Shown here piece after piece: positions 1 through 64,000 of a stretch of 64,000 bases of DNA. The notes beneath the pieces are model-generated. The model worked only from the letters and a program-made list of their open reading frames with translations, did not search any database and was not told the origin of the DNA. Numbering within the stretch: position 1 is the first letter of the stretch; every line of letters starts with the position of its first letter. Source of the stretch: Armatimonadota bacterium (GTDB taxonomy: Bacteria; Armatimonadota; HRBIN16); the NCBI GenBank assembly GCA_026003175.1, contig BPGT01000006.1:62001-126000 (forward strand), given 5' to 3'. A program made the translations under genes and the position numbers.

Positions 1-1
1 C

Positions 2-1732
2 GACCCCGAGCGCACACTATACGCTGGCGAGACCGGTATCCAGCGAAGACTTATCAGCACGCGCTTCGCGCTGGACAAGGACGTTTCGCTAAGCGCGCTG
101 TTCGGCAATATCCGCGATTCACAAGGATCGGTCATCAGGCAATCTTACACCCTGCGCACACCGCGCCTGTCGCTGTTTGCCAACCTAAAGCAGGTAGACC
201 CTGCCTTCTCACGTATCGGTGACCTGACAGAGAGCGACCGTAAAGACTTGAGCGGTTTGCTGGGCTTTAAGTACTTCGATATGTCGGCGCAGTGGCAGGT
301 CAGCAAAACGCTGTGGTTCGAGGGATTCTGGATCGATTCGCGTAACGCGCAGGTGCAGCAGATGCACCGACGCCAGCGGCTGTATTTCCAGTACCAACCA
401 CAAGCGAACACGCGCATTACCCATGTGAACGACCGCACCAGCCGCGACGGCGCGACGGAGGTGCTGCATCGCCAGTGGCGCGAAACAACCACTGTTGACC
501 ATGCTCTGGGTAAAGGGCTGAAGTTCTCGGCGTATCGCGACCGAATCGACGACGAGGGCGTGTTATTGCAACCCACCACCACGCTCACCAACTTCTGGCG
601 TGTGGAATCCGATAAGAGCCACCCCGTGTGGTTCGTCATGGAGCAGAAGCACCTGCGCCGCACCGATGGCTACTACGATCTGGCAGACACCGTGCAGGTG
701 CAGACGCCTGTCTCCCGAAGCGCTATCATGCAGTTCACCGAGCAACGTTTCGGGCGCAGCGACCGCCCATCGGAGTTGATACGTACAGTAGCTTCGCAGT
801 GGTTGCTACACAAGGGGCTGACCTTTGCCATGAGCCTGTCTCGTCGCACCACCAGCACTGATACTGGAAGCCTCTTGAAGAGCTTCGCCCTGTCTGGGAC
901 GGTGCTGAACTTTGCGAACGTAACAGGCAAGTACGACGAGCTGCGTGTAGACCGCGCGAACACCAAGGCGCAGAGCGAAATCGCCGTTTCCTCGCTGAAG
1001 CCGTTTAGCGCGCTCGGACTGACGAATATCCAGTTCACCGGCGCGTACGCCGCTCTGGCAGATCGCGCGAGCTGGCAGAAAGAAACCCGTACTGGACGTA
1101 TCACCGCGAACCTGGGCAAACACAGCCTGCTGGCGGAATATACCTCCGCCTTCATCCCGCAGGCGACGGACAGGTTGGTGGTGCGCACCTACCAGTTTAC
1201 CGTCGCCCCCATGAGCAACTTCAAAGGGGAAGTGTACTACCGCATGATCGAACAGCCTAACCAGCAAACGTGGCACGTGCGACGGTACTCACTGGACTGG
1301 CAGGTGAACCCGAATACCTCGCTCAGCCACCAGTTCCTGACCCTGCCCGAGCAGGGCAACAACCGTGTACAGCCGATAGGGCTGGATGTGTGGAAGCTGA
1401 GCTCGCGCCTGAATGCTCGCCAGATGCTAAACGGCGAGTACCGCATCGAAACCGACTATCTTAAGAGGCAGATTATCCGCCGTGCATTGCTGAGCATAGC
1501 GGGCAAACCCTCTGCTCTCTCCAGCGGTGAGGTGGGATACAGCCTCGATTCGGTGAACTATCAGGGCAATAAAGGCACAGCGCATTCCTTCCACCTGCGC
1601 TACGGCTGGCAGCTGGACGATGAACATTTCCTCAACCTGAGCCTGCGCTTGACGAACTACCAGCACCGCGTGCCAGATGGATTGTCGCGTAATGAGCTGG
1701 CAGGCACGCTGGAATACAAAACGCGCTTCTAA
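2..1732 (+). CDS. Outer-membrane beta-barrel-like protein, 5' end outside window
   Basis: The reading frame is open from base 2, so the gene starts before the window; about 576 codons are visible. The sequence consists of alternating polar and aromatic or hydrophobic stretches typical of antiparallel beta strands, with no long hydrophobic helix, and it ends in a strand finishing with Arg-Phe. A C-terminal aromatic residue is the recognised assembly signal of diderm outer-membrane barrels. I infer a large surface beta-barrel or porin-like protein; no specific family is recognised. The C-terminal Phe is the main evidence that the host has an outer membrane. The function and the true N-terminus, including any signal peptide, cannot be judged from this window. 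Confidence 0.6.
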   Translation, partial: DPERTLYAGETGIQRRLISTRFALDKDVSLSALFGNIRDSQGSVIRQSYTLRTPRLSLFANLKQVDPAFSRIGDLTESDRKDLSGLLGFKYFDMSAQWQVSKTLWFEGFWIDSRNAQVQQMHRRQRLYFQYQPQANTRITHVNDRTSRDGATEVLHRQWRETTTVDHALGKGLKFSAYRDRIDDEGVLLQPTTTLTNFWRVESDKSHPVWFVMEQKHLRRTDGYYDLADTVQVQTPVSRSAIMQFTEQRFGRSDRPSELIRTVASQWLLHKGLTFAMSLSRRTTSTDTGSLLKSFALSGTVLNFANVTGKYDELRVDRANTKAQSEIAVSSLKPFSALGLTNIQFTGAYAALADRASWQKETRTGRITANLGKHSLLAEYTSAFIPQATDRLVVRTYQFTVAPMSNFKGEVYYRMIEQPNQQTWHVRRYSLDWQVNPNTSLSHQFLTLPEQGNNRVQPIGLDVWKLSSRLNARQMLNGEYRIETDYLKRQIIRRALLSIAGKPSALSSGEVGYSLDSVNYQGNKGTAHSFHLRYGWQLDDEHFLNLSLRLTNYQHRVPDGLSRNELAGTLEYKTRF

Positions 1733-1736
1733 ACGG

Positions 1737-1745
1737 TGATATAAT
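1737..1745 (+). promoter_or_regulatory. Extended -10 promoter for the aldolase gene
   Basis: TGATATAAT is an extended -10 element (TGn followed by a perfect TATAAT at 1740-1745). It lies just after the upstream stop codon and about 120 bases before the aldolase start. No good -35 box is visible at the expected spacing, as is usual for extended -10 promoters. Confidence 0.5.
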
Positions 1746-1863
1746 ACTTCTGGTAGAGAATCCAGCCTGTAGCACCCTGCAACAGGAAGAATGGCAATCG
1801 CCGTCGAAATGTGACGTTAACAGGGTGCGATAACCTGCCAGGGAGGAAGAAGGAGACCGAACC

Positions 1864-2826
1864 ATGATCGTTCCAACCCGCGTACTGTTCGAGCACGCAT
1901 ACGGTAAGTATGCGCTCGGCGCTTACAACATCAACAACCTCGAGCAAGCAATGGGGCTGTTCCGGGGTAACATGGAGTCGCAGGCGCCTTTCATCATCCA
2001 GATAAGCAAAGGCGCGCGCGCTTACACCGATAAACGCATGTTAGAGGCGATTATCCGCACGGCGGAGCAGATATGGCCAGACGCGCTGTTTGCGGTGCAT
2101 CTGGACCATGGCGATGAGCAGACCTGCTACGACTGTATCGAGAGCGGCTTCTACTCGTCGGTGATGATCGACGGCTCGCACCTGCCCTTCGAAGAGAACA
2201 TCGCGGTCACCAAGCGTGTGGTAGAGGCGGCTCACGCCAAGGGCATCAGCGTGGAAGCGGAGCTGGGTATGCTGGGTGGTGTGGAGGAGCACATCTCGGT
2301 GGACGAGAAGGATGCTCGCCTGACCGACCCCGCCGAGGCGGAGGAGTTCGTGAAGCGCACCGGCTGTGATAGCCTCGCGGTCGCTATCGGCACCAGCCAC
2401 GGCGCGTACAAATTCAGCGGCACACAGCGTATCCACCTGGATCGCGTGGAGGCGATCCAGAAGCGACTGCCCGGCTTCCCGCTGGTGATGCATGGCTCGT
2501 CCTCGGTGCCGCAAGAAGAGGTAGACCGCATCAACGCCGCAGGCGGTTGCCTGAAGGGTACCAAGGGGGTGGACCCCTCGCAATACCTGCCCGCCGCCAA
2601 GCTCGGCGTGTGTAAGATTAATATCGACACCGACGGACGCCTGGTGTGGTGCCGCGTGCATCGCGAGTTCTTCCGCGACCACTGCGACAAGTTCGACCTG
2701 CGCGAGCCGGGCAAAATCTTCATGCAGGAGTACGCCAAGTTCATCGCCAGCCGCAACGAACTGCTTGGCTCTGCCGGACAGCTCGAATCGGCTCGCGAGC
2801 ACGCCAAGAAGGCGCTGGCGAAGTAG
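1864..2826 (+). CDS. fba: Class II fructose-bisphosphate aldolase
   Basis: This 320-residue enzyme reversibly cleaves fructose-1,6-bisphosphate into dihydroxyacetone phosphate and glyceraldehyde-3-phosphate in cytoplasmic glycolysis and gluconeogenesis. Class II zinc-enzyme motifs are in order: LDHG (Asp81 catalytic, His82 metal ligand), VEAELG near 130-135, TSHGAY with His179, MHGSS with His210, and NIDTD at 253-257 in the phosphate site. The length is normal for the family. A long purine-rich Shine-Dalgarno region (GGAGG and AAGGAG) precedes the ATG. It is a single-gene unit between an extended -10 promoter and a strong hairpin terminator. A tagatose- or sedoheptulose-bisphosphate specificity cannot be excluded from sequence alone. 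Confidence 0.93.
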   Translation: MIVPTRVLFEHAYGKYALGAYNINNLEQAMGLFRGNMESQAPFIIQISKGARAYTDKRMLEAIIRTAEQIWPDALFAVHLDHGDEQTCYDCIESGFYSSVMIDGSHLPFEENIAVTKRVVEAAHAKGISVEAELGMLGGVEEHISVDEKDARLTDPAEAEEFVKRTGCDSLAVAIGTSHGAYKFSGTQRIHLDRVEAIQKRLPGFPLVMHGSSSVPQEEVDRINAAGGCLKGTKGVDPSQYLPAAKLGVCKINIDTDGRLVWCRVHREFFRDHCDKFDLREPGKIFMQEYAKFIASRNELLGSAGQLESAREHAKKALAK

Positions 2827-2900
2827 CCCGCTCACAACGCGTCGCAGTGTAGACCGGGATGCACGCTATGTTGAAATCTCCATGTGCGTCTGCTTAGCAA

Positions 2901-2935
2901 GGGCGGCAACATCCTGGTTGCCGCCCCTACTCTTT
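2901..2935 (+). terminator. Rho-independent-type terminator after the aldolase gene
   Basis: A perfect 10-bp stem GGGCGGCAAC / GTTGCCGCCC (2901-2910 with 2917-2926) encloses a six-base loop and is followed by a pyrimidine-rich tract (ctactcttt). It ends the aldolase transcript. Confidence 0.65.
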
Positions 2936-2973
2936 CGGAAGGAACCTCCCCTCTCTAACATGAACAGAATAGC

Positions 2974-4860
2974 GTGATTGTTCAACGACCAAGCATATTG
3001 ATTGGGCTGTTGCTTCTGTTTACCCCTGCTGCAGCTCAGCGGGTAGTGGTGCTTTGCTTGCAACCGAAGAACGTGCCCTCGTTGATTCGCCACACTGCGG
3101 ACATGCCCGGCGCACAGGCACTGGTGCTAAGCCGGGTGGCGTCGTCCCCAGCACAGCGTCCCGCGCCCTTATCGCCCGGGCAGTGGCAACGTAGCGTTTA
3201 CCTTACCCTTAACGCGGGCACACGCGCCCTCGTGCCGGAGAACTTGTCCACAAACGGTATGAAGCGGCTCCAGCAGCTGGTGGAAACAAATAGCCGGTGG
3301 GGGTACCCGGTGGTGATAGGCTTGTTGCCGGAGGAGTTGAAAGCGCGAGCAGTACGGTTCCGTTATCTGACCATGAGCTACGACTCGCCCATGTTGCTGG
3401 CGGGTGCGCCCTTCCCCGAACCGGACAGCCGTGTTGTTTCCGACTGGACAATGTTGCTTCAGGTCGCGCGGTTCGTTTTACAGGGGCATCCCCGCCTGAT
3501 GTTGTGGATAGATGCCAGCAATGTGAAACCGGAACAGCTGGGAGAGGTCGTGCGGCAGCTGCAAACCAGCCTTACCCAGCCCACTGACGCTCTGTACCTG
3601 CTTTCTCCTTTGCCCTCCTCAGCAGAAGCGAGCAATGGCTCCCGATTGGGGTGGGTAATGCGCCTGGGCAGGAACGGAAAGGGGTTGCTGGCGACGAACT
3701 CCACCCGCCTGCCCGGCTTCATCACCCTGCCCGACCTGACCGCGTCCTGGCTGTCTCACTTTGGGTGCACAAAACTGCCGTCTGGTGTGGTCGGCTCGCC
3801 CGCATGGGTAGACCCTGTTGATGAGCCGGCACAGGCGGCGCAACGGCTGTACGAGTCGCTGATGAGGCAGATATGGTGGAACCGCGCTGTGGGTGCCTTG
3901 CCAGCGTTACAGGCTGGTGCGCTCGCCGTAGCAGGGTTGCTGTGGTTCTTTTCGCGCAGGTCCGGCAGAACGTTACGCATGTTGTTGCTTTTTCCCTGTC
4001 TGTTGCCGGTGCTGGGGGTGTCGCTTGTCCCGGTACTGATTTGCTTCCCGTTAAGGGGCATCTCTCTGGAGACGCGGGCAGGCATCTGGGCGTTGAGTAT
4101 GTTTGGGCTTTTGGTGCTGCTTTCAGCCTTTCCTCTGCGCCAGTCTCTGGGTGCGTTGACGACGGTGCTTGTTGTCTTAGTGGGGGTAGACCTGTTGCAC
4201 GGAGGGAACCTCTTGCGCTGGAGCGGTTTTGGTTACGTGTTGCAGGAGGGAGCACGCTTTTATGGTGTGGGCAATGAGTTAGCGGGCAGTCTGTTTGGGG
4301 CACAGAGCGGTTTTTTGTTCACAGAAAGCGTCGGCTGGGGGCTCTTGCGCTGGCTGCTCACCGCATTGGCAACAGGTGCTCCCTCCTGGGGAGCAAACGT
4401 CGGCGCCATGCTCTCCGCGCTGGGTGTCACGCTCAGCAGTGCGCTCCTTTCACGCAGACTGCGCCTGTTTGCGGCGGCGGCTGTTGGTGTAGTTCTGCTT
4501 GGGGTGGTATTCTGGGAAATCTCATCTCCTTCGCCTACCCATCTGGGCTGGACGCTTCAGCATACCCCGATGCTGTTACTTGCTGTAGAGCGCAAGCTGC
4601 GGATGAACGCGAGCTTACTGGTCAGTAGCGCGTGGACGCCCCTGTTGCTGGTCGGTTTGCCGGGATTGAAGGGTGCACCCACGCCCGTATGGGTGGGCGC
4701 GCTGGCGTTACTTTTGCTGAACGATTCGGGCGTTGTGGCAGCTGCAGCAATGCTGGTATGGTGGTGGGCATGGCGAGCGGCGCATCAAGAGGCGAACACA
4801 AGGCTACAGTCCGGTCGGGTGGTCGAAGAAGCGGCTCTCCAACCCGAACATCCTTCGTAG
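2974..4860 (+). CDS. Membrane protein with alkaline-phosphatase-like N-domain (paralogue A)
   Basis: A 628-residue protein. A signal-peptide-like hydrophobic start (residues 5-21) is followed by an extracytoplasmic domain to about 305, then about ten membrane spans. Residues 75-84 (VYLTLNAGTR) resemble the nucleophile region of the alkaline-phosphatase-like membrane family that I know from Gram-positives. The membrane half carries RFYGVGNELAG (428-438), WGANVGAML (472-480) and a late NDSG motif. All three recur in the leftward gene at 5549-7348, so the two are paralogues. The start chosen is GTG with a weak ribosome site. An ATG at 2960 opens only a five-codon frame whose TGA overlaps this GTG. 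The last 57 bases overlap the convergent Nif3-like gene. The function is unknown; envelope lipid or polysaccharide modification is a guess. Confidence 0.7.
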   Translation: MIVQRPSILIGLLLLFTPAAAQRVVVLCLQPKNVPSLIRHTADMPGAQALVLSRVASSPAQRPAPLSPGQWQRSVYLTLNAGTRALVPENLSTNGMKRLQQLVETNSRWGYPVVIGLLPEELKARAVRFRYLTMSYDSPMLLAGAPFPEPDSRVVSDWTMLLQVARFVLQGHPRLMLWIDASNVKPEQLGEVVRQLQTSLTQPTDALYLLSPLPSSAEASNGSRLGWVMRLGRNGKGLLATNSTRLPGFITLPDLTASWLSHFGCTKLPSGVVGSPAWVDPVDEPAQAAQRLYESLMRQIWWNRAVGALPALQAGALAVAGLLWFFSRRSGRTLRMLLLFPCLLPVLGVSLVPVLICFPLRGISLETRAGIWALSMFGLLVLLSAFPLRQSLGALTTVLVVLVGVDLLHGGNLLRWSGFGYVLQEGARFYGVGNELAGSLFGAQSGFLFTESVGWGLLRWLLTALATGAPSWGANVGAMLSALGVTLSSALLSRRLRLFAAAAVGVVLLGVVFWEISSPSPTHLGWTLQHTPMLLLAVERKLRMNASLLVSSAWTPLLLVGLPGLKGAPTPVWVGALALLLLNDSGVVAAAAMLVWWWAWRAAHQEANTRLQSGRVVEEAALQPEHPS

Positions 4861-5565
4861 ATGTTCGCCCAACGCACGCACACCCAGCGTTTCGGTCGCG
4901 TAATGCCCCGCATACAGCAAGTTGATGCCCAGTTCTTCCGCGTCCAGATAGGTGTGATGTGCTCCTTCGCCGGTGAGCAGGGTATCGATATCCTGCTCAT
5001 GCGCCTCGGTGAGGATGCGCGTCTGCCCCGCCCCACCGGTGATGATACCAATGCGTCGCACAACGTTTCCACCAAAGGGTATTACCCTCACCTGTACTTG
5101 CAGTTCCGTCTGCAGGCGCGACACCAGCTCGGCAAGAGGCAGTTCCGCCTCACATACAACGCCTATCGGTGTGCCCTGATAGTCCCCGAACCGTCCAGAC
5201 GGTTCTAACCCCAGCGTGCGCGCCAGCACGGCGTTGTTGCCTACCTCCGGATGCACATCCAGTGGCAGGTGCACCGAATAGAGGCTGATACCTTCGCGTA
5301 ACAACGGCTGCAGCCGCCTGCGGAAGCGTCCCACAATTGGCTGCAGACCATTCCAGAACAAGCCGTGATGCACAATGAGCAAATCCGCGCCCCATGCAAC
5401 CGCCTCCTCTATCGATGCAATAGACGCATCTACTGCCGTCAACACGCGACGAACCGCTTCCTTACCTTCCACCTGCAAGCCGTTGAAGGCGTTGGGGTAG
5501 TCGGGTATCTCACGTATTGCCAGGTAATCGTCCAGATAGCCGGTCAAATCAGCGAGCCGAACCAT
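4804..5565 (-). CDS. Nif3-like dinuclear metal centre protein (YqfO/YbgI family)
   Basis: A 253-residue Nif3-family protein. Family motifs are visible: NGLQVEG near the N-terminus, VHHGLFW with the metal-binding His pair, SVHLPLDVHPEVGNN, and the late TGEGAHHTYLDA and YAGHYATE segments that supply further metal ligands. Members bind two metal ions and are often annotated as GTP cyclohydrolase I type 2, though the real reaction is unsettled. The ATG at 5565 is chosen because the domain begins directly after it; a longer open frame upstream looks non-coding and lies inside the neighbouring gene. It overlaps the end of the membrane-protein gene upstream by 17 bases, so it is the third gene of the argB operon. 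Confidence 0.88.
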   Translation of the reverse strand: MVRLADLTGYLDDYLAIREIPDYPNAFNGLQVEGKEAVRRVLTAVDASIASIEEAVAWGADLLIVHHGLFWNGLQPIVGRFRRRLQPLLREGISLYSVHLPLDVHPEVGNNAVLARTLGLEPSGRFGDYQGTPIGVVCEAELPLAELVSRLQTELQVQVRVIPFGGNVVRRIGIITGGAGQTRILTEAHEQDIDTLLTGEGAHHTYLDAEELGINLLYAGHYATETLGVRALGEHLRRMFGLESRFFDHPTGL

Positions 5566-7348
5566 TTTCCGCCTCCTGCAGTTTACACGTGAGCAGAGCA
5601 CCCACGCCAACTCCCAGTATCGCCGCCGCAGGCACGAAACCCGAGTCGTTGAACACCAACGCCGCCACGATGCACGCCAGCCAGGGCAGATACTCGTCGC
5701 TATTCCAGAAAGCGGGCAGCACCCCAATGCGCCGCATTCTCCAGAGGGCAACTCCTATCGCCAGCAACACGCCCCACGTGAACGGACTGAGCAACACACG
5801 TACCATCAACAGCGCTTTAGAAGAGAGGATATCCACTAACGCTCCCCAGCCCTCACTGCGCCAGTGCAACCACGCCTCACCCGCATGTGAAGGAGATGCG
5901 CTCAGGCTATCCAGCCACAGCACCGCTATCGCGGCGAGCAAGCCGACCCCGAACCAGCCGACGCATCGTCTCAGCAGCGTTTTGCCCTTCATTCGGGCGG
6001 TTTCCCACGCGCAACCCAGCCCGACCGCTGAGGTCAACAAACCGCCCATGTTCGCACCCCACACAGGAACCGCCAGCATCACAGCAACAGCTGCCCACAG
6101 AATACCCCTCAGCAGAGCGGGCAAGCCGTAAAGACCCCATGCCAGCGCACAACCTACCAGCACGCCCATCAGCTCGTTGCCAACGCCGTAGAAGCGGATA
6201 CCAGATAGTGCGTACGCACTGTACATCGAGAACTTCACGCCGTGCTGTCCGCCAATGACATCGGCGAGAACGACCAGCACGCTCAGCGCACAGGCGCGAA
6301 TGTACGCGCGGAAGGGGTCATCCCACGCCCCCCAGTGCGCCAGCAAAGATAGCCAGAACGCCGACAGGAGAATCGCCCCCACATATTGCCATAGCGCACC
6401 CATAGGCAAATGAGGCGCCAACACCGTGCCCGCAGGTAGTGACAACAACGCGCCTATTGCTACCGAGAGGAGTAATCTTGTCCGACGGGCGGCTGTTCGT
6501 CTCTGTATCATACGCACAGCAGTTAGCACCGCGAGCAGTCCACCTCCCACCTGTGCGATGCCGACCGGTATCAGACCCTGCGCATTCCAGCGACATTGCT
6601 GTGCGAGCCACTGCACCCTGGAAAAGGCGTTTTCTTCGACAATCACACGCACAGGATGCTCGCCGAACTGCGTGGAGATACCGTGCCACTGCCGGAGCGT
6701 GGGGGCGAGATCCACATCGGAGACAAGACCCGCCGTGCGCGTTGTGGCGGAAGAGAGAACGCCCGTTGGAAGCCCACCCCCCGCCATGATGACGGGAGCT
6801 AGCTGATCCCCGGCGGGCGGCAAGCCGATAACCAGCACCCTGTCAGTCTCCGGGTTCAGCGAGCCGATAGCCCGCTCCAACCCTTTGCTGAGGGCGGTCA
6901 GGCTGCCGCGAAACCACCATATCTGCACCTGCGCGACGGAGGATGGGGAAGGGGATGGCTGAACAAGCAGAGGTTGCAAACTCTCCTGCGATGGCTCCGT
7001 ATGCACCTGCACCTCGACGCCGGCGCGTGCAAGATCCTCCATTAGCCAGCGCCTACGCGGATATCGCTTCTTGAGCAGAGCGGCGGAAGCTCTTTGTGGA
7101 AGCGCGAGACGCCTGCCTGTCTGCAAGGTGGCGGCGAAACTCGTTGTCACCTCTTTCGCCCTGCCGACACTCATCAGCCCGACTGCGCCGTGCCTCGCCA
7201 GCACGTACAGTGCCCCTACCTGACCCTGCTCGATGTGTTGCCATGTCAGCCCTTCCATGATAACCACTGCCGTCACGGGCTGCCTGGCGAAAACGCAGGG
7301 GGTGAACCCCACAAGGAGCACAGTTATCGCGAGCGAGGCAGTTCTCAC
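5549..7348 (-). CDS. Membrane protein with alkaline-phosphatase-like N-domain (paralogue B)
   Basis: A 599-residue protein starting at a GTG that overlaps the argB stop as GTGA. It has a signal-peptide-like N-terminus, then an extracytoplasmic domain with TTSFAATLQTGRR (possible nucleophile Thr/Ser) and VSDVDLAPTL (209-218), the segment typical of alkaline-phosphatase-superfamily folds. About ten membrane spans follow, containing RFYGVGNELMG (385-395), WGANMGGLL, SPSHAG and NDSG. These motifs match paralogue A at 2974-4860, although overall identity is low. The genes point at each other with the Nif3-like gene between them. Translational coupling to argB and overlap with the Nif3-like gene indicate one transcript. 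The substrate is unknown. Confidence 0.75.
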   Translation of the reverse strand: MRTASLAITVLLVGFTPCVFARQPVTAVVIMEGLTWQHIEQGQVGALYVLARHGAVGLMSVGRAKEVTTSFAATLQTGRRLALPQRASAALLKKRYPRRRWLMEDLARAGVEVQVHTEPSQESLQPLLVQPSPSPSSVAQVQIWWFRGSLTALSKGLERAIGSLNPETDRVLVIGLPPAGDQLAPVIMAGGGLPTGVLSSATTRTAGLVSDVDLAPTLRQWHGISTQFGEHPVRVIVEENAFSRVQWLAQQCRWNAQGLIPVGIAQVGGGLLAVLTAVRMIQRRTAARRTRLLLSVAIGALLSLPAGTVLAPHLPMGALWQYVGAILLSAFWLSLLAHWGAWDDPFRAYIRACALSVLVVLADVIGGQHGVKFSMYSAYALSGIRFYGVGNELMGVLVGCALAWGLYGLPALLRGILWAAVAVMLAVPVWGANMGGLLTSAVGLGCAWETARMKGKTLLRRCVGWFGVGLLAAIAVLWLDSLSASPSHAGEAWLHWRSEGWGALVDILSSKALLMVRVLLSPFTWGVLLAIGVALWRMRRIGVLPAFWNSDEYLPWLACIVAALVFNDSGFVPAAAILGVGVGALLTCKLQEAENGSAR

Positions 7349-8205
7349 GGCTTCACCATCGTGCCCACGCCGCGGTCGGTAAACACCTCTATCAGAATCG
7401 CATGAGGCTGGCGACCGTCGATAATGTGCGCCCGCTGTACACCACCACGCAGGGCGGTGATACACGCTTCCAGCTTGGGAGCCATACCGCTTTCCGCTTT
7501 ACCGTTGCGCAACAGAGCCTCTGCCTCAGCGATGCTCATCTCTGAAATCAGCGAGGCAGGGTCTTCCAGGCTAGCAAGCACGCCGGGCACGTCCGTCAAT
7601 ACAATCAGCTTCTCCGCTTTCAACGCGGCAGCGATAGCTCCGGCGGCGTGGTCGGCGTTGACGTTGTAGCTCTGCCCGTCCTCACCGATAGCCACTGAGG
7701 AGATAACCGGAATGTACCCAGCCTCGGAGAGCACCTCTATCACTTCCGGGTGGACCTGCGTCACCTCGCCGACATAGCCAATGTCCTTGCCGTCGGGCGT
7801 GAGCTTCTTTGCCACCAGCAGGTTACCGTCCTTACCGCTTAAGCCCACCGCTTTGCCACCGGCGCGATGTATTAACGACACAATGCCTTTGTTGGTGGTG
7901 CCTGCCAGCACCATCTCCACAATCTCCATCGTCTCGGCGTCCGTGATGCGCAACCCGCCTGTAAAACGCGGTTGCAGACCCATGCGCTGCATGACCTCGC
8001 TGACCTCTTTGCCCCCGCCATGCACCAATATCGGCTGGATGCCAACGGTACGCAGCAGCACGATATCCTGCATCACCTGCGCTTTAAGGCGTTCATCTAT
8101 CATCGCCGCGCCGCCGTACTTCACCACGAAGCGTTTGCCGCTATAGCGTTGCATATACGGTAGCGCCTGGATAAGCACGTTTGCCTGATTTATGGCGTCC
8201 TGCAC
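7345..8205 (-). CDS. argB: Acetylglutamate kinase
   Basis: A 286-residue cytoplasmic kinase that phosphorylates N-acetyl-L-glutamate, the second step of arginine synthesis. The amino-acid-kinase fold is clear: VVKYGGAAM near residue 27, the nucleotide-binding VHGGGKEV, the substrate Arg in the RFTGGLRIT region, NVNADHAAG, and the C-terminal GKAESGMAPKLEA segment. The length suits the arginine-feedback-sensitive class, and an N-terminal extension of about 20 residues before the first strand (the kind linked to hexamer formation and arginine inhibition) is present. A GGAGG sequence lies upstream of the ATG and a good sigma-70 promoter lies at 8232-8260. It is first in an operon with paralogue B and the Nif3-like gene. 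No other arg gene is nearby. Confidence 0.95.
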   Translation of the reverse strand: MQDAINQANVLIQALPYMQRYSGKRFVVKYGGAAMIDERLKAQVMQDIVLLRTVGIQPILVHGGGKEVSEVMQRMGLQPRFTGGLRITDAETMEIVEMVLAGTTNKGIVSLIHRAGGKAVGLSGKDGNLLVAKKLTPDGKDIGYVGEVTQVHPEVIEVLSEAGYIPVISSVAIGEDGQSYNVNADHAAGAIAAALKAEKLIVLTDVPGVLASLEDPASLISEMSIAEAEALLRNGKAESGMAPKLEACITALRGGVQRAHIIDGRQPHAILIEVFTDRGVGTMVKP

Positions 8206-8231
8206 GGTATCACCTCCGTTTTACGCCTTCT

Positions 8232-8260
8232 ATTGTACCGGCAAGGGCAGAGGTGTGCAA
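8232..8260 (-). promoter_or_regulatory. Sigma-70-type promoter for argB operon
   Basis: Read on the minus strand: TTGCAC (8260-8255), a 17-base spacer, then TACAAT (8237-8232). It sits 27 bases upstream of the argB ATG, after the end of the glycosidase gene. Confidence 0.6.
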
Positions 8261-8272
8261 CACGAGCGGGAA

Positions 8273-11200
8273 CTATTCGTAAATCAGGATGCGCGGCGGC
8301 GCAAGCAGACCGTACGGCACAAACCGGTACTCGTCCGTCCATGATTCTGCCGCGGTGAAGCTCTCCGGTCCTACACCATATAGCTCGCCCTGCTGGTGGT
8401 GCAGTGGACCGAGCAGGTTGCGCGGGCTGGTGAATACCTCTACGGTAACCTCGTTTTCGCCCTCATGCACGAGGTCGGTGATGTCTACCTCGTACGGGTG
8501 CCACGCCAGCAAACCGGCATACTGCCCGTTGACGTGCACGCTGCATACCGGCGCGTGCGGTCTCTGGCACTCCAGCACCACACGCTGTGCCTCACCGGGC
8601 AGGCGCACCCGCCACGTGAACCGCTGTGACCCGCAGTAGAACGGATATCCCTGCGAGCACCAGTTATCCAGAGTGATGTTCTCTAGTTCCTTGTCCAGCA
8701 CGAACTGATGGCTATCTTTCATCGGCAACACTCCGAAGTCTCCCAGTATCATGATTGGCTCCAGCACCAGCCCCTCCACAAAGTGGAGATGTTGTTCGAT
8801 CACGTTGACCCCCTTGCGCAGGGTTCCTGAAATATCCAATTTGCGAAAGCCGATATCCAGCCACCATCCGGTATCCCTGTTATCCACCGCTACGCCGTTC
8901 ACCACGAAACGGCTGAACTTGGGCTTTTCCACCACCAACATCACTGGCGATGCTGGTTCGATACGGCTCTCGAAGGTATAGGTCAGCACCACGTCACATG
9001 TTTTGGACGGCGAGTGGCGTTCTCGTTCCCGTTTCCACAACGACACCCCGCTATTGTGCAGGTCAGGGTCAATGCCGAGGTGCTCTGCGAGGCGTAGATG
9101 TAGTTTCCACATCGGCAGACGTGGGGTAGGTGGTTGACCGGGGATGGTCAGTGTGGCGTAATCCAGCAACAGCACGTTTGGTTCGGTGCGCTCCACACGA
9201 TAGTTGCCATCCAGCTCTATCTGCATGGCGGGATGCTTTCTGCGCTCGTAAGTGGAACCCGCACTCCCGTCTAGCACCAGCAGGTGCGACTGCGCTGGGC
9301 CGAACGGCAGGACACACCGCACCCCCTCGCCTGTCCTCTCTATCGGCAGAGTGACAATCTCGCCGGTCTCCGCTTTCCAGAGGCTTAGATGTCCATCGCC
9401 GCGCACATGCACAACGAGCTCGCCTTGATTATCGTACAGTGCACGGTTCACGAGAAACAGCACCAGCGCACCGTCGTCGCTGCGCGCCAGACGCGCATAA
9501 ACAGAGCGACAGATACTGCCGTCGAGAGTAGTTACACGCACCGCGGGCGGGAGTAGAGCATCCACTGCCTCCTGCAGAGCGGTAAAATCCTCAGGGATGC
9601 GCGTCACGTTCGGATGGCTCCACAACGCGGCGAGCTCCTCCCCGGCAGGAATGCCCTCTACCTGCGAGGCTGTCTCACCGACAGCGATAATCCGACCACC
9701 GGAGCCGAGCCACTCATGCAATAGCTGCACGGTACTGCGAGCCAGCGTCAGCGCAGGAGGAATAACCATCAGGCGATAACGTGCTTGCCCGATGACCAGG
9801 TACTCACCCTCCACGCGAGCGTGCCGCTGTATGATAAGCTCATCGCCGAAGTCGTGGTCGTGCTGAATCTCGTTCAGCCAGGTGCTGACGCGTGTGCACG
9901 CCTCGCCGTAGCGAGCGCATTGCTGCAGGTCATTCGGTCGGAAGGTTGCCCACCCGGAGCCGATGGTATGGAGTACCAGCAGTTCACTGCAAGGTGTGCC
10001 TGACTGCAGCATCAGCGTCAACCGCGCCATATAGTCGGAGAGGTAGCGGTAATACTTCCACCACGGCTGCTGGTAGAAGATAGAGGGTGGGAAGTCGCGT
10101 TTGCGCCCGCCCCACATCGAGTACAGGGCAAGGTGCTGGTTCATATAGGTAACGCCCTGCACGAACAGGTTATCGGCAATCCACTTCTGCTCGGCAAAGG
10201 AGATATTCCATCCTGAACAGCCGTAGGTTTCGCACAGCACGCGCTTCCTGCCCATTTGCCTTGCCACACTGGAAACCTGCCGCGCCAGCAGGGCGTCTGG
10301 TAATCGCCTGCCCAGATGGTCAATGCCGGGTGAGTGCATGTACTCGTACAGGGGCATTGCTGCGCCGATGGCGGCAATCTGTTCCTGAAAAGTATCTTCC
10401 AGCAGGTAGTGTCCCGTGAGGTGGACACCATGCTGCTGACACCAGTCGTACAGCTGCTTACCGAAGCTCTGCACGAACATCTGCGTCAACAGTCGATGGA
10501 AGCGATAGCGGTGTGCGGGGGCATCTGGCGCGTCGAAGAACAGCGCAGGCAACGCCTCTGCCAGCGGATAGCCATAAGCTCTCAGGAACTCTTCAGGCAG
10601 TCGTTCGGTGAAGGGCAGCTTATCAGGTTGGAAGAACTTGCCGTAGTGAGGCTCATCGGTGAAGATGCCCGGCACCGCTTTGCCAAATTGCTCGCCCACT
10701 TCGCGTGCGTAGGCATCGTAGGTATGGCGCAGGAAGGCAGCGACCGCTTCGGGGTTGAGGGTGTCTAGGTAGCTGCCGCCGTTGTACCAGGGACTGGGCG
10801 GGTCGTAACGCCAGACAAACCGAACAACCGCTCGCCCGGGCGGAGCCTGTTCCCCCTCGCGAAGCAGGCGAAAATCGCGCAGCTGCCCGTTTTGCTCTAC
10901 GCAAGAGTAGACCGCTAGCACATCACCTTCTTCGACATCATCTGCCGTTCCACGTTGCCAGGTGATGTGCTTTGCGCGAAACGAAGGGTGCATAGCAGGC
11001 ACATCGCCGCCAGCAAAGCCGGAGGGCCATCGATCCTCATCGTACAGCCATGCCAGCATCCCCCGCTCTGCAGCGGCGTTCACGCAGGTGCGGATGTGCT
11101 GCATCCACTCTTCAGACAGATACTCGGTCAGCAGACCGGTGCGGGCGTGCATAAAGAACCCACCCATACCCGCCTGCATCATGCTCTCTATTTGACGCAC

Positions 11201-11293
11201 CAGTTCGGCATCGTCCAGTCGGTCGTTCCACGACCAGAACGGTGCACCGCGATACTCCATTCCCGGATTGCGAAAAGATTTCATCCATCCCAT
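8273..11293 (-). CDS. Large glycoside hydrolase, GH106 (alpha-L-rhamnosidase)-like
   Basis: A 1006-residue protein without a signal peptide. The N-terminal segment (FWSWND, then GMGGFFMHARTGL, then WLYDEDRWPSG) matches the catalytic TIM-barrel region of the GH106/alpha-L-rhamnosidase-like glycosyl hydrolases. A glutamine amidotransferase-like or flavodoxin-like middle (GGRIIAVGE) and C-terminal jelly-roll sugar-binding domains follow (roughly residues 700-1000, ending in a beta-galactosidase-type small domain). The predicted role is removal of terminal rhamnose or a related sugar from plant or bacterial polysaccharide after uptake, since no export signal is seen. GAGGTG lies eight bases before the ATG; a second ATG three codons later is possible. 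The FG-GAP gene upstream on the same strand is probably co-transcribed. Substrate specificity is inferred. Confidence 0.72.
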   Translation of the reverse strand: MGWMKSFRNPGMEYRGAPFWSWNDRLDDAELVRQIESMMQAGMGGFFMHARTGLLTEYLSEEWMQHIRTCVNAAAERGMLAWLYDEDRWPSGFAGGDVPAMHPSFRAKHITWQRGTADDVEEGDVLAVYSCVEQNGQLRDFRLLREGEQAPPGRAVVRFVWRYDPPSPWYNGGSYLDTLNPEAVAAFLRHTYDAYAREVGEQFGKAVPGIFTDEPHYGKFFQPDKLPFTERLPEEFLRAYGYPLAEALPALFFDAPDAPAHRYRFHRLLTQMFVQSFGKQLYDWCQQHGVHLTGHYLLEDTFQEQIAAIGAAMPLYEYMHSPGIDHLGRRLPDALLARQVSSVARQMGRKRVLCETYGCSGWNISFAEQKWIADNLFVQGVTYMNQHLALYSMWGGRKRDFPPSIFYQQPWWKYYRYLSDYMARLTLMLQSGTPCSELLVLHTIGSGWATFRPNDLQQCARYGEACTRVSTWLNEIQHDHDFGDELIIQRHARVEGEYLVIGQARYRLMVIPPALTLARSTVQLLHEWLGSGGRIIAVGETASQVEGIPAGEELAALWSHPNVTRIPEDFTALQEAVDALLPPAVRVTTLDGSICRSVYARLARSDDGALVLFLVNRALYDNQGELVVHVRGDGHLSLWKAETGEIVTLPIERTGEGVRCVLPFGPAQSHLLVLDGSAGSTYERRKHPAMQIELDGNYRVERTEPNVLLLDYATLTIPGQPPTPRLPMWKLHLRLAEHLGIDPDLHNSGVSLWKRERERHSPSKTCDVVLTYTFESRIEPASPVMLVVEKPKFSRFVVNGVAVDNRDTGWWLDIGFRKLDISGTLRKGVNVIEQHLHFVEGLVLEPIMILGDFGVLPMKDSHQFVLDKELENITLDNWCSQGYPFYCGSQRFTWRVRLPGEAQRVVLECQRPHAPVCSVHVNGQYAGLLAWHPYEVDITDLVHEGENEVTVEVFTSPRNLLGPLHHQQGELYGVGPESFTAAESWTDEYRFVPYGLLAPPRILIYE

Positions 11294-11377
11294 CGGCTGA
11301 TCACCTCGCTTGAGTTTGCCTTTATCTGCCTGCCACCCAGCGTATGGCTCTGCTTCCGTTCACTGTGTATCACTCGT

Positions 11378-12703
11378 TCATGGGGAGTAGTAGTTCCATA
11401 CTGCTTTCGTGCGCCGGTATACAGGGTTCGTCCACAGGCGTGGGCGGTTTGGGTTCGGGTTGGGAGCAGTGTTCTGGTAAATATGCAGTTCATTGCCCGC
11501 CAGCACAATCAGCTCCTCACGCCAGTCGCCCGCAACGTCTGCCACATACAGCCTGTCCGCCTTCTCCGGGAAGCGCGCGACGAAACGTCCCGTCATGGCG
11601 TCAATCACTGCTACGTCGCCCGACTCGTGCCGTTCCTTCGCGGCGAGGTGCTGTTTGCCCGTACCGTCCCAGTGGATGGCGTAAATCACCTCAATACCTT
11701 TCTCCGTCCAGTCGGGGGGAGCCACCTTGCTCAGCTCATAGTCCGCAATGACCTTCCCGTCGGCGTCCAGCACCCAGGGTTTCTGGTGCGTGTCGTATCG
11801 GCTGCGGCACCAGATGTGCAGCCCCTTTCGCGCAGGATCAAACCGACCGACGGCAGCGTTTTGCGGTTCCTGTCGCTTGTAGTCTACCTCCCACAGAAGC
11901 CGTTCGCTGTTGAACAAGAACACCCGGTTCGCGCCCTCTTCCAGCGCCACGATTTCCATGCCCTTCACGTCGGGTTGTACATCGGCGATAAAAACGCTGT
12001 CCAGATGCCCGCGCACCTCGGGCAGTCGGAAGAGTTCCCTGCCGTCCGGCGCGAGGATACACCCGCTTATGATTTCATCCCTGCCATCGCTGTTGATGTC
12101 CGCAACACGCAAGCCGTTATGCGCGCAGGCGAGGAAATTATCTACCTGCCAGAGTGGTCTGGTATTGCCTTTGCGCAGTTCCTCCAGCGCGAAGGCGGCG
12201 ACGTACCTGCCCATTCGGTAGCCCCTGGCGTTAGTAGCTTGCAGTACCACATCGCGGTCGCCTTTGCCTCGCAGGTTGACTATCGCCAGATGCTCCCATC
12301 GCTCTGCGCCCTCGGGTGCAGGGATCTTCGCTTCCCAACGAGCCCTGCCGGTTGTGCCATCCACCACATGCAGGGTGTTGTTGTTGTCCAAGAAGAGCAC
12401 TTCGGTGCGCTTATCGCCGTCGATATCACCTGCCTGTACGCCCGCACCGTGATGGCCGGGTAATCCTTCCGACTCGGCAGCACCGCCCACGCGCACATCC
12501 ACTTTCTCCACCCACAGCTTGCGCCCATCCCAGGCGTACGCTGCCACATGCCCGGGCACAGTTACCAGATAGTCCATTCGCCCATCACTATTCAGGTCTG
12601 CTACGATGAGGCTGCCTGCGCTATCCCGCGGGGCAGGAATCTCCATTTTGATGACGAAAGGATTGTTCGGATACTCAGGGACATTGCGAGATTGCACTAT
12701 CAT
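11378..12703 (-). CDS. FG-GAP/VCBS beta-propeller protein, rhamnogalacturonan-lyase-like
   Basis: About 441 residues built of repeated blades with calcium-binding loops of the FG-GAP type (ADLNSDGRMD, GDIDGDKRTE, ADINSDGRDE) and a C-terminal NPVYRRTKAVWNYYS segment. Such propellers occur in family-11-like rhamnogalacturonan lyases and in uncharacterised planctomycete-like proteins. The start is uncertain: an in-frame ATG at 12772 would overlap the divergent purC start, so the ATG at 12703 is preferred, with one at 12646 also possible. None of these gives a clear signal peptide, which is odd for a protein usually found outside the cytoplasm. It lies 84 bases upstream of the GH106-like gene, suggesting a shared role in pectin-type polysaccharide use (inference). 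Confidence 0.65.
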   Translation of the reverse strand: MIVQSRNVPEYPNNPFVIKMEIPAPRDSAGSLIVADLNSDGRMDYLVTVPGHVAAYAWDGRKLWVEKVDVRVGGAAESEGLPGHHGAGVQAGDIDGDKRTEVLFLDNNNTLHVVDGTTGRARWEAKIPAPEGAERWEHLAIVNLRGKGDRDVVLQATNARGYRMGRYVAAFALEELRKGNTRPLWQVDNFLACAHNGLRVADINSDGRDEIISGCILAPDGRELFRLPEVRGHLDSVFIADVQPDVKGMEIVALEEGANRVFLFNSERLLWEVDYKRQEPQNAAVGRFDPARKGLHIWCRSRYDTHQKPWVLDADGKVIADYELSKVAPPDWTEKGIEVIYAIHWDGTGKQHLAAKERHESGDVAVIDAMTGRFVARFPEKADRLYVADVAGDWREELIVLAGNELHIYQNTAPNPNPNRPRLWTNPVYRRTKAVWNYYSP

Positions 12704-12766
12704 CACCCCTGAAGCAAGATTCGCAAGAGGAAGCACTTCATCCTTTGGAAAAGAGGTTGGGCATAG

Positions 12767-13690
12767 ATGCAAACAGTTACCTACACTCGAATCCCCGGTT
12801 TGCCAGAGCCGAAGCGGGGGAAAGTACGCGACATCTACGATCTGGGCGATAAGCTGCTTATCGTGGCTACCGACCGCATCTCCGCCTTTGACGTGGTGTT
12901 GCCCAACGGCATCCCCGACAAAGGGCGCGTGCTGACGCAGCTCTCACTATACTGGTTTGAGCGCACACAGCATATCGTGCCCAATCACCTGGTTAGCGCG
13001 GATATCGACGCGATCGCGGAAGCGGTCGCTTCTGCAGGAGCTCAGGTAGACGCCGACGTGCGTGAAATGCTGGACGGACGCTCGATGCTGGTAGTGAAGG
13101 CTAAGCCGTATCCCATCGAGTGCGTGGTGCGTGGGTATCTGGCGGGTTCGCTATGGAAAGAATATGTGCAGGCGGGCGGCAGGGAGAAACCCGTCACACT
13201 ACACGGCATCCCCTTGCCCGCCGGGCTGCGTGAGAGCGACCGTCTGGAGGAGCCTATTTTTACGCCTGCCACCAAAGCGGAAGTGGGGCACGACGAGAAC
13301 ATTAGTCTGGAGCAGGCGGTGCAAATCGCTGGAGAGGTCGTGCGGGAGCTCGCTCGCCTAAGCGTGGAGATATATCGTTTCGCTCGGGAAGACGCTGTGC
13401 AGAAGGGCATCATCATCGCCGATACCAAGTTCGAGTTCGGCGAGAAAGAGGGGCGCATCCTGCTCATTGACGAGGTGCTCACCCCGGACTCTTCGCGTTT
13501 TTGGGCAGTGGATGATTACGTGCCGGGACGCTCGCAACCAAGCTTTGATAAGCAGTACGTGCGTGACTGGCTTGAAAGCACTGGATGGGATAAAACCCCT
13601 CCTGCCCCCACCTTGCCAGACGAGGTGGTAGCGAAAACATCCGAGAAATACCGCGAGGCGTACCGGCGCATTACGGGAAAGACACTGTGA
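12767..13690 (+). CDS. purC: Phosphoribosylaminoimidazole-succinocarboxamide synthase (SAICAR synthetase)
   Basis: A 307-residue enzyme joining CAIR and aspartate with ATP hydrolysis in de novo purine synthesis. Motifs in order: GKVRDIYD near residue 18, [21 protein letters not shown], the [14 protein letters not shown] segment, the [14 protein letters not shown] signature, [14 protein letters not shown] and [11 protein letters not shown]. The length (about 300 residues) is that of the longer class found in yeast and many non-enteric bacteria. The ATG is preceded by an AG-rich stretch. The lipid kinase gene follows four bases after the stop, so the two are probably co-transcribed although unrelated in pathway. 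Confidence 0.96.
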
Positions 13691-13694
13691 CGAT

Positions 13695-14594
13695 ATGACA
13701 TCTGCTGATATCGTCGTCGTGCTGAACCCAAAGGCAGGGCGTTACCGTGCCATCCGCCACAAAGGCACGTTGCAAAACCTCCTGCAGCAGATGGGCAAAC
13801 ACACCGGGTTGACCTGGCGCATCGTGCAGACCACCGGTCCGGGTCAGGCTACCGAACTGGCAAGGCAGGCGGCAGAGGAGGGCGCGTCCGTTGTGGTAGC
13901 TGCTGGCGGCGACGGCACTTGTGGCGAGGTTGCCAACGGCATTGTGGGCACACCTGCACGGCTGGGGGTTTTGCCACTGGGCACAGGCAACGATTTTGCA
14001 CGTTGCGCGGGTATCGGCGAGAACCTGCAGATAGCGGTAGAAACGCTTTTCACCGGCAAGCCGAGGCGTATCGACCTTGGCGAGGTGGCAGGAAGATATT
14101 TCATCAATATCGCCGGTTGCGGACTGGATGCCGCCGTTGCCCAACGGGTGAATCAGGGTTTTCGCTTCTTGCACGGAACCGCCGCATACGTTGCCTCGCT
14201 CTTTCAGACCATCCTCACCTTCAAGCCCGTCCCTATGCTTATCCGCGTGGACGGCGAGGAGCTGCGCCTCGAAGCCTTCCTGTGCACCGTGGCGAACACC
14301 CAATCGTATGGCGGTGGGATGCGTATTGCCCCCTACGCGCAGATAGACGACGGGTTGCTGGATGTGTGCATCGTCAAAGCAGTGAACAAGCTGGAGTTTG
14401 TGCGTATCTTTCCACGTGTATACAGCGGCGCTCACATCACGCACCCCTGCTTCCTGATGCACACCGCGAGGCGGATTCACGTTCAAAGCACTCCCCCCGT
14501 GCCCGTGCTGGTGGACGGGGACGTAATGGGCACTACGCCGGTGGAGTTCAGTGTTCACCCCGAGGCTATCGAGGTGATTCTGCCTGCGAAGTGA
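13695..14594 (+). CDS. Diacylglycerol kinase family lipid kinase (YegS/DgkB-like)
   Basis: A 299-residue protein with the DAGK catalytic fold: VVLNPKAGR at the N-terminus, the ATP-binding AAGGDGTCGEVANG near residue 75, and PLGTGNDFAR near 97, followed by a beta-sandwich C-domain (NTQSYGGGM, DDGLLDV, VLVDGDVMG). Family members phosphorylate diacylglycerol, undecaprenol-like or sphingoid lipids at the cytoplasmic membrane face. A role in recycling diacylglycerol into phospholipid is the default inference. It sits four bases after purC and ends convergently with the helicase gene. A direct Shine-Dalgarno is weak (the purC stop region is GTGACGATATG), which fits translational coupling. Confidence 0.88.
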   Translation: MTSADIVVVLNPKAGRYRAIRHKGTLQNLLQQMGKHTGLTWRIVQTTGPGQATELARQAAEEGASVVVAAGGDGTCGEVANGIVGTPARLGVLPLGTGNDFARCAGIGENLQIAVETLFTGKPRRIDLGEVAGRYFINIAGCGLDAAVAQRVNQGFRFLHGTAAYVASLFQTILTFKPVPMLIRVDGEELRLEAFLCTVANTQSYGGGMRIAPYAQIDDGLLDVCIVKAVNKLEFVRIFPRVYSGAHITHPCFLMHTARRIHVQSTPPVPVLVDGDVMGTTPVEFSVHPEAIEVILPAK

Positions 14595-14723
14595 GTTATC
14601 GGTTTTGCGTCTTCCTTACGCCGACTGGATGGTGTTTTCCGTTCGCATTGCAAGCATGACGCCTCGCGAACCATGCAAGACCGATTGAAGTGCAGAAAAG
14701 GATTGTCGGAGGAGGACTCACCG

Positions 14724-16757
14724 CTATTCCGTCGTGAGGAAGCGACTGGGCTTGCCCGCGTAACTGATCCATAGCCTTTCCCGGGCGCGCGTACAGGCGA
14801 CGTAGAGGAGCTGCCTTTCCTGATTGATGAAGGCTTCGCGCTCCTGGGGGTCTTCCAGCTGTTGCAACTCTGGCTGGCAGGGAAACCAGAAATCGTCCAC
14901 CCCGACAACCGCTACAGCCTTAAACTCCAGTCCTTTCGCACGGTGCGTCGTACCTACGGCAATGCAGTCAGCACGAGAATCAACCCCTTCGCTCAGCTGG
15001 AAACAGGTCAGTCCACGCTTTTCCAATTCGGGCACCAGCTCATCGAGCACCGTTTTGGCTCGGGCGAATATCGCTATGTCCGCGGGACGATAGTCCTCTC
15101 GCAGGAGCGACCATATCCATTCCGACAATGCTTCCGCCTCTGCTTGACGGCAAGGGAAGCAGTGCTGCACGGGTTTTTCACCACGCAATACCGCAAGCGG
15201 ACGCAGGTAGCTTGCCTCTTCGCTTTCCTCGGTGTCAATCACCTTCGGCAAAAGCTTCTCAGCGTGACTTTGTATCTGCGCTGTCGTTCGGTAGTTCACA
15301 TACAGACGAGTGCTGCGTCCCTGCGTGGCAATACCGAGACGAGACCACGGGGTCATCACACGGTAGATGCGCTGCCCGGCGTCTCCACACAGGAAAAGGT
15401 CGTCTTCCCCTTCTACACACAATGCACGCACCAGTGTCAGCTCAGCGGGACCGAAATCCTGCGCCTCATCCACGATCACACACCGGAAGGGGGGATTCTC
15501 GCGGACCCTCTCCGCCACGCGGTAGCAGAGAGTGCTCCAGGTGAAAGCATTCTGGTCATCCAGCCATTGCCACATCCGCTCGAACACGCTCCATATCTGC
15601 TTGCGTCTGTCCTGGGAGAGTGCCATTTTGCGCCCAAGCCGCTCTGCCTGCAGGTACGCTTCCAGAGTTCGGAGGTTCCATGGCTCAATGACCAAATGCC
15701 ACTCCAAGCGGAGAAATGCCAGAGAAACGGGCACTTCTGTTTGCGCATAAAGCTGCGCCAAACCCTGCTCCTGCTCATTGGTATCCGCTATGCGCCATTG
15801 TCCGAGATTCCTTCGTGCCCACTGTGCAGCATACTGGTGCAGATGCTGTACGCGCACACTGTTTGGAATATCGCCAACCAGCAGTCCAAGTTGATAGTGC
15901 AACCGTTCAGCAAGACTTCTGCTAAATGTCGTGAGGAAGATACGCTGACCGGGGTAGCGCCGCATCATCTCCCAGGTTCGATGCAAAGCGACCACCGTTT
16001 TGCCTGTACCTGCCGCTCCGGTGACTTTCGCTGGACCGTTGTACTTTCGCTCTACCGCAAGACGCTGCTGCGGATGCAGATAGACCAGCCATTTTTCCCA
16101 AGGCATGTCTAGCGCTCGTTTCAGCTCCTCGTAGCTGCCGGGCGTCCAGAATCGTCTGCGGGTGTCTGGATGCTGCATCGGGTCCGCAACGTTTACTTTG
16201 ACGGGTTCTGGCACTATCTCACCCCGAAAGAGCTTCTCAATGCGTTCCCACACCTCGGCGGGGAACTCGTCAATGAGCTCAATCAGGTCCTCCTCGCTGG
16301 CATATCGCAGGGCTTCTACCCATTCCTCCGGCACCCCCAGTCGGCGAAGGTAACCCGCATCATAGCGACTGAGAGGGGCATCCACCTCTTGCCTTTTGAT
16401 AACTTTTTGTATCTCCTCTTCCAGTAACACCACACGCAAAATATTGCCTTCTACTCTCTCAAAACGGCGTCTCTCTGCCCATCGGTAGGCGTCATCGTGG
16501 TGTCCGACATAGCAGAGAACGTAGTAGCTATCCTGATGGCTGAAGATGATGCGGATTTCATCGTTGACGCGCAGCGACCACCAGTTCCTGTCCGTAGTCT
16601 TGTCTAGCCGGTGTACTGAAAAGCCGGGGGCAGTGGGGTCCTGGGCAAAGTCGAAGCAAGTTTGCTTGACAGCTGCCTGTTCATTGGGAGACAGCCTGTG
16701 CAGCGCACGCTGAAAGGTGTCGGCAATAACCACCTGTGCGAACACGGGACCTTCCAC
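14724..16757 (-). CDS. UvrD/Rep-like SF1 helicase with N-terminal RelE-like domain
   Basis: A 677-residue protein. Residues 5-95 have the fold signature of RelE/YoeB-type mRNA interferases: an alpha-helical start, then WSLRVNDEIRIIF (60-72) and CYVGHHDDAYRWAE (82-95). A linker follows, then an SF1A helicase: Walker A GAAGTGKT (247-254), motif II VDEAQD (429-434), a GDAGQRIY motif, NYRTT, GTTHRAKGLEFK and the late VACTRARERL (motif VI). It therefore carries a toxin-like domain joined to a UvrD-like motor. Whether the RelE part keeps nuclease activity or only binds ribosome or RNA is unknown. The start is GTG with little Shine-Dalgarno support. The gene stands alone; no antitoxin gene is adjacent. 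Confidence 0.85.
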   Translation of the reverse strand: MEGPVFAQVVIADTFQRALHRLSPNEQAAVKQTCFDFAQDPTAPGFSVHRLDKTTDRNWWSLRVNDEIRIIFSHQDSYYVLCYVGHHDDAYRWAERRRFERVEGNILRVVLLEEEIQKVIKRQEVDAPLSRYDAGYLRRLGVPEEWVEALRYASEEDLIELIDEFPAEVWERIEKLFRGEIVPEPVKVNVADPMQHPDTRRRFWTPGSYEELKRALDMPWEKWLVYLHPQQRLAVERKYNGPAKVTGAAGTGKTVVALHRTWEMMRRYPGQRIFLTTFSRSLAERLHYQLGLLVGDIPNSVRVQHLHQYAAQWARRNLGQWRIADTNEQEQGLAQLYAQTEVPVSLAFLRLEWHLVIEPWNLRTLEAYLQAERLGRKMALSQDRRKQIWSVFERMWQWLDDQNAFTWSTLCYRVAERVRENPPFRCVIVDEAQDFGPAELTLVRALCVEGEDDLFLCGDAGQRIYRVMTPWSRLGIATQGRSTRLYVNYRTTAQIQSHAEKLLPKVIDTEESEEASYLRPLAVLRGEKPVQHCFPCRQAEAEALSEWIWSLLREDYRPADIAIFARAKTVLDELVPELEKRGLTCFQLSEGVDSRADCIAVGTTHRAKGLEFKAVAVVGVDDFWFPCQPELQQLEDPQEREAFINQERQLLYVACTRARERLWISYAGKPSRFLTTE

Positions 16758-16803
16758 TCCATGACCAGATTAGGATACCCTGTGACGACCATATTCTACT
16801 GAA

Positions 16804-16815
16804 TGTCTATAGACA
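16804..16815. promoter_or_regulatory. Perfect 12-bp palindrome in divergent intergenic region
   Basis: TGTCTATAGACA is fully self-complementary. It sits 47 bases upstream of the helicase GTG and 99 bases before the rightward glycosidase-like gene, in an A+T-rich pocket. This is a plausible operator for a dimeric repressor. No regulator gene is adjacent, so this is a weak inference. Confidence 0.3.
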
Positions 16816-16914
16816 CTTTATACCATAATATGTTGCCGCGGTGCAATCGCGAGAGCACAATCTCTATACGCCCCGCAGGATTTTTTTGTCATCCCCTCGA
16901 AATTTCGTCATACC

Positions 16915-18039
16915 ATGGGGAAGCTACTCACCGCCAGCATCACTTACCTGGAGCAGACCGCCCTGAAGCTGCTGCAGGGGTGTCAGGTGAAAGCGCACGA
17001 CGGCACGGTGCTCTATACGCCTGACGGACGAGGCAACTACGCCGCCCTGTGGACGCGCGACTTCGCCTATATGGTAGAATACACCGCCGACCTGATGCCC
17101 GCCGAGCACATCGAAGCCTGCATTCGGTATCTTATCAAAGGACAACGGGAAGACGGCGTAGTGCCCGACCGCGTGCGCCCCGACGGCGTGCCTGTGTATG
17201 TCGCTGGACCGGAGAACAACCCGATCGGTGAACCCAATCTGGACAACCCGATGTTCCTCGTTCTTGCCAGCGATACCTGCCTGAGGCGCGTCTCCACCAA
17301 CCGACGCAAGAGCCTCTTCGGCGAGTGGTCACCTGCGCTGGATAAGGGCATGGATTGGGTTCCCCGCAGTGCGCAGGGGCTGGTGTGGAATAACCCCGAA
17401 AAACCGCACTCTCCCTACGGCTTCACCGACTGCATCGGCAAGACGGGCGAACTGTTGATGGAATCGCTGCTCTACTGGCGAGCATGTCGGCAGATGGCAA
17501 ACCTGCACCAGCAGTGCGGCGACAGAAGGCGGTCACAAGAGTACCTCGCCCGCGCCCGACAGGTGGAGCAGAACCTGGGCAGGCTGTGGGATGAGAAGGC
17601 AGGTGCATTCCTCGCCGCCAGCGTAGATTGCAGGCAGGTGGACATCTGGGGCAACGCCTACGCTCTGGCTATAGGCTTTCCACTGGGCAAGCGCAAGAGC
17701 GTGTTGCAACAGACTCTGGTTCGCCGATACGAACACTACATGTGGAAGGGGCAGGTGCGCCACCTCTTTCAGGGCGAATACTGGCAACGTTTGCTTATCC
17801 CCGTGCCGCGCGACCGCTACCAGAACGGCGCATACTGGGCAACCGCCTCGGGCTGGGTGATGCAGGCGATACACCCCGTGAACCCGCAACTGGCACAGCG
17901 CACCTTTGAGGATCTGATAGCGGACTTCCAGCAAAACGGCGTGTACGAGTGCGTACACCCCGATTACCGCCAGCTGGAGAGCTACGTGGTGAGCGCGTGC
18001 AACCCGTTGGGTGCAGCACGCAAGCTGTGGGCACGGTAA
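16915..18039 (+). CDS. Six-hairpin (alpha/alpha)6-barrel glycosidase-like protein
   Basis: A 374-residue protein without a signal peptide. GNYAALWTRDFAYM (about residues 40-53) and the repeated helical hairpins with conserved aromatic and acidic residues (YGFTDCIGKTGELLMESLLYW, split by short loops) resemble six-hairpin glycosidases acting on glucose- or rhamnose-containing oligosaccharides. A specific GH family is not assigned. The ATG lacks a recognisable Shine-Dalgarno. It is followed after 114 bases by the GH27 alpha-galactosidase gene, with which it probably forms an oligosaccharide-utilisation pair. An alternative is a non-hydrolytic family such as an epimerase-like barrel, but the WTRDFAY motif favours a glycosidase. 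Confidence 0.65.
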   Translation: MGKLLTASITYLEQTALKLLQGCQVKAHDGTVLYTPDGRGNYAALWTRDFAYMVEYTADLMPAEHIEACIRYLIKGQREDGVVPDRVRPDGVPVYVAGPENNPIGEPNLDNPMFLVLASDTCLRRVSTNRRKSLFGEWSPALDKGMDWVPRSAQGLVWNNPEKPHSPYGFTDCIGKTGELLMESLLYWRACRQMANLHQQCGDRRRSQEYLARARQVEQNLGRLWDEKAGAFLAASVDCRQVDIWGNAYALAIGFPLGKRKSVLQQTLVRRYEHYMWKGQVRHLFQGEYWQRLLIPVPRDRYQNGAYWATASGWVMQAIHPVNPQLAQRTFEDLIADFQQNGVYECVHPDYRQLESYVVSACNPLGAARKLWAR

Positions 18040-18153
18040 TCGCATCTTGCGACGGACTACCGGCAGTGGCAATCCCCCCCTCTCAGCAGGTAATTTTTCC
18101 ATCTACCTCGAAACGAAAACTGACCGAAACCTTGTTGTGAAGGAGTAGAGAGG

Positions 18154-19278
18154 ATGCTTGCACCTACACCCCCTATGGGATGGAATAGCTGGAACACTTT
18201 TGGCGCGGATATTCATGAAGAGCTGATTCGGCAGGTTGCCGACGTGTTTGTGGAAGCCGGCTTGAAGGAAGCTGGTTATACGTACGTGGTGATTGACGAC
18301 CTGTGGGAAGCGGATGATCGCGACGAGAAAGGTCGCCTCGTGCCAGACCCCAGGAAATTCCCCAGCGGCATGAAGGCACTGGCAGACTACGTGCATAGCA
18401 AAGGGCTGAAGTTTGGCATCTACTCCTGCGCGGGCACGCACACCTGCGCGGGCAAACCTGCCAGCTATGGCTATGAGGAGATAGACGCCCAGACCTTCGC
18501 TGAATGGGGCGTGGACTACCTCAAGTACGACTACTGCTACAAACCGGCAGGCGTCGATGGCCCCTCCCTGTACAGGCGCATGGGGCAGGCGTTGCGGGCT
18601 ACCGGCCGCCCTATCGTCTTCAGTCTGTGCGAGTGGGGAAGTAACGAGCCGTGGAAGTGGGGCGCGAGCGTAGGCGGACACCTGTGGCGCACCACTGGCG
18701 ACATCAACGACTCGTGGGAGAGCATCGAGCAGATAGGATTCAGCCAGAACGGGCTGGAGGCGTACGCCGGTCCGGACCACTGGAACGACCCCGATATGCT
18801 TGTGGTGGGTATGTACGGTAAGGGCAACGTGGCGCGAGGTGGCTGCACGGACAGCGAGTACCGCGTGCACTTTGCGTTGTGGTGCCTGCTTGCCGCACCG
18901 CTCATGATAGGCTGTGACGTGCGCCACATGAACGCCTTCACCCACCAGCTGCTCACCAACAAAGGGTTGATTGCCATCAACCAAGACCCACTGGGCAGGC
19001 AGGGCTTCCGCGTCGGACAGGAGTGGGACCACTTTGAGACGTGGATGAAACCATTGGCGGACGGCTCGGTGGCGGTGGGGCTGTTCAACCGTCATCAGAG
19101 CTGGCGGCGCGTGATTACCGCCCCCTGGGAATCGCTGGGTATCCATGACCGCCGTCCCTGCCGCGTGCAAAACGTGATTACGGGCGAGGACTACGGCGTG
19201 TATACCCGCTTCTTCGGTGCGCCCGTAGACCCGCACGACGTGGTGGTGGTGAAGATCACCCCGTTACGGGATGCGTGA
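18154..19278 (+). CDS. Alpha-galactosidase, GH27 family
   Basis: A 374-residue retaining glycosidase that removes terminal alpha-1,6-galactose from raffinose-type sugars or galactomannan. GH27 motifs are intact: PPMGWNSWN at residues 6-14, IDDLWE, FGIYSCAG, the nucleophile Asp126 in YLKYDYC, the acid/base Asp183 in TTGDINDSW, and HWNDPDML at 209-216, then a C-terminal beta domain. There is no signal peptide, so it should act in the cytoplasm on imported oligosaccharide. AAGGAG lies upstream of the ATG. It is paired with the six-hairpin protein upstream. An alpha-N-acetylgalactosaminidase or isomalto-dextranase specificity is less likely but belongs to the same family. Confidence 0.92.
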   Translation: MLAPTPPMGWNSWNTFGADIHEELIRQVADVFVEAGLKEAGYTYVVIDDLWEADDRDEKGRLVPDPRKFPSGMKALADYVHSKGLKFGIYSCAGTHTCAGKPASYGYEEIDAQTFAEWGVDYLKYDYCYKPAGVDGPSLYRRMGQALRATGRPIVFSLCEWGSNEPWKWGASVGGHLWRTTGDINDSWESIEQIGFSQNGLEAYAGPDHWNDPDMLVVGMYGKGNVARGGCTDSEYRVHFALWCLLAAPLMIGCDVRHMNAFTHQLLTNKGLIAINQDPLGRQGFRVGQEWDHFETWMKPLADGSVAVGLFNRHQSWRRVITAPWESLGIHDRRPCRVQNVITGEDYGVYTRFFGAPVDPHDVVVVKITPLRDA

Positions 19279-19389
19279 ACTGTTCCGGTGACTGGAGGTC
19301 AGCGAAACCACTGTTCACCCGACGATCGCGCGGCATTATACTGGAGCTGTTCGTCATCCTCTGCCTGCGGCGACTCGAAAGGGTAGGGG

Positions 19390-19418
19390 TAGGCATTTCC
19401 CATCCTTCAGGGTATACT
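19390..19418 (+). promoter_or_regulatory. Sigma-70-type promoter for the RibD-like gene cluster
   Basis: TAGGCA (19390-19395), a 17-base spacer, then TATACT (19413-19418), 32 bases before the GTG start at 19451. AAGGAGATG follows as the ribosome site. Confidence 0.5.
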
Positions 19419-19450
19419 CGATTCAACCCTGGTGATAAGGAGATGGGATC

Positions 19451-20170
19451 GTGCGCTGTCTGCTAGACCTCACCGGCGAGAAACACTCGCAAGAGACACT
19501 GTACCGGCAGTTATCCTTTCCCCCTGCGCCTGCCGACCGCCCCTACGTGTTTCTCAATATGGTGAGCACGTTGGACGGCAAGATCACGCTGGGTGAACCG
19601 GGCGATACTGCCTCCGGTCTCGGTAGCCCGATGGACCAGGCGCTGATGAAGCGTTTGCAGCATAACGCTGAAGCGGTGCTCATCGGGGCAAGCACCCTCC
19701 GCGCGGGACACATCACCTATCCCCCTTCCCTGTGGCGGGCGGTGGTCACCACTGGTGGTAACGTCCCCGCCGATTCCCGCTTCTTCACCGAGGCACCCGG
19801 CAAAGCAGTGGTCTTCACCACCGAGCGGATGCCAGAGGAACAGCGCAAAACCCTGCAAGATGCAGCACATGTGGTGGTATGTGGGACAGATAGAGTGAAC
19901 CTTCCGCGGGCGTTATCTTTCCTGCGTCTCCAGCTGGGCGTAGAGCGATTGCTGTGCGAAGGAGGTGGGGAGATAAACTTCGAAATGTTCGCTGCAGGGC
20001 TAATCGATGAATGGTTCCTGACCCTCGCACCGAAGGTCAAAGGGGGGCGCCATATCCCCACCACCGTAGAGGGCGCAGGGCTGCCACGTGAGCAGGTGGT
20101 GCGTATGCAACTGCTCTCGGTTTACGAGCATGAAGGCGAGCTGTACCTGCGCTACCGGAGGCAGGAATGA
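19451..20170 (+). CDS. RibD C-terminal-domain (DHFR-like) reductase
   Basis: A 239-residue protein with the dihydrofolate-reductase-like fold of RibD C-domains. Motifs: VFLNMVSTLDGKITL (substrate loop), a GSPMDQALMKRL helix, EAVLIGASTLRA (NADPH site), LLCEGGGEINFEMF and DEWFLTLAPKVKGGR. Family members reduce 2,5-diamino-6-ribosylamino-pyrimidinone phosphate in riboflavin synthesis. Stand-alone copies are common and may serve riboflavin or another pterin-like substrate. It lacks the zinc deaminase half of bifunctional RibD. The GTG start is set by AAGGAGATG eleven bases upstream. It starts a run of three tightly spaced genes (reductase, zincin, serine hydrolase). Confidence 0.82.
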   Translation: MRCLLDLTGEKHSQETLYRQLSFPPAPADRPYVFLNMVSTLDGKITLGEPGDTASGLGSPMDQALMKRLQHNAEAVLIGASTLRAGHITYPPSLWRAVVTTGGNVPADSRFFTEAPGKAVVFTTERMPEEQRKTLQDAAHVVVCGTDRVNLPRALSFLRLQLGVERLLCEGGGEINFEMFAAGLIDEWFLTLAPKVKGGRHIPTTVEGAGLPREQVVRMQLLSVYEHEGELYLRYRRQE

Positions 20171-20173
20171 GCC

Positions 20174-20545
20174 ATGCTACCCTCCGAGTTTCGCAAACTG
20201 GTAGAAGAAGCCATTGACTCGTTGCCCGAAGAAATCCTGCGCCACCTGAAAAACGTGGAGGTGCTGGTGGAATGGACTGCTCTGCCTGAACAACGACGCA
20301 AGGCGGGGCTGCGCCCCTGGGAGGATCTGTTCGGGTTGTATGAGGGTGTGCCTCTTACCGAGCGAGGTGTCACCTCCGGCGAACCCCTCTTCCCCGACCG
20401 CATCACTATCTTCCAGCGACCGATTGAACGGCGCTATCGTACGCCGGAGCGGATTCGCGATGCCATCCGTCGAACACTGATTCACGAAATCGCGCACCAC
20501 TTCGGCATCAACGACGAGCGATTGCGCGAGCTGGGCGCATATTGA
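20174..20545 (+). CDS. Small zincin-type metallopeptidase-family protein (PF06262-like)
   Basis: A 123-residue protein. The zinc-binding motif HEIAHHFG near residue 109, followed by the conserved NDERL sequence, identifies the short DUF1025/zincin-like family. An N-terminal helix (FRKLVEEAIDSLPEEI) and the VEVLVEW strand are typical. The whole protein is one compact domain, which is normal length for the family. The catalytic role is presumed but substrates are unknown. It starts three bases after the RibD-like stop, and its own stop lies 14 bases before the serine hydrolase ATG, so the three genes are likely one transcript. Confidence 0.85.
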   Translation: MLPSEFRKLVEEAIDSLPEEILRHLKNVEVLVEWTALPEQRRKAGLRPWEDLFGLYEGVPLTERGVTSGEPLFPDRITIFQRPIERRYRTPERIRDAIRRTLIHEIAHHFGINDERLRELGAY

Positions 20546-20559
20546 AAGGGGCGTTTTCC

Positions 20560-21387
20560 ATGCAACATGAACTTTTGCAAAGACTATCCGAGAAGGTACG
20601 TTCCGCCCCCGCCGAGGTAGGGCTGGCTGTACGCGGAGTGGATATAGACCTGCGCATCGATATCAACAGCATGGAGCCGTTCCGTTCCGCTAGCGTGATT
20701 AAGGTTCCTCTGCTTGCCGCCCTGTTCTGGCTGGGCGAGCGGGGCGAGCTGGATTGGCAAGAAACGCTTCCCCTGCGCGACAGCGACCGTACACCCGGTT
20801 CCGGCATCCTGCGCGAACTGCACGCCGGACTGGAGCTCACCCTGCACGACCTCGCGGTGCTGATGATTGTGCTCAGCGACAACACCGCAACCAACATGCT
20901 TATCGACCGCGCCGGAGTAGAGGCGGTGCAGCGGTTTCTGCATCTGCTGGGGTTTCACCACACCACCCTGCAGCGCAAAATGTACGATTTCGTCGCTGCC
21001 GAGCAGGGCAGGGAGAACGTCTGCAATGCCGCCGAGATAGCCGACCTGTTGAGGTGGATGGCGCAGGGCGAAATACGCGCTGTCGACGGTAGCCTGCTGG
21101 TCTCTTCAGCCGGTTGCGAGCAGATGCTAAACATCATGCGCAAGCAGTTCTACCGGGACCAGATACCCGCACTATTGCCCGACGAGGCGAAGGTGGCGAA
21201 CAAAACGGGCGAAATCAGCGGACACCACCACGATTCGGCGGTGGTGTGGACGCCGGCGGGATGCTATGCCCTTGCGGTGCTCACGCGCGGTTTCGAGCAT
21301 CGCCGGGTCGCCGCATCCTTTATCGCCGATCTGTCCTTGATGGTTTATCAGGTGGTATGTCATCAGAGGCAGGATTCCGCCTGTTAA
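20560..21387 (+). CDS. Serine hydrolase of the class A beta-lactamase fold
   Basis: About 275 residues with beta-lactamase-type active-site motifs: SASVIK (SxxK, near residue 45), SDNTATN (SDN loop) and KTGEISGHH (KTG). There is a small omega-loop region but no clear Glu166 equivalent in the usual ExxLN form. No signal peptide is present, so a periplasmic beta-lactamase role is doubtful; a cytoplasmic or atypical esterase/peptidase role is possible. The ATG at 20560 is preferred because AAAGGGG precedes it; a TTG 18 bases earlier overlaps the zincin stop and is a weaker choice. It should not be called an antibiotic-resistance gene on this evidence. Confidence 0.8.
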   Translation: MQHELLQRLSEKVRSAPAEVGLAVRGVDIDLRIDINSMEPFRSASVIKVPLLAALFWLGERGELDWQETLPLRDSDRTPGSGILRELHAGLELTLHDLAVLMIVLSDNTATNMLIDRAGVEAVQRFLHLLGFHHTTLQRKMYDFVAAEQGRENVCNAAEIADLLRWMAQGEIRAVDGSLLVSSAGCEQMLNIMRKQFYRDQIPALLPDEAKVANKTGEISGHHHDSAVVWTPAGCYALAVLTRGFEHRRVAASFIADLSLMVYQVVCHQRQDSAC

Positions 21388-21524
21388 CAGAGAGAAACAA
21401 GTCCTGGTAGGGTTTCCACCAGGTTGGGAACAGCCGAGAAAGCAGTTGTGGGCATTCTGGGCACGGCGAAGAATCCCCGAGTGCTTCAATGGCATTGACA
21501 GATTTCCAAAGGAGGTAAGCGGAC

Positions 21525-22208
21525 ATGCGACGGATAGGCTTGTGGCTGTGGATAACGCTGTGGGTGTGCGCTGCTGCGCTCGCACAGCAACATAATACCC
21601 TTTCCCCACGCGAACAACGCTTTGGGTGGAAACTGCTCTTCAACGGCACCGATCTGTCCGGGTGGACCGTAGCGGACGCACAGGATGCCTGGCGTGTGGA
21701 CGACGGTACCATCTACTGCACCGGCAGGGGGGGTGGCATGCTGTACTCCAACGAACAGTACAAGAACTTCGTGCTGCGCATCGATTTCAAGATGTCGCCC
21801 AACGCCAATAGCGGCGTCTTTGTGCGCATCTGGGACCGCAACGACCCGGTGAACACGGGCATGGAGATTCAGATTCTGGATAGCTACGGCAAACCCAATC
21901 CGGACAAACATGACTGCGGTGCGCTCTACGACATCGTGGCTCCGCTGAAAAACGTTGCTCGCCCCGCTGGTGAATGGAACAGCCTGAGCATCTGCTGCCG
22001 GGATAGCCACCTGATGGCGTTCATGAACGGCGAGAAGATCGTGGACGTGGACCTGAGCCAGTGGACGGAACCGGGCAAGAACCCCGACGGCACGCCCAAC
22101 AAGTTCAAATACGCCTACAAGGAGATGGTCAAGCCGGGCTACATCGGATTGCAGAATCACGGGCACGAAGTATGGTTCCGCAACATCAAGATACGCCCGT
22201 TGTACTGA
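21525..22208 (+). CDS. Secreted DUF1080 (3-keto-disaccharide hydrolase-type) protein
   Basis: A 227-residue protein with an N-terminal signal peptide (hydrophobic core at residues 5-18, cleavage likely after ALA at about 20) and a single concanavalin-like jelly-roll domain. LLFNGTDLSGW and WRVDDGTIYC are the DUF1080 hallmark, followed by the FVLRIDFKMSPNANSGVFVR strand pair (given here only in part) and a C-terminal GYIGLQNHG. Family members include hydrolases acting on 3-keto-glycosides after oxidation by Gfo/Idh enzymes. A Tat-exported Gfo/Idh protein is encoded elsewhere in the window (48804-50162), which is consistent but not linked. AAAGGAGG precedes the ATG. Confidence 0.85.
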   Translation: MRRIGLWLWITLWVCAAALAQQHNTLSPREQRFGWKLLFNGTDLSGWTVADAQDAWRVDDGTIYCTGRGGGMLYSNEQYKNFVLRIDFKMSPNANSGVFVRIWDRNDPVNTGMEIQILDSYGKPNPDKHDCGALYDIVAPLKNVARPAGEWNSLSICCRDSHLMAFMNGEKIVDVDLSQWTEPGKNPDGTPNKFKYAYKEMVKPGYIGLQNHGHEVWFRNIKIRPLY

Positions 22209-22233
22209 CCTCTGTAGCCGTTCAGGGTGACGC

Positions 22234-22267
22234 TCCGTCGTGACCGTCCCATCGGACGCGACGGAGT
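22234..22267 (+). terminator. Possible stem-loop terminator after the DUF1080 gene
   Basis: CTCCGTCG (22234-22241) pairs with CGACGGAG (22260-22267) around an 18-base loop, followed by tgtacccctttcatt. The stem is good but the loop is long and the U tract weak. The rest of 22209-22438 shows no gene. Confidence 0.35.
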
Positions 22268-22438
22268 GTACCCCTTTCATTGCATCCGTGGCTTCAGACG
22301 GTTGCGTTTCGCTATGACCACCAGCGCCGGACGCAACCGAGCAGGGTGAGGGTCAGGTGTTATTTGTGTCCTCCAAATCGGGTACAATAACAACAACGTT
22401 AGCCGCGCTCGCGCGGAAAGAAGGAGAATCGCCAAATC

Positions 22439-24694
22439 ATGCAACCTAATCGCCTCATCCACGAAAAAAGCCCATATCTCTTACAACATGCACACAACCC
22501 CGTGGACTGGTATCCCTGGGGCGAGGAGGCGTTTGAACGGGCGTTGCGCGAGAATAAGCCCGTCTTCCTCTCGGTTGGTTACTCTTCATGCCACTGGTGC
22601 CATGTGATGGAGCAGGAGAGCTTCGAGGATCCGCACATTGCCGACATCCTCAACCGCCATTTCGTGTGCATCAAGGTGGACCGTGAGGAGCGCCCCGATG
22701 TCGACGATATCTACATGACGGCGGTGCAGCTACTTGCCGGGCGAGGCGGGTGGCCCATGTCTGTGTTCCTCACCCCAGAAGGCGAGCCTTTTTTCGCCGG
22801 GACCTACTATCCGCCTGAAGTTTTCGCGCAAATAGCCCGCCAGCTCGCCGACGCTTACCAGAACCGTCACGACGAGGTGTTACAGTCCGCCCACGAGATT
22901 GCTACGGTGATACAGCAAGTTGCCGCCGCTCGCTACGAGCAGATGGAAGGCGAACCAGACCCGCGCATCGTGGGCAACTACCTGCAACAGATGCGCGAGC
23001 ATTTCGATTCGGTGCACGGTGGTTTCGGCAATGCGCCTAAATTTCCCCCAAATACCGCCTTCCCGGTGCTCTTCTGGCTGGCGGAAAACCTGAATAGTGA
23101 GCATGCCCTGCAGATGGCTCTGCGCACGCTGGACGCGATGGCTCTGGGCGGAATCCGCGACCATATTGGGGGAGGCTTCCACCGCTACTCCACCGACGCC
23201 GAATGGCTGCTGCCACATTTTGAAAAGATGCTGACCGACAACGCACAGCTGGGCTGGGCTTATACCGAAGCGTATAGCCTGACCGGAAACGGTGACTATG
23301 CTGAAGTGGCTCACGAACTGTACGCATGGGTGCTGCGCGAGATGCGTGTGGAGGGCGGTGCGTTCGCCAGCGCCATAGATGCCGACAGCGAAGGCGAAGA
23401 AGGCAAATACTACACCTGGACGCTTGGCGAGGTCCGTCAGGTGCTGCCCCCTGCTCTGGCGGATCTGTTCTGCAACGTGTACAGCATCCGTGCCGATGGC
23501 AACTATCGCGAAGAAGCTACCAGACAGCCAACAGGCAGAAACATCCCGCACCTGCACGCCCCGCTCCACGAGATTGCTGCCGAACTGGGGATGGCACCCA
23601 TCGAGTTGAGCAGCAAGATAAAAACCGCCCGCGAGATGCTGCTGCAGGCACGTTTGCAGCGTGTGTCTCCCCTGCGCGATGATAAGGTGCTGGCAGGATG
23701 GAACGGGCTGATGATAGAAAGCCTCGCGTACGCCGGGCTGGTGCTCGGAAAAGAGGAGTACATACAGGCAGCAGAGGAAGCCGCACGCTTTATCATGGAA
23801 AAAATGATAGATGGCGAAGGGCGTCTGCTAAGGCGATACCGCGACGGTGAGGCGGCGATACCCGCCTACCTGGAGGACTATGCCCTTCTGGGGGCGGGGC
23901 TACTGCAGCTGTTCGAAGCCACCGAAGACGAGAACTGGCTGACAGAGGCAAAGCGACTGGCGAACCGTGCCATCGCCGATTTCTGGGATGAGCAACATCA
24001 GGCGTTTGTGAACACCGCCGACTATCACGAAAGGCTGATTGCCCGTGTGAAAGAGGTGCACGACCGCTCCACCCCCTGCGGAAACGGCGCGATAGCGCGT
24101 TTGCTGGCGAAGCTGTATGGGGTGACGGGAGAGGAGAACTACGGCTACTTCGTCTACCGCACCTTGCGTTCGCTGTGGGCACCCATTCAGAAGTACCCGC
24201 AGGGTTCAGATAGCCTGATCCATGCGCTACTGCTGCTCGCCGGTGACGAACTGGAAGAGGTCCCCGAGGTGGAAGAGGCACAGCCCGCGGTGCCTGCCTC
24301 CGGACTACCAGTCAACGTGGATATGCACATCATGAAGGGCGGCGTGATGGTGCGTTTCCTCATGGAGCGCGGGTGGCACATCAACGGTGCAGAGGGCGTC
24401 CCTGAGGGACTGGTTCCCACTCGCATCGAGATGTCCAGTACCCTGCCGCTGATATTCGGCGAGCCGATGTTCCCCCCGCCCGACACCCTGCAGGCGAGCG
24501 AATCGACACAGCCAATACCCGTCTACCGCGGCGAACTGCGCGTGGTGGTGCCGGTCATCGGTATCGGCGAGGTTACCGAGGATACCGGTGAGATTCGCGC
24601 CCGCGTCACCTGCCAGCCCTGCACCGACACCGAATGTGCCCTGCCTCAAACGGTGGAACTGGTGGAGCAGGTGCGCCTGCAGTTACGCGGTTGA
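22439..24694 (+). CDS. Thioredoxin-domain protein of the YyaL/SPATA20 family with a C-terminal DsbD-like domain
   Basis: A 751-residue protein. Residues 1-160 are the DUF255 thioredoxin-like domain with [12 protein letters not shown], the CHWC pair at 51-54 ([10 protein letters not shown]), and DREERPD. Residues 180-600 form an (alpha/alpha)6 barrel ([43 protein letters not shown]). The last 120 residues are unusual: a beta-rich domain ending in [14 protein letters not shown], the cysteine pattern of the DsbD N-terminal/disulfide-corrector fold. There is no signal peptide. The family role is unsettled (cellobiose-2-epimerase-like barrel, redox partner). AAGGAGA precedes the ATG. Confidence 0.88.
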
Positions 24695-24727
24695 CATCAC
24701 CTCTGTAAATATGGAATACTGCTTCCG

Positions 24728-24888
24728 AAAGGAGGTGGTGCCCTATGGCAGATCAACGAGGTGATTCTGAGGGCTAGGCTGTTTTAGCCCGGTCTGCCAT
24801 GAACGGTGTGGCGAACCGTTTTAGCAGGGGGGTTATGAACAGCCGCCCTGGCTCGCCAGCCGACTTTTAGCGGGGCGTGAGCCCCGCT
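24728..24888 (+). ncRNA. Unidentified structured element with Shine-Dalgarno and 10-codon ORF
   Basis: AAAGGAGG (24728-24735) lies ten bases before an ATG (24746) that opens only ten codons, then TAG. The short ORF begins inside a long pairing: ATGGCAGA (24745-24752) with TCTGCCAT (24793-24800), enclosing GGGCTA/TAGCCC (24771-24776 with 24785-24790). Next come AACGGT/ACCGTT (24802-24807 with 24815-24820), GGCT/AGCC, and a perfect AGCGGGGC/GCCCCGCT (24869-24876 with 24881-24888) whose last base touches the ferrochelatase stop. Ignoring the TAG, the frame stays open to 24870. This could be a cis-regulatory RNA, a small RNA, a non-autonomous element or a tiny peptide gene. I match it to no known family. 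Confidence 0.4.
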
Positions 24889-25802
24889 TATCCCATCTTT
24901 TGTATCACTACGTCTGCTACTGCCTCCGCCATCAGCGGGTCGTCGTTCAGCGAAGCAGCACGACGATATTGCAATCCTAAAGCCTCACACTTCTGGCGCG
25001 CCTCCACATCCAAATCGTATAGCACTTCCAGATGGTCTGCCACAAAACCGATGGCGCAGCACAGCACCTGCTTCTGTAACCGTTCGCTGGCTATCTCCTC
25101 CAGACGCTCCAGAATATCTGGTCCCAACCATGGTTCGCCAGTGCTGCTCGCGCTCTGATAGGCGAACGTCCAGTAAGGCAGGTTCAGCTTTTGTGCCACC
25201 AGCTGCGCACTCTCCAGCAGCTCGCGCTCGTAAGGGTCGTTCCATTGGCGGATACGTGTAGGCAGGCTATGTGCGCTAAAGACCACCATCGTCTGCTCCG
25301 GGTGCCAACCTTCCATCGCCTCATGTATCCTGCGGGCAACCGCTTCGACAAAGAGGGGATGATTGCCCCATCGCTCCACAAAGCGTAGCTCCATCTGTGG
25401 GGAGAACCGTTCTCGTGCTTGCAGCGCGTAGTCCACATATCCGCCAATGCTCAGTCGCGAGTAATGCGGCGCAAGCACCACACCTACCGCCCTCTGCACA
25501 CCATCTTTCGCCATCTGCTCTACTGCCTCTGCAATAAAGGGATGCCAGTGTTTCATACCCACGTATATCCTGCCGTCCCACTCTCGCTGACGCAGGGCTT
25601 TCTCCACCGCTCGCACTTGCTTCTCGGTGATTTCGTTCAGCGGTGAAACGCCGCCGATGGCTTCGTATCTGCGAACGAGGTCTTGCAGTTGCTGCGGTGA
25701 AGGGGATCTGCCCCGGCGAATGTGGGTATAGTAAGGTTCTACCTCTTCCAGTGTGCGCGGCGTGCCATACGCCATTACCAACACATCCCAGCTCTGTGCC
25801 AC
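24888..25802 (-). CDS. hemH: Ferrochelatase (heme or coproheme synthesis)
   Basis: A 304-residue class II chelatase-fold enzyme that inserts ferrous iron into protoporphyrin IX or coproporphyrin III. Motifs: VLVMAYGTP at the N-terminus, YEAIGGVSPLN, the metal-site His in VLAPHYSRLSIGGY near 114, FSAHSLPTR near 174, AYQSAS-TGEPWLGP and a final FVADHLEVLYDLDVEA with acidic ligands. This is the short, Gram-positive/actinobacterial type without a [2Fe-2S] tail, so a coproporphyrin ferrochelatase (CpfC) role is possible. The GTG start is supported by CGGAGG seven bases upstream. No other heme gene is adjacent. It is transcribed towards the structured element. Confidence 0.92.
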   Translation of the reverse strand: MAQSWDVLVMAYGTPRTLEEVEPYYTHIRRGRSPSPQQLQDLVRRYEAIGGVSPLNEITEKQVRAVEKALRQREWDGRIYVGMKHWHPFIAEAVEQMAKDGVQRAVGVVLAPHYSRLSIGGYVDYALQARERFSPQMELRFVERWGNHPLFVEAVARRIHEAMEGWHPEQTMVVFSAHSLPTRIRQWNDPYERELLESAQLVAQKLNLPYWTFAYQSASSTGEPWLGPDILERLEEIASERLQKQVLCCAIGFVADHLEVLYDLDVEARQKCEALGLQYRRAASLNDDPLMAEAVADVVIQKMG

Positions 25803-25824
25803 GGTTGCCTCCGGTTCGGTTTTT

Positions 25825-26107
25825 TTATGTCATCGTTTCGGGGTCTATGCCCAGTTCGCGCAGGCGTTGAGCCAGTTCTCTGCCCGCCGCCGTTCCTGCT
25901 CCGTCTCCACGCTGTGCCCACTCCAGTCGCAATCGCTCCTGTTCGAGCGCATCTTGCGTTTGCTTATAACGACGCCGCAGTTCCACATACGGCGGGATAC
26001 CACAACAAGTCCGCCGCCACGAACACGTCTTCACGGTCAGCGAAAAGGGCGCAAAGGTTGTCGTAGAGGTATACGATGACCTCCAGCTGCTTTGTATTAT
26101 CCGCCAT
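25825..26107 (-). pseudogene. Uma2-family (DUF820) endonuclease-like gene remnant
   Basis: Reading from the ATG at 26107, the frame encodes YLYDNLCALFADREDVFVAA and DLLWYP, the N-terminal region typical of Uma2/DUF820 nuclease-fold proteins. Immediately after YP the frame breaks, and the neighbouring frame continues with YVELRRRYKQTQDALEQERLRL and ends RLRELGIDPET, the usual coiled C-terminus of the same family. The central catalytic core (about 100 residues) is missing, so this is an internal deletion plus frameshift, not a functional gene. An extended -10 promoter is still present upstream at 26182-26190. It lies just upstream of hemH on the same strand. Confidence 0.75.
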
Positions 26108-26181
26108 GGGTTTGCCGTCGGACTCCGGATAGGTGATTTCTCTGGAAAACCCGCTGCACTGCCATCTTGCCTCACTGCTCT

Positions 26182-26190
26182 ATTATAGCA
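26182..26190 (-). promoter_or_regulatory. Extended -10 element upstream of the Uma2 remnant
   Basis: On the minus strand TGCTATAAT (26190-26182) combines TGn with a perfect TATAAT. It may now drive the remnant and hemH. A matching -35 box is not obvious. Confidence 0.4.
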
Positions 26191-26206
26191 GATTCGGTGT
26201 CAGACG

Positions 26207-26431
26207 CTACCTTCCCCATCTCAGCCATACTTGCCCCATCCGTTCGGCTCCCGCACGCAGGTTGACCGCTACCCCGTCCAGCAACGTCAGAAACAGCACC
26301 GCCTCGCCGTTGCCGGAATCAATAAGGAAGGAGTTCTGCACGCCTCGTGTGCGCTCTATCCTCAAAACGCCTGCTGCGGTTTCCACGCTCAAAGGAGAAT
26401 CTCCCTCTCCCTGCTCCTCGCCAAGCCTCAC
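26207..26431 (-). CDS. Small uncharacterised protein at the end of the ABC importer operon
   Basis: A 74-residue open frame whose GTG start overlaps the stop of the second permease as GTGA, the same coupling used by the genes before it. The sequence (VETAAGVLRIERT, FLIDSGNGEAVLFLTLLDGVAV) reads like two or three beta strands rather than random translation and lacks a membrane span or signal. I recognise no family. It could be a small accessory protein of the importer, the truncated end of a longer gene, or a chance frame. The tight coupling and sensible composition favour a real gene. Confidence 0.45.
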   Translation of the reverse strand: MRLGEEQGEGDSPLSVETAAGVLRIERTRGVQNSFLIDSGNGEAVLFLTLLDGVAVNLRAGAERMGQVWLRWGR

Positions 26432-27339
26432 GCCTTCAGTGCGCCGCTGGTGACGCCCTGCACAAAGGCGCGCATCCCTATCGCGAACAGCACAATCAGC
26501 GGCAGACTGCCTATCACGTACCCTGCCAGCGTGGGACCATAATCCAGATTGAACTCACCAGCGAAGCGCGTGACGCCAACGGTAAAGGTCTGCAAGCTGC
26601 TATCGCTGATAGTGACGAGAGGCCAGATGTAGTCGTTGTAGATGCCCAATGCTGTCATAATGGCGATGGTTGCCAGCGTGGGTAGGGAGAGGGGCAGGGC
26701 AAGGTGGCGATAAATCTGTACATCTCCTGCGCCATCCAGTCGCATCGCCTCGAACAGCTCGTCGGGCAAACTGGCGAAGAAGGTGCGACACAGCACCACG
26801 CCCAGCACCTGTCCGCCTGCGAGATAGGGTAGAATCAACGCCCAGCGGGTGTTCAGCAACCCCATGCTTTGCACCAGCGCGTAGGTGGGTATGAGTGTGA
26901 GGATGCCTGGCACCACCAGCAAAGCCAGGATCAGCGCAAACACCCCATCGCGCCCGCGAAAGCTAAGCCGTGCCAGTGCATAGCCCGATAACGAGCTCAA
27001 CAGCAGCACCCCGGGCACCACCACGACCGTAACAATCAATGTATTGAGCAGATAGCCCTTCAGTGCAACGGCGGCGTCGCGGTAGAAATCCCACCGCACG
27101 GGCTGAGGCAATCCCCAGAAGCGGGTGAAGATGTCGGCATTGGTTTTTAGCGAGAGAAGAAGCATCATCGCGAGGGGCAGGAGCGACAGCGCTAGCAGGA
27201 CAAGCAATGCTATCCAGCAGAGCACTTCTGACAGGTGAGGACGACGTTTGGGACCTCTTCTCCCCGTGTTTGTAGTGCGCACTGCAGTGCGTCGAAGCAG
27301 GCGGGAGCCTGCACTACGATCATTGTGCGATGGTCTCAT
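26428..27339 (-). CDS. Sugar ABC transporter permease, MalG/CUT1 type
   Basis: A 303-residue inner-membrane protein with six predicted spans. The permease EAA loop is visible: ELFEAMRLDGAGDVQIYRHLALPLS, quoted here in overlapping short parts (EAMRLDGAGD, RHLALPLS), which contacts the ATPase. The C-terminus FVQGVTSGALKA is typical of MalG-like subunits. The start is the ATG at 27339, overlapping the first permease stop as ATGA; longer upstream frames are inside that gene. The first 35 residues are basic, unlike normal MalG N-termini, and are encoded partly by a palindromic repeat at 27272-27317. No ATP-binding gene is present in the operon, so a shared ATPase encoded elsewhere is expected. Confidence 0.88.
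   Translation of the reverse strand: MRPSHNDRSAGSRLLRRTAVRTTNTGRRGPKRRPHLSEVLCWIALLVLLALSLLPLAMMLLLSLKTNADIFTRFWGLPQPVRWDFYRDAAVALKGYLLNTLIVTVVVVPGVLLLSSLSGYALARLSFRGRDGVFALILALLVVPGILTLIPTYALVQSMGLLNTRWALILPYLAGGQVLGVVLCRTFFASLPDELFEAMRLDGAGDVQIYRHLALPLSLPTLATIAIMTALGIYNDYIWPLVTISDSSLQTFTVGVTRFAGEFNLDYGPTLAGYVIGSLPLIVLFAIGMRAFVQGVTSGALKA
27272..27317. repeat. REP-like palindromic repeat inside the permease N-terminal codons
   Basis: Terminal arms GTAGTGC (27272-27278) and GCACTAC (27311-27317) enclose the 14-bp palindrome CGCACTGCAGTGCG (27278-27291) and the hairpin GCAGGC-GGGA-GCCTGC (27297-27312). The layout matches short dispersed REP-type elements. It is read in frame, contributing about 15 residues near the permease N-terminus. 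No second copy was found in this window. Confidence 0.6.
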
Positions 27340-28223
27340 GTCAGCCTTTCCAGCCTCCTGCCAAGAAGCAGATTCAACAGCGACAGCACGAATATCGCCA
27401 CGAACAACGTTAAACCGATGGCGGCAGCATAGCCCAAGTGCCCGAAGCGGAACGCCTGAAAGTACATGTGCAGCGCGGGTACATGGGTTGCCAAGCCTGG
27501 TCCACCGCCCGTCAGAATCAGGATGCTGCCGAAATCCTGTAGCGTGCCGATGAGCGTCAATATCACCAGCAGGCGCACCTGTGGTAGCAGCAAGGGCAAG
27601 TCCACGTACCACACCCGCCGCAGACCGCTCACCCCGTCCACCTGGCATGAATCCCACACGTCGCCTGAAACTTGGTTCAGTCCGGCAAGGTAAATAAGCA
27701 GAGCCAATCCGCCCGCCCACGGGAAGCCGATACCGATAATCGCCCACAGCGCCGTGCCCGACTCGCCCAGCCACGAGCGAGCCAGCGCGCCCATGCCCAC
27801 CGCTTCTAGCACCTGATTGAGCAAGCCCACACTGCCGTCGTAGATAAAGCTCCACAGCAACGTGGTCACCATACCCGGCACCACCATCGGCAAGATAAAG
27901 GCGGTGCGCAATACATATTGCCAGCGCGGCGAGCGCAGACTCATCAGCAGTTCCGCTACCAGCAGAGGCATGGTGAGCGTTTTCAGCACATTGGCTATCA
28001 GCAGGATGAACAGGTTGCGCAGGCTGAGGCGCAGGAACTCATCATGCCACATTGCTACAAAGTTGCCAATGCCAATCCATTGCGGGTCTTCGCCTGTCTC
28101 CCAGCGTGTGAAGGCACGCGACAAGCCCAGCACCGCCGGATAGTAGTTGAACATCGCCAGCAGTGCCAGTGTAGGACCCAGCATTAACACAACGACTGCT
28201 ATAGAGGTGCGTCGTTTGCTCAT
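27336..28223 (-). CDS. Sugar ABC transporter permease, MalF/CUT1 type
   Basis: A 295-residue membrane protein with six predicted spans, starting at the ATG at 28223 that overlaps the binding-protein stop as ATGA. The CUT1 permease pattern is clear: a first span after a short basic head (MSKRRTS), then a region of WIGIGNF type, and the EAA loop in SCQVDGVSGLRRVWYVDLPLL near residue 215 (quoted within limits as QVDGVSGLRRVWYVDLPL). It forms the heterodimer partner of the MalG-type permease encoded next. Together with the binding protein it imports an oligosaccharide or sugar derivative. The substrate is not determinable from sequence. Confidence 0.9.
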   Translation of the reverse strand: MSKRRTSIAVVVLMLGPTLALLAMFNYYPAVLGLSRAFTRWETGEDPQWIGIGNFVAMWHDEFLRLSLRNLFILLIANVLKTLTMPLLVAELLMSLRSPRWQYVLRTAFILPMVVPGMVTTLLWSFIYDGSVGLLNQVLEAVGMGALARSWLGESGTALWAIIGIGFPWAGGLALLIYLAGLNQVSGDVWDSCQVDGVSGLRRVWYVDLPLLLPQVRLLVILTLIGTLQDFGSILILTGGGPGLATHVPALHMYFQAFRFGHLGYAAAIGLTLFVAIFVLSLLNLLLGRRLERLT

Positions 28224-29650
28224 GAGGGTGTATCCTTCGTGCGCGGATTCATGTCCAGCTTCTGCATAGCGATGACGCGGGGCACTGCCTCTTCCATCAG
28301 TCGCTGGTATCGCTTCAAGAACTCCTGTAGCGAGATGCGTCCCTCCATGTATCGCTGCGCCCACACCGTCCACTGCCATACCGACTCCTGCTCGTCCATC
28401 AGCCCGCGAAAAGAGAGCTTCTCAAAGCCCCTTCCCTCAAAAGGACGATAGTATGGCTGCAGTTCAGGGGGCATCTTGACGCCGGGGATAAGCATCGGAC
28501 CGCTGAGCGGGCGGCGATGGCGTACCGCCTCGTCCACCAGAATCTGCGCACTCTGCGGGCTGGTGAGAAACATCAGAAAGTCTATCACTCGCTGGGTTTG
28601 CTGGGGATTCTTCTTCACCACGCCCAGCACCAGTCCTGGTCCTCCCACGCCGCGAAACGGTGGTACCCGAAAGCGCGAGGTGGTGAGAGGCGGCACGGCG
28701 AACACGCCCCACTCGAAGCGCGCCCGGGGCGGCAGGTCTGCCATGTCCTGCATCAGGTCGCCGATGAGCCAGGAGCCTTCTAGCAGGATTGCTGCCCGTT
28801 GCGTCAGGAACAGGTTGTATGCGGTCACCGAGTTCGCGCCATGGAACCCCTTCTGCCAGTAGTGGGAGAAGGTCCTGATGTGCGCGTACAGCTCCGCGAA
28901 GCGTTCGCTATCGAAACGGATGATCCGCCTGCGCACCGCGTCCAGCAGTCGCTCTCCATTAATGATGACCAGCGAATCGTTATAGGGGTCGTTAAGGTTG
29001 AGACGGAAGCCTGCGTTGCGCGCAGGGTCATAGTCCCAATCGCCCGGGCGCGACATCACCAGCGGAACCCACTGGCGCGTGTAGGCGTCGGTAAAAAAGC
29101 GTACAATCCAGCCCACCGTGCCCGACCAGTAGGAATCGGCGTTGCCGGGCACCGCGAAAGGCAGGTAGCCCGCGGCGCGAATGCGCTCCGCCAGCGACAG
29201 CATCCCCTCCCACGTGCGAGGCGGTTGTAGCCCCAGCTTGCGGAACAGGGTGGCGTTGTAGTAAAAGCCAATCTCCACGAAATCCACAGGGATAAACGAA
29301 ACGCCTCCGGCGGTTTTGAACTTCTCGATGAACTGCGGGTTCAGGTTCTTCATCCACGTCCTGCCGGTGTAGGGGTTGCGTCGGTTCAGATAGGGAGCAA
29401 GGTTCACCAGCAAGCCCTTCTCGTACATACCCCAGGCGTAGTTAGCGTTGAACAGGTCAGGAGCGCGGTCACCTGCGCCGGGGATCTGGGTGCGCAGCCA
29501 CGTCTCGTAGCCGTTGACAGGCATGACCTGCACCTTCACCTGTGTATCCGGGTGATGGCGTTCGTACTCGCGCGCGAGCCGATGGAACCCTTCACGGTAG
29601 TTGCCGCTTACAGTCGCCAGGAATATGGTTGTCGCCTGCTGGGGCATCAT
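28220..29650 (-). CDS. Extracellular sugar-binding protein of an ABC importer, lacking a signal peptide
   Basis: A 476-residue family-1 solute-binding protein fold: FLATVSGNYREGFHRLAREYERHHPD at the N-terminus (cited in part), PDLFNANYAWGMYEKGLL, YYNATLFRKLGL, LLEGSWLIGD and a C-terminal lobe. Such proteins normally work outside the membrane. Here the mature fold begins at the first residues, and an in-frame TAG lies 12 bases upstream of the ATG, so no signal peptide or lipobox can be added. Either export uses another route, the 5' end was lost, or it acts inside the cell. The upstream enolase-superfamily gene ends nine bases before it; downstream permeases overlap by ATGA. Confidence 0.87.
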   Translation of the reverse strand: MMPQQATTIFLATVSGNYREGFHRLAREYERHHPDTQVKVQVMPVNGYETWLRTQIPGAGDRAPDLFNANYAWGMYEKGLLVNLAPYLNRRNPYTGRTWMKNLNPQFIEKFKTAGGVSFIPVDFVEIGFYYNATLFRKLGLQPPRTWEGMLSLAERIRAAGYLPFAVPGNADSYWSGTVGWIVRFFTDAYTRQWVPLVMSRPGDWDYDPARNAGFRLNLNDPYNDSLVIINGERLLDAVRRRIIRFDSERFAELYAHIRTFSHYWQKGFHGANSVTAYNLFLTQRAAILLEGSWLIGDLMQDMADLPPRARFEWGVFAVPPLTTSRFRVPPFRGVGGPGLVLGVVKKNPQQTQRVIDFLMFLTSPQSAQILVDEAVRHRRPLSGPMLIPGVKMPPELQPYYRPFEGRGFEKLSFRGLMDEQESVWQWTVWAQRYMEGRISLQEFLKRYQRLMEEAVPRVIAMQKLDMNPRTKDTPS

Positions 29651-29659
29651 GAAGCCTCT

Positions 29660-31039
29660 CTATGCCACTCCGTACGCCAGATACGTCACACTTTGCGTGC
29701 GCAGACCGCCGTTCTCTATCTTCACCGTTACAAAATCCTGTCCGTGGGGGGTGAACAGGTCGGGGTGTTCCGCCAGAAGGCGGTGCTGCACGTCCAGCGG
29801 CAGCATACTCAAGCCCCGGAAATAATGATAGCCGTTTCGCTCCACGTGGGGAATACCCAGGTTCGCCATAAGCGCAAGATCCTGCTGCAGAGAGACAGGC
29901 GGTACGGTGGTCAAATCCTCACCGCTGATCAGCACCCGCTTTCCCTGCCGACACAACCTTTCGGTCAAGCAGGCGTTAGCGATACCCTTGAAAACGCCTT
30001 TGCAGCTCTTCACGCTGCAACCGCTGTAGCCACATTCCAGCGCGGCTGGCAAACTGTTCAGTTCGGCGTCGGACTCGTCGATAATCATCGGGGGATGCTC
30101 GTGCCAGCACTGCAACTGCTTACGCGTACGATGGCTCAACGCCTCGTCGCGGTGCAACGGTTGTTCCACGAAAATGAGCGCACTCACCAGCTCGCGCAGG
30201 TCTGTGTCCGCCTGCAGGCTCTCCCAGAAAACACGGAAGGTCTCCATATCGGGATACATCTCGTTGGCGTCAAGGGTCAAGCGGAAGACAGCGCATTCCC
30301 GTCGTAGCAACCTCGCCATCGATCTCAATCGCTCTCTATCTACCTGCACATCGCCGCTCAACTTTATCTTGAAGTGCGTCAGCCCATAAACACGGATGCA
30401 CTCCTGCAAAGACTGCGGCAATCCGTCATGCAATCGCTCTTCCGGAGGAATCTCGGCGTCTGTCAGTGGGTCACCCAAGCCCACGGTATGGCGCACGATG
30501 ATATGATGCAACGGCTCGCTGGGGAGATAGTCGCGCGGTTGTGTGCCTTTGAGTTCAGGATATATCCGCTCCAGCACGATACCCAGTGTATTATCGCGCA
30601 GTGCTCGGGCAAAGGGGGTGCGGGTTGCCCGGCAGAAGGCATGGATCACCGCCCGTTCCACCAGACTCATGCCGAACGACGCGATAAGGGGTGCGATACC
30701 CTTCTCCTTCGCCCAGTTCATCTGCGCATGATATGCCTGCCACCACAGGTCAAAGGGAGTAGAAGATTCGCCGACCTCGCAGGCAAGGTCGCACGCATGA
30801 AGGACGGCTAGCAACAGCAGTTGCACTTCCTGTTCCAGTGTCAGTCCAGGGTCTTTCACGAACCAGCGAGGAGCGAGGTGGTCGGCGGACACACCTTCTA
30901 CCTGCTGTCCATCCACAGCCACTGTCATACGCAGAACCAGATGTTGTAGTTCGCGCACGGTGGCGATGCCGTAGCGGAAAGCCATCCGCGTACGCATCGG
31001 GTGCAGGGTGAAGGAGGTATGTTGCACCGAAATAGCCAT
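29660..31039 (-). CDS. Enolase-superfamily enzyme (mandelate racemase/muconate cycloisomerase-like)
   Basis: A 459-residue protein with a divergent N-terminal capping domain and a modified TIM barrel. The barrel shows KIKLSGD (catalytic Lys region), LTLDANEMY (first metal Asp), FVEQPL (second acidic ligand) and IIDESDAELN (third ligand, then the substrate strand). KSCKGVFKG follows in the C-terminal catalytic region. These support metal-dependent proton abstraction next to a carboxylate: dehydratase, racemase or epimerase activity. It is longer than typical 370-residue members. It heads the ABC importer operon, so it probably processes the imported sugar acid or derivative. The exact reaction is unknown. 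Confidence 0.78.
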   Translation of the reverse strand: MAISVQHTSFTLHPMRTRMAFRYGIATVRELQHLVLRMTVAVDGQQVEGVSADHLAPRWFVKDPGLTLEQEVQLLLLAVLHACDLACEVGESSTPFDLWWQAYHAQMNWAKEKGIAPLIASFGMSLVERAVIHAFCRATRTPFARALRDNTLGIVLERIYPELKGTQPRDYLPSEPLHHIIVRHTVGLGDPLTDAEIPPEERLHDGLPQSLQECIRVYGLTHFKIKLSGDVQVDRERLRSMARLLRRECAVFRLTLDANEMYPDMETFRVFWESLQADTDLRELVSALIFVEQPLHRDEALSHRTRKQLQCWHEHPPMIIDESDAELNSLPAALECGYSGCSVKSCKGVFKGIANACLTERLCRQGKRVLISGEDLTTVPPVSLQQDLALMANLGIPHVERNGYHYFRGLSMLPLDVQHRLLAEHPDLFTPHGQDFVTVKIENGGLRTQSVTYLAYGVA

Positions 31040-31048
31040 CGTGACGGG

Positions 31049-31462
31049 TTAATCTGTGACCTCTTTCGGTAACCGCGTAAGTACAACGTCCAGCACTTCC
31101 TCTGCGAGCACAATCGCGTACTTCGCATCCTCAAGGCTGGGAGAGAATGGTGCGCCGGGGTAGCGAAATCTCCATGCATACTCTGTGAGTGGGGTGGCTC
31201 TATCAATTGTTCCTGCCATGGATTGGTCGACCTGCAAGCATTGCTCGCCGAGTTCTTCGATGCTATGCGTTTTGCAAAACAGCACGCTGTGCCACGTCAA
31301 AAACGCTTCTAACGCCTTCTCCGCAGCCTGCTGTGCATGGAAAAGTGCCGGAGAGATAAAAGGGTTTTGCGCTGTGAGTGCGTACCGCGCAAGTTCCAGG
31401 TCCTCACGAGCTCTGGCTATCCATTCGCGGGTCTCCTCGACAATTTCCCAATCACGCTGCAT
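31049..31462 (-). CDS. HEPN-domain protein paired with MNT nucleotidyltransferase
   Basis: A 137-residue all-helical protein with the HEPN signature: WIARAREDLELARYAL at the start, then HAQQAAEKALEAFLTWH and KTHSIEELGEQC. HEPN proteins are often ribonuclease toxins of MNT-HEPN systems, but the catalytic Rx4-6H motif is not obvious here, so it may be an inactive or purely binding member. The ATG at 31462 begins the domain; a longer upstream frame lies inside the partner gene. It overlaps the MNT gene by 11 bases and lies just before the ABC importer operon on the same strand. Confidence 0.8.
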   Translation of the reverse strand: MQRDWEIVEETREWIARAREDLELARYALTAQNPFISPALFHAQQAAEKALEAFLTWHSVLFCKTHSIEELGEQCLQVDQSMAGTIDRATPLTEYAWRFRYPGAPFSPSLEDAKYAIVLAEEVLDVVLTRLPKEVTD

Positions 31463-31781
31463 AAAGCAACCTCCCTTCTCGCAGCACGGAAGCCGAAAGA
31501 GAGCTTGCCACTTTGGCGCGTTTCTCAAAGCGGGAGTGATCCCACACAACCACATCTACAGCCACGCCGTTACCTCGGAGAGCCTGATACCCCAATCTAC
31601 TGGTACGTCGCTCCGGAGGTGCATCGTCCGGCACCACTATCAGTAAGTCATAGTCGCTGTTGGCACTCGCCTCCTCTCGTGCTACAGAGCCAAAGAGGTA
31701 TATCCTCTCTGGCTGATATGCCTCTACCAGACGCCGAACTATTTCCGCTAAGATGGGATTGTCATGAGATACCCACACCAT
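31452..31781 (-). CDS. MNT-type nucleotidyltransferase (minimal, HEPN partner)
   Basis: A 109-residue minimal nucleotidyltransferase. LFGSVAREEASANSDYDLLI carries the complete GS-x10-DxD motif and VDVVVWD supplies the third acidic residue, so it looks catalytically intact. In MNT-HEPN modules this protein neutralises the HEPN partner, in known cases by adding AMP groups. The ATG at 31781 is preferred because GGAG lies five bases upstream; an in-frame ATG four codons earlier has no ribosome site. The HEPN gene overlaps its 3' end. Whether this pair is a toxin-antitoxin system or a degraded relic cannot be told from sequence. Confidence 0.8.
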   Translation of the reverse strand: MVWVSHDNPILAEIVRRLVEAYQPERIYLFGSVAREEASANSDYDLLIVVPDDAPPERRTSRLGYQALRGNGVAVDVVVWDHSRFEKRAKVASSLSASVLREGRLLYAA

Positions 31782-31827
31782 GCTCACTCCCATGTACCCG
31801 GGCAGGTTCTTATCTGTTCCCTCTCCA

Positions 31828-32565
31828 TTATATGCCGCTTGCGGCATCCTTGTCCAGCCACCATACCAGTTCCCCATGGTCGGGCAGTACCAGCGCGGCG
31901 GGGAGGGGAGCGTTTTCCACCAGAATCCGTCGCACCGTCTCTGCCTTGTCCGCGTCGGCAACCAGAAAATGCACTGCTTGTGCGGCGTTCAGCACGGGGA
32001 GGGTGAGTGTTAAGCGTACACGTGGCTCCACCGGCGCCTCACCGACGGCAACCCATCGTTTGCGCTCTTGCAGCGCGGATGTGCCCGGGAAAAGCGATGC
32101 GGTATGTCCATCTGCCCCCATCCCCAGCAGGATGAAATCAAAGCGTGGGAACCCTCCGAAAAAGTGTCGGAGTTGTGCCTCATAAAGACGCGCGGCATCG
32201 TCGGGGTCGGGAGCGTCAGTGGGCATCGGGTGTATGTTTTCAAGAGGCAGATTCAGCGGGTCTGTTAGCATCTCGCACACCATACGGAAGTTGCTGGCAG
32301 GGTGGTCGTGCGGGACGTAGCGATCGTCGCTCCAGAAGAGATGCACTCGGTTCCAGTTTATCCGCTGCCGGTATTCGGTCGCCAGCAGATGGTACAGCAA
32401 GCGCGGCGTTTTTCCGCCAGACAGTACAAGGCTAAAGCGAGGCTGCCACTGCAGTATCTGCAACATCCTGTCGGCAAGCGATTCCGCGACAGCATGGGCG
32501 AGCTCTTCCGCAGTGTCGGCTATCCGCAGCACTCGCTCGTTTGTTCGCCTCTCAATGGTCGCCAT
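31828..32565 (-). CDS. pgl: 6-phosphogluconolactonase
   Basis: A 245-residue DevB/SOL-family lactonase that hydrolyses 6-phosphoglucono-delta-lactone, the second step of the oxidative pentose phosphate pathway. Family motifs: [15 protein letters not shown] near residue 45, [21 protein letters not shown], and the active-site segment [16 protein letters not shown] near 145. The length is normal. It overlaps the 3' end of zwf by 46 bases and is the distal gene of a zwf-pgl pair, matching the order of reactions. Start at the ATG directly followed by a short polar head. Confidence 0.94.
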
Positions 32566-33986
32566 CGGTGTGTAGGGGAATCCAGGATACGTTCTGCCTC
32601 GTCGGGTCCCTCACTGCCGGCGGGGTAGAACGCCATCGGCACGTTTTGGGTCTGCCATGCTCTCAGCACGGGGTCCAGCACCGCCCATGCCATCTCCACC
32701 TCATCGAAGCGGAGGAAATAGGTGCGGTCGCCCTGCAGAATACTTAGCAGCAGGGTCTCGTATGCCTCGAAGCCTTCCTCGCCTGCCTCCCGATAGCACG
32801 CCCTCAGCACGATGGTACGCGCCCGCATCTCCAGCCCCACCGTTTTCGCCTGAGCGACCAGTGCCATCGCCTCGGCAGGTTTCATCTCGAAGATGAAGCA
32901 GTTCGGCTCGAGGAGGTCCATGGGTGTCTGGCGGAAGAGGTGTACAGGAGCCGACTTGAACTGGATTGCTATCTCACTGCGTTCCGCCGACAATCGCTTG
33001 CCCGTGCGTAAGTAGAAAGGTACTCCCTGCCACCGCCAGTTATCCACGTACAGCTTGATAGCCACGTATGTCTCGGTTGTAGAGTTTGGTGATACCCCCG
33101 GCTCTTGCAGATAGCTCGGCACTTCGACGCCACCAACCTTGCCCCGTGTATACTGCCCACGCACCGCAAACGCACCGACGGCGTTCTGCGGGATAGGACG
33201 TACACACTGCAGCACCTTCACTTTCTCGCTGCGTAGGGCGTCGGCATCTAGGCAGGGTGGGGGTTCCATGGCGGTGAGGGTGAACAGCTGCATCAAGTGG
33301 TTCTGCACCATATCGCGCAGCGCTCCCGACTGGTCGTAGTAGCCAGAGCGGTCTTCTACACCGGCAGTCTCAGCGGCGGTAATCTGCACGTAATCCACAT
33401 AGTTTCGGTTCCACAGCGACTCCAACAACAGGTTAGCGAAGCGAAAAACGAGGATGTTCTGCACCGTCTCCTTGCCCAGATAGTGATCGATACGAAATAC
33501 CTGCTCCTCACGCCAGTGTCGGCTCACACGCTGCTGCAGCTGGCGTGCGCTTTGTAAATCCTGTCCGAAGGGTTTCTCGATTACCAGACGACGCTTACCC
33601 TGATGTTCATGATGCAACCCCGCCGCCGCGAGGTATTCCGCTGCTTCGGCGAACAAGCCGGGCGGTAGAGCGAGGTAGAACACGGCATCCGCGTCTATCC
33701 AGTCGCGCAGCTGGCGCACTCCTTCCGCATCCAGTCCACCCTGCACGTATGCCACGAACCGGCGTGCAAACTCGCTCCATGCGTCCATGTGCTTGCCTGC
33801 CTCGCGCAGTGCTTGCTCCAGTCCGTTCAAAAAAGATTCCAGCGTTAAGGGGCGGCGGGCATAGATCACAATTTGCAGGTTCGGGTCCAGTAAGCCAACC
33901 CGATGCAGGCGATACAGCGCAGGCACAAGAAACCGCCGCGTCAGGTCGCCCGTCGCGCCGAAGATAACCAGTCGAGTATTGGGCAT
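32520..33986 (-). CDS. zwf: Glucose-6-phosphate 1-dehydrogenase
   Basis: A 488-residue enzyme oxidising glucose-6-phosphate with NADP(+) to the lactone. [18 protein letters not shown] (Rossmann loop, residues 7-24), the EKPFGQDL segment and the catalytic [13 protein letters not shown] near 170 are diagnostic, followed by [14 protein letters not shown] and a C-terminal domain with YLRTGKRL. Length and order of motifs are normal. It starts six bases after the cupin-domain gene upstream, ends overlapping pgl and supplies NADPH and pentose phosphates. Coenzyme preference cannot be fixed from sequence. Confidence 0.96.
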
Positions 33987-33992
33987 TCGGTT

Positions 33993-34493
33993 TTACCTCG
34001 TCAATCGTTCAATCAGCTCGCGGTGCTGGGGGTAGCGTTCCAGCAACTTCTGTCGGTCGCCCAGTTCGAAGTCTTCGAACTCGAAGCCGGGCGCGACGGT
34101 GCATCCCACCAGCGTGTAGCCATCAGGGTCATCCACCGTTGCGCCGAACCAGCATCCCGCTTTCACCACTGCCTGAAAAGTTTCGCCATCCTCGGCATTC
34201 GCTCCTAGCTTGATTTGTGAAAGGTTGCCTTGTGGGTCGATGATGTGCAGGGTCAACGGGCTACCTGCGTAGAAATGCCACATCTCGTCCGAGCGCAAAC
34301 GGTGCAGGGCGGAGAACTGCTCTGCCGGTAGCAGGAAGTAGATGGCAGTTGCTACCGAGCGTGGACCCTCGTGCTCGTGCAGGCAACAGCCCAGCAACCG
34401 CTGCTCGGAGCGATAGGTTTCGCGGTAGTACCCTCCCTCGGGATGGGGCTGCAATTTCAATTTCTCGACCCAGTACTGTGCTTCGGTGCTCAT
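33993..34493 (-). CDS. Cupin-domain protein of the DUF985 type
   Basis: A 166-residue RmlC-like cupin. The DUF985 signature is present: LQPHPEGGYYRETYRS near residue 14, AIYFLLPAEQFSALHRLRSDEMWHFYAG (quoted in part; metal-type His and Glu residues), GCWFGA and VGCTVAPGFEFEDFELG. Such proteins form beta-barrels; function is unknown, with sugar-phosphate or nucleotide-sugar binding suggested for relatives. The ATG at 34493 is preceded by GGAGG at good distance. It is probably the first gene of the transcript with zwf and pgl, ending six bases before the zwf start. Confidence 0.85.
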   Translation of the reverse strand: MSTEAQYWVEKLKLQPHPEGGYYRETYRSEQRLLGCCLHEHEGPRSVATAIYFLLPAEQFSALHRLRSDEMWHFYAGSPLTLHIIDPQGNLSQIKLGANAEDGETFQAVVKAGCWFGATVDDPDGYTLVGCTVAPGFEFEDFELGDRQKLLERYPQHRELIERLTR

Positions 34494-34638
34494 CGTCGCA
34501 TCCTCCCGTGGAAGAAACAGCCCCGAAAGGGCGGCAGATACTTTGCCACAGTACATTTTACCTCTTTCGGGAGCGGTCTGTATCGCGGGTGTGTCCAGAA
34601 AAATGCAGCAAGTGTTTATCGAGGGTGGAGATGAAAAA

Positions 34639-34714
34639 TGGCGCGCCCGGAGGGACTTGAACCCCCGACCTTGAGGTCCGCAACCTCACGCTCTATCCAC
34701 TGAGCTACGGGCGC
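34639..34714 (-). tRNA. tRNA-Arg, anticodon GCG
   Basis: A full cloverleaf on the minus strand: acceptor GCGCCCG/CGGGCGC, D-arm GCTC/GAGC, anticodon stem TGAGG/CCTCA with loop TTGCGGA, T-arm GGGGG/CCCTC with TTCAAGT, discriminator G, and an encoded CCA at 34641-34639. Loop positions 34-36 read GCG, matching CGC (and CGU) arginine codons. Most bacteria use an ACG (inosine) tRNA here, so GCG is uncommon. The downstream TTTTT may aid termination. Confidence 0.93.
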
Positions 34715-34758
34715 GCGTCAACACCTGTATTATACAGTGCACTTCACAAAAAGTCAAG

Positions 34759-35952
34759 TTAACAGCCGCCCAGCACACGCTTCTTCTCTTTTTTGACCGG
34801 CTCGGAGTTCTTGTTCTGCCGAATCAATTCCGGTATCACGCGCTTCGCCTTGTTGCGGAAACGGTAAGTGAACTCCTCCATCATGCTCTGCGGTGGGCGA
34901 GAGGGCTGGAAGTGCAGAATCTGTTCGCGAAAGGCGTTCAGCCCACCTTCCAGAATCTGAATGCGTCGGAAACCCAGCTCGTGGGCAATGGTCGCCACCC
35001 TGCGCTCGGTCAGCTCGTCGTTGGCGACGAAGACGTTGATTTTACCCTTTAGCCTGAGCAGGCGCGACGGCTCCTGTTCGAACAGGTTGTCTACTGTGAA
35101 GGCGTACGATTTGGGCAGCCGCTCACGAGCGATCTCGGTTTCGGGGCGGAAGTCTATCACCTGAATCCGGTCGTCTTCCTCATCCATCAGGCGGAAGGCG
35201 AACTCGTCCACGCTCATCACCTCTATCGGGTAGGAGCGCACCAGCCGTTCGTCCTGCACCAGCTGCAACAGCTCTGCCTTGCGGTCGGTGAAAGAGAAGG
35301 CAGACAGCGCCAGCACGATGCCTGCCGCCACCAGCCCGACGCGCGAGGGCGTCCAGCGTGGAGTTGGTGCCGGTTTACCGTTCACCTTCCGCTCCACGAA
35401 AGACGCAACGCCAAACGCTGCCAGCGCAAACAGCACCATCACGGAGGCGAACAGATTGGGCGGAACGCCTAGCGTCTGCGAGATGCGCGGACTACCAAAA
35501 TACGCTGCCTTATACACCCCTTCAAATAGAGGGTAGCCCTCCGCGAATATCAACACGCCCACCAGCGCGCCACCAATAAGCGCCAGCGCGTCCAGCTTAC
35601 CGATAGCGGCAGCGCAGAAGCTGGTGCCCGGGCAATATCCGCCAACCACGAAGCCCAAACCCATTATCAGTCCGCCGATTATCGCCGACCAGAGGAAGGT
35701 GGGGTTGATGTACACCAGATTCATGTCCAGCAAGCCGAAATGCTCTAGCGCCATCACGCCCACCATCGCCACGATGCCTGCGGTGAAGAAGACGCGCAAC
35801 ACCGTGAAGTCGTAGCCGTAGAACAGTCCCACCAGACGGCGTGAAGATGAGAACCCCGCTTGCTCCAGTATCGCGCCAAACGCGATACCGATGAACAGTG
35901 CGAGGATGTAGTTCAGGTTCTGACTGATAAGGTCCGGTACCAGCGGTCCCAT
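34759..35952 (-). CDS. YeeE/YedE-family sulfur transporter fused to a rhodanese-like domain
   Basis: A 397-residue protein. Residues 1-215 hold seven to nine membrane spans with the YeeE/YedE hallmark VGGYCPGTSFCAAAIGK, whose cysteines guide thiosulfate or persulfide sulfur in TsuA-like proteins. A soluble C-terminal part follows with the rhodanese fold (VIDFRPETEIARERLP). The rhodanese active loop reads VFVANDELTERR, with no cysteine, so sulfurtransfer by that domain is unlikely; it may only bind. The protein ends in a basic tail and GGC. It starts at an ATG preceded by AGGAGG. It is the last gene of the octaheme cytochrome operon. Confidence 0.85.
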   Translation of the reverse strand: MGPLVPDLISQNLNYILALFIGIAFGAILEQAGFSSSRRLVGLFYGYDFTVLRVFFTAGIVAMVGVMALEHFGLLDMNLVYINPTFLWSAIIGGLIMGLGFVVGGYCPGTSFCAAAIGKLDALALIGGALVGVLIFAEGYPLFEGVYKAAYFGSPRISQTLGVPPNLFASVMVLFALAAFGVASFVERKVNGKPAPTPRWTPSRVGLVAAGIVLALSAFSFTDRKAELLQLVQDERLVRSYPIEVMSVDEFAFRLMDEEDDRIQVIDFRPETEIARERLPKSYAFTVDNLFEQEPSRLLRLKGKINVFVANDELTERRVATIAHELGFRRIQILEGGLNAFREQILHFQPSRPPQSMMEEFTYRFRNKAKRVIPELIRQNKNSEPVKKEKKRVLGGC

Positions 35953-35962
35953 CGTGTTCCTC

Positions 35963-36481
35963 CTAAATCCACAGCTTTCTAAAGAAGTAGGCAAAGGCGT
36001 ACGCCCCGGCGAAGATAGCCAGCATTGTGAGGATGCCGCCGGTCGCCATCACCGCCATTCCGCTCAGAGCCGCGCCACTGGTGCATCCCCTGCCCAGCTG
36101 TGAGCCGATGCCCCATAGTATGCCTCCGATAAACGCCGCTATCAGGCGAGTGCGGGAGGTGACTCGTGGTCCCTTTTCAGTAACCAGCTTGATGCGTCCG
36201 GCTACCAGTCCCGACAGGAACGCGCCGATGAGCACGCCCACGATTTCGAACACCAGCCAGTTCTTCAGCGGCCCGCCCGCAGGGTGCTCCACGATGTACT
36301 CCTTGTAGAACTTTGCCGACCGAGCGTGTTGAGGAGCCACCGCTTCCACCCCAGCGACGGTAAAGCTCTTGATAGCCCCACTGGCTCCCAGTCCACGACC
36401 GGTGATATAGATAGTCGTCAGCAACAGCAAACCCAGCAACACGCCTGCCAGGTAGGGGTTCATGTATTTGCTCTCGTTCAT
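35963..36481 (-). CDS. YeeE/YedE-family sulfur transport protein, short form
   Basis: A 172-residue membrane protein with four predicted spans. The family motif GRGCTSGAALSG near residue 133 contains the conserved Cys, and LVFEIVGVLIGAFLSG marks another span. It corresponds to one half of a full YeeE protein, so it probably works with the longer YeeE-rhodanese protein encoded 10 bases downstream, the pair forming a complete channel for thiosulfate-type sulfur (inference). Its start overlaps the cytochrome b stop as ATGA. An alternative ATG seven codons later is possible. Confidence 0.85.
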   Translation of the reverse strand: MNESKYMNPYLAGVLLGLLLLTTIYITGRGLGASGAIKSFTVAGVEAVAPQHARSAKFYKEYIVEHPAGGPLKNWLVFEIVGVLIGAFLSGLVAGRIKLVTEKGPRVTSRTRLIAAFIGGILWGIGSQLGRGCTSGAALSGMAVMATGGILTMLAIFAGAYAFAYFFRKLWI

Positions 36482-37125
36482 GCCTGTTGTCCCTCCAGAG
36501 TACCCGTGCCTGCCGGTTCATCCACCTCCTCGTAGCCGGTAATCATGGCACGGAGGTTCGAGAACACCGTTTCGCCGGTAGTGGTCATGTACAGGTGCAC
36601 TACCAGAAAAGCCATCAGCAGGAACGCGCCCAGCGTATGCGCTAGCGCGATGAACTTCAGCGAACCGATATTGATGGCTTCGATGCCGTAGCGCGTGGGG
36701 TAGCGATAAAACATGTACAGCAACCCCGACACCACCACCAGCGGTATCATCACCACCTTTAAACCAAAGTAGGTGAGCTTCTGTAGCGGGTTCAGCTTGC
36801 TTAGCACCGTCTTTCTGGTAGGGTGGGGTGCATTGCGGAAAATGCCGATCACGTAGTACTCCAGCTGTGCTCGCACGTTCTCCAGCGTCGGCACGTATTG
36901 CCGCCATTCGCCAGTGGTGAAGTGCCAGAAGATAGCGAAGGCGATCAGCGTCAACAGCAGGTAGGCGGCAATATTATGGTAACGCACCGTCTCCCGAAAG
37001 CCGAAGAACGTGTACGCACCGTGTATCTCAAAGCCGGTAAAGGCGAGGAACAGGATAAGCACCGCCTGTGTCCAGTGCCAGAACCGCTCAAAGCCAGTGT
37101 ATATTCGGACGCGCTTTTTGTTCAT
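36478..37125 (-). CDS. Cytochrome b561/b-type membrane subunit (thiosulfate or tetrathionate reductase type)
   Basis: A 215-residue diheme cytochrome b-like protein with four membrane helices. Conserved His residues lie in FERFWHWTQAVLI (first helix), RYHNIAAYLL (second) and ALAHTLGAFLLMAFLVVHLYM (fourth, cited in part), fitting two b hemes. It should pass electrons from quinol to the periplasmic octaheme cytochrome encoded just upstream. The ATG at 37125 shares its A with the upstream TAA stop (TAATG) and is preceded by AAGGAGGG. Family members accompany thiosulfate, tetrathionate or formate oxidoreductases. Confidence 0.86.
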   Translation of the reverse strand: MNKKRVRIYTGFERFWHWTQAVLILFLAFTGFEIHGAYTFFGFRETVRYHNIAAYLLLTLIAFAIFWHFTTGEWRQYVPTLENVRAQLEYYVIGIFRNAPHPTRKTVLSKLNPLQKLTYFGLKVVMIPLVVVSGLLYMFYRYPTRYGIEAINIGSLKFIALAHTLGAFLLMAFLVVHLYMTTTGETVFSNLRAMITGYEEVDEPAGTGTLEGQQA

Positions 37126-38711
37126 TATCGTCCCTCCTTGCGCCGTCTCCATGAGGTAACCACGCGCAAACCGCCATGTACCAGCGCGCCCAGCACTGCG
37201 ACCAGCAACAGCGATTTGCCCAAAACCTCCACTTTTGGCGAGTAGTCTCGTCCGGGAATGTAGAAGTCCCTCAGGTTGGCGATGCGACTGTTGTGGCGCG
37301 TATGGCACTCACTGCATTGTAACGCCTTCTCCTTCGGGGAGACCATGTGGTTGACGGGCCAGTACATGATGGTCTCGATGAAATCCATCTTTCCGCTGAA
37401 GGGCAAGCCGTGCTCTTTCATGCCTACCTCCATTGCCCGTAGCAGGTCGAAGTCTTCCCAGAGCGCACCCTCGCCGTGTCTGGGCGCGAACAATTTGGGC
37501 AACAACAGCATCCGGGTGACAGGGTCATAGAACTGCCGGGTGCGCATGACCTTGACTGGGAAGATTTTGGCGTCGGGGTCGGCGTAAGAGCCTTCAAAGC
37601 GGTTCAGGATGACGGGTTGTGTGGGGTCTTCGATACGGTCGCCCGGCAGGTAGTGGTGAGCCGTGCCGTTGAACCATACATACTCCGGTTTCAGGTTCTT
37701 GCCCCAGCGGAAAGTACCTTTCTTGGACATGTAGAGGATGTTGCCCTCGGCATCCTTCTCTTCATACGGCTTGCCATTCCGTAGTTTGCCTGCGGTAGAC
37801 CAGTCCCAGTAGATTTTGGTGGCGTTCACTTTGGCGTAGACCGGGATGTGACATGTCTGGCATGCCACTTTCAGTGTGTGTTCGTTGAGCAGGTCGTCGT
37901 TGTGAGGGGTGTTGCCATGACATTGCTCACAGGTAACGCGGTTGCGGTTCATGGACGAGAGCGAATAAAGCTGACCGCGGATGTTGTGCTTCTCAGTGAC
38001 ATGGCAGTCCACGCACTGCATGTTCGCCCCGTCCACCGCCATGTGCACGTCTACGTCGCGCGTGGGTTCGAACATGGCTTCCTCGAGGTCGCCGTGTTTG
38101 ACGTTGTTGCCGCCGCCTCCGTAGAAGTGGCACACACCGCAGTTACTGCGTGCAGGGCGTCCCACACTTTGCGCCACCTTCGTCAGGTTGACCGTTGGTG
38201 AGGGTGCGCCACCCTTGTTCTGCGCTTTGGCGTAAGTGCCTGTGCCATCATGGCAAACGAGGCAGTCCACATTGCGCGGATCGTTGAAATCGAAGGTTTT
38301 AACCGACTCCATGCCGTATCCCACATGGCATTTGGCGCAAGCGAGCTCGTTACCCTCGGCGGCAAGACAGAAGTTGTTGACCGCGTTCTTCTTGCCCAGA
38401 TACACCACGCCACGCCCTTTCACATACTCCTCACGCTCCCAGTTCCAGTGATTCGAGCGCATCACCTCGGTATGCCGACCGTTGTGGCACTCGATGCACG
38501 CTGAAGTCACCTCCTGCGGTCGGGCGAAGGCGCGTTGTAGCTGCGGGAATTTGCTATGGTCTACGGACGGCGTCCGTTTCTTTGCGTATTGCTCTTTCAG
38601 CTGATCTAGCGGGGTAGGGGGCAGTTCCTTCGGCGTCAATGCGGAGACCGCCGCCACCGCCAGCGCTATCGTTGCAAGAACGGGTATCGCCTGTTTCATT
38701 TCCTTCACCAT
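37125..38711 (-). CDS. Octaheme c-type cytochrome, tetrathionate reductase (OTR) family
   Basis: A 528-residue exported multiheme protein. The start is a signal peptide (hydrophobic residues 9-24). Eight CxxCH motifs are present: CIECH (72-76), CAKCH, CLVCH, CGVCH, CVDCH, CEQCH, CQTCH and CSECH, matching the octaheme tetrathionate reductase family, which can also reduce nitrite or hydroxylamine in vitro. A C-terminal membrane helix (LLLVAVLGALVHGGL) anchors it to the membrane. ATG at 38711 or 38699 are both possible; the inner one follows GAAGGAA closely. It is the first gene of a four-gene operon with cytochrome b and two YeeE proteins, suggesting sulfur-compound respiration. Confidence 0.88.
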   Translation of the reverse strand: MVKEMKQAIPVLATIALAVAAVSALTPKELPPTPLDQLKEQYAKKRTPSVDHSKFPQLQRAFARPQEVTSACIECHNGRHTEVMRSNHWNWEREEYVKGRGVVYLGKKNAVNNFCLAAEGNELACAKCHVGYGMESVKTFDFNDPRNVDCLVCHDGTGTYAKAQNKGGAPSPTVNLTKVAQSVGRPARSNCGVCHFYGGGGNNVKHGDLEEAMFEPTRDVDVHMAVDGANMQCVDCHVTEKHNIRGQLYSLSSMNRNRVTCEQCHGNTPHNDDLLNEHTLKVACQTCHIPVYAKVNATKIYWDWSTAGKLRNGKPYEEKDAEGNILYMSKKGTFRWGKNLKPEYVWFNGTAHHYLPGDRIEDPTQPVILNRFEGSYADPDAKIFPVKVMRTRQFYDPVTRMLLLPKLFAPRHGEGALWEDFDLLRAMEVGMKEHGLPFSGKMDFIETIMYWPVNHMVSPKEKALQCSECHTRHNSRIANLRDFYIPGRDYSPKVEVLGKSLLLVAVLGALVHGGLRVVTSWRRRKEGR

Positions 38712-38837
38712 GCTAAGTAGTTGAGTGTCTCTGTTCAGTTAGCCCATCAACTTGATTGTGTTTCCATAGAGTTAGATACACGCATTTCAGGAAGGGATTC
38801 AGGGAGGGGTATCCAATTCGATAAAGTGGAGGAAACC

Positions 38838-39866
38838 ATGTCTACAAAACCGCTCAGGGTGCTTTACCTACCAAAGCCCGACCACACTGAGCTGGCGTTC
38901 ACACCTTACTGGTGGAAGCGTCTCTGTGGCCATGCGGAGGTGGTGGAATGGGATCATACGGTGTCCTGCACTTCCGAGAACCTAGCGGAGCGCATCGGCG
39001 AGTTCGAAGTACTGGTGACCGCTTGGGGCAGTCCGCGTTTGACAGATGATGTACTGCAAAAGGCGAGGAGGCTTCGGCTGATTGCCCATGCTGCTGGTTC
39101 GGTAAAGTTCATGCTTTCGCAGCAGGCGGTGCAACAACACCTCCTCCCGCGCGGCATCCGTGTTTTCAGCGGAAACGGTGCGATTGCGCTCAACGTTGCC
39201 GAAGCCACCGTGGGCATGATGATTATGGGCGTGCGCCGCTGGATAGACCACGTTCTCGCCTACCGCGAGCGCGGCGTCTGGCGCGACCCGGTTATTCCGC
39301 TGAACGGGCAATATCTCCTCGGCGCGACAGTGGGGCTGGTCTCCTGCAGCACGGTAGCGAGGGAGGTCATCCGCTTGCTTCGCCCCTTCCGTACTCGCAT
39401 TCTGGTTTACGACCCGTTCCTGCCGCTGCCCGAGGCGCGGCGCATGCGCCTGAAGCCGGTAGATTTGGAGACGCTCTTCCGCGAGTCGCACATTGTGAGT
39501 GTGCATACACCTCTTCTGCCCGAAACGGTAGGGTTAATTCGTGGAGAACATCTGCGCTTGCTTCGCGACAACAGCGTGCTGGTGAACACCAGCCGGGGCA
39601 AGGTGATCGAGCATGATGCACTGATTGAAGAGGCACGGACAGGACGTTTCGTGGCGGTGCTGGATGTGACTGACCCTGAGCCGCTTCCTCCCGACCATCC
39701 TCTACGTGAGATGCCCAATGTGATTATCCTGCCGCATATCGCCGGTGCTGGATTTTATGGTTACCACCGCATCGGCGAACTGCTGGTGAAGGCGGTAGAA
39801 GCAACCGCGAAAGGGGCACCTTTCGAAGGAGAAGTGCGGCTGGATCGGTACGAGCGAATAGCCTAA
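38838..39866 (+). CDS. D-2-hydroxyacid dehydrogenase family protein
   Basis: About 342 residues with the D-2-hydroxyacid dehydrogenase layout. The catalytic triad is intact: Arg in VNTSRGKVIEHDAL, Glu in VTDPEPLPPDHPL and His in LPHIAGAGFYGY. The NAD loop is atypical: where GxGxxG is expected, the sequence reads GLVSCSTVAREV, so coenzyme binding or phosphate contacts may differ. The ATG at 38838 is chosen because GTGGAGG lies seven bases upstream; the open frame before it is unconvincing. It diverges from the octaheme operon. The substrate (glyoxylate, phosphoglycerate or sugar acid) is unknown. Confidence 0.82.
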   Translation: MSTKPLRVLYLPKPDHTELAFTPYWWKRLCGHAEVVEWDHTVSCTSENLAERIGEFEVLVTAWGSPRLTDDVLQKARRLRLIAHAAGSVKFMLSQQAVQQHLLPRGIRVFSGNGAIALNVAEATVGMMIMGVRRWIDHVLAYRERGVWRDPVIPLNGQYLLGATVGLVSCSTVAREVIRLLRPFRTRILVYDPFLPLPEARRMRLKPVDLETLFRESHIVSVHTPLLPETVGLIRGEHLRLLRDNSVLVNTSRGKVIEHDALIEEARTGRFVAVLDVTDPEPLPPDHPLREMPNVIILPHIAGAGFYGYHRIGELLVKAVEATAKGAPFEGEVRLDRYERIA

Positions 39867-40483
39867 ACCTCCCAGCCCGACTTCGGCTTGCGGCGTGCTC
39901 CGCCGCGTTTGGCGGTCTGATAGGCGTCGATCAGGCTCACGATGTACACGGATGCCATCACCGAGGCGAGGAACAGGAACGCTCCGCCGCCCCGCTCGAT
40001 GTTTCGCACACCCCACGGCGAGAAAGCCATAAACAACCAGAGCACCAGCCATATCGCAATCAGCACGCCGCCCTTGATGCGGTCGTTCATCAGCCACTGG
40101 GCGAGACCGGGGAAGACGATGGAGGCAGCGATAGCCAGCAGGGGGCTGGCGGGTTCTTCGGGCAAGTCGGCGGCGGAGATACCCTGTTGTTTCAGCAGGG
40201 CGGCGGCGTACTTGCGCTCGGCGGAAGCGTAGCGCGGCGAATCTACCGGAGAGAGGTCACGCGCCTTACGAAACGACTGCACAGCCTCCTCGATGCGCCC
40301 CGTGCGCTCTTGAATGTCGCCCAGCAGTTCCAGCGCCTCGGTGTTGTTGGCGTCCAGTTCCAGCAGCTGCCGACAGCGTTCTTCCGCCCGCAGCAGGTCG
40401 TTGCGCATCTGATAGACGTACGCCTCGCGCAGCAGTTTCTCTATCTGCTCGCGACGGAGCTCGTCCTCATCTCCGGCAGGCAT
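39863..40483 (-). CDS. TPR-repeat protein with two C-terminal membrane helices
   Basis: A 206-residue protein. Residues 10-90 contain two or three tetratricopeptide-type helical repeats (LLRAEERCRQLLELDANNTEALELLG, cited in part; RIEEAVQSFRKA). From about 115 two hydrophobic helices follow (LAIAASIVFPGLAQWLMNDRIKGGVLIAIWLVL, and AFLFLASVMASVYIVSLIDAYQTAKRGG; short parts cited) with a basic tail. The LAAIASIVFPGLAQ type membrane domain resembles DUF5683/TM2-like proteins. It probably acts as a scaffold at the membrane. It starts five bases after rsfS and ends four bases into the convergent hydroxyacid dehydrogenase gene. Confidence 0.75.
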   Translation of the reverse strand: MPAGDEDELRREQIEKLLREAYVYQMRNDLLRAEERCRQLLELDANNTEALELLGDIQERTGRIEEAVQSFRKARDLSPVDSPRYASAERKYAAALLKQQGISAADLPEEPASPLLAIAASIVFPGLAQWLMNDRIKGGVLIAIWLVLWLFMAFSPWGVRNIERGGGAFLFLASVMASVYIVSLIDAYQTAKRGGARRKPKSGWEV

Positions 40484-40488
40484 GGTGC

Positions 40489-40833
40489 TTACCCCCGTTT
40501 GTCCAGGAGCGGCGCACTGCGCCAGAACTCCTCCAGTCCGTAGAACTCACGCACCTCAGGCTGCATGACGTGCACCACCACATCACCGTAGTCCAGTAGC
40601 ACCCACTCTCCGCGTACATACCCTTCCAAGCGCACCTCGCGCTCTCCTGCTTCTTCCATGAACTCGATGATCTTGTCCACGATGGCACGCACTTGGATAT
40701 TCGAACGTCCGTTCATCAGCAGGAAATAGTCTGCCAGAATGGTCTTGCCGCGCAGGTCGATCTGCGAGATGTCCTCTGCTTTCACTTCTTCCGCGGCTCG
40801 CACAATAATGTCCACTTTCTCTTCGGCTGTCAA
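40489..40833 (-). CDS. rsfS: Ribosomal silencing factor RsfS (Iojap)
   Basis: A 114-residue protein that binds ribosomal protein uL14 and keeps 30S and 50S subunits apart when energy is low. The Iojap signature is clear: DIIVRAAEEVKAEDISQIDL, ADYFLLMNGRSNIQVRAIVDKI and GEWVLLDYGDVVVHVM (cited in parts), ending REFYGLEEFW. The TTG start at 40833 overlaps the LCP-protein stop as TTGA. Longer upstream frames lie inside that gene. RsfS commonly follows nadD, as here (proA-nadD-LCP-rsfS), supporting the call. Confidence 0.93.
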   Translation of the reverse strand: MTAEEKVDIIVRAAEEVKAEDISQIDLRGKTILADYFLLMNGRSNIQVRAIVDKIIEFMEEAGEREVRLEGYVRGEWVLLDYGDVVVHVMQPEVREFYGLEEFWRSAPLLDKRG

Positions 40834-41774
40834 GGCGTCTGATTCCCCCCTTCGGAAGTGGTTTGATATTGCGCGTTCTGTTCCAGCTCGTCCAGCGCAT
40901 GGGTGACGCGCATCTCGTCGGGAATGTAGTAACTCAAACCGCCTATATTTTGCGGTTGACCGGGCAACACCCCCATAAAGATACGCTCCGGCGGCAGCTC
41001 CTTGCCGAAGCGCGCCAGATGGAGCACCTCGCGTGTGGTCATGTCGGTCTCTATCTGCTCCATAATCTGTCGGGTGAGCTCCGGAAGTTTGTCTATCTCC
41101 CGCCACTGAAACATTTTCGCCGCCAGTGCCTTCAGGAACTTCTGCTGGCGCTGGATACGTCCCAGGTCGCCCAGCGGGTCGTGTCGAAAACGCACGTACT
41201 GCATGGCTCTTTCACCGTCCAGCAAGCGATAGCCTTTCTTCAGGTGGATGTACAGTCCCTGCTTACGGTCGACGTAGTGCATGTCCTTTTCGATGTCTAT
41301 CTCCACGCCACCTAGCAGGTCCACGATTCGCTTGAACCCCTCCAGGCGCACCAGCACCACACGGTCGATGGTAATGCCCAGCAGGTTCTCTACCGTTTGC
41401 TTCGCTGTCTGCAGCCCACCCCACGCGTACGCCGCATTTATCTTAAAGGTACGGTGTCCCGGAATATCCGCCCGGGTATCGCGTGGGATGGACAGGGCGT
41501 ATACCGCTTGCTTGTCAAAGTCCACTGTTGCCACGATGATGGTGTCGGTGTTGCCCGATTCTTGGTCCACCCCCAGCGCAAGGATGCGCAGGCGGGGCGT
41601 TCCTTCAAAAGCCGGGGTGACCAGTTCCCGTACCGTTACCGGCTTGGAAGTGTTCTGATTATATCCCAGCAGCGCTCCCAGCATGGCAGAGCCTGCGATG
41701 ATCGCAAGTGACAGCAATCCCCACAGCACACGACGCAGCCAGATGCGGGCGTCGACGGCGGTCTCAAAACTCAT
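40830..41774 (-). CDS. LCP (LytR-CpsA-Psr) family protein
   Basis: A 314-residue protein with one N-terminal membrane span (LLSLAIIAGSAMLGALLG, about residues 20-37) and an extracytoplasmic LCP domain: RILALGVDQESGNTDTI, YALSIPRDTRADIPGH, KINAAYAWGG, GVEIDIEKDMHYVD and RFRHDPLGDLGRIQRQQKFL (cited in parts). LCP proteins transfer glycopolymers from a lipid carrier onto peptidoglycan or related wall polymers. Conserved Arg and Asp residues are present. It lies between nadD (11-base overlap) and rsfS (TTGA overlap). The glycopolymer in this diderm host is unknown. Confidence 0.92.
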   Translation of the reverse strand: MSFETAVDARIWLRRVLWGLLSLAIIAGSAMLGALLGYNQNTSKPVTVRELVTPAFEGTPRLRILALGVDQESGNTDTIIVATVDFDKQAVYALSIPRDTRADIPGHRTFKINAAYAWGGLQTAKQTVENLLGITIDRVVLVRLEGFKRIVDLLGGVEIDIEKDMHYVDRKQGLYIHLKKGYRLLDGERAMQYVRFRHDPLGDLGRIQRQQKFLKALAAKMFQWREIDKLPELTRQIMEQIETDMTTREVLHLARFGKELPPERIFMGVLPGQPQNIGGLSYYIPDEMRVTHALDELEQNAQYQTTSEGGNQTP

Positions 41775-42378
41775 TCGGTTCCTCCAGCGGTTCGTTGCGA
41801 TACAGCTGATGTTTCAGGATATACTGTACCACGCTATCAGGCGTCAGGTATCGGATGGACAAGCCGCGCCGTACCCGATTGCGGATATCGGTGGCGGAAA
41901 TATCCAGCAAAGGCATCTCCATCACGTAGACGTGACGGCATAGCGTATCGGGCAGGCGCAGGCTCGTCAGGTCGAAGCCGGGGCGTGACGCTGCGATGAT
42001 ATGCGCCAGCTGGCAGATGCGATCCGGCTGTTTCCATGATGCCATATGCACCAGCGAGTCTGCTCCCATGATGAGAAACAGCTCGTGGTGCGAGTAGAGG
42101 TGGCTCCACTGCTCCAGCGTATCCACCGTATACGACACGCCGCCGCGCTCTATCTCGATGCGTGATGCGCGAAAATAGGGATTGCTTGCCGTCGCCAACA
42201 GGGTCATGGCGAAACGATGCTCTGCCGAGGACACTGTGTAGCTCTTCTTATGCGGTGGTATTCCACAGGGGATAAACACCACCTGCTCCAGCTCGAAACG
42301 CTGGCGCGCCTCCTCCGCCACAAACAGATGGGCGTAATGGATGGGGTCAAACGTGCCACCCAGGATGCCGACGCGCAT
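41764..42378 (-). CDS. nadD: Nicotinate-nucleotide adenylyltransferase
   Basis: A 204-residue enzyme adenylating nicotinate mononucleotide in NAD synthesis. GILGGTFDPIHYAHLF (nucleotidyltransferase GTFDPxHxGH-type loop), IPCGIPPHKKS, FLIMGADSLVHMASWKQ and the late ISATDIRNRVRRG (ISSTxIR-type) are all present. Length is normal. The ATG starts two bases after the proA stop and the gene overlaps the LCP gene by 11 bases. Its place in a proA-nadD-LCP-rsfS order is common in many bacterial phyla. Confidence 0.95.
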   Translation of the reverse strand: MRVGILGGTFDPIHYAHLFVAEEARQRFELEQVVFIPCGIPPHKKSYTVSSAEHRFAMTLLATASNPYFRASRIEIERGGVSYTVDTLEQWSHLYSHHELFLIMGADSLVHMASWKQPDRICQLAHIIAASRPGFDLTSLRLPDTLCRHVYVMEMPLLDISATDIRNRVRRGLSIRYLTPDSVVQYILKHQLYRNEPLEEPNEF

Positions 42379-42380
42379 CG

Positions 42381-43640
42381 CTACGTTCGCACCTGCCCGT
42401 CGCCGTACACGATGTATTTGGTGGTGGTCAGTTCGCGCAAGCCCATTGGACCGCGTGCGTGCAGTTTCTGGGTGCTGATGCCGATTTCAGCCCCGAAGCC
42501 GAACTCGAAGCCGTCGGTAAAGCGGGTGGAGGCGTTGACGTACACGCAAGCGGCGTCTACCTCACGGGTGAAACGTCGCGCTGCCTCCAAACTGCGCGTG
42601 ATAATGGCTTCGGAGTGACGACTGCCGTAGCGGTTGATGTGTGCAATCGCCTCATCGAGGCTATCTACCACCTTCACCGCCAGTATCAGCGCGAGGTATT
42701 CGGTGTACCAGTCCTCCTCGGTGGCAGGGACTGCCCATGCGACCAGCTGCCGCGTGCGCTCGCAGCCTCGAATCTCCACCCCCGCCTCTTTCAGCCGCTC
42801 CGCAAACGCGGGCAGGAACTCTCCTGCTACCGCCGAATGCACCAGCAGCGTTTCCATTGCATTGCACACGGAACACCGCTGCACCTTCGCGTTGAACGCC
42901 ACCTCCGATGCCATCTGCAGGTCGGCGTCCTCATGCACGTAAGTGTGGCAATTGCCCACGCCGGTTTCAATCACGGGCACGGTGGCGGTCTGCATTACCG
43001 TCTGGATTAAACCCGCACCGCCTCGCGGGATGATACAGTCTACCAAACCGTTCAGGCGCATCAGGTGCGTAGCTGCTTCACGGTCGGTGGTTTGCACCAT
43101 CTGTACGCACTCCGCAGGTAGCCCTGCGCTCTCTATCGCGCGCACCAGACTGGCGGTAATCGCCTGGTTGGACTGAAAAGCTTCCGAGCCACCCCGCAAG
43201 ATGACGGCGTTGCCCGATTTGAGGCACAGCGCCGCTGCGTCGGCGGTGACGTTCGGGCGTGACTCGTAGATGATGGCGATAACACCTAGAGGCACGCGCA
43301 CCTTCAGGATTTCCAGTCCGTTCGGTCGCTTCCAGCCTTCCATCACCTCGCCCACCGGGTCGGGCAGAGAAGCCACCTGTCGGATACCCTCTGCCATCGC
43401 GGCAATGCGCTTTTCGTTCAGCGTCAGCCGCTCTACCATCGCTTCAGAGAGCCCACGCTCGCGCGCGCGACGAACGTCCTCGCTGTTTGCATCCAGAATC
43501 TGCCTGGAGTCGGCGAGCAGGGCATCCGCCATCGCCAGCAAAGCCTGATTCTTGACGGCAGTGCTCGCCTGCGCCAGTGCCATCGCTGCTTGACGGGCAG
43601 CTCTGGCTTGCTCCGTAATCTGTTGCAACAGGTCGTCCAT
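42381..43640 (-). CDS. proA: Gamma-glutamyl phosphate reductase
   Basis: About 419 residues of the aldehyde dehydrogenase superfamily, reducing gamma-glutamyl phosphate to the semialdehyde in proline synthesis. Motifs: [38 protein letters not shown] (cited in parts), IPRGGAGLI, the catalytic Cys in [16 protein letters not shown], and [18 protein letters not shown] near the end. The ATG at 43640 is preferred; a GTG 15 bases earlier sits directly on its own AGGTGG ribosome site. It is the first gene of the nadD-LCP-rsfS-TPR operon. proB is not in the window. Confidence 0.95.
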
Positions 43641-43774
43641 CTTGTCGTTCACCACCTGTGAGTGTACTTAGATAGATTATAGATTACCACAAAACATCCT
43701 TCCGCAGGATGTGGAGACGCGAGCGGAGGCTCTGCCTGCGCAGGGCAGGGTCAGAAGAGCAGTATCGCTGGGGG

Positions 43775-44155
43775 CTAGCTGCGCGGTAACGCCACCATCA
43801 GGTATTCTTCCAGTCTGGCGACCGCTTCTCGTATCGCGTCGGGCTGAACTCCTGCTGCGACATCCGGGTAGCCCGCCTGCGTCAGCATCTCGGGCAGGTG
43901 GTATGTCAGATGTTTCAACGTCCAGAGAATAGCATCGGACATACCGTAACCCGCCAGTTCGATACGCTCGTCTCTTCCAAGAGGGTCGTAATGGTAGTGT
44001 GGCTGATACTTGAAGCAGTCGAAGCGCAGCAGCTGACGCGGCGTGCCGTTGATGCGCGAGTAAACCCGGATGTCGTAACCTTCGTCCCCTCCGAAGTGCC
44101 GGTATTCCACAGTCAGCCACACATTACCAGCCTCAAAAGTGTGCTGCGAAAGCAT
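43775..44155 (-). CDS. Uncharacterised 126-residue protein
   Basis: A single-domain soluble protein without signal or membrane span. The N-terminal half looks like an antiparallel sheet (NVWLTVEYRHFGGDEGYDIRVYS, cited in part) rich in acidic and aromatic residues, followed by ILWTLKHLTYHLPEM and a helical C-terminus DAIREAVARLEEYLMVAL. I recognise no family. It is supported as a gene by composition, by its place in the gap between proA and the PEBP gene, and by the lack of a better frame. It has no close neighbour on its strand. Confidence 0.6.
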   Translation of the reverse strand: MLSQHTFEAGNVWLTVEYRHFGGDEGYDIRVYSRINGTPRQLLRFDCFKYQPHYHYDPLGRDERIELAGYGMSDAILWTLKHLTYHLPEMLTQAGYPDVAAGVQPDAIREAVARLEEYLMVALPRS

Positions 44156-44485
44156 TCCCTTATGCCCCCCTTTGATACAGATGCGGTGGAACGTGCCCTG
44201 CCCGTATCGCTACAGGCTGAATCCTGCGCCAGATGTCGAGATGTGAAGGGTCACGTTCCACACAGTAGAGTACACGGAGTCTATCACTAAATGCCTGCGT
44301 AAGGCAATAGTTTAGGGATTGGATTCACCATAAACCCCAATTGTCGCGCAGGCGTCTTCGCGTTTGACACACGGTTCTTGTAAGCACCCTGTGTGCAACG
44401 GTGAAAATGTAGTGCAGGAGAAACGAACATTTCTGGCGAAACCAACCGTGTCATCACGCACCATGCGTGCGAGAGGTGCAACACG
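44156..44485. other. 330-bp intergenic stretch without a gene
   Basis: No coding frame of convincing composition lies between the divergent 126-residue gene and the PEBP lipoprotein. A TTGACA at about 44368 has no acceptable -10 box at 16-18 bases. The region presumably holds both promoters, but I cannot assign them. Confidence 0.5.
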
Positions 44486-45034
44486 ATGCGCGTAGCCATT
44501 GCCCTGCTCACTTTTGCGTTGCTGCTGGCTTCGTGCCAGAGCAGACGGACGTCCATGCAGCAAGGAGGTGGCAAAATGGACATTCGCCTGACCAGTACCG
44601 CCTTCACTGAGGGAGGTACCATCCCCAGGAAGTACACTTGCGATGGCGCTGATGTGTCGCCCCCGCTCGCGTGGGATAATGTGCCGGAGGGTACCAAAAG
44701 CTTCGCCCTTGTCTGTGACGACCCCGATGCACCAATGGGCACGTGGGTGCACTGGGTGCTGTTCAATTTGCCCGCCGATGCCCGCAGTTTACCCGAAGCG
44801 GTGCCGCCCGACAAGGAGCTGCCCAACGGCGCGCGACAGGGCACCAACGACTTCCGCAAAATCGGCTACGGCGGTCCCTGTCCACCGCGCGGCACGCACC
44901 GTTACTACTTCAAACTCTACGCGCTGGATACCATACTGGACCTTCCCGCTGGCAGCACGAAAGCGCAACTGTTGAAGGCGATGGAAGGGCACGTGCTGGC
45001 AGAAGGACAACTGATGGGCAGGTATGGGAGGTGA
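44486..45034 (+). CDS. PEBP-family (YbhB/YbcL) lipoprotein
   Basis: A 182-residue protein with a lipoprotein signal peptide ending in the lipobox LLASC (Cys17), then a phosphatidylethanolamine-binding-protein fold: [42 protein letters not shown] (cited in parts), the [18 protein letters not shown] ligand-site motif and a C-terminal [15 protein letters not shown]. YbhB/YbcL proteins have unclear roles, with small-ligand binding in the envelope assumed. The lipobox indicates anchoring to a membrane after export. It overlaps the next gene by 11 bases. Confidence 0.9.
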
Positions 45035-46064
45035 GGGGGAAGCGTTGAAAGATGTTGTGGTGGGGGTATATTACTTCGCAGGCTGGTGGCGCGAGCAACC
45101 CAACAAGTGGACCGTTGATGGCCGCGACTGGCGCACGGACTATCCCGACCGAGTGCCGCTGCTGGGAGAGTATGTGGAAGCGTCTACTCTGGAGCGCGAG
45201 ATAGAAGCCGCCTCCAGCCACGGGGTAGACTTTTTTCAAATACTCTGGTATCCGCAGAACAAGCCCGATGTACACCCCCACCTTTCCCACCTGAACGATG
45301 GACTGCGTTTCTTTACCACCGCCTGCAACGCCAGCAAAATGTACTTCACGCTGGAGTATGTCAACCATGACCCCTTCAGCCTGACCAGTGACGCGGATTG
45401 GGACGCCGCCTGCGTGGAGTGGACAGGTATAATGCGTCATCGCAGCTACCTGCGTGTGGGTGATAGACCTGTGTTCAAAATCCACAGCCTGTATCATTTC
45501 CTGCAGCAAAACGAGGGCAATGTACACAAGGTGGCACAGCGCGTGGAGCGTCTGCGTCGGCTGGTACAAAGCGCAGGCGTGCCCAATCCGTTGGTGGGTG
45601 CAGGAGTGATGGCAACTGGCGTAGCAAAGGGCGAACTGGTTGCACCTTTTGACTACCTCACCACCTACATGGACGTGCCCAACTTGCCTCAGCAGGCGGA
45701 GCTGTATCCCTATAACCGGCTGCTGGCGATGGCAGAAGAGGCATGGCGACGTTATGCTGCGCAAAGCGGGAAGCCGTACGTGCCCTACCTGCCAGCCGGG
45801 TGGGACCCTCGTCCATGGAAGGACCCGCGAGCCAGCTTTGCCTTCCCCACCCGCGAGCAGTGGAAAGACGCCCTCGCCAGAGCAAAAGACGCCTTGCAAA
45901 AGCACGAGAGACTGGGCTATCCCCGAATCGGTGGCAGGCAGAAGGCACTGCTGATATACGCCTGGAACGAGTATGGCGAGGGTGGAATCGTCGCCCCCAC
46001 TCGCGGTGAGGGCTACATGAAGCTGGAGGCTATACGAGAGGTGTTTGGGAAATCCCAGGGGTAG
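45024..46064 (+). CDS. GH99-like (WbsX-type) TIM-barrel protein
   Basis: A 346-residue protein with a GH99-like/WbsX barrel: [12 protein letters not shown] near the N-terminus, [11 protein letters not shown], the FTLEYVNHD segment and the terminal [15 protein letters not shown], which carries the conserved Asn-Glu pair. Members act on or build mannose-containing glycans, often as glycosyltransferase-associated hydrolases. No signal peptide. Two starts compete: ATG at 45024 (weak ribosome site, overlapping the PEBP gene) and TTG at 45045 (GAGGGGG five bases upstream). I keep the ATG with low certainty. Confidence 0.72.
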
Positions 46065-46120
46065 GTTCCACAGGAGCCCGAAGAGGCACGCTCTTCAGAT
46101 TCCTCACCCCTTCTGGAATC

Positions 46121-47122
46121 TCAATACCCCGCCTGCTTATCCACCACGTTCACCATCGAGGCAAGGTCGCCGGCGAGGAAGGCATGTAGGTTGCGCAGGA
46201 ATATCTCCGCTGCGCGCGTGCCGTAATGGGGTGTCACTCCCGATACGTGTGGGCTGATAATCACGTTCGGCAGGTGCCACAGTGGGCTATCCGCAGGCAG
46301 GGGCTCGGGGTCAAACACGTCCAGCCCCGCTCCAGCAATCCATCTCTCTTGCAGTGCGCGTATTAGCGCAGGCTGGTCTACTACCGCCCCGCGTGAGATG
46401 TTGATCAGGATGGCGTCGTGACGCATCTGGCGCAGTTGCGCCTCGCCGATAAGGTGCCGCGTTTCGCGCGTCAGCGGCACGCATAGCACGACGTATTCAC
46501 TCTCGCGCAGCAGGTTGGTCAGCTGCGAAGGTGGCAACAGAACGTCTACCGCTTCCGCGCGGTGCTGAGGATGACGTCGCGTCGCCAGTACGTGCATACC
46601 GAAGGCTTTCCCGCGCTCCGCCACCGCCGCACCGATAGCGCCCAGTCCCACCACTCCCAGCGTGGCGCCATACAGCTCCCGCACCTGATCGCGAAAGCCA
46701 TCGCGGTTCCACTCAGCCTGCATTTGTTGACGCACGCACCGATGCAATCCGCGCGCGAACATCAACATCATGCCAAACACGTGCTCCGCGATGGGGATGG
46801 CATGCACCCCGCTGGCGTTCGTCAGGATGATGTCGCTTGCCAGCAGTTCGGGAGACAGGGAGCCCTCGATGCCCGCGCCCAGAAACTGTATCCAGCGTAA
46901 GCGGCGGCAATGGGGAAGCCACTCTCGCGCGAAGTGCCCGCACACCATAACCTCTGCCTGTGCCAGCACCTCAGGGCGCAGAGCATCGGGAGAGATGACC
47001 GTCCATTCTAGCCGCTCTCGTGCTAGATCGTCCTGCTCGCATCGCCCTAAAAACTGTTCGTGAATCTTCCATCCGGGCGAGCAGGTGAGCAATACCTGCA
47101 CTTTCGAAGCATGACCTGTCAT
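46121..47122 (-). CDS. D-2-hydroxyacid dehydrogenase family protein (second copy)
   Basis: A 333-residue enzyme with an intact Rossmann loop VVGLGAIGAAVAE and the full catalytic set: Arg in INISRGAVVDQPAL, Glu in DVFDPEPLPADSPL and His in SPHVSGVTPHYG. It resembles glyoxylate/hydroxypyruvate reductase- or phosphoglycerate-dehydrogenase-like members that lack the regulatory C-terminal domains. The ATG at 47122 is chosen because the family-like sequence begins there; a GTG precedes it directly and the frame upstream is not protein-like. Its closest neighbour, the UroD-family gene, is transcribed divergently. The substrate is unknown. Confidence 0.87.
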   Translation of the reverse strand: MTGHASKVQVLLTCSPGWKIHEQFLGRCEQDDLARERLEWTVISPDALRPEVLAQAEVMVCGHFAREWLPHCRRLRWIQFLGAGIEGSLSPELLASDIILTNASGVHAIPIAEHVFGMMLMFARGLHRCVRQQMQAEWNRDGFRDQVRELYGATLGVVGLGAIGAAVAERGKAFGMHVLATRRHPQHRAEAVDVLLPPSQLTNLLRESEYVVLCVPLTRETRHLIGEAQLRQMRHDAILINISRGAVVDQPALIRALQERWIAGAGLDVFDPEPLPADSPLWHLPNVIISPHVSGVTPHYGTRAAEIFLRNLHAFLAGDLASMVNVVDKQAGY

Positions 47123-47203
47123 CACGACGATAGGGTTATGCTTTGGGGCAGGCGATTCCTGTTTGCAGTGCGAAATGCTTCGGTGTAAAGGAGGTGTGTT
47201 GCC

Positions 47204-48262
47204 ATGAGTCCTAAAGAGCGATTCGCTGCCTGCGTGGCGCACAGACAGCCCGATAGACCGCCTATCCAGTTCTATACGACCCCCGAATTCGAGGCGAAGC
47301 TGCAAGAGCGGTTCCCGGGGCAGAACCTGCTGGAGGTTCTGGAAGTGGACTTCCGCACGGTAGGCGTGCCGCGCGGGAAACCCTTGCGCCAGCCTGACCC
47401 AGACAGTCCGGTGGCATACTACGACGAGTGGGGAATCGGCTACATCCGGCAATCGTACGGCTTTGGCGAGTACCTGGAGGCATACGAGCTTCCGTTTGCC
47501 AACATGCGCACGTTGAAAGAGGTAGAGGACTACCCCTGGCCCTCGGTGGATGACTACGACTTCTCGCATCTCAAGGAAGCCTGCAAAGCGGTGGAAGATT
47601 ACGTGGTATGCTTCGGTGGAGCAGGTATTCCCGACATCATTAACGGCGTCAGTCGGGGCAGGGGCATGGAGCAGGTGCTGATAGATATTCTCACCGAAGA
47701 CGAGGTGGGGGTTGCCATCATTGATCATCGCGTGGAGTTCTGTTACGAGTTCGTCAAGCGTGGGCTGGAAGAGGCGGGTGGACTGATAGACGTGCTCTGC
47801 CTTGGGGAGGACCTGGGCAACCAGCTCGGGCCGATGGTCTCACCTGAGGTCTTTGACCGCTTCTTCCGACCGCGTTTGCAGAAGTTCTACGACCTGGGGC
47901 ATCAGTACGGCTGCAAGGTAATGATGCACAGCTGCGGCAGCACACGCAAACTACAACCGCGCTTTGTGGAGATGGGGCTGGATATTTTAGACGCCATGCA
48001 ACCTGAACCGGTCGGCATGAACCCCGAAGAGATAAAACGCGAGGTAGGCGATAAGCTCACCCTGTGTGGGCTCATCAGCACCCAGAGAACACTTCCCTTC
48101 GGCACAATAGAGGACTGCATCGCCGAGGCAAGGCACCGCGTGGAGGTTATTGGTAAAAACGGCGGCTATATCTTCGCGCCTTCACACTGTATTCAGCCTA
48201 ACACGCCGGTGGATAATGTGCTCGCCGCTTACGAGGTGGTCACGGGCAAAAAGCTGCGCTGA
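47204..48262 (+). CDS. Uroporphyrinogen decarboxylase (URO-D)-family protein
   Basis: A 352-residue TIM barrel of the URO-D/MtaA/CmuA superfamily. SPKERFAACVAHRQPDRPP is the usual N-terminus; LCLGEDLGNQLGPMVSPEVF, MHSCGSTRKLQPRFVEMGLD and the terminal GGYIFAPSHCIQPNTPVDNV (all cited in parts) are typical of the family branch that replaces heme-biosynthetic function with methyl-transfer or unknown roles. His and Cys in HSCG and PSHC may bind zinc as in methylcobamide:CoM methyltransferases. A heme role is unlikely because the HemE-specific N-terminal RQAGR motif is missing. AAAGGAGGTG precedes the ATG. Confidence 0.8.
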   Translation: MSPKERFAACVAHRQPDRPPIQFYTTPEFEAKLQERFPGQNLLEVLEVDFRTVGVPRGKPLRQPDPDSPVAYYDEWGIGYIRQSYGFGEYLEAYELPFANMRTLKEVEDYPWPSVDDYDFSHLKEACKAVEDYVVCFGGAGIPDIINGVSRGRGMEQVLIDILTEDEVGVAIIDHRVEFCYEFVKRGLEEAGGLIDVLCLGEDLGNQLGPMVSPEVFDRFFRPRLQKFYDLGHQYGCKVMMHSCGSTRKLQPRFVEMGLDILDAMQPEPVGMNPEEIKREVGDKLTLCGLISTQRTLPFGTIEDCIAEARHRVEVIGKNGGYIFAPSHCIQPNTPVDNVLAAYEVVTGKKLR

Positions 48263-48284
48263 GATAGAGGCTGCCCCATGTACG

Positions 48285-48755
48285 TTTGACAGAGTACTAG
48301 CAGGAGAGGGGCAACTTGCAGAAGACTCTCGCCGGCTGGCACGGGGATTGAACGATGTCCTCAATCTGGTGTGTGATCTTTCTGTCATCTTTGAATACAC
48401 CCTCGCGAACAAATCTTACCGTGCCTTACCACGCCTGCTTGCACGAGATTTCGGTATGGAGATAGAGGGCGACTTTAAGAGACAGTTCGTGGCGGATAGC
48501 GTCGGTGAGTACATCGAGGTGAACATCTTTGGGCAGGCGCGTTGCAACGGCGATGTTATCACTATTGTGGGTGAGAGCAAGGCGCAGCTTTCGAAAAACG
48601 ATGTCGATGCCTTTGTGCGCCGCAAGTTGCAGCGGTTACAGGGCGTCTACCCCAACCCGTTCCCGATACTGGTGACCCACATGATATCCGAACGGGATGT
48701 AGAAGAATGCGCGCGTCAGCAAGGTATCGCTGTTTACTACTCGTACCAATTCTGA
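48285..48755 (+). pseudogene. 5'-truncated PD-(D/E)XK nuclease-like gene
   Basis: From about 48285 the frame encodes a family-like C-terminal portion: RALPRLLARDFGM, EYIEVNIFGQARCNGD, and TIVGESKAQLSKNDVDAF, where the E-x-K of VGESK is the nuclease core of this widespread PD-(D/E)XK-like family. Normal members are about 250 residues with a coiled N-terminal half; here only its last part (QLAEDSRRLARGLNDV) remains. No ATG precedes the conserved part; only weak TTG/GTG candidates exist. It directly follows the URO-D gene. I treat it as a 5'-truncated remnant. Confidence 0.6.
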
Positions 48756-48771
48756 TCGGCGAAGTGAAGAA

Positions 48772-48797
48772 GGGCGGTACAATCCCCTGCACCGCCC
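48772..48797. terminator. Hairpin between convergent genes
   Basis: GGGCGGT (48772-48778) pairs with ACCGCCC (48791-48797) around a 12-base loop. It lies between the truncated nuclease gene and the leftward Gfo/Idh stop, so it may terminate transcription from either side. No strong U tract. Confidence 0.42.
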
Positions 48798-48803
48798 CTG
48801 TAG

Positions 48804-50162
48804 CTAAACCTGAAACATATCGGGCGTAAAGGTAATCTTTGTACCTTCCTCGATAGCCTTGTTCGCCATCAATACGGCGACTGCTGTCTTGAAGCCCACC
48901 TCAGCATCGCACAGAGGCTTTTGTCCGTTGCGCACCACATCGTTGACGAAGCTCTCCAATTCCAGTGTGTAGGCGTCCTTCAGCTCATAGCCCGCCGCCA
49001 TCTTCTGTCCACCGATAACCGCACCAGTGCCTTTCTTTTTGGTGGCAGTAACGTCCAGCACCAAACCAGTGGTGCCGCCCTTGCCTGCTGCTTTCTTAGC
49101 GTGAGCCTCCCAGCCGAGTTCTTCAGCGGTAGGTTCCTTGAACAGGAAGCCATCCTTCTCGTTGGTAAGCAGCAGTGTGCCCTTGTCGCCCATAAACTGC
49201 TCGGCGTAGCCGTCATACTGGTTAGCCAGGATGGAGGTGTACACCACCTTCACGCCGTCGGGGTATTCGTAGATGACCTCTACGTTATCCCAGACCTCGC
49301 GCCCATCCTTCCAGTAGTCGATTCCGCCCATGCCCATCACCGAGAGAGGCGTCGCGCCCGTAAACCAGTTGACCACGTCTATCTGGTGGCTGGCAAGCTC
49401 CGCCATCAGCCCCTGTGAGTACTTACGGTAGAGCCTCCAGTTCAGCAGCTCCTCGTACTTTTTATCGGGCACGGGGCGTCGCCATGAGTTATTACGATGC
49501 CACCATGCGCGCACATGCACCAGCTTGCCGATGACCTCCTGTTCCACCATCATCTCGCGAGCGTGTGCGTAGATGGGGCTGTAGTGACGCTGATGCCCGA
49601 TTTGCAGGTGCTTGCCCGTCTCGCGGGAGACCTGCACCATGCGCCTGGCGTCTTCAGGAGTATATGCCATTGTCTTCTCGCAGAATACATGTTTGCCTGC
49701 TTGCAAAGCATCGATAGCCATTGGCGCGTGTAGGTGTAGGGGCGTTGCGATAAGCACCGCATCGATGTCTTTTCTATCCAGAACCTGTCGGTAATCCTCG
49801 TAGCCTTTTGCCTGCGGGCCCGCCATGCGCAGTCCGCGCGCCAGGTGCGGCGGGTAGATATCGCATACTGCCAGTACCCGCACGCCCGGGATGCGAACGA
49901 GGCGTTGCAGCAGCGTTTGTCCCTGCGTGCCCGTGCCAATAAAACCGATGTTTACCGGAGGCAGGTTACGGGTGGGCTGTGGCGTAGGCTTTGCTTGTTG
50001 CGTCACTGGCTTTGCCGGTTGTGTTCTGGAAGTCTGGCTCTTCTTCTGCTGTGCTTCCACTCTCTCCTGGAACGCTGCAGCGAAAGCAGCAGCGGCAGCA
50101 GCCCATGCCGAGTCGCGCAAAAACTCGCGTCGGGATACCTGAATATGCTTGTCTTCGAACAT
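48804..50162 (-). CDS. Tat-exported Gfo/Idh/MocA oxidoreductase
   Basis: A 452-residue NAD(P)-dependent oxidoreductase. The twin-arginine signal SRREFLRD at residues 10-17 is followed by a hydrophobic AAAAAFAAAF stretch; a Pro/Gln/Lys-rich linker (about 38-66) leads into the Rossmann fold NIGFIGTGTQGQTLL and the signature VFCEKTMAYTPEDA (EKP-like Lys, here EKT). Export of a cofactor-loaded enzyme by Tat is common in this family in Armatimonadota, Planctomycetes and Bacteroidetes, where such enzymes oxidise sugars to keto sugars. The C-terminal domain includes GGTTGLVLDVT and AVAVLMANKAIEEG. Substrate unknown. Confidence 0.9.
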   Translation of the reverse strand: MFEDKHIQVSRREFLRDSAWAAAAAAFAAAFQERVEAQQKKSQTSRTQPAKPVTQQAKPTPQPTRNLPPVNIGFIGTGTQGQTLLQRLVRIPGVRVLAVCDIYPPHLARGLRMAGPQAKGYEDYRQVLDRKDIDAVLIATPLHLHAPMAIDALQAGKHVFCEKTMAYTPEDARRMVQVSRETGKHLQIGHQRHYSPIYAHAREMMVEQEVIGKLVHVRAWWHRNNSWRRPVPDKKYEELLNWRLYRKYSQGLMAELASHQIDVVNWFTGATPLSVMGMGGIDYWKDGREVWDNVEVIYEYPDGVKVVYTSILANQYDGYAEQFMGDKGTLLLTNEKDGFLFKEPTAEELGWEAHAKKAAGKGGTTGLVLDVTATKKKGTGAVIGGQKMAAGYELKDAYTLELESFVNDVVRNGQKPLCDAEVGFKTAVAVLMANKAIEEGTKITFTPDMFQV

Positions 50163-50266
50163 GAAACCTCAACCTCCTCAAACCGCTTCAGAACCGCAGC
50201 CGATGTTGTCGGCGAATATCACATTATACTTCACAAATCTGGGGATGTTCTCCTGCCCACAGTACC

Positions 50267-51184
50267 TCAGCCTATCCACTCGAGCTGCTCGTCGTCCTGT
50301 CGCAGGATAGCCGCCTGTACCCCCGGATGCGCGGCAACATATTCCCGAATCCCCCTTTCGCCCAGCACGAAGAAGGCGGTAGAGAGCGCATCGGTCACCG
50401 TTGTTTCATCCGCCAACACGCTTACGCAGAGCAGATTATTCTCTGCAGGCAGGCCCGAGCGTGGGTCTAGAATGTGCCCGTATCGCCGCCCACCACGCTC
50501 AAAGTACTGTTCGGTTGCTGATGAGGTGGATATTGCCCGATTGCATAGCAGTAAGTGGGCAAGGCTACGCTCTGGATGCAGGGGGTGGGGGAGGTTTATC
50601 TGCCAGCCTCCCATATCGGGAGGGGCTCCGTACGCCCGCACACTACTGTGTCCGCCGTGCACCATCGCCGCTTCCACGCCAGCATTGCGCAGTACCTCTA
50701 TCGCCTTGTCCACCGCATATCCCTTACCGATAGCGCCCAAATGCACCTGCACGCCCTCGCGGTCAAAGGCAACGGTCAGATTTTCCGCAATCAAGCGGAG
50801 ACGAGAAGACCCCACCCGTTCTACAGCTTCTGCCAGCGTTCGAGCATCCGGTATCTGCCCAACACCCGCGAAGAACCCCCAACATTGTATCAATGGCATC
50901 ACAGTAATGTCGAACGCTCCCCGTGTCTCTTCGGAAAGGCGTACCGCGCGCTCTATCAGTTCGAACACTTCGGGGTGTACACGCACTGGCTCGCTGGCGG
51001 CATGGGCATTGAGGTAACTGATTTCGCTCTCGGGGAGATAATGGCTGAGCAGCTGCTCGATGCGCTCTATCTCCTCGATAGCCGCCTCCGCGGCGGAGCG
51101 CAATAGCCCTCTATCTTCCCCGAAGGCGAACACTTCGAAGTCGCAACCCATCGCTACTGTGCGAAGGCGGACAAGGTGAGCCAT
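50267..51184 (-). CDS. apbE: FAD:protein FMN transferase (ApbE family)
   Basis: A 305-residue ApbE-fold enzyme, which uses FAD to attach FMN covalently to Ser/Thr of respiratory flavoproteins (for example NqrB, RnfG). Motifs: TVAMGCDFEVFAFG, SHYLPESEISYLNAHA, VHLGAIGKGYAVDKA near residue 165, VHGGHSSVRAYG, SATEQYF and GHILDPRSGLPAENNL (cited in parts). The usual Thr-Asp in the magnesium site appears near TTVTDALSTAFFVLG. No lipobox or signal peptide is visible, so it may act in the cytoplasm or be missing its leader. Flavinylated targets are not in the window. Confidence 0.92.
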   Translation of the reverse strand: MAHLVRLRTVAMGCDFEVFAFGEDRGLLRSAAEAAIEEIERIEQLLSHYLPESEISYLNAHAASEPVRVHPEVFELIERAVRLSEETRGAFDITVMPLIQCWGFFAGVGQIPDARTLAEAVERVGSSRLRLIAENLTVAFDREGVQVHLGAIGKGYAVDKAIEVLRNAGVEAAMVHGGHSSVRAYGAPPDMGGWQINLPHPLHPERSLAHLLLCNRAISTSSATEQYFERGGRRYGHILDPRSGLPAENNLLCVSVLADETTVTDALSTAFFVLGERGIREYVAAHPGVQAAILRQDDEQLEWIG

Positions 51185-51219
51185 TGTTTATTCAACGTGC
51201 CCTGTTTCAAAGGGGCATT

Positions 51220-51300
51220 GGGAGATTGCTTCGGTCGCTGCGTTTCCTCGCAACAACACATCGTGTCCTTGCAGAGCACGAAGTGCTGAAGCAATCTCCC
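51220..51300. repeat. Dispersed palindromic repeat (MITE/REP-like)
   Basis: Perfect 13-bp arms GGGAGATTGCTTC (51220-51232) and GAAGCAATCTCCC (51288-51300) enclose about 55 bases with an inner AGCAC-GAA-GTGCT hairpin. The arm sequence resembles intergenic repeats I know from many environmental bacterial genomes. It fills the gap between apbE and the secreted Met-rich gene. Confidence 0.7.
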
Positions 51301-51308
51301 TATGTTGC

Positions 51309-52193
51309 TTATTTCCCCGCTGGCTGCTCCTCTCTTACCTGCGTCAGCGACATTTTAGCGGTCATGTTCATCTGCATGTTCTGCGGCATTTGCGGGTTAG
51401 CGCCGCCCTGCATCTGCACGGTCATGGCCATGTCGCCGTCCATTTTCAGGACGTTGCCGGTAGCGAGGTCAAAGTAGGTGTACGATACCACCTTCATAGT
51501 GCCTGTCATGGAGGGCATACCGGCAGGCGTTTGTCCCGTCGTTGCTGCTATCGCTGCCATCAGCCTTTCGAAGGGTATCTCGAACTCTGTCTTGATGCGG
51601 GCAGCTTCCGTCCCTCCTATCTTCTCGACGCTGACGAAGGTATGCTTCGCGCTGATTTTCATGTCCTTCGCGTTTGGAATGGGCACCTCGGTTTCCCACG
51701 AATCGCCGATATTCACCTCGCCTTCGGGGAACATGGAGGGTGCATTAAAGCCGGTGCCGAAGTTCATATTGCCCATACCGGGCGTGCCCATTGCTACCTT
51801 TTCCAGCCCCTTGATTTCATGCACCTTGTTGCGGTCGTCGATGACTGTGGTGATGACCATGTTACTCATGTCAGGAGCCATCGGCGAGGCAAATTCCTGA
51901 CCGTTCATGTACATCTTCATGCTTTCGATGTTGGTGTGCACGGTGGCTTTGCCTTCCTTGATGCCTGCCACTTTCTCGCGGTAGGTCATCACCATCTGCA
52001 TGTTCAGGGGCATGGTGTTCTCGCCCATCTGCATTTCGCCGTTCATGTCCATCACCATTTTGTAACGGCGGATGTCGTTCACCTTGAAGACGCGGCGCAA
52101 TTTGTAGCCCCCTTGCGCCAGTGCAGGCAGTACTGTCACCGTGACCAATGTGACAACTGCCATTGTCAACCAAAAACGTGTCATGAACTTCAT
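51309..52193 (-). CDS. Secreted Met-rich protein, paralogue 1
   Basis: A 294-residue protein with an N-terminal signal peptide (hydrophobic residues 7-25, likely cleavage after ALA at about 26). The mature part is beta-rich: YKLRRVFKVNDIRRYKMVMDM, FNAPSMFPEGEVNIGDSWETEVPIP and the closing TYFDLATGNVLKMDGDM (cited in parts). About 12% of residues are Met. The domain layout (a measured quantity, a designed threshold strand, then a TYFD strand) resembles DUF6263-type secreted proteins, but I cannot confirm the family. It is followed 15 bases upstream in the map by a larger gene of the same architecture, so the two are tandem paralogues. Confidence 0.72.
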   Translation of the reverse strand: MKFMTRFWLTMAVVTLVTVTVLPALAQGGYKLRRVFKVNDIRRYKMVMDMNGEMQMGENTMPLNMQMVMTYREKVAGIKEGKATVHTNIESMKMYMNGQEFASPMAPDMSNMVITTVIDDRNKVHEIKGLEKVAMGTPGMGNMNFGTGFNAPSMFPEGEVNIGDSWETEVPIPNAKDMKISAKHTFVSVEKIGGTEAARIKTEFEIPFERLMAAIAATTGQTPAGMPSMTGTMKVVSYTYFDLATGNVLKMDGDMAMTVQMQGGANPQMPQNMQMNMTAKMSLTQVREEQPAGK

Positions 52194-52208
52194 GTTTCGT
52201 ACCCCTTT

Positions 52209-53222
52209 CTATCTCTCGGTTTGTCCGTTTTGCGGCTCGCGAGGAAGCAGTTCCTCGCGGATGATTTGCACTTTTGCTGTCAGTTGCGCAGGAGCAGGCT
52301 GGGAGGCGGTTTCGCCGGGATTCAGCAGGCGGGACCGCTGCTCATATTGTGCGTCTATCACCGCTTTGACCAGCCTGCCGTCGGTGCGGCTAAACCATAT
52401 CTGCGCCTCGCCGTAGACGGTCTGCTCTATCTGCTTCACCATCAGACTCTCGTCGGCGGTGGGCAGGTCAAAGACGTCCGCTTTGAACGAACGGCTCCAC
52501 CGCATCTTCTGGCTAAACAGCGAGGCGGCTAAGCCGTTGACCGACTCGTCTCTGAGCCATCGCGCCGTAAACTGCGCAGGCGCATCCCCGGCGATAGTGG
52601 TCATTGCACGAGAGTAGCTCCACTCCTGCCCGGTGGAGATGGGTTCTCTGGGAAACACCAGCTGAAGTACCAGCAAAGGCAACTGGCTAGCTTCTACACC
52701 GGGTATAGGGATGTTGAAAGGCATTGTGCTTCCGCCCTTGCGTTCCACCAACTCACCCTGCGTAGTCACCACGTAGACGAGGTCGCGCACACTGGCACGC
52801 AGACGGTCCACCGGCAACGGCAACGCTTGCCCGTCCATTTCCGCTTTGAACGCCTCCACATCAATGCCCAGTTCCACGTTGCCGTCGGGACGCACCTGAC
52901 GCGCCTTCAACACTACCGTCATATCCAACAGCACCTTTTCCACCGGCAAGCCACCGAACAACGGCAAAGTGCCCGACATCTGTGCGCTCACCCGATACTT
53001 TGCTGCGGCGCCCGGCTCAAAACGGTAGCGGAACAGCTGCGGCGTCGTCTGAATCGGTGCCGGCTGAGCCACAGCTGCCGTATGCACCAGCAACGCCATC
53101 ACTGCCCACAGGAGAAACGTTGCCCTTCCTGCCTTTCTCGCAGAAGAAGCAGAGGATTTCTCCCTTTCCCCAAACGCTATTTGTGTTTTACCTGGAACCA
53201 GCCTGTCCACAACGAAGGTCAT
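52209..53222 (-). CDS. Secreted protein, paralogue 2 of the tandem pair
   Basis: A 337-residue protein. A long N-region (residues 1-30) precedes a hydrophobic segment (ATFLLWAVMALLVHTAAVAQ), so the signal peptide is either unusually long or the start lies further in; no better start is evident. The mature part has the same beta-rich plan as the next gene: RYRFEPGAAAKYRVSAQ, LVERKGGSTMPFNIPIPGVEASQLP, STGQEWSYSR and IWFSRTDGRLVKAVIDAQYEQ (cited in parts). It resembles DUF6263-type proteins. It lacks the Met enrichment of its neighbour. Together they form a small co-transcribed secreted pair of unknown role. Confidence 0.72.
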   Translation of the reverse strand: MTFVVDRLVPGKTQIAFGEREKSSASSARKAGRATFLLWAVMALLVHTAAVAQPAPIQTTPQLFRYRFEPGAAAKYRVSAQMSGTLPLFGGLPVEKVLLDMTVVLKARQVRPDGNVELGIDVEAFKAEMDGQALPLPVDRLRASVRDLVYVVTTQGELVERKGGSTMPFNIPIPGVEASQLPLLVLQLVFPREPISTGQEWSYSRAMTTIAGDAPAQFTARWLRDESVNGLAASLFSQKMRWSRSFKADVFDLPTADESLMVKQIEQTVYGEAQIWFSRTDGRLVKAVIDAQYEQRSRLLNPGETASQPAPAQLTAKVQIIREELLPREPQNGQTER

Positions 53223-53324
53223 TGCCTCCCATCCTACCCTGTACTCATCGTGGCAGGAATACGCTGCTTCTCCAGCGAAATTTGCTGCCGTTCGTCTATC
53301 ATACAGACTGCAGTGACCCAGAAA

Positions 53325-53663
53325 ATGTTACGCCAGCGAATCGGCGCGAACCTGATGCAAGAAGTATACCACCTGGTGCGGCAGATTCCTGCTGGCAGAG
53401 TGATGTCGTACGGGCAGGTAGGCGACTGGATGGTGCCGCCTCTCTCGGCACGCATTGTGGGCAGAGTGATGTACCATGCCCCCGATAACGTTCCCTGGTG
53501 GCGCGTGGTCGGCAAAGAAGGCGACCTACTGATTGCCAAACGCGACCCACGCATGGCGGCTCTGCAACGTCACCTGCTGCAGCAGGAGGGGGTACGATTC
53601 CAGGAAAATGGGCGGGTGGATATGGCATCCTGTCGCTGGCAACCGTTGGAGGAGGAAGTATGA
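53325..53663 (+). CDS. Alkyltransferase-like protein (ATL, MGMT-like)
   Basis: A 112-residue protein resembling the C-terminal DNA-binding half of O6-alkylguanine-DNA alkyltransferase: VYHLVRQIPAGRVMSYGQVGDWM, ARIVGRVMYHAP and PWWRVVGKEGDLL (cited in parts). The active-site Cys motif PCHR of true MGMT is replaced by PWWR, as in ATL proteins that bind damaged bases and recruit nucleotide excision repair. A GTG at 53313 is an alternative start. It overlaps the sugar isomerase gene as ATGA, although the functions are unrelated. Confidence 0.85.
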   Translation: MLRQRIGANLMQEVYHLVRQIPAGRVMSYGQVGDWMVPPLSARIVGRVMYHAPDNVPWWRVVGKEGDLLIAKRDPRMAALQRHLLQQEGVRFQENGRVDMASCRWQPLEEEV

Positions 53664-54655
53664 GCAAGAGCGTTAAGCTATGGTTGGGCATCAATGGTGC
53701 GTTTCTCACGCGCCGCTGGGAGGAACCCGAAAACTGGATGCGCCTGACCCGCGAATGCGGCTATCGGGTGCACTCGTTTTGTGCGGACGTGTTGGACCCC
53801 TTCTTCTCAGGCAACAAAGAATATCAGATAGAGACCGCCCGCGCGACCCGCGAGGCGGCGCAGAAGTACGGTGTGTTCATCAACGACATCTACACCGGCG
53901 TTGCCACGCACCGATTTCACGGTTTGAGCCATTCCGACCCGCGCGTGCGCCAGCGTATGAAAGAGTGGATTATCGAGTGCACCGACATCGCCAATGCGAT
54001 GGGGGTGGATGCTATCGGCGGGCACTGGGACGCTTTCTCGGTGGAGGTGCTCTCTGACCCCGTGCGCCACGAAGAGGCATTGTGCCGACAGTACGCCATC
54101 TTCCGCGACCTCTCCGAAGCGCTGGCGCAGAAGGGTATCCGTGCGCTATACCAGGAGCAGATGTATATTCCCAGCGAGTCGCCCTGGACCTTAGCCGAAG
54201 CGGAACGTTTTCTGGTGGAGGTCAACTGCGAGCGCAAGGGAATACCCGTCTACCTGACTCTGGACGTAGGGCACTGCGCCGGGATGCACTACGGCTTGAG
54301 CGGCGCCGATTTGGACTACACCGAGTGGCTGCGCCGTTTCGGTACGGCGGCGGAAGTAATACACCTGCAGCAGACCACGCCCGATGCCAGTGCGCACTGG
54401 CCGTTCACCCCCGAATACAACGCGAAGGGGCATATCGAGATACCGAAAGTGCTGGACGCCATCGCCCAAAGCCTGGGCCATCGCGACGAGCAACCTTGGG
54501 CGGAGTGGCTACCCCTGCCACAGAACATCTATCTGATTTGCGAAATCATCCCCGGCTCCACCAAGCGCGAGGATGTCGTCTTGGACGAGCTGAAGCGCAA
54601 CGCCGACTACCTGCGCCAGTGGATACCTGAGGATGGGCTGGTGGTAACGGCGTAG
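53660..54655 (+). CDS. Xylose-isomerase-like TIM-barrel sugar isomerase/epimerase
   Basis: About 331 residues with the sugar phosphate isomerase/epimerase fold: KLWLGINGAFLTRRW at the start, IGGHWDAFSVE, LYQEQMYIPSESPWT (Glu ligand), YLTLDVGHCAGMHYG (Asp, His ligands), EVIHLQQTTPDA and ICEIIPGSTKRED (last ligand Glu), all cited in parts. Metal-dependent isomerisation of a keto- or amino-sugar is predicted; related enzymes act on erythrulose, tagatose or inosose. The ATG at 53660 overlaps the ATL stop and is preceded by GGAGGAGG. No operon partner gives the substrate. Confidence 0.82.
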   Translation: MSKSVKLWLGINGAFLTRRWEEPENWMRLTRECGYRVHSFCADVLDPFFSGNKEYQIETARATREAAQKYGVFINDIYTGVATHRFHGLSHSDPRVRQRMKEWIIECTDIANAMGVDAIGGHWDAFSVEVLSDPVRHEEALCRQYAIFRDLSEALAQKGIRALYQEQMYIPSESPWTLAEAERFLVEVNCERKGIPVYLTLDVGHCAGMHYGLSGADLDYTEWLRRFGTAAEVIHLQQTTPDASAHWPFTPEYNAKGHIEIPKVLDAIAQSLGHRDEQPWAEWLPLPQNIYLICEIIPGSTKREDVVLDELKRNADYLRQWIPEDGLVVTA

Positions 54656-54699
54656 AGTATACTTTTGTGAGGAAGAAACCGATAGCAAGGCGGTGTGCA

Positions 54700-55023
54700 A
54701 TGCCTGTTCCAGAAGTCATGCGGTTCGTAGAGGATATACGGCATCTCTGCCGGCGATTCGGGGTAGCGAAGCTGGAGCTGTTCGGCTCCGCAGCTACAGG
54801 AAACTTCGACCCCGCACGGAGTGATGTGGATTTTTTGGTGGAGTTTGAGGGGAATGAAAATCTATTTGTGCGCTACTTCGACTTGAAGGAGGCTCTGGAG
54901 CATCTCATCGGGCGCCCTGTAGACCTGGTAACCAAGCGTGCGTTAAATAACTCTCTTTTTCGCCAGCAGGTCGAAAGCCAGAGGATGGTTATTTATGAGT
55001 CCCAAAACCATCAAGCTGCTTGA
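54700..55023 (+). CDS. MNT-type nucleotidyltransferase (orphan antitoxin-like)
   Basis: A 107-residue minimal nucleotidyltransferase: LFGSAATGNFDPARSDVDFLVEF (cited in part) holds the GS-x11-DxD motif and a third acidic residue in RPVDLVT. In MntA/HepT pairs this protein modifies and silences the HEPN toxin. The ATG at 54700 is preferred over an upstream GTG because the domain begins there and AAGGCGGTG precedes it. Its partner (54995-55132) is broken, so the antitoxin is now an orphan. The overlap of the two frames (29 bases) is normal for the module. Confidence 0.82.
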   Translation: MPVPEVMRFVEDIRHLCRRFGVAKLELFGSAATGNFDPARSDVDFLVEFEGNENLFVRYFDLKEALEHLIGRPVDLVTKRALNNSLFRQQVESQRMVIYESQNHQAA

Positions 55024-55132
55024 AGATATTCTCCGTGCAGGAGAACAGATTCAGGAATTCGTACGAGGAACCTCTCTGGATGCTTACCAGCAAAATGCCC
55101 TGCTAAGGTCCGGCGTTGAACGTCAGTTTTGA
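54995..55132 (+). pseudogene. Disrupted DUF86/HepT-like HEPN toxin gene
   Basis: Starting inside the MNT gene, the frame encodes a DUF86-type start (SPKTIKLLEDILRAGEQI) and reaches GVERQF, where full-length members continue with a helix containing the catalytic region. Here TTTTGA puts a stop directly after QF; removing one T restores only a few more residues (EISTL) before the similarity ends. About two thirds of the gene, including the Rx4-6H motif, is gone. The palindromic repeat at 55172-55279 lies just downstream and may have replaced the rest. Confidence 0.78.
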
Positions 55133-55171
55133 AATTAGCACTCTGTCAAGGCTATATGTTTTTAGAGACCA

Positions 55172-55279
55172 CCCGGCGACTGGAAGTCGCGGGCAACAAC
55201 CACAAAACCCCCTTCGGGGGTTGGATAACCTGCGTAAGCAGGTTTCGTTCCCTGTTGCCCGCGATTTTCAATCGCTGGG
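55172..55279. repeat. Nested palindromic repeat next to the broken HEPN gene
   Basis: Outer imperfect arms (CCCGGCGAC at 55172 and ATCGCTGGG ending 55279) surround a perfect 12-bp inverted repeat TCGCGGGCAACA / TGTTGCCCGCGA (55187-55198 with 55253-55264). Two inner hairpins are AACCCCC-TTC-GGGGGTT (55206-55222) and AACCTGC-GTAA-GCAGGTT (55227-55244). It resembles dispersed non-autonomous palindromic elements of environmental bacteria. It carries no gene. Confidence 0.72.
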
Positions 55280-55329
55280 ACAACACAAACATCTTCAGAA
55301 AAAGGTCTGACAAAGTAGAAGACGGTTTT

Positions 55330-56730
55330 CTAGCCCGGAGCACGCGGATGCCCCCGATGCCATTCCGTCTCCTGCTGGAAAACCTGCGCCAGAGCCAGGA
55401 TTTTCGCTTCCTCGTACGGTGCGCCGATAATCTCCAGCCCCAGAGGTAAGCCGCTGGCAGTGAAGCCCATCGGCACGGAGATGGAAGGTAAGCCTGTCAG
55501 GTTAGCGAAACCGCCGTTGCCACCCATGTTTACCCACGTCTCGTTCAGACTACGGTCTACCGGTGGCGCACCCTGCAGCAGGGTTGGCGCCATCAGCACG
55601 TCGCACCGCTCAAACACTTTCGCCATCGCGCGAGAGGCTTCGGCGCGAACACGCATTGCCCGCAGGTAGTCCACCGCCGAGAGTGCCAACCCCGAGAGCA
55701 AGCCTGTTACCTGCGACTGGTCTGCCAGCTCGTTCACCTTACCGCTGCGGATGAGGTTCTCAAATGCAGAGGAGCCTTCCGCCACGATAATGATTTCCGC
55801 TGCCTCGTTGTAGGGCAGTTCGGGTAGTTTCACTTCCTCAAACTCCGCTTTGCGCTTTTGGAATACCTCCAGAGCCGTTGCAAAGCATCGTTCGGCATCG
55901 GGTGCGTTGTTCTTCGCGAAGTCCACCGGCAACAAGCCGATGCGGAAACGGTGGTTGCGCCACGTGGAGAAGCGATAGCGGAAAGGCATGTCCACGCTCG
56001 ATGGGTCACGCGGGTCGTGCCCAGCAATCGCCTGCAAGATGTGGGCGCAGTCTTCCGCACTGCGAGCCATCGGGCCTATCTTATCCATCGTCCATGACAA
56101 CGCCATTGCCCCATAGCGGCTCACCCGTCCGTAGGTTGGGCGCAAGCCAGTCACCCCGCAGAAAGCGGCAGGTACGGTGATGGAACCCCATGTTTCCGTG
56201 CCCAATGCAAAGCTCACTGCTCCCGCCGCGACCGCCGCGCCAGACCCGCTGGAGGAACCGCCTGCCCAGCGTGTCGTGTCCCAGGGGTTCAGGCAGGCTC
56301 CCGTCACCGAGGCATGAGCAAACTCGTAACCCCCTGCGCCCGCCAGCTCGATCATCGCCAACTTGGCGACCAGCACCGCTCCTGCCTTCCGCAGACGCTC
56401 GATGACGGTGGCATCGTAGTCCAAAATCTGGTCGCGGTGAGCAGGGGACCCCCAGCGCGTGGGGATGCTTTTTGTGGCGAAGAGGTCCTTCGCGCCATAA
56501 GGAATACCGTGTAGCACGCCACGATATTTGCCTGAAGCCATTTCCCGGTCCGCCTGTTGCGCTTGCTGCATGGCAACCTCTTCAGTGATTTCCGCAACGG
56601 CGCGCAGGGCGGTCGCGCGTGTGCGCAGAGCCTGCAGGTAAGCCCGCGTGAGCTCCACCGAAGAGATTTTGCGTGACTTGAGTAGCTTCGCCTGTTCGGT
56701 GAGGGTGAGGAACAGCAGGTCGTCGCTCAT
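55330..56730 (-). CDS. Amidase (GatA/amidase-signature family)
   Basis: A 466-residue amidase-signature enzyme. The Ser-cisSer-Lys triad region is intact: HGIPYGAKDLFATKSIPT (Lys), and GGSSSGSGAAVAAG with the GTETWGSITVPAAFCGVTGLRPTYG segment (nucleophile Ser; cited in parts). The family hydrolyses small amides or, as GatA, makes Gln-tRNA; here GatB/GatC are absent and the sequence is more like a stand-alone amidase. The ATG at 56730 overlaps the small Tat-leader gene upstream as ATGA. Substrate unknown; exported partner suggests the pair may act outside the cytoplasm. Confidence 0.9.
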   Translation of the reverse strand: MSDDLLFLTLTEQAKLLKSRKISSVELTRAYLQALRTRATALRAVAEITEEVAMQQAQQADREMASGKYRGVLHGIPYGAKDLFATKSIPTRWGSPAHRDQILDYDATVIERLRKAGAVLVAKLAMIELAGAGGYEFAHASVTGACLNPWDTTRWAGGSSSGSGAAVAAGAVSFALGTETWGSITVPAAFCGVTGLRPTYGRVSRYGAMALSWTMDKIGPMARSAEDCAHILQAIAGHDPRDPSSVDMPFRYRFSTWRNHRFRIGLLPVDFAKNNAPDAERCFATALEVFQKRKAEFEEVKLPELPYNEAAEIIIVAEGSSAFENLIRSGKVNELADQSQVTGLLSGLALSAVDYLRAMRVRAEASRAMAKVFERCDVLMAPTLLQGAPPVDRSLNETWVNMGGNGGFANLTGLPSISVPMGFTASGLPLGLEIIGAPYEEAKILALAQVFQQETEWHRGHPRAPG

Positions 56731-57023
56731 CGCTTCTCCTTTCGTACAGGACGCGGTTGGAACACGAAGGCGGGTTCGGAGCCTTCGGGCAGGGAACAAG
56801 CGCGCAGGGATTCCAGCGTCTTCCGCATCGACTGTACTGTTTCCGCCACCTTTTGAGCCTGCTCAGGAGGCGTTGGTGCAGGCAGCCAGGCATTCACCAC
56901 TGCTGACACGCTGTCTGTCGACGGAGCAGATGGTTCCTGTGCCCTGCTGCCCGCAGCCAACGCGATCCCGGAGGTCATCAGTGCGAGATGAAACTGACGT
57001 CTGGTCATCAAGGGTTTGCTCAT
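56727..57023 (-). CDS. Small Tat-leader protein upstream of the amidase
   Basis: A 98-residue protein with a twin-arginine leader (TRRQFHLALMTSGIALAAG, residues 7-26) and a Ser/Pro/Gln-rich remainder with helical parts (EQAQKVAETVQSMRKTLESL). The rest of the protein has no catalytic domain. Its stop overlaps the amidase ATG (ATGA), and the dockerin-protein stop is immediately upstream of its start. This looks like a small exported partner that could carry or anchor the amidase, which itself has no signal peptide. No family is recognised. Confidence 0.68.
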   Translation of the reverse strand: MSKPLMTRRQFHLALMTSGIALAAGSRAQEPSAPSTDSVSAVVNAWLPAPTPPEQAQKVAETVQSMRKTLESLRACSLPEGSEPAFVFQPRPVRKEKR

Positions 57024-58358
57024 CTACTCGTCTCCTATCGCCCCGAAGTTTCTCACCAGGATACCGAAATCGAACAGCGTCACCTCCTCATCGCCGTCCA
57101 GGTCGGCTTCAGAGTTCCAGTGAGCATCGCCGGGCATGCTGCCGAAGGCGGCAACCAGCGCACCGAAATCGAACAGCGTCACCTCATTATCGCCGTCGAT
57201 ATCGCCGTTTGTCAAGGTGAAATCCACCTGCACATCTTTGTCCAGCGCAACGCCCATCACCGTGCGCCTCAGCCAGTGCAAGCCTTTCGCAGAGAGGTCA
57301 AACGTGCCCCACAGCGCGGTCTGGAACTGGTATTCGCCCGCATCGTTGAGCGCAACGACGTGCGTCTCCAGAGGTGTCGTCTCGCCTGGGGTGCGCACCT
57401 CTATCGGTATGTTCATTCCGCCTGTCGGCGCAGTGTAATCGCCCAGCGTCACCATCCCACTCACCGTACGGTAGCTCGCCGCGCCGCTGGCAGCAATGGT
57501 GTAAGTTCCGCTCACGTGCGTGCGCACTTCGTTCAGCGTGAGGTCAAAGAGCAGGTGAGCCACGTCGCCGGGTGGAAACACCGTCGGCAGATCCATCGCA
57601 AACTGCGGGATGGGCTGATTGGGCGTATCCACATCCGACCAGTCGATGGTATTCACCGAAAGAATGGTGGCGGTATCGCCCTGTATCTCCACCTCGCCTA
57701 CCAGCGCAAGCGGATTGGGGTTGGAAGTGGTCTCCAGCACGTACCCTTGCATCTCCGCGTGGATAAACAGCACCACCGTGGGCGCAACAGCAAAAGCGTA
57801 GCGGTTCCCACCCAGCGGGGTGAGTGTGCCCACCGCCGGTTCGCCTACCTGAGTGGCGGTCAGCTGAGTCACCAGAATTTCCCCTACCGGTACGGTGAAC
57901 CGCCCAGCAGGGTAAGTGGAGGTGGGGTTGCGCGTGCGAAAGCCATCGGTGGCGAACTCCGCGCTGGCAGGCAGACTCACTGCCCCTGAATGCAGCAGGT
58001 CGGAAAAGAAATCGAGCAGCACAACCTGCCCCGCTTCAGGGTGCAGCACCATACTGAACGTGCCTGCCGGTTTAGATGCCACGTTACCTTCCACCAAAGG
58101 GTTCACCTCTACCGGCACAGGCACGTTTTCTGTAGCTCCAAAATTGCCGAACAACCCGGGTTTGGTGCGCGTGCCTGCGGGGTTGGTATTCGGGTCGTAA
58201 TTGCCGATCAAAGTGCCGCTGGTAAACGCCTGCAGGGAAACGTTCGCGTTGAGGTCACTATCCGCAGGCGACATCACGAAATCGTACTTGCGCTGTGCGC
58301 TGGCAAGAGCGCACAAAAGTACCAGCAAGCAGGACACAAGCATCGTTCGAAAGCGCAT
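57024..58358 (-). CDS. Secreted protein with a C-terminal dockerin-type domain
   Basis: A 444-residue exported protein. The ATG at 58358 opens a signal peptide (TMLVSCLLVLLCALASAQ). The central region (about residues 25-380) is beta-rich without a recognised catalytic domain. The C-terminus holds two calcium-loop repeats of the dockerin type: GDIDGDNEVTLFDFGALVAAFG and DLDGDEEVTLFDFGILVRNFG (cited in part). Such duplicated loops occur in cellulosomes but, in Armatimonadota-like genomes, mostly on isolated secreted proteins. No cohesin is in the window, so the binding partner is unknown. It runs directly into the small Tat-leader gene. Confidence 0.82.
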   Translation of the reverse strand: MRFRTMLVSCLLVLLCALASAQRKYDFVMSPADSDLNANVSLQAFTSGTLIGNYDPNTNPAGTRTKPGLFGNFGATENVPVPVEVNPLVEGNVASKPAGTFSMVLHPEAGQVVLLDFFSDLLHSGAVSLPASAEFATDGFRTRNPTSTYPAGRFTVPVGEILVTQLTATQVGEPAVGTLTPLGGNRYAFAVAPTVVLFIHAEMQGYVLETTSNPNPLALVGEVEIQGDTATILSVNTIDWSDVDTPNQPIPQFAMDLPTVFPPGDVAHLLFDLTLNEVRTHVSGTYTIAASGAASYRTVSGMVTLGDYTAPTGGMNIPIEVRTPGETTPLETHVVALNDAGEYQFQTALWGTFDLSAKGLHWLRRTVMGVALDKDVQVDFTLTNGDIDGDNEVTLFDFGALVAAFGSMPGDAHWNSEADLDGDEEVTLFDFGILVRNFGAIGDE

Positions 58359-58630
58359 CTGATATCCGCTCCTTTCCGATATCGATATCATCCTCCCGGA
58401 GGGCGAGAGCCGTTCATTCTCCCCAAAATGCCCTCCAGATTCTGGCACGACGGAGCCTGCCCATCGCAAAAGGACCTATATCCATTATCCACGCAAACAG
58501 TTTAGCGTACGGCTGCAGAGTCGTCAATCGGACATCCCCCTCCCGTAAAGGCACGGGTTTTTGCTCGAAACCGCGAATCCTTCGGGGATGAGAGGCACCT
58601 TTTCGCCTCGCTTTCCGTATATACTGTATG

Positions 58631-58684
58631 AGCCCTGCTGCAGAGCGGATGGTGTTTGACACCGAGCAGGGCTTTCGGTATACT
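58631..58684 (+). promoter_or_regulatory. Sigma-70 promoter overlapped by an inverted repeat, upstream of the ABC operon
   Basis: TTGACA (58656-58661), a 17-base spacer and TATACT (58679-58684) form a near-consensus promoter. AGCCCTGCT (58631-58639) pairs with AGCAGGGCT (58665-58673), the second arm lying inside the promoter spacer, so this could be an operator or a terminator-like stem. The rest of 58359-58742 has no gene and also contains the divergent promoter region of the dockerin gene. Confidence 0.65.
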
Positions 58685-58742
58685 ATCCGACGGTGGTTTT
58701 TGCGACAAACCCCATATCTCAGGGCGCCAACCAAAAGGAGGC

Positions 58743-59687
58743 ATGGCACGTACGATGGAGTCAGCCATCAAGATTGAAGGTCTAACCAAAGAGTACCTGA
58801 ACAAGACAACCGGTAAAATGGTCCGCGCGGTGGACGATCTGTATCTGGATGTATACAGGGGAGAAATCTTCGGTTTCTTAGGACCCAACGGCGCGGGCAA
58901 AACCACAACTATCAAAATGCTGCTCGGGCTGATTTTCCCGACAAAGGGAGATGCGTGGATTTTCGGCAAGCCGATTGGCAACGTAAGTGTCAAGAGGCAG
59001 ATTGCCTATCTACCCGAAAGTCCCTACTTTTACGAGTATCTCACCGGTCGCCAGGTGCTGGATTTCTACGCCCGACTGTTTGGCATTCCCGCCAGCGAGC
59101 GCAAGAGGAAAGTAGATGCCCTGCTCGATATGGTGGGGCTGTCGCGCGACGGTGACAAGACCCTGCGCAACTATTCCAAGGGAATGTTGCAGCGTATTGG
59201 CATCGCCCAGGCGCTTATTAACGACCCGGAGCTGCTGTTCCTGGACGAGCCCACATCCGGTCTGGACCCGATGGCGCGTATCGAAATCCGCGACCTGATT
59301 ATCCGCCTGAAACAGCAGGGCAAGACCGTCTTCCTCAGCTCGCACCAGCTGCTAGAGGTGGAGCTCATCTGTGACCGTGTGTCCATCCTCAACCGCGGCA
59401 AGCTGCTGAAGGCGGGCAGGCTGGACGATCTGTTGCCCAGCGGGCGTGTGGAAATCGTTGCCGAGAACGTTTCGGACGATGGCGTTATCGCCAGGATTCG
59501 CGATGCAGGCGGTGTAGTGCAGCGACAGGACGGGCGCATCGTCATACAACAGCCGGACGACGCCTCGGTGAACAAAGTGGTAGACATCATCCGCAGCGCG
59601 AACGGAGTCATCCGCTCGCTGATTCCACAGCGACGCACCCTCGAAGAACTCTTCGTTTCCACCATTGAGGAGGTTGAAAAGAGATGA
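58743..59687 (+). CDS. ABC-type transporter ATP-binding protein (ABC-2 exporter)
   Basis: A 314-residue ATPase: Walker A GPNGAGKTT, Q-loop region, the signature YSKGMLQRIG, Walker B LLFLDEPTSGLDP and the switch His in LSSHQLLEVE are all present, with a C-terminal beta domain (GRVEIVAENVSDDG, GGVVQRQDGRIVIQQ) of the exporter type. It pairs with the ABC-2 permease encoded next, overlapping it as ATGA. The ATG at 58743 is preceded by AAAAGGAGG; a second ATG four codons later is possible. Likely role: export or assembly of an envelope component. Confidence 0.92.
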   Translation: MARTMESAIKIEGLTKEYLNKTTGKMVRAVDDLYLDVYRGEIFGFLGPNGAGKTTTIKMLLGLIFPTKGDAWIFGKPIGNVSVKRQIAYLPESPYFYEYLTGRQVLDFYARLFGIPASERKRKVDALLDMVGLSRDGDKTLRNYSKGMLQRIGIAQALINDPELLFLDEPTSGLDPMARIEIRDLIIRLKQQGKTVFLSSHQLLEVELICDRVSILNRGKLLKAGRLDDLLPSGRVEIVAENVSDDGVIARIRDAGGVVQRQDGRIVIQQPDDASVNKVVDIIRSANGVIRSLIPQRRTLEELFVSTIEEVEKR

Positions 59688-60463
59688 CGGCGGTTATGGC
59701 AATCGCTTACAACACCGTGCGCGAGGCGCTGAGCCGGCGTGTGGTGTTGTTGTTCCTGTTTGGGGCACTGGTGCTGATTATCTTGTCGCCCCTGTTCAGC
59801 TTCCTCTCCCCACGCGAGGAGCTGACCCTACTCAAGAGCCTGGGGCTGGGCGTCATCCAGCTCGCTTCGATGTTTATCTGTATCGTGATGGGCATCTCGT
59901 TGATACCCACCGAAATCGAGCGGCGCACCGTCTACACGGTGTTGTCCAAGCCGGTGCAGCGATATGAGTTCGTGCTGGGCAAGTTCTTAGGCGGCATCCT
60001 GACGATGCTGTTCAACATCCTGTTCATGGGCATCGTCTTCTTCGCAGTGGTCGCCTGGCGCGCTACCCCGAAACAGGCTCTGGACCTCTGGAAGGGCTTC
60101 ATGATGATTTTCTTCCAGATGAGTATTCTGGTGTCGCTGGCGATTTTCTTCTCGGTGTTCCTTACCCCCTTTGTCAACTTCTTTATGTCGTTGGGGATAT
60201 ATATCGTGGGAACGCTCTCCAGCGTCACCGAGTCGTTGATGAAGGGCGAGAACCGCACCGTCATCCAGAAGGGTATCGGCGCAGTGCTGCACTACCTGTT
60301 GCCCCAGTTTGGCAACTTCAACATCCAGAACAAGATTATCCACCCCGAAACGCGCATCATCAACGAAGGGGTGTACTACATCCAGAACATCGGCTACGCC
60401 ATCCTGTATATCGCGGTGTTGCTCATCATCGCGGTCATTATCTTTGACCGGCGCGAGGTGTAA
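59684..60463 (+). CDS. ABC-2-type permease
   Basis: A 259-residue membrane protein with six predicted spans in the ABC-2 layout: an N-terminal coupling helix (NTVREALSRRVVLLFLFG), a span near GVIQLASMFICIVMGISLIP, the RRTVYTVLSKPVQRYEFVLGKF cytoplasmic segment (cited in part) and further spans to the end. It is translationally coupled to its ATPase (ATGA) and leads into the TPR-like gene two bases after its stop. Substrate unknown. Confidence 0.9.
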   Translation: MTAVMAIAYNTVREALSRRVVLLFLFGALVLIILSPLFSFLSPREELTLLKSLGLGVIQLASMFICIVMGISLIPTEIERRTVYTVLSKPVQRYEFVLGKFLGGILTMLFNILFMGIVFFAVVAWRATPKQALDLWKGFMMIFFQMSILVSLAIFFSVFLTPFVNFFMSLGIYIVGTLSSVTESLMKGENRTVIQKGIGAVLHYLLPQFGNFNIQNKIIHPETRIINEGVYYIQNIGYAILYIAVLLIIAVIIFDRREV

Positions 60464-60465
60464 CC

Positions 60466-61818
60466 ATGCGACGCACGCAGTTGATACTGGCTATTCTCGT
60501 GCTATGGGTGTTGAGCGCAGCACTGCAGACCGCGATTGACCCCCGGCGCAAACAGTTCGAGCCGAAGGTGCAGGGGCTGTTCGGCAAAATGACCGGCTTG
60601 CCCACTGAGTACATCTTCGGCACGATGCTGGGCTTCCGCGAAGTGGTGGCGGGTGCGCTGTGGGTACGTGCCGATTCCTTCTTCCATGAGGGCAACTATG
60701 ATGCCATCCTGCCCATCATCCGGCTGGTTACGTGGCTGGACCCGCACAACCTGGACGTGTACAGCACCGGTGCGTGGCACATTGGCTACAACTTCACCGA
60801 CACCGAACAGCGTTCGGACCGACGCTACCTCTCCGCCGCGCTGAAACTGCTGGAAGAGGGTGTGGAGAACAACCCCGACGTGTACGACATGTACTTCGAG
60901 ATGGGCTGGATGTGGTACGACAAGATTAAACAAGCGCATAACTCCGTACAGTGGTTCCAGAAGGCGTACGAGTTCCCGGACCGCCCGGATGAGTACTCGC
61001 CGGGCATTCCGCCTGCTCGAAGGCACATGCTCGCGCATGCCTGGGAGAAGGCAGGGCTGATTGACCAGTGCTTGCTCACCTGGCAGGACATCTTGCGCAA
61101 GCACGAGCAGTACTATGAGCGGCACAAGAAAGAGTACATGGCGAAGGTGCAAATCGATGTGGCTAAGCACAACTATGCTCTCACCGAGCTTCGCCAGTAC
61201 CGACGCTACCTGAAGCAGCCGCCGGATACACAGCCGCCTGTCGACGTCAAGTTTGACGTGAAGGTGCGCGTGGTGGAGCCTAAGATTATCGAGGTGTCCG
61301 GCACGGTAGACCTGGGTCAATACTACGATACCCAGATGCAAAAAATGGACTTCCGTCCTGGGCGCGTGGACGTAGTGCTGCGCGATGAGGGCTACAAGTC
61401 GTCCATCCTGCCTACCGATGAGAAAGAGGCGGGCGAGGTGTGGCGACAGAAGGTGTTTACCTTCGACGTGCCCGACGTAACCATCATGCAGGAGCAGATA
61501 GCCATCATCAAGGGCAAATTCAAGCGCAAAATAGACATGAGCAAGGACCCGATGATGTACAGCTTCAAGGCTCCGCGCTATGTGGTCACGGTGCGCTTCA
61601 ACCCGCTATACGCCCCGCCGCAAACGCAGGACCGCATCGGCTGGCGCGGTGAAGGGCTAACGGACAAGCGGTATCTGCGCGTGGACCAAGTGACCACAGT
61701 GGATAAGGACGGCAAGACTTACACTGTGCCCGTGCGCCGCGTGCGCAAACATCTGCTGCTCACACGCGAACAGCTGCTGAGCGGCAAGGGCGAAGCAGTA
61801 GAATACAGGCTGGAATAG
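60466..61818 (+). CDS. TPR-like membrane-associated protein of the ABC operon
   Basis: A 450-residue protein starting with a signal anchor (LILAILVLWVLSAALQTAI) followed by helical repeats of TPR type (LDPHNLDVYSTGAWHIGYNF, LKLLEEGVENNPDVYDMYFEMGWMWYDK, cited in parts) to about residue 230, then a beta-rich C-terminal domain (VVEPKIIEVSGTVDLGQYYD, DPMMYSFKAPRYVVTVRFNP). The operon position after an ABC-2 ATPase and permease suggests it helps assemble or guide the exported product. No specific family recognised. It ends 30 bases before the promoter-like element of the SRP RNA gene. Confidence 0.75.
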   Translation: MRRTQLILAILVLWVLSAALQTAIDPRRKQFEPKVQGLFGKMTGLPTEYIFGTMLGFREVVAGALWVRADSFFHEGNYDAILPIIRLVTWLDPHNLDVYSTGAWHIGYNFTDTEQRSDRRYLSAALKLLEEGVENNPDVYDMYFEMGWMWYDKIKQAHNSVQWFQKAYEFPDRPDEYSPGIPPARRHMLAHAWEKAGLIDQCLLTWQDILRKHEQYYERHKKEYMAKVQIDVAKHNYALTELRQYRRYLKQPPDTQPPVDVKFDVKVRVVEPKIIEVSGTVDLGQYYDTQMQKMDFRPGRVDVVLRDEGYKSSILPTDEKEAGEVWRQKVFTFDVPDVTIMQEQIAIIKGKFKRKIDMSKDPMMYSFKAPRYVVTVRFNPLYAPPQTQDRIGWRGEGLTDKRYLRVDQVTTVDKDGKTYTVPVRRVRKHLLLTREQLLSGKGEAVEYRLE

Positions 61819-61830
61819 CTCCGCTCGATG

Positions 61831-61839
61831 TGTTACAAT
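61831..61839 (+). promoter_or_regulatory. Extended -10 element of the SRP RNA gene
   Basis: TGTTACAAT combines TGn and TACAAT, ending about ten bases before the predicted 5' end of the SRP RNA. A weak TGGAAT at 61811-61816 is 17 bases upstream as -35. Confidence 0.5.
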
Positions 61840-61848
61840 AGGGATAGA

Positions 61849-62121
61849 GTAGCCGTGCTAGCCGGGGAGCTAGCGGTGCCCTGTACCCGCAATCCGCTAT
61901 AGCGGGGGTGAACTCCTGCCCGCGGTGCCGTCTTGTGGGCAGTGCCTGCGTTGGTGGCGTTGATGGTTGGGCGCTGCGCAACGGTTGACGTGCCAACCCC
62001 GCCAGGTCCGGAAGGAAGCAACGGTCAACACGCTCTCCGTGTGCCGCAGTCCTACCCAGCCGGAGTCAACGGCGCAGGTCGACGCCCGGAAGGCGCGTAT
62101 CAACGGCAGGTGCACGGCTAC
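61849..62121 (+). ncRNA. ffs: Signal recognition particle RNA, large type with Alu domain
   Basis: The 5' arm GCCGTGCTAGCCGGGGAGCTAGCG closely matches the start of Bacillus-type large SRP RNA (quoted below 20 bases per part), GGTGCCCTGTACCCGC follows, and CCAGGTCCGGAAGGAAGC with the GGAAGCA internal loop is the universal SRP domain binding Ffh. The 3' end GGTGCACGGC pairs with the 5' GCCGTGC. Length about 270 bases implies a full Alu domain, as in Firmicutes and several thermophilic phyla. Here dnaX follows one gene downstream, a common neighbour of ffs. Confidence 0.92.
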
Positions 62122-62149
62122 TCTATCACTTCCTGTTTTTGTGTCCAAC

Positions 62150-63157
62150 ATGATGAATGCCGGACGATACCTGTTATTGTGCTTGTGGCTTGCGCTGTCG
62201 CTGGTGTCGGTTGCCCGGTCGGCAGAGCGCGAGGTTCGTTTCCAGAGCGATGGGGTAATACTGGTCGGCACTTTGGTCGTGCCCGACGGAGCCACCACCA
62301 AATCCCCCGCCCTGCTGATGATTCCGGGCAGTGGTGCGGTAGACCGCAACGGCAACGGTGACGGATTAAACACTGACCTCTTTCGCCAACTGGCGCAACG
62401 GCTGGCGCAACTGGGCTACGTGACACTGCGTTACGACAAGCGCGGAATCGGCGCCAGCAAGCTACCCGAGAAAGAACAGGACAAAACCTCCCTGTCGCAG
62501 CTCGCTCGCGATGCCGTCGCCGCCTACAACTTCCTGCGCCAGCAGGCAGAGGTGGACCCTCAGCGCGCAGGCGTGCTAGGCTATGAGGACGGCGCGTTGA
62601 TCGGCATGGCGCTGGCGGGAGAAATGGCTGACCCGCCCAAGGTGCTGGTATGTCTCGCACCGCCCGGACGCACGCCCGCCATTATCCTGCGCGAAAACCT
62701 GCAACAACGCTGGCGCAGCGAGGGCATGTCGGCGGACAAGATTCAACGCCGTCTGGGGGATTTCGACGCCGCCATCGCCGCGCTGTACTACCGCTTACCG
62801 TTGCCTCCCCTACACGAGGATGTAGCTCCCTACTTCATGCTGCCCGACCGTCCCTACCTGCAGGAGTTCTACTTCGAGAACCCTGTAGCACGACTGAAGG
62901 CGGTGAAAATTCCGGTGCTGCTGCTGTACGGCGAGATGGATAGAAGGGTTTCGCCCAAACAGGATGGAGAATTGCTGTACCAGCAGGCACGCGGTGCAGG
63001 AAACAATAAGGTGGTGTTGAAAGTACTTCCTGGCACAGCCCATGCGTTCAAGGTATCCCCAACGGGCGACACGCAGGACGTGTTGACGAACCCGCAGGTT
63101 CCCCTCGCGCCCGGGCTGGTGGACGCACTCAAGGAATGGCTTTCCGCCAACCTGTAG
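62150..63157 (+). CDS. Exported alpha/beta-hydrolase-fold protein with replaced nucleophile
   Basis: A 335-residue protein with a signal peptide (hydrophobic residues 7-23, AxA-like end). The hydrolase fold is clear: LLMIPGSGAVDRNG (oxyanion loop), YVTLRYDKRGIGAS, and late LLLYGEMDRRVSP and GTAHAF segments with the acid and His of the triad. The nucleophile elbow, usually GHSEG, reads GYEDG at 144-148, so Ser is replaced by Glu146. This suggests an inactive or altered enzyme, unless the call of the elbow is wrong. ATG at 62150 or 62153. dnaX starts three bases after its stop. Confidence 0.82.
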   Translation: MMNAGRYLLLCLWLALSLVSVARSAEREVRFQSDGVILVGTLVVPDGATTKSPALLMIPGSGAVDRNGNGDGLNTDLFRQLAQRLAQLGYVTLRYDKRGIGASKLPEKEQDKTSLSQLARDAVAAYNFLRQQAEVDPQRAGVLGYEDGALIGMALAGEMADPPKVLVCLAPPGRTPAIILRENLQQRWRSEGMSADKIQRRLGDFDAAIAALYYRLPLPPLHEDVAPYFMLPDRPYLQEFYFENPVARLKAVKIPVLLLYGEMDRRVSPKQDGELLYQQARGAGNNKVVLKVLPGTAHAFKVSPTGDTQDVLTNPQVPLAPGLVDALKEWLSANL

Positions 63158-63159
63158 AC

Positions 63160-64000
63160 ATGGCACACATCGCGCTATATAGAAAATACCGTTCGCAGAC
63201 GTTCGAGGATGTTATCGGGCAGCAGCACGTGACCCAGACACTGCAAAACGCCATTCGAACGGGCAAGGTCGCTCATGCCTACCTGTTCTGCGGACCGCGC
63301 GGCACCGGTAAAACCACCACGGCGCGTCTGCTGGCTAAAGCGTTGAACTGCGAGCAAGGACCGACCCCCACGCCCTGCGACCGGTGCGCGATGTGTGTGG
63401 CTATTCGCGAGGGCAGGGCGGTGGATGTGATAGAGATGGATGCCGCATCCGAAACCGGTATCGACGACGTGCGCGAAACCATCATCGAGAACGCTCAGTA
63501 CATGCCTCAGCAGGCGCGCTATAAGGTGTATATCATCGACGAGGTACATGACCTTTCCACCAAAGCCTTTGACGCCCTGCTGAAGACGTTGGAAGAACCG
63601 CCTGCGCATGTGGTGTTTGTGCTGGCGACCACCGAGGTACAGCGCGTACCTGTCACCATCCGTTCACGCTGTATCCGTTTTGACTTTCGCCGTGCCTCGC
63701 TGGAAGACCTGATGCTGCGTATCAACACCGTTCTGGAGCATGAAGGGTTGACCGCTGAGCCGGAGGCGGTGCAGGCGATTGCCCGTGTGGCGGATGGCTC
63801 CTTCCGCGATGCATTGAGCCTGTTAGAGCAGGTGCTGGCATACGCGGGCGGGCATGTGGATTACGAGACGGTGCGCGCGGTGCTGGGCATTGTGGACGAG
63901 GAGGCGGTAGGGGCGGTGATTAACGCCGCCGCACGCGGTGATGTGGCGAAAGCGCTGACAGCGGCCGACGAGATGTTGCGGCGGGGAAGCAGTGTGCGCA
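63160..64000 (+). CDS. dnaX: DNA polymerase III subunit gamma/tau, 3' end outside window
   Basis: The frame is open from the ATG at 63160 to the window end (280 codons). It is the clamp-loader ATPase: YRKYRSQTFEDVIGQ at the start, Walker A GPRGTGKT (45-52), the zinc-module cysteines C64, C73, C76 and C79, Walker B in YIIDEVHDLS and the SRC sensor motif in VTIRSRCIRF. The tau-specific C-terminal part lies beyond the window, so programmed frameshifting cannot be judged. It is two bases after the alpha/beta-hydrolase gene and downstream of the SRP RNA. Confidence 0.96.
   Translation, partial: MAHIALYRKYRSQTFEDVIGQQHVTQTLQNAIRTGKVAHAYLFCGPRGTGKTTTARLLAKALNCEQGPTPTPCDRCAMCVAIREGRAVDVIEMDAASETGIDDVRETIIENAQYMPQQARYKVYIIDEVHDLSTKAFDALLKTLEEPPAHVVFVLATTEVQRVPVTIRSRCIRFDFRRASLEDLMLRINTVLEHEGLTAEPEAVQAIARVADGSFRDALSLLEQVLAYAGGHVDYETVRAVLGIVDEEAVGAVINAAARGDVAKALTAADEMLRRGSSVR

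Follow-up and report, generated by a model that had tools for sequence, protein, structure and literature searches.

What could join an octaheme c-type cytochrome (OTR), a cytochrome b and two proteins of the YeeE family in a single run of genes? All four genes lie on the minus strand of the window, the whole 64,000-nucleotide stretch of an Armatimonadota genome that was analysed. They are coupled as the preliminary description had it: the OTR stop codon and the ATG of cytochrome b share TAATG, cytochrome b and YeeE1 overlap in ATGA, and YeeE2 follows after a 10-base gap, its ribosome-binding site overlapping the YeeE1 stop codon (Table 1). That description passed over two features of YeeE2: a rhodanese-like domain in its C-terminal part and a Gly-Gly-Cys terminus. 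We consider it slightly better than an even bet (roughly 55%) that the four genes form one membrane-bound respiratory sulfur module, in which a swinging arm relays sulfur from the reductase to the transporter or in the reverse direction.

Table 1 Features of the four-gene operon, numbered from the first nucleotide of the window
Feature	Position	Strand	Description
OTR (octaheme c-type cytochrome)	37125..38711	-	528 aa, eight CXXCH, TIGR04315
b561-type cytochrome b (PhsC/FdnI-like)	36478..37125	-	215 aa, PF01292
YeeE1, C-terminal-half YeeE protein (PmpA-like)	35963..36481	-	172 aa, PF04143
10-base gap, YeeE1/YeeE2	35953..35962	-	AGGAGG ribosome-binding site
YeeE2, N-terminal-half YeeE (PmpB-like + central helix)	34759..35952	-	397 aa, PF04143 + PF00581
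Rhodanese-like domain of YeeE2, aa 259-343	34924..35178	-	predicted periplasmic, without catalytic-loop Cys, VFVANDELTERR
C-terminal Gly-Gly-Cys of YeeE2, aa 395-397	34762..34770	-	after Lys/Arg-rich, predicted disordered linker

Of 87 loci, drawn from many phyla, 83 have all four genes, with the order otr-cytB-YeeE1-YeeE2 in 82; the remaining four loci run off contig ends, and the YeeE2 frame is partial in one locus (L098). Within one class, sampled as 245 evenly drawn genomes, the exact YeeE2 type was located ~1.3 kb downstream of 57 of the 86 OTR genes and a variant in nine more, while an over-cut-off OTR was present in 58 of the 61 genomes with a full-length YeeE2 (Fisher p about 7e-34, without correction for kinship). 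The conserved loci and the class sample together rule out an accidental grouping. They bear out the earlier proposal of a coherent module combining a quinol-linked octaheme reductase with YeeE proteins, for which linkage of YeeE genes to OTR in genome neighbourhoods had been named as the check. The unit is carried by many uncultured lineages, in Ignavibacteria, Kapabacteria, Acidobacteriota, Armatimonadota, Myxococcota and Elusimicrobia. The linkage does not extend to the whole OTR family: a shorter OTR type of Ignavibacteria has no YeeE pair close by, nor do the OTRs encoded on plasmids of Paracoccus and Photobacterium. One Armatimonadota genome (G179) has the YeeE pair with its GGC tail and lacks OTR, a case that speaks against the module.

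The window OTR scores 595 bits against TIGR04315 (curated cut-off 375) and matches the Shewanella oneidensis OTR structure (PDB 1sp3) with an E value of 1.3e-126. All 16 heme cysteines are kept in 81 of 81 sequences. The S. oneidensis residues Asn61, Cys64 and Lys153 align with N112, C115 and K205, all conserved in the alignment, Lys153 being the distal lysine ligand of the catalytic heme. By its score, its eight CXXCH motifs and this lysine ligand, the protein is a member of the octaheme tetrathionate reductase family, and it may have tetrathionate reductase activity. It carries an N-terminal signal/anchor and a C-terminal transmembrane anchor, and the b561-type cytochrome b is a predicted quinol oxidase feeding it. 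No relatives of the OTR were found in the viral collection.

The two YeeE proteins cover different parts of the PF04143 profile, positions 175-309 for YeeE1 and 12-189 for YeeE2. Of the two YeeE transporters originally described, the family assignment of both proteins stands, but they match the C- and N-terminal halves of one transporter, which rules out two independent transporters. YeeE1 C133 aligns with StYeeE Cys293 and is kept in 84/84 aligned proteins; YeeE2 C107, kept in 78/78, aligns with StYeeE Cys91. Judged from sequence, YeeE1 and YeeE2 are complementary halves of one PmpA/PmpB-like transporter. The host has a single pair of Sulf_transp genes, as do five of the six other genomes searched, and in one metagenome-assembled genome the halves are fused in a single frame. 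The AlphaFold model of YeeE1 (pLDDT 61) is too weak to be read alone. TsuA models score at most 47 bits against these proteins, relative to cut-offs of 400 and 645. The preliminary description also suggested import of the sulfur resulting from reduction of a sulfur oxyanion, which could be tetrathionate. In this host, whose genome is 97% complete, a PF01206 search for a TusA-type partner (YeeD/TsuB) gave no match, so that sulfur import to TusA, the usual cytoplasmic acceptor, is doubtful here.

The C-terminal part of YeeE2 has a rhodanese fold (PF00581, 29.8 bits versus a cut-off of 22.2), and its Foldseek matches are rhodaneses. The catalytic-loop cysteine is however replaced (VFVANDEL) and is likewise missing in 130 of 132 relatives, ruling out a catalytically active rhodanese; the two other rhodanese proteins of the host retain the loop motifs CRSGKRS and CRIGERS. 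YeeE2 instead ends in KKEKKRVLGGC-COOH. A cysteine is found within the last four residues of 146 of 151 distinct rhodanese-bearing proteins, the five exceptions being one protein of the module plus four rhodaneses that are either unlinked or different, compared to a background of 27/686 (4%) in neighbouring proteins. AlphaFold places a disordered tail beside a confident rhodanese fold (domain pLDDT mostly 84-93). Since the membrane parts of the models are of low confidence, the topology rests on charge distribution and on unfused relatives: positive-inside charges place the domain and tail in the periplasm, and the unfused versions start with a signal/anchor sequence. The rhodanese-like domain and tail are thus probably periplasmic. 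The flexible cysteine tail probably carries a sulfur atom between the respiratory enzyme and the transporter.

The same split YeeE and cysteine-tailed pseudo-rhodanese also lie downstream of Psr/Phs-type molybdoenzymes, in more than 40 loci. The A subunit of a PsrABC-type enzyme preceding the unit matches the Thermus thermophilus structure 2vpw (E 3e-228), and one contig (L232) bears an OTR version and a Psr/Phs version in tandem, both of which have a tail.

Based on the protein families, we propose that electrons taken from menaquinol by cytochrome b reach OTR, anchored in the membrane on its periplasmic side. OTR would split an S-S bond in tetrathionate, thiosulfate, polysulfide or sulfur held on the carrier tail. 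YeeE1 and YeeE2, recognised by sequence as halves with one cysteine each, would assemble into one split channel. The sulfur-carrying role may have moved from the lost rhodanese-loop cysteine to the conserved cysteine at the end of a positively charged flexible arm. By swinging, this arm would reach both the active site of OTR and the channel mouth on the periplasmic side and pass sulfur across; it could either take the OTR product into the channel or, in the manner of Sud with Psr, supply OTR with bound sulfur. A tethered, SoxY/Sud-like relay appears the likeliest mechanism. The unit may furthermore be exchangeable, with YeeE1, YeeE2 and the pseudo-rhodanese cysteine serving a Psr/Phs-type molybdoenzyme in relatives.

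It could be argued that the arm acts in delivery only, gathering periplasmic sulfane sulfur (polysulfide, tetrathionate) and feeding the reductase, with the split YeeE being mainly a membrane anchor or a side-product exporter or importer rather than the destination of the sulfur. Sud, the periplasmic sulfur carrier serving Psr in Wolinella (PMC2628731), is a precedent, and both the position of the unit downstream of two unrelated reductases and the host's lack of a detectable TusA agree with such a role. We nevertheless consider it rather unlikely, as the channel cysteines C133 and C107 are invariant, implying that YeeE itself provides an active route for sulfur.

The physiological substrate of OTR is itself disputed (tetrathionate or nitrite). 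Two published findings weigh against the sulfur module: nitrite and hydroxylamine are further substrates of the Shewanella OTR (PMC4484225), and growth experiments with the OTR-containing Caldithrix abyssi failed to confirm predicted sulfur, thiosulfate or tetrathionate respiration (PMC5317091). The first would agree with the present OTR being a nitrite/hydroxylamine reductase, accompanied by a YeeE pair that is an unrelated sulfur-assimilation passenger, a reading that also fits the plasmid OTRs with no YeeE pair nearby. It is made very unlikely by the near-obligatory linkage in this OTR clade and by the association of the unit with Psr/Phs-type sulfur enzymes, which suggests that the substrate of these OTRs is sulfur. 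The OTR and Psr/Phs versions also have the same regulator families beside them, MerR, MarR and ArsR, a further argument against the nitrite reading. The two-cysteine, BigR/SqrR-like ArsR regulators beside some copies in relatives further support the sulfur function initially suggested, although the BigR model scores only 75 bits against an equivalog cut-off of 155. Their cysteines are 66 residues apart in L097 and L105 (C29/C95 and C32/C98) and 65 apart in L083 and L102.

Cytochromes of the c and b type are able to run both ways, so sulfur compounds might instead act as electron donors, with OTR and cytochrome b delivering the electrons to the quinone pool and YeeE moving sulfur for oxidation or storage. 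YeeE-like SoxT proteins do act in sulfur oxidizers (PMC11582611), but such an oxidative direction is highly improbable given that the partners belong to reductase families (OTR and Psr/Phs) and that recurrent sulfur-oxidation genes were not among the conserved neighbours in the loci read.

Returning to the relay module, it is quite possible, and we suggest tentatively, that the split YeeE and the cysteine-tailed, loop-cysteine-less rhodanese constitute a sulfur-carrier unit of the periplasm that is general and has not been described before. Such a unit would work with two or more unrelated reductases of sulfur respiration (OTR-cytochrome b and Psr/Phs-type molybdoenzymes) and link this respiration to the passage of sulfur through the membrane. 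Searches of the open-access literature on OTR together with YeeE, on YeeE together with rhodanese and on Psr together with both yielded no description of this unit. Sulfur exchange between periplasmic sulfur-reducing enzymes and the cytoplasm is poorly understood, and the C-terminal cysteine offers a specific, mutable residue for probing a swinging-arm relay. The spread of the unit over many uncultured lineages may revise their predicted sulfur metabolism.

A comparison to S. oneidensis OTR shows about 49% identity, with the eight hemes and the Lys153, Cys64 and Asn61 equivalents in common. The window protein differs in its added C-terminal membrane anchor, in an Asn at the Asp150 position, and in being encoded with cytochrome b and the split YeeE/pseudo-rhodanese. 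OTR also adjoins cytochrome b in clusters of Ignavibacteriae Ch128a and Thermosulfurimonas dismutans, as given in published passages (PMC7509429, PMC4911364) that mention neither a YeeE pair nor a rhodanese domain nor a cysteine tail. The regulator cysteines of L097 and L105 have the spacing of Cys50/Cys116 in the sulfane-sulfur sensor sHdrR (PMC12423496).

The transporter shares the Sulf_transp fold family and the Cys91/Cys293 equivalents with the thiosulfate transporter YeeE/TsuA, whose partner is YeeD/TsuB (PDB 8k1r; PMC11073785). YeeE/TsuA is however one nine-helix chain containing Cys22, Cys91 and Cys293, whereas the window encodes two half-proteins with no Cys22 equivalent in either, and a periplasmic tailed domain takes the place of the cytoplasmic TusA domain. 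PmpA and PmpB (PMC11582611) are closer in design, being separate C- and N-terminal half-size YeeE proteins with one conserved cysteine each. They comprise ~130 aa and four helices each, whereas YeeE1 has 172 aa and YeeE2 397 aa, the latter with six predicted helices (including an added central helix and one further transmembrane helix), the rhodanese-like domain and the GGC tail.

The periplasmic sulfur carrier SoxY ends in a GGCGG carrier arm (PMC6067878); the glycine-flanked C-terminal cysteine is similar, and some relatives end in GGCG or GGCGG. In the window the end is GGC only, Pfam detects no SoxY domain in YeeE2, and the arm is attached to a transporter-tethered, cysteine-less rhodanese domain. 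Sud is a rhodanese-type protein working through its rhodanese-loop cysteine; it resembles the YeeE2 domain as a rhodanese-type periplasmic protein, and YeeE2-type units occur near Psr-type reductases in relatives. Unlike Sud, the YeeE2 domain has lost the loop cysteine, gained a tail cysteine and is tethered to the membrane.

Reading of the window sequence bore out the preliminary description of a minus-strand operon in which an octaheme tetrathionate-reductase-family cytochrome (OTR), a cytochrome b and two YeeE-family genes meet at TAATG, ATGA and 10-base junctions. The OTR passes TIGR04315 at 595 bits, contains eight CXXCH motifs and matches S. oneidensis OTR (1sp3; E 1.3e-126). In the alignment, equivalents of Lys153, Cys64 and Asn61 are kept and Asn occupies the Asp150 position; the roles of these residues are those described with the OTR structure. 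The host genome (4.1 Mb, 97% complete) has bacterium HR16 and a Chthonomonadia MAG (Armatimonadota) as closest named relatives. A tRNA-Arg lies at the equivalent place 3' of the operon in three other genus members (L017, L018, L019), and a relative of the neighbouring dehydrogenase also adjoins the operon in locus L055. Two overlapping ORFs elsewhere in the window, resembling by eye a HEPN-domain protein and a minimal nucleotidyltransferase, are likely a HEPN/MNT toxin-antitoxin pair.

Coordinates of the operon and of features discussed in the text (L-numbers denote loci)
Feature	Position	Strand	Remark
otr-cytB-YeeE1-YeeE2	window 34759-38711	-	
tRNA-Arg(gcg)	window 34639-34714	-	Directly downstream of operon; closes region
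D-2-hydroxyacid dehydrogenase	window 38838-39866	+	Divergent from operon
Overlapping ORFs, likely HEPN/MNT	window 31049-31961	-	
Single-frame YeeE1-YeeE2, genus member G007	L157:222-1838		
Two-frame YeeE2, HRbin16	L016/L053:3053-4305		
Nine-cysteine MerR-type regulator	L065:5891-6337		Also at 23 further loci
Unclassified 492-aa ORF ending GSGC	L240:7985-9463		Follows YeeE1-YeeE2 pair

OTR and YeeE genes are linked well beyond the window. The gene order is identical in all six genus genomes with a complete region. Scanning 85,000 species genomes yielded 267 OTR relatives, the best 80 of which were read together with the genus loci (87 loci, three being duplicate records; mostly from MAGs, with open reading frames as gene calls). 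All four genes occur in 83/87 loci, so the grouping is not accidental, and 82 of these share the order otr-cytB-YeeE1-YeeE2; at L098, on a contig end, a partial YeeE2 frame is listed ahead of YeeE1. The remaining four loci stop at contig edges. Among 245 genomes drawn evenly from the Ignavibacteria class, 57 of 86 OTR genes are followed on their own strand, after ~1.3 kb, by a full-length YeeE2; nine have a variant and 20 have neither. Conversely, 58 of the 61 sampled genomes with full-length YeeE2 hold an over-cut-off OTR (Fisher's test on this co-occurrence ignores phylogeny); two of the other three have an adjoining OTR fragment, and the third is close to where its contig begins. No YeeE pair was found near other OTR types in the loci examined.

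The two YeeE genes had been described as two transporters, a count that requires revision. YeeE1 covers PF04143 positions 175-309 and YeeE2 positions 12-189, each contributing one equivalent of the StYeeE cysteines (Cys293 as YeeE1 C133, Cys91 as YeeE2 C107). The host genome has no other Sulf_transp genes, and in G007 the two are fused in a single frame with the YeeE2 start lost, reflecting either a genuine gene fusion or a deletion introduced in assembly. Hence, YeeE1 and YeeE2 most likely constitute one transporter, a relation like that of the half-size YeeE proteins PmpA/PmpB, for which a heterodimer has been proposed (PMC11582611). The HRbin16 YeeE2 breaks at about residue 252, probably through a sequencing frameshift.

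Past its YeeE half, YeeE2 extends into features that the preliminary description lacks: one more helix, a rhodanese-like domain and the C-terminal sequence KRVLGGC. The tail cysteine is invariant in 78 aligned relatives (the final residue in 77), while the rhodanese catalytic-loop cysteine is absent. The predicted structure combines a confident rhodanese fold (pLDDT mostly 84-93), which matches solved rhodaneses, with a disordered tail. The membrane parts of the models are weak; averaged loop charges indicate six helices and both termini outside, a topology in which the rhodanese domain and its tail would be periplasmic. Where relatives encode the rhodanese as a separate protein, it begins with a signal/anchor sequence and still ends in GGGC. 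A cysteine lies within four residues of the C-terminus in 146 of 151 distinct rhodanese-bearing proteins collected, compared to only 27 of 686 neighbouring proteins; of the five exceptions, one (L198) belongs to a module and the other four are unlinked or different rhodaneses. The loop cysteine is gone in 130/132, and the tails are rich in Lys/Arg (5.4 versus 2.9 per 20 residues). The loop cysteine has been swapped for one in the tail.

The YeeE1-YeeE2-rhodanese unit has two exchangeable reductase partners, OTR and a Psr-type molybdoenzyme. In genomes of Ignavibacteria, Acidobacteriota, other Armatimonadota and Myxococcota-like bacteria, distant YeeE2 relatives are preceded by a molybdoenzyme operon. 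Besides Fer4 and NrfD subunits, this operon encodes an A subunit that matches T. thermophilus PsrA (2vpw; E 3e-228) and scores 536 bits with the PhsA model, below the cut-off of 694. At these loci YeeE1-YeeE2 precede a fused or separate rhodanese, with tails ending e.g. KKKKKEGC, KKAGGC or GGGGCGG. An Acidobacteriota contig (L232, G1051:C41) contains both modules in tandem, with a separate YeeE pair and cysteine-tailed rhodanese for each. Variant loci L174 and L175 comprise, in this order, an eight-heme OTR, YeeE1, YeeE2 ending KKRSGGLCS, an 8-9-heme membrane cytochrome replacing cytochrome b, and a MarR regulator. No recognised reductase was found near the L240 pair.

Many OTR modules have a MerR, MarR or ArsR protein immediately upstream, and relatives of all three also stand beside Psr modules; any further gene family that recurs beside the core does so in a minority of the loci read at most. 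The nine conserved cysteines of the MerR protein possibly mark a metal- or sulfur-sensing domain, and the MarR protein has one invariant and one frequent cysteine. ArsR cysteines are 66 residues apart in two of four copies, the spacing of sHdrR (Cys50/Cys116), a sulfane-sulfur sensor of a group including BigR and SqrR (PMC12423496), and 65 apart in the other two.

In a quick tree, the window OTR clade is nested in an Ignavibacteria-dominated clade (support 98), apart from the other Armatimonadota copy (G182), which suggests horizontal transfer of the operon. We infer complex formation and a sulfur relay by the YeeE2 tail cysteine. A search of the host genome (97% completeness) for TusA-family (PF01206) genes found none, while 11/14 control genomes have one; hence, a YeeE-YeeD route cannot simply be assumed. 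Relative to the open-access literature and family databases searched, the YeeE/cysteine-tailed rhodanese unit may be novel. SoxY, whose Pfam domain was not found in YeeE2, has its own GGCGG arm (PMC6067878), and Sud its own sulfur-carrier role for Psr (PMC2628731); both resemble the unit by functional analogy only.
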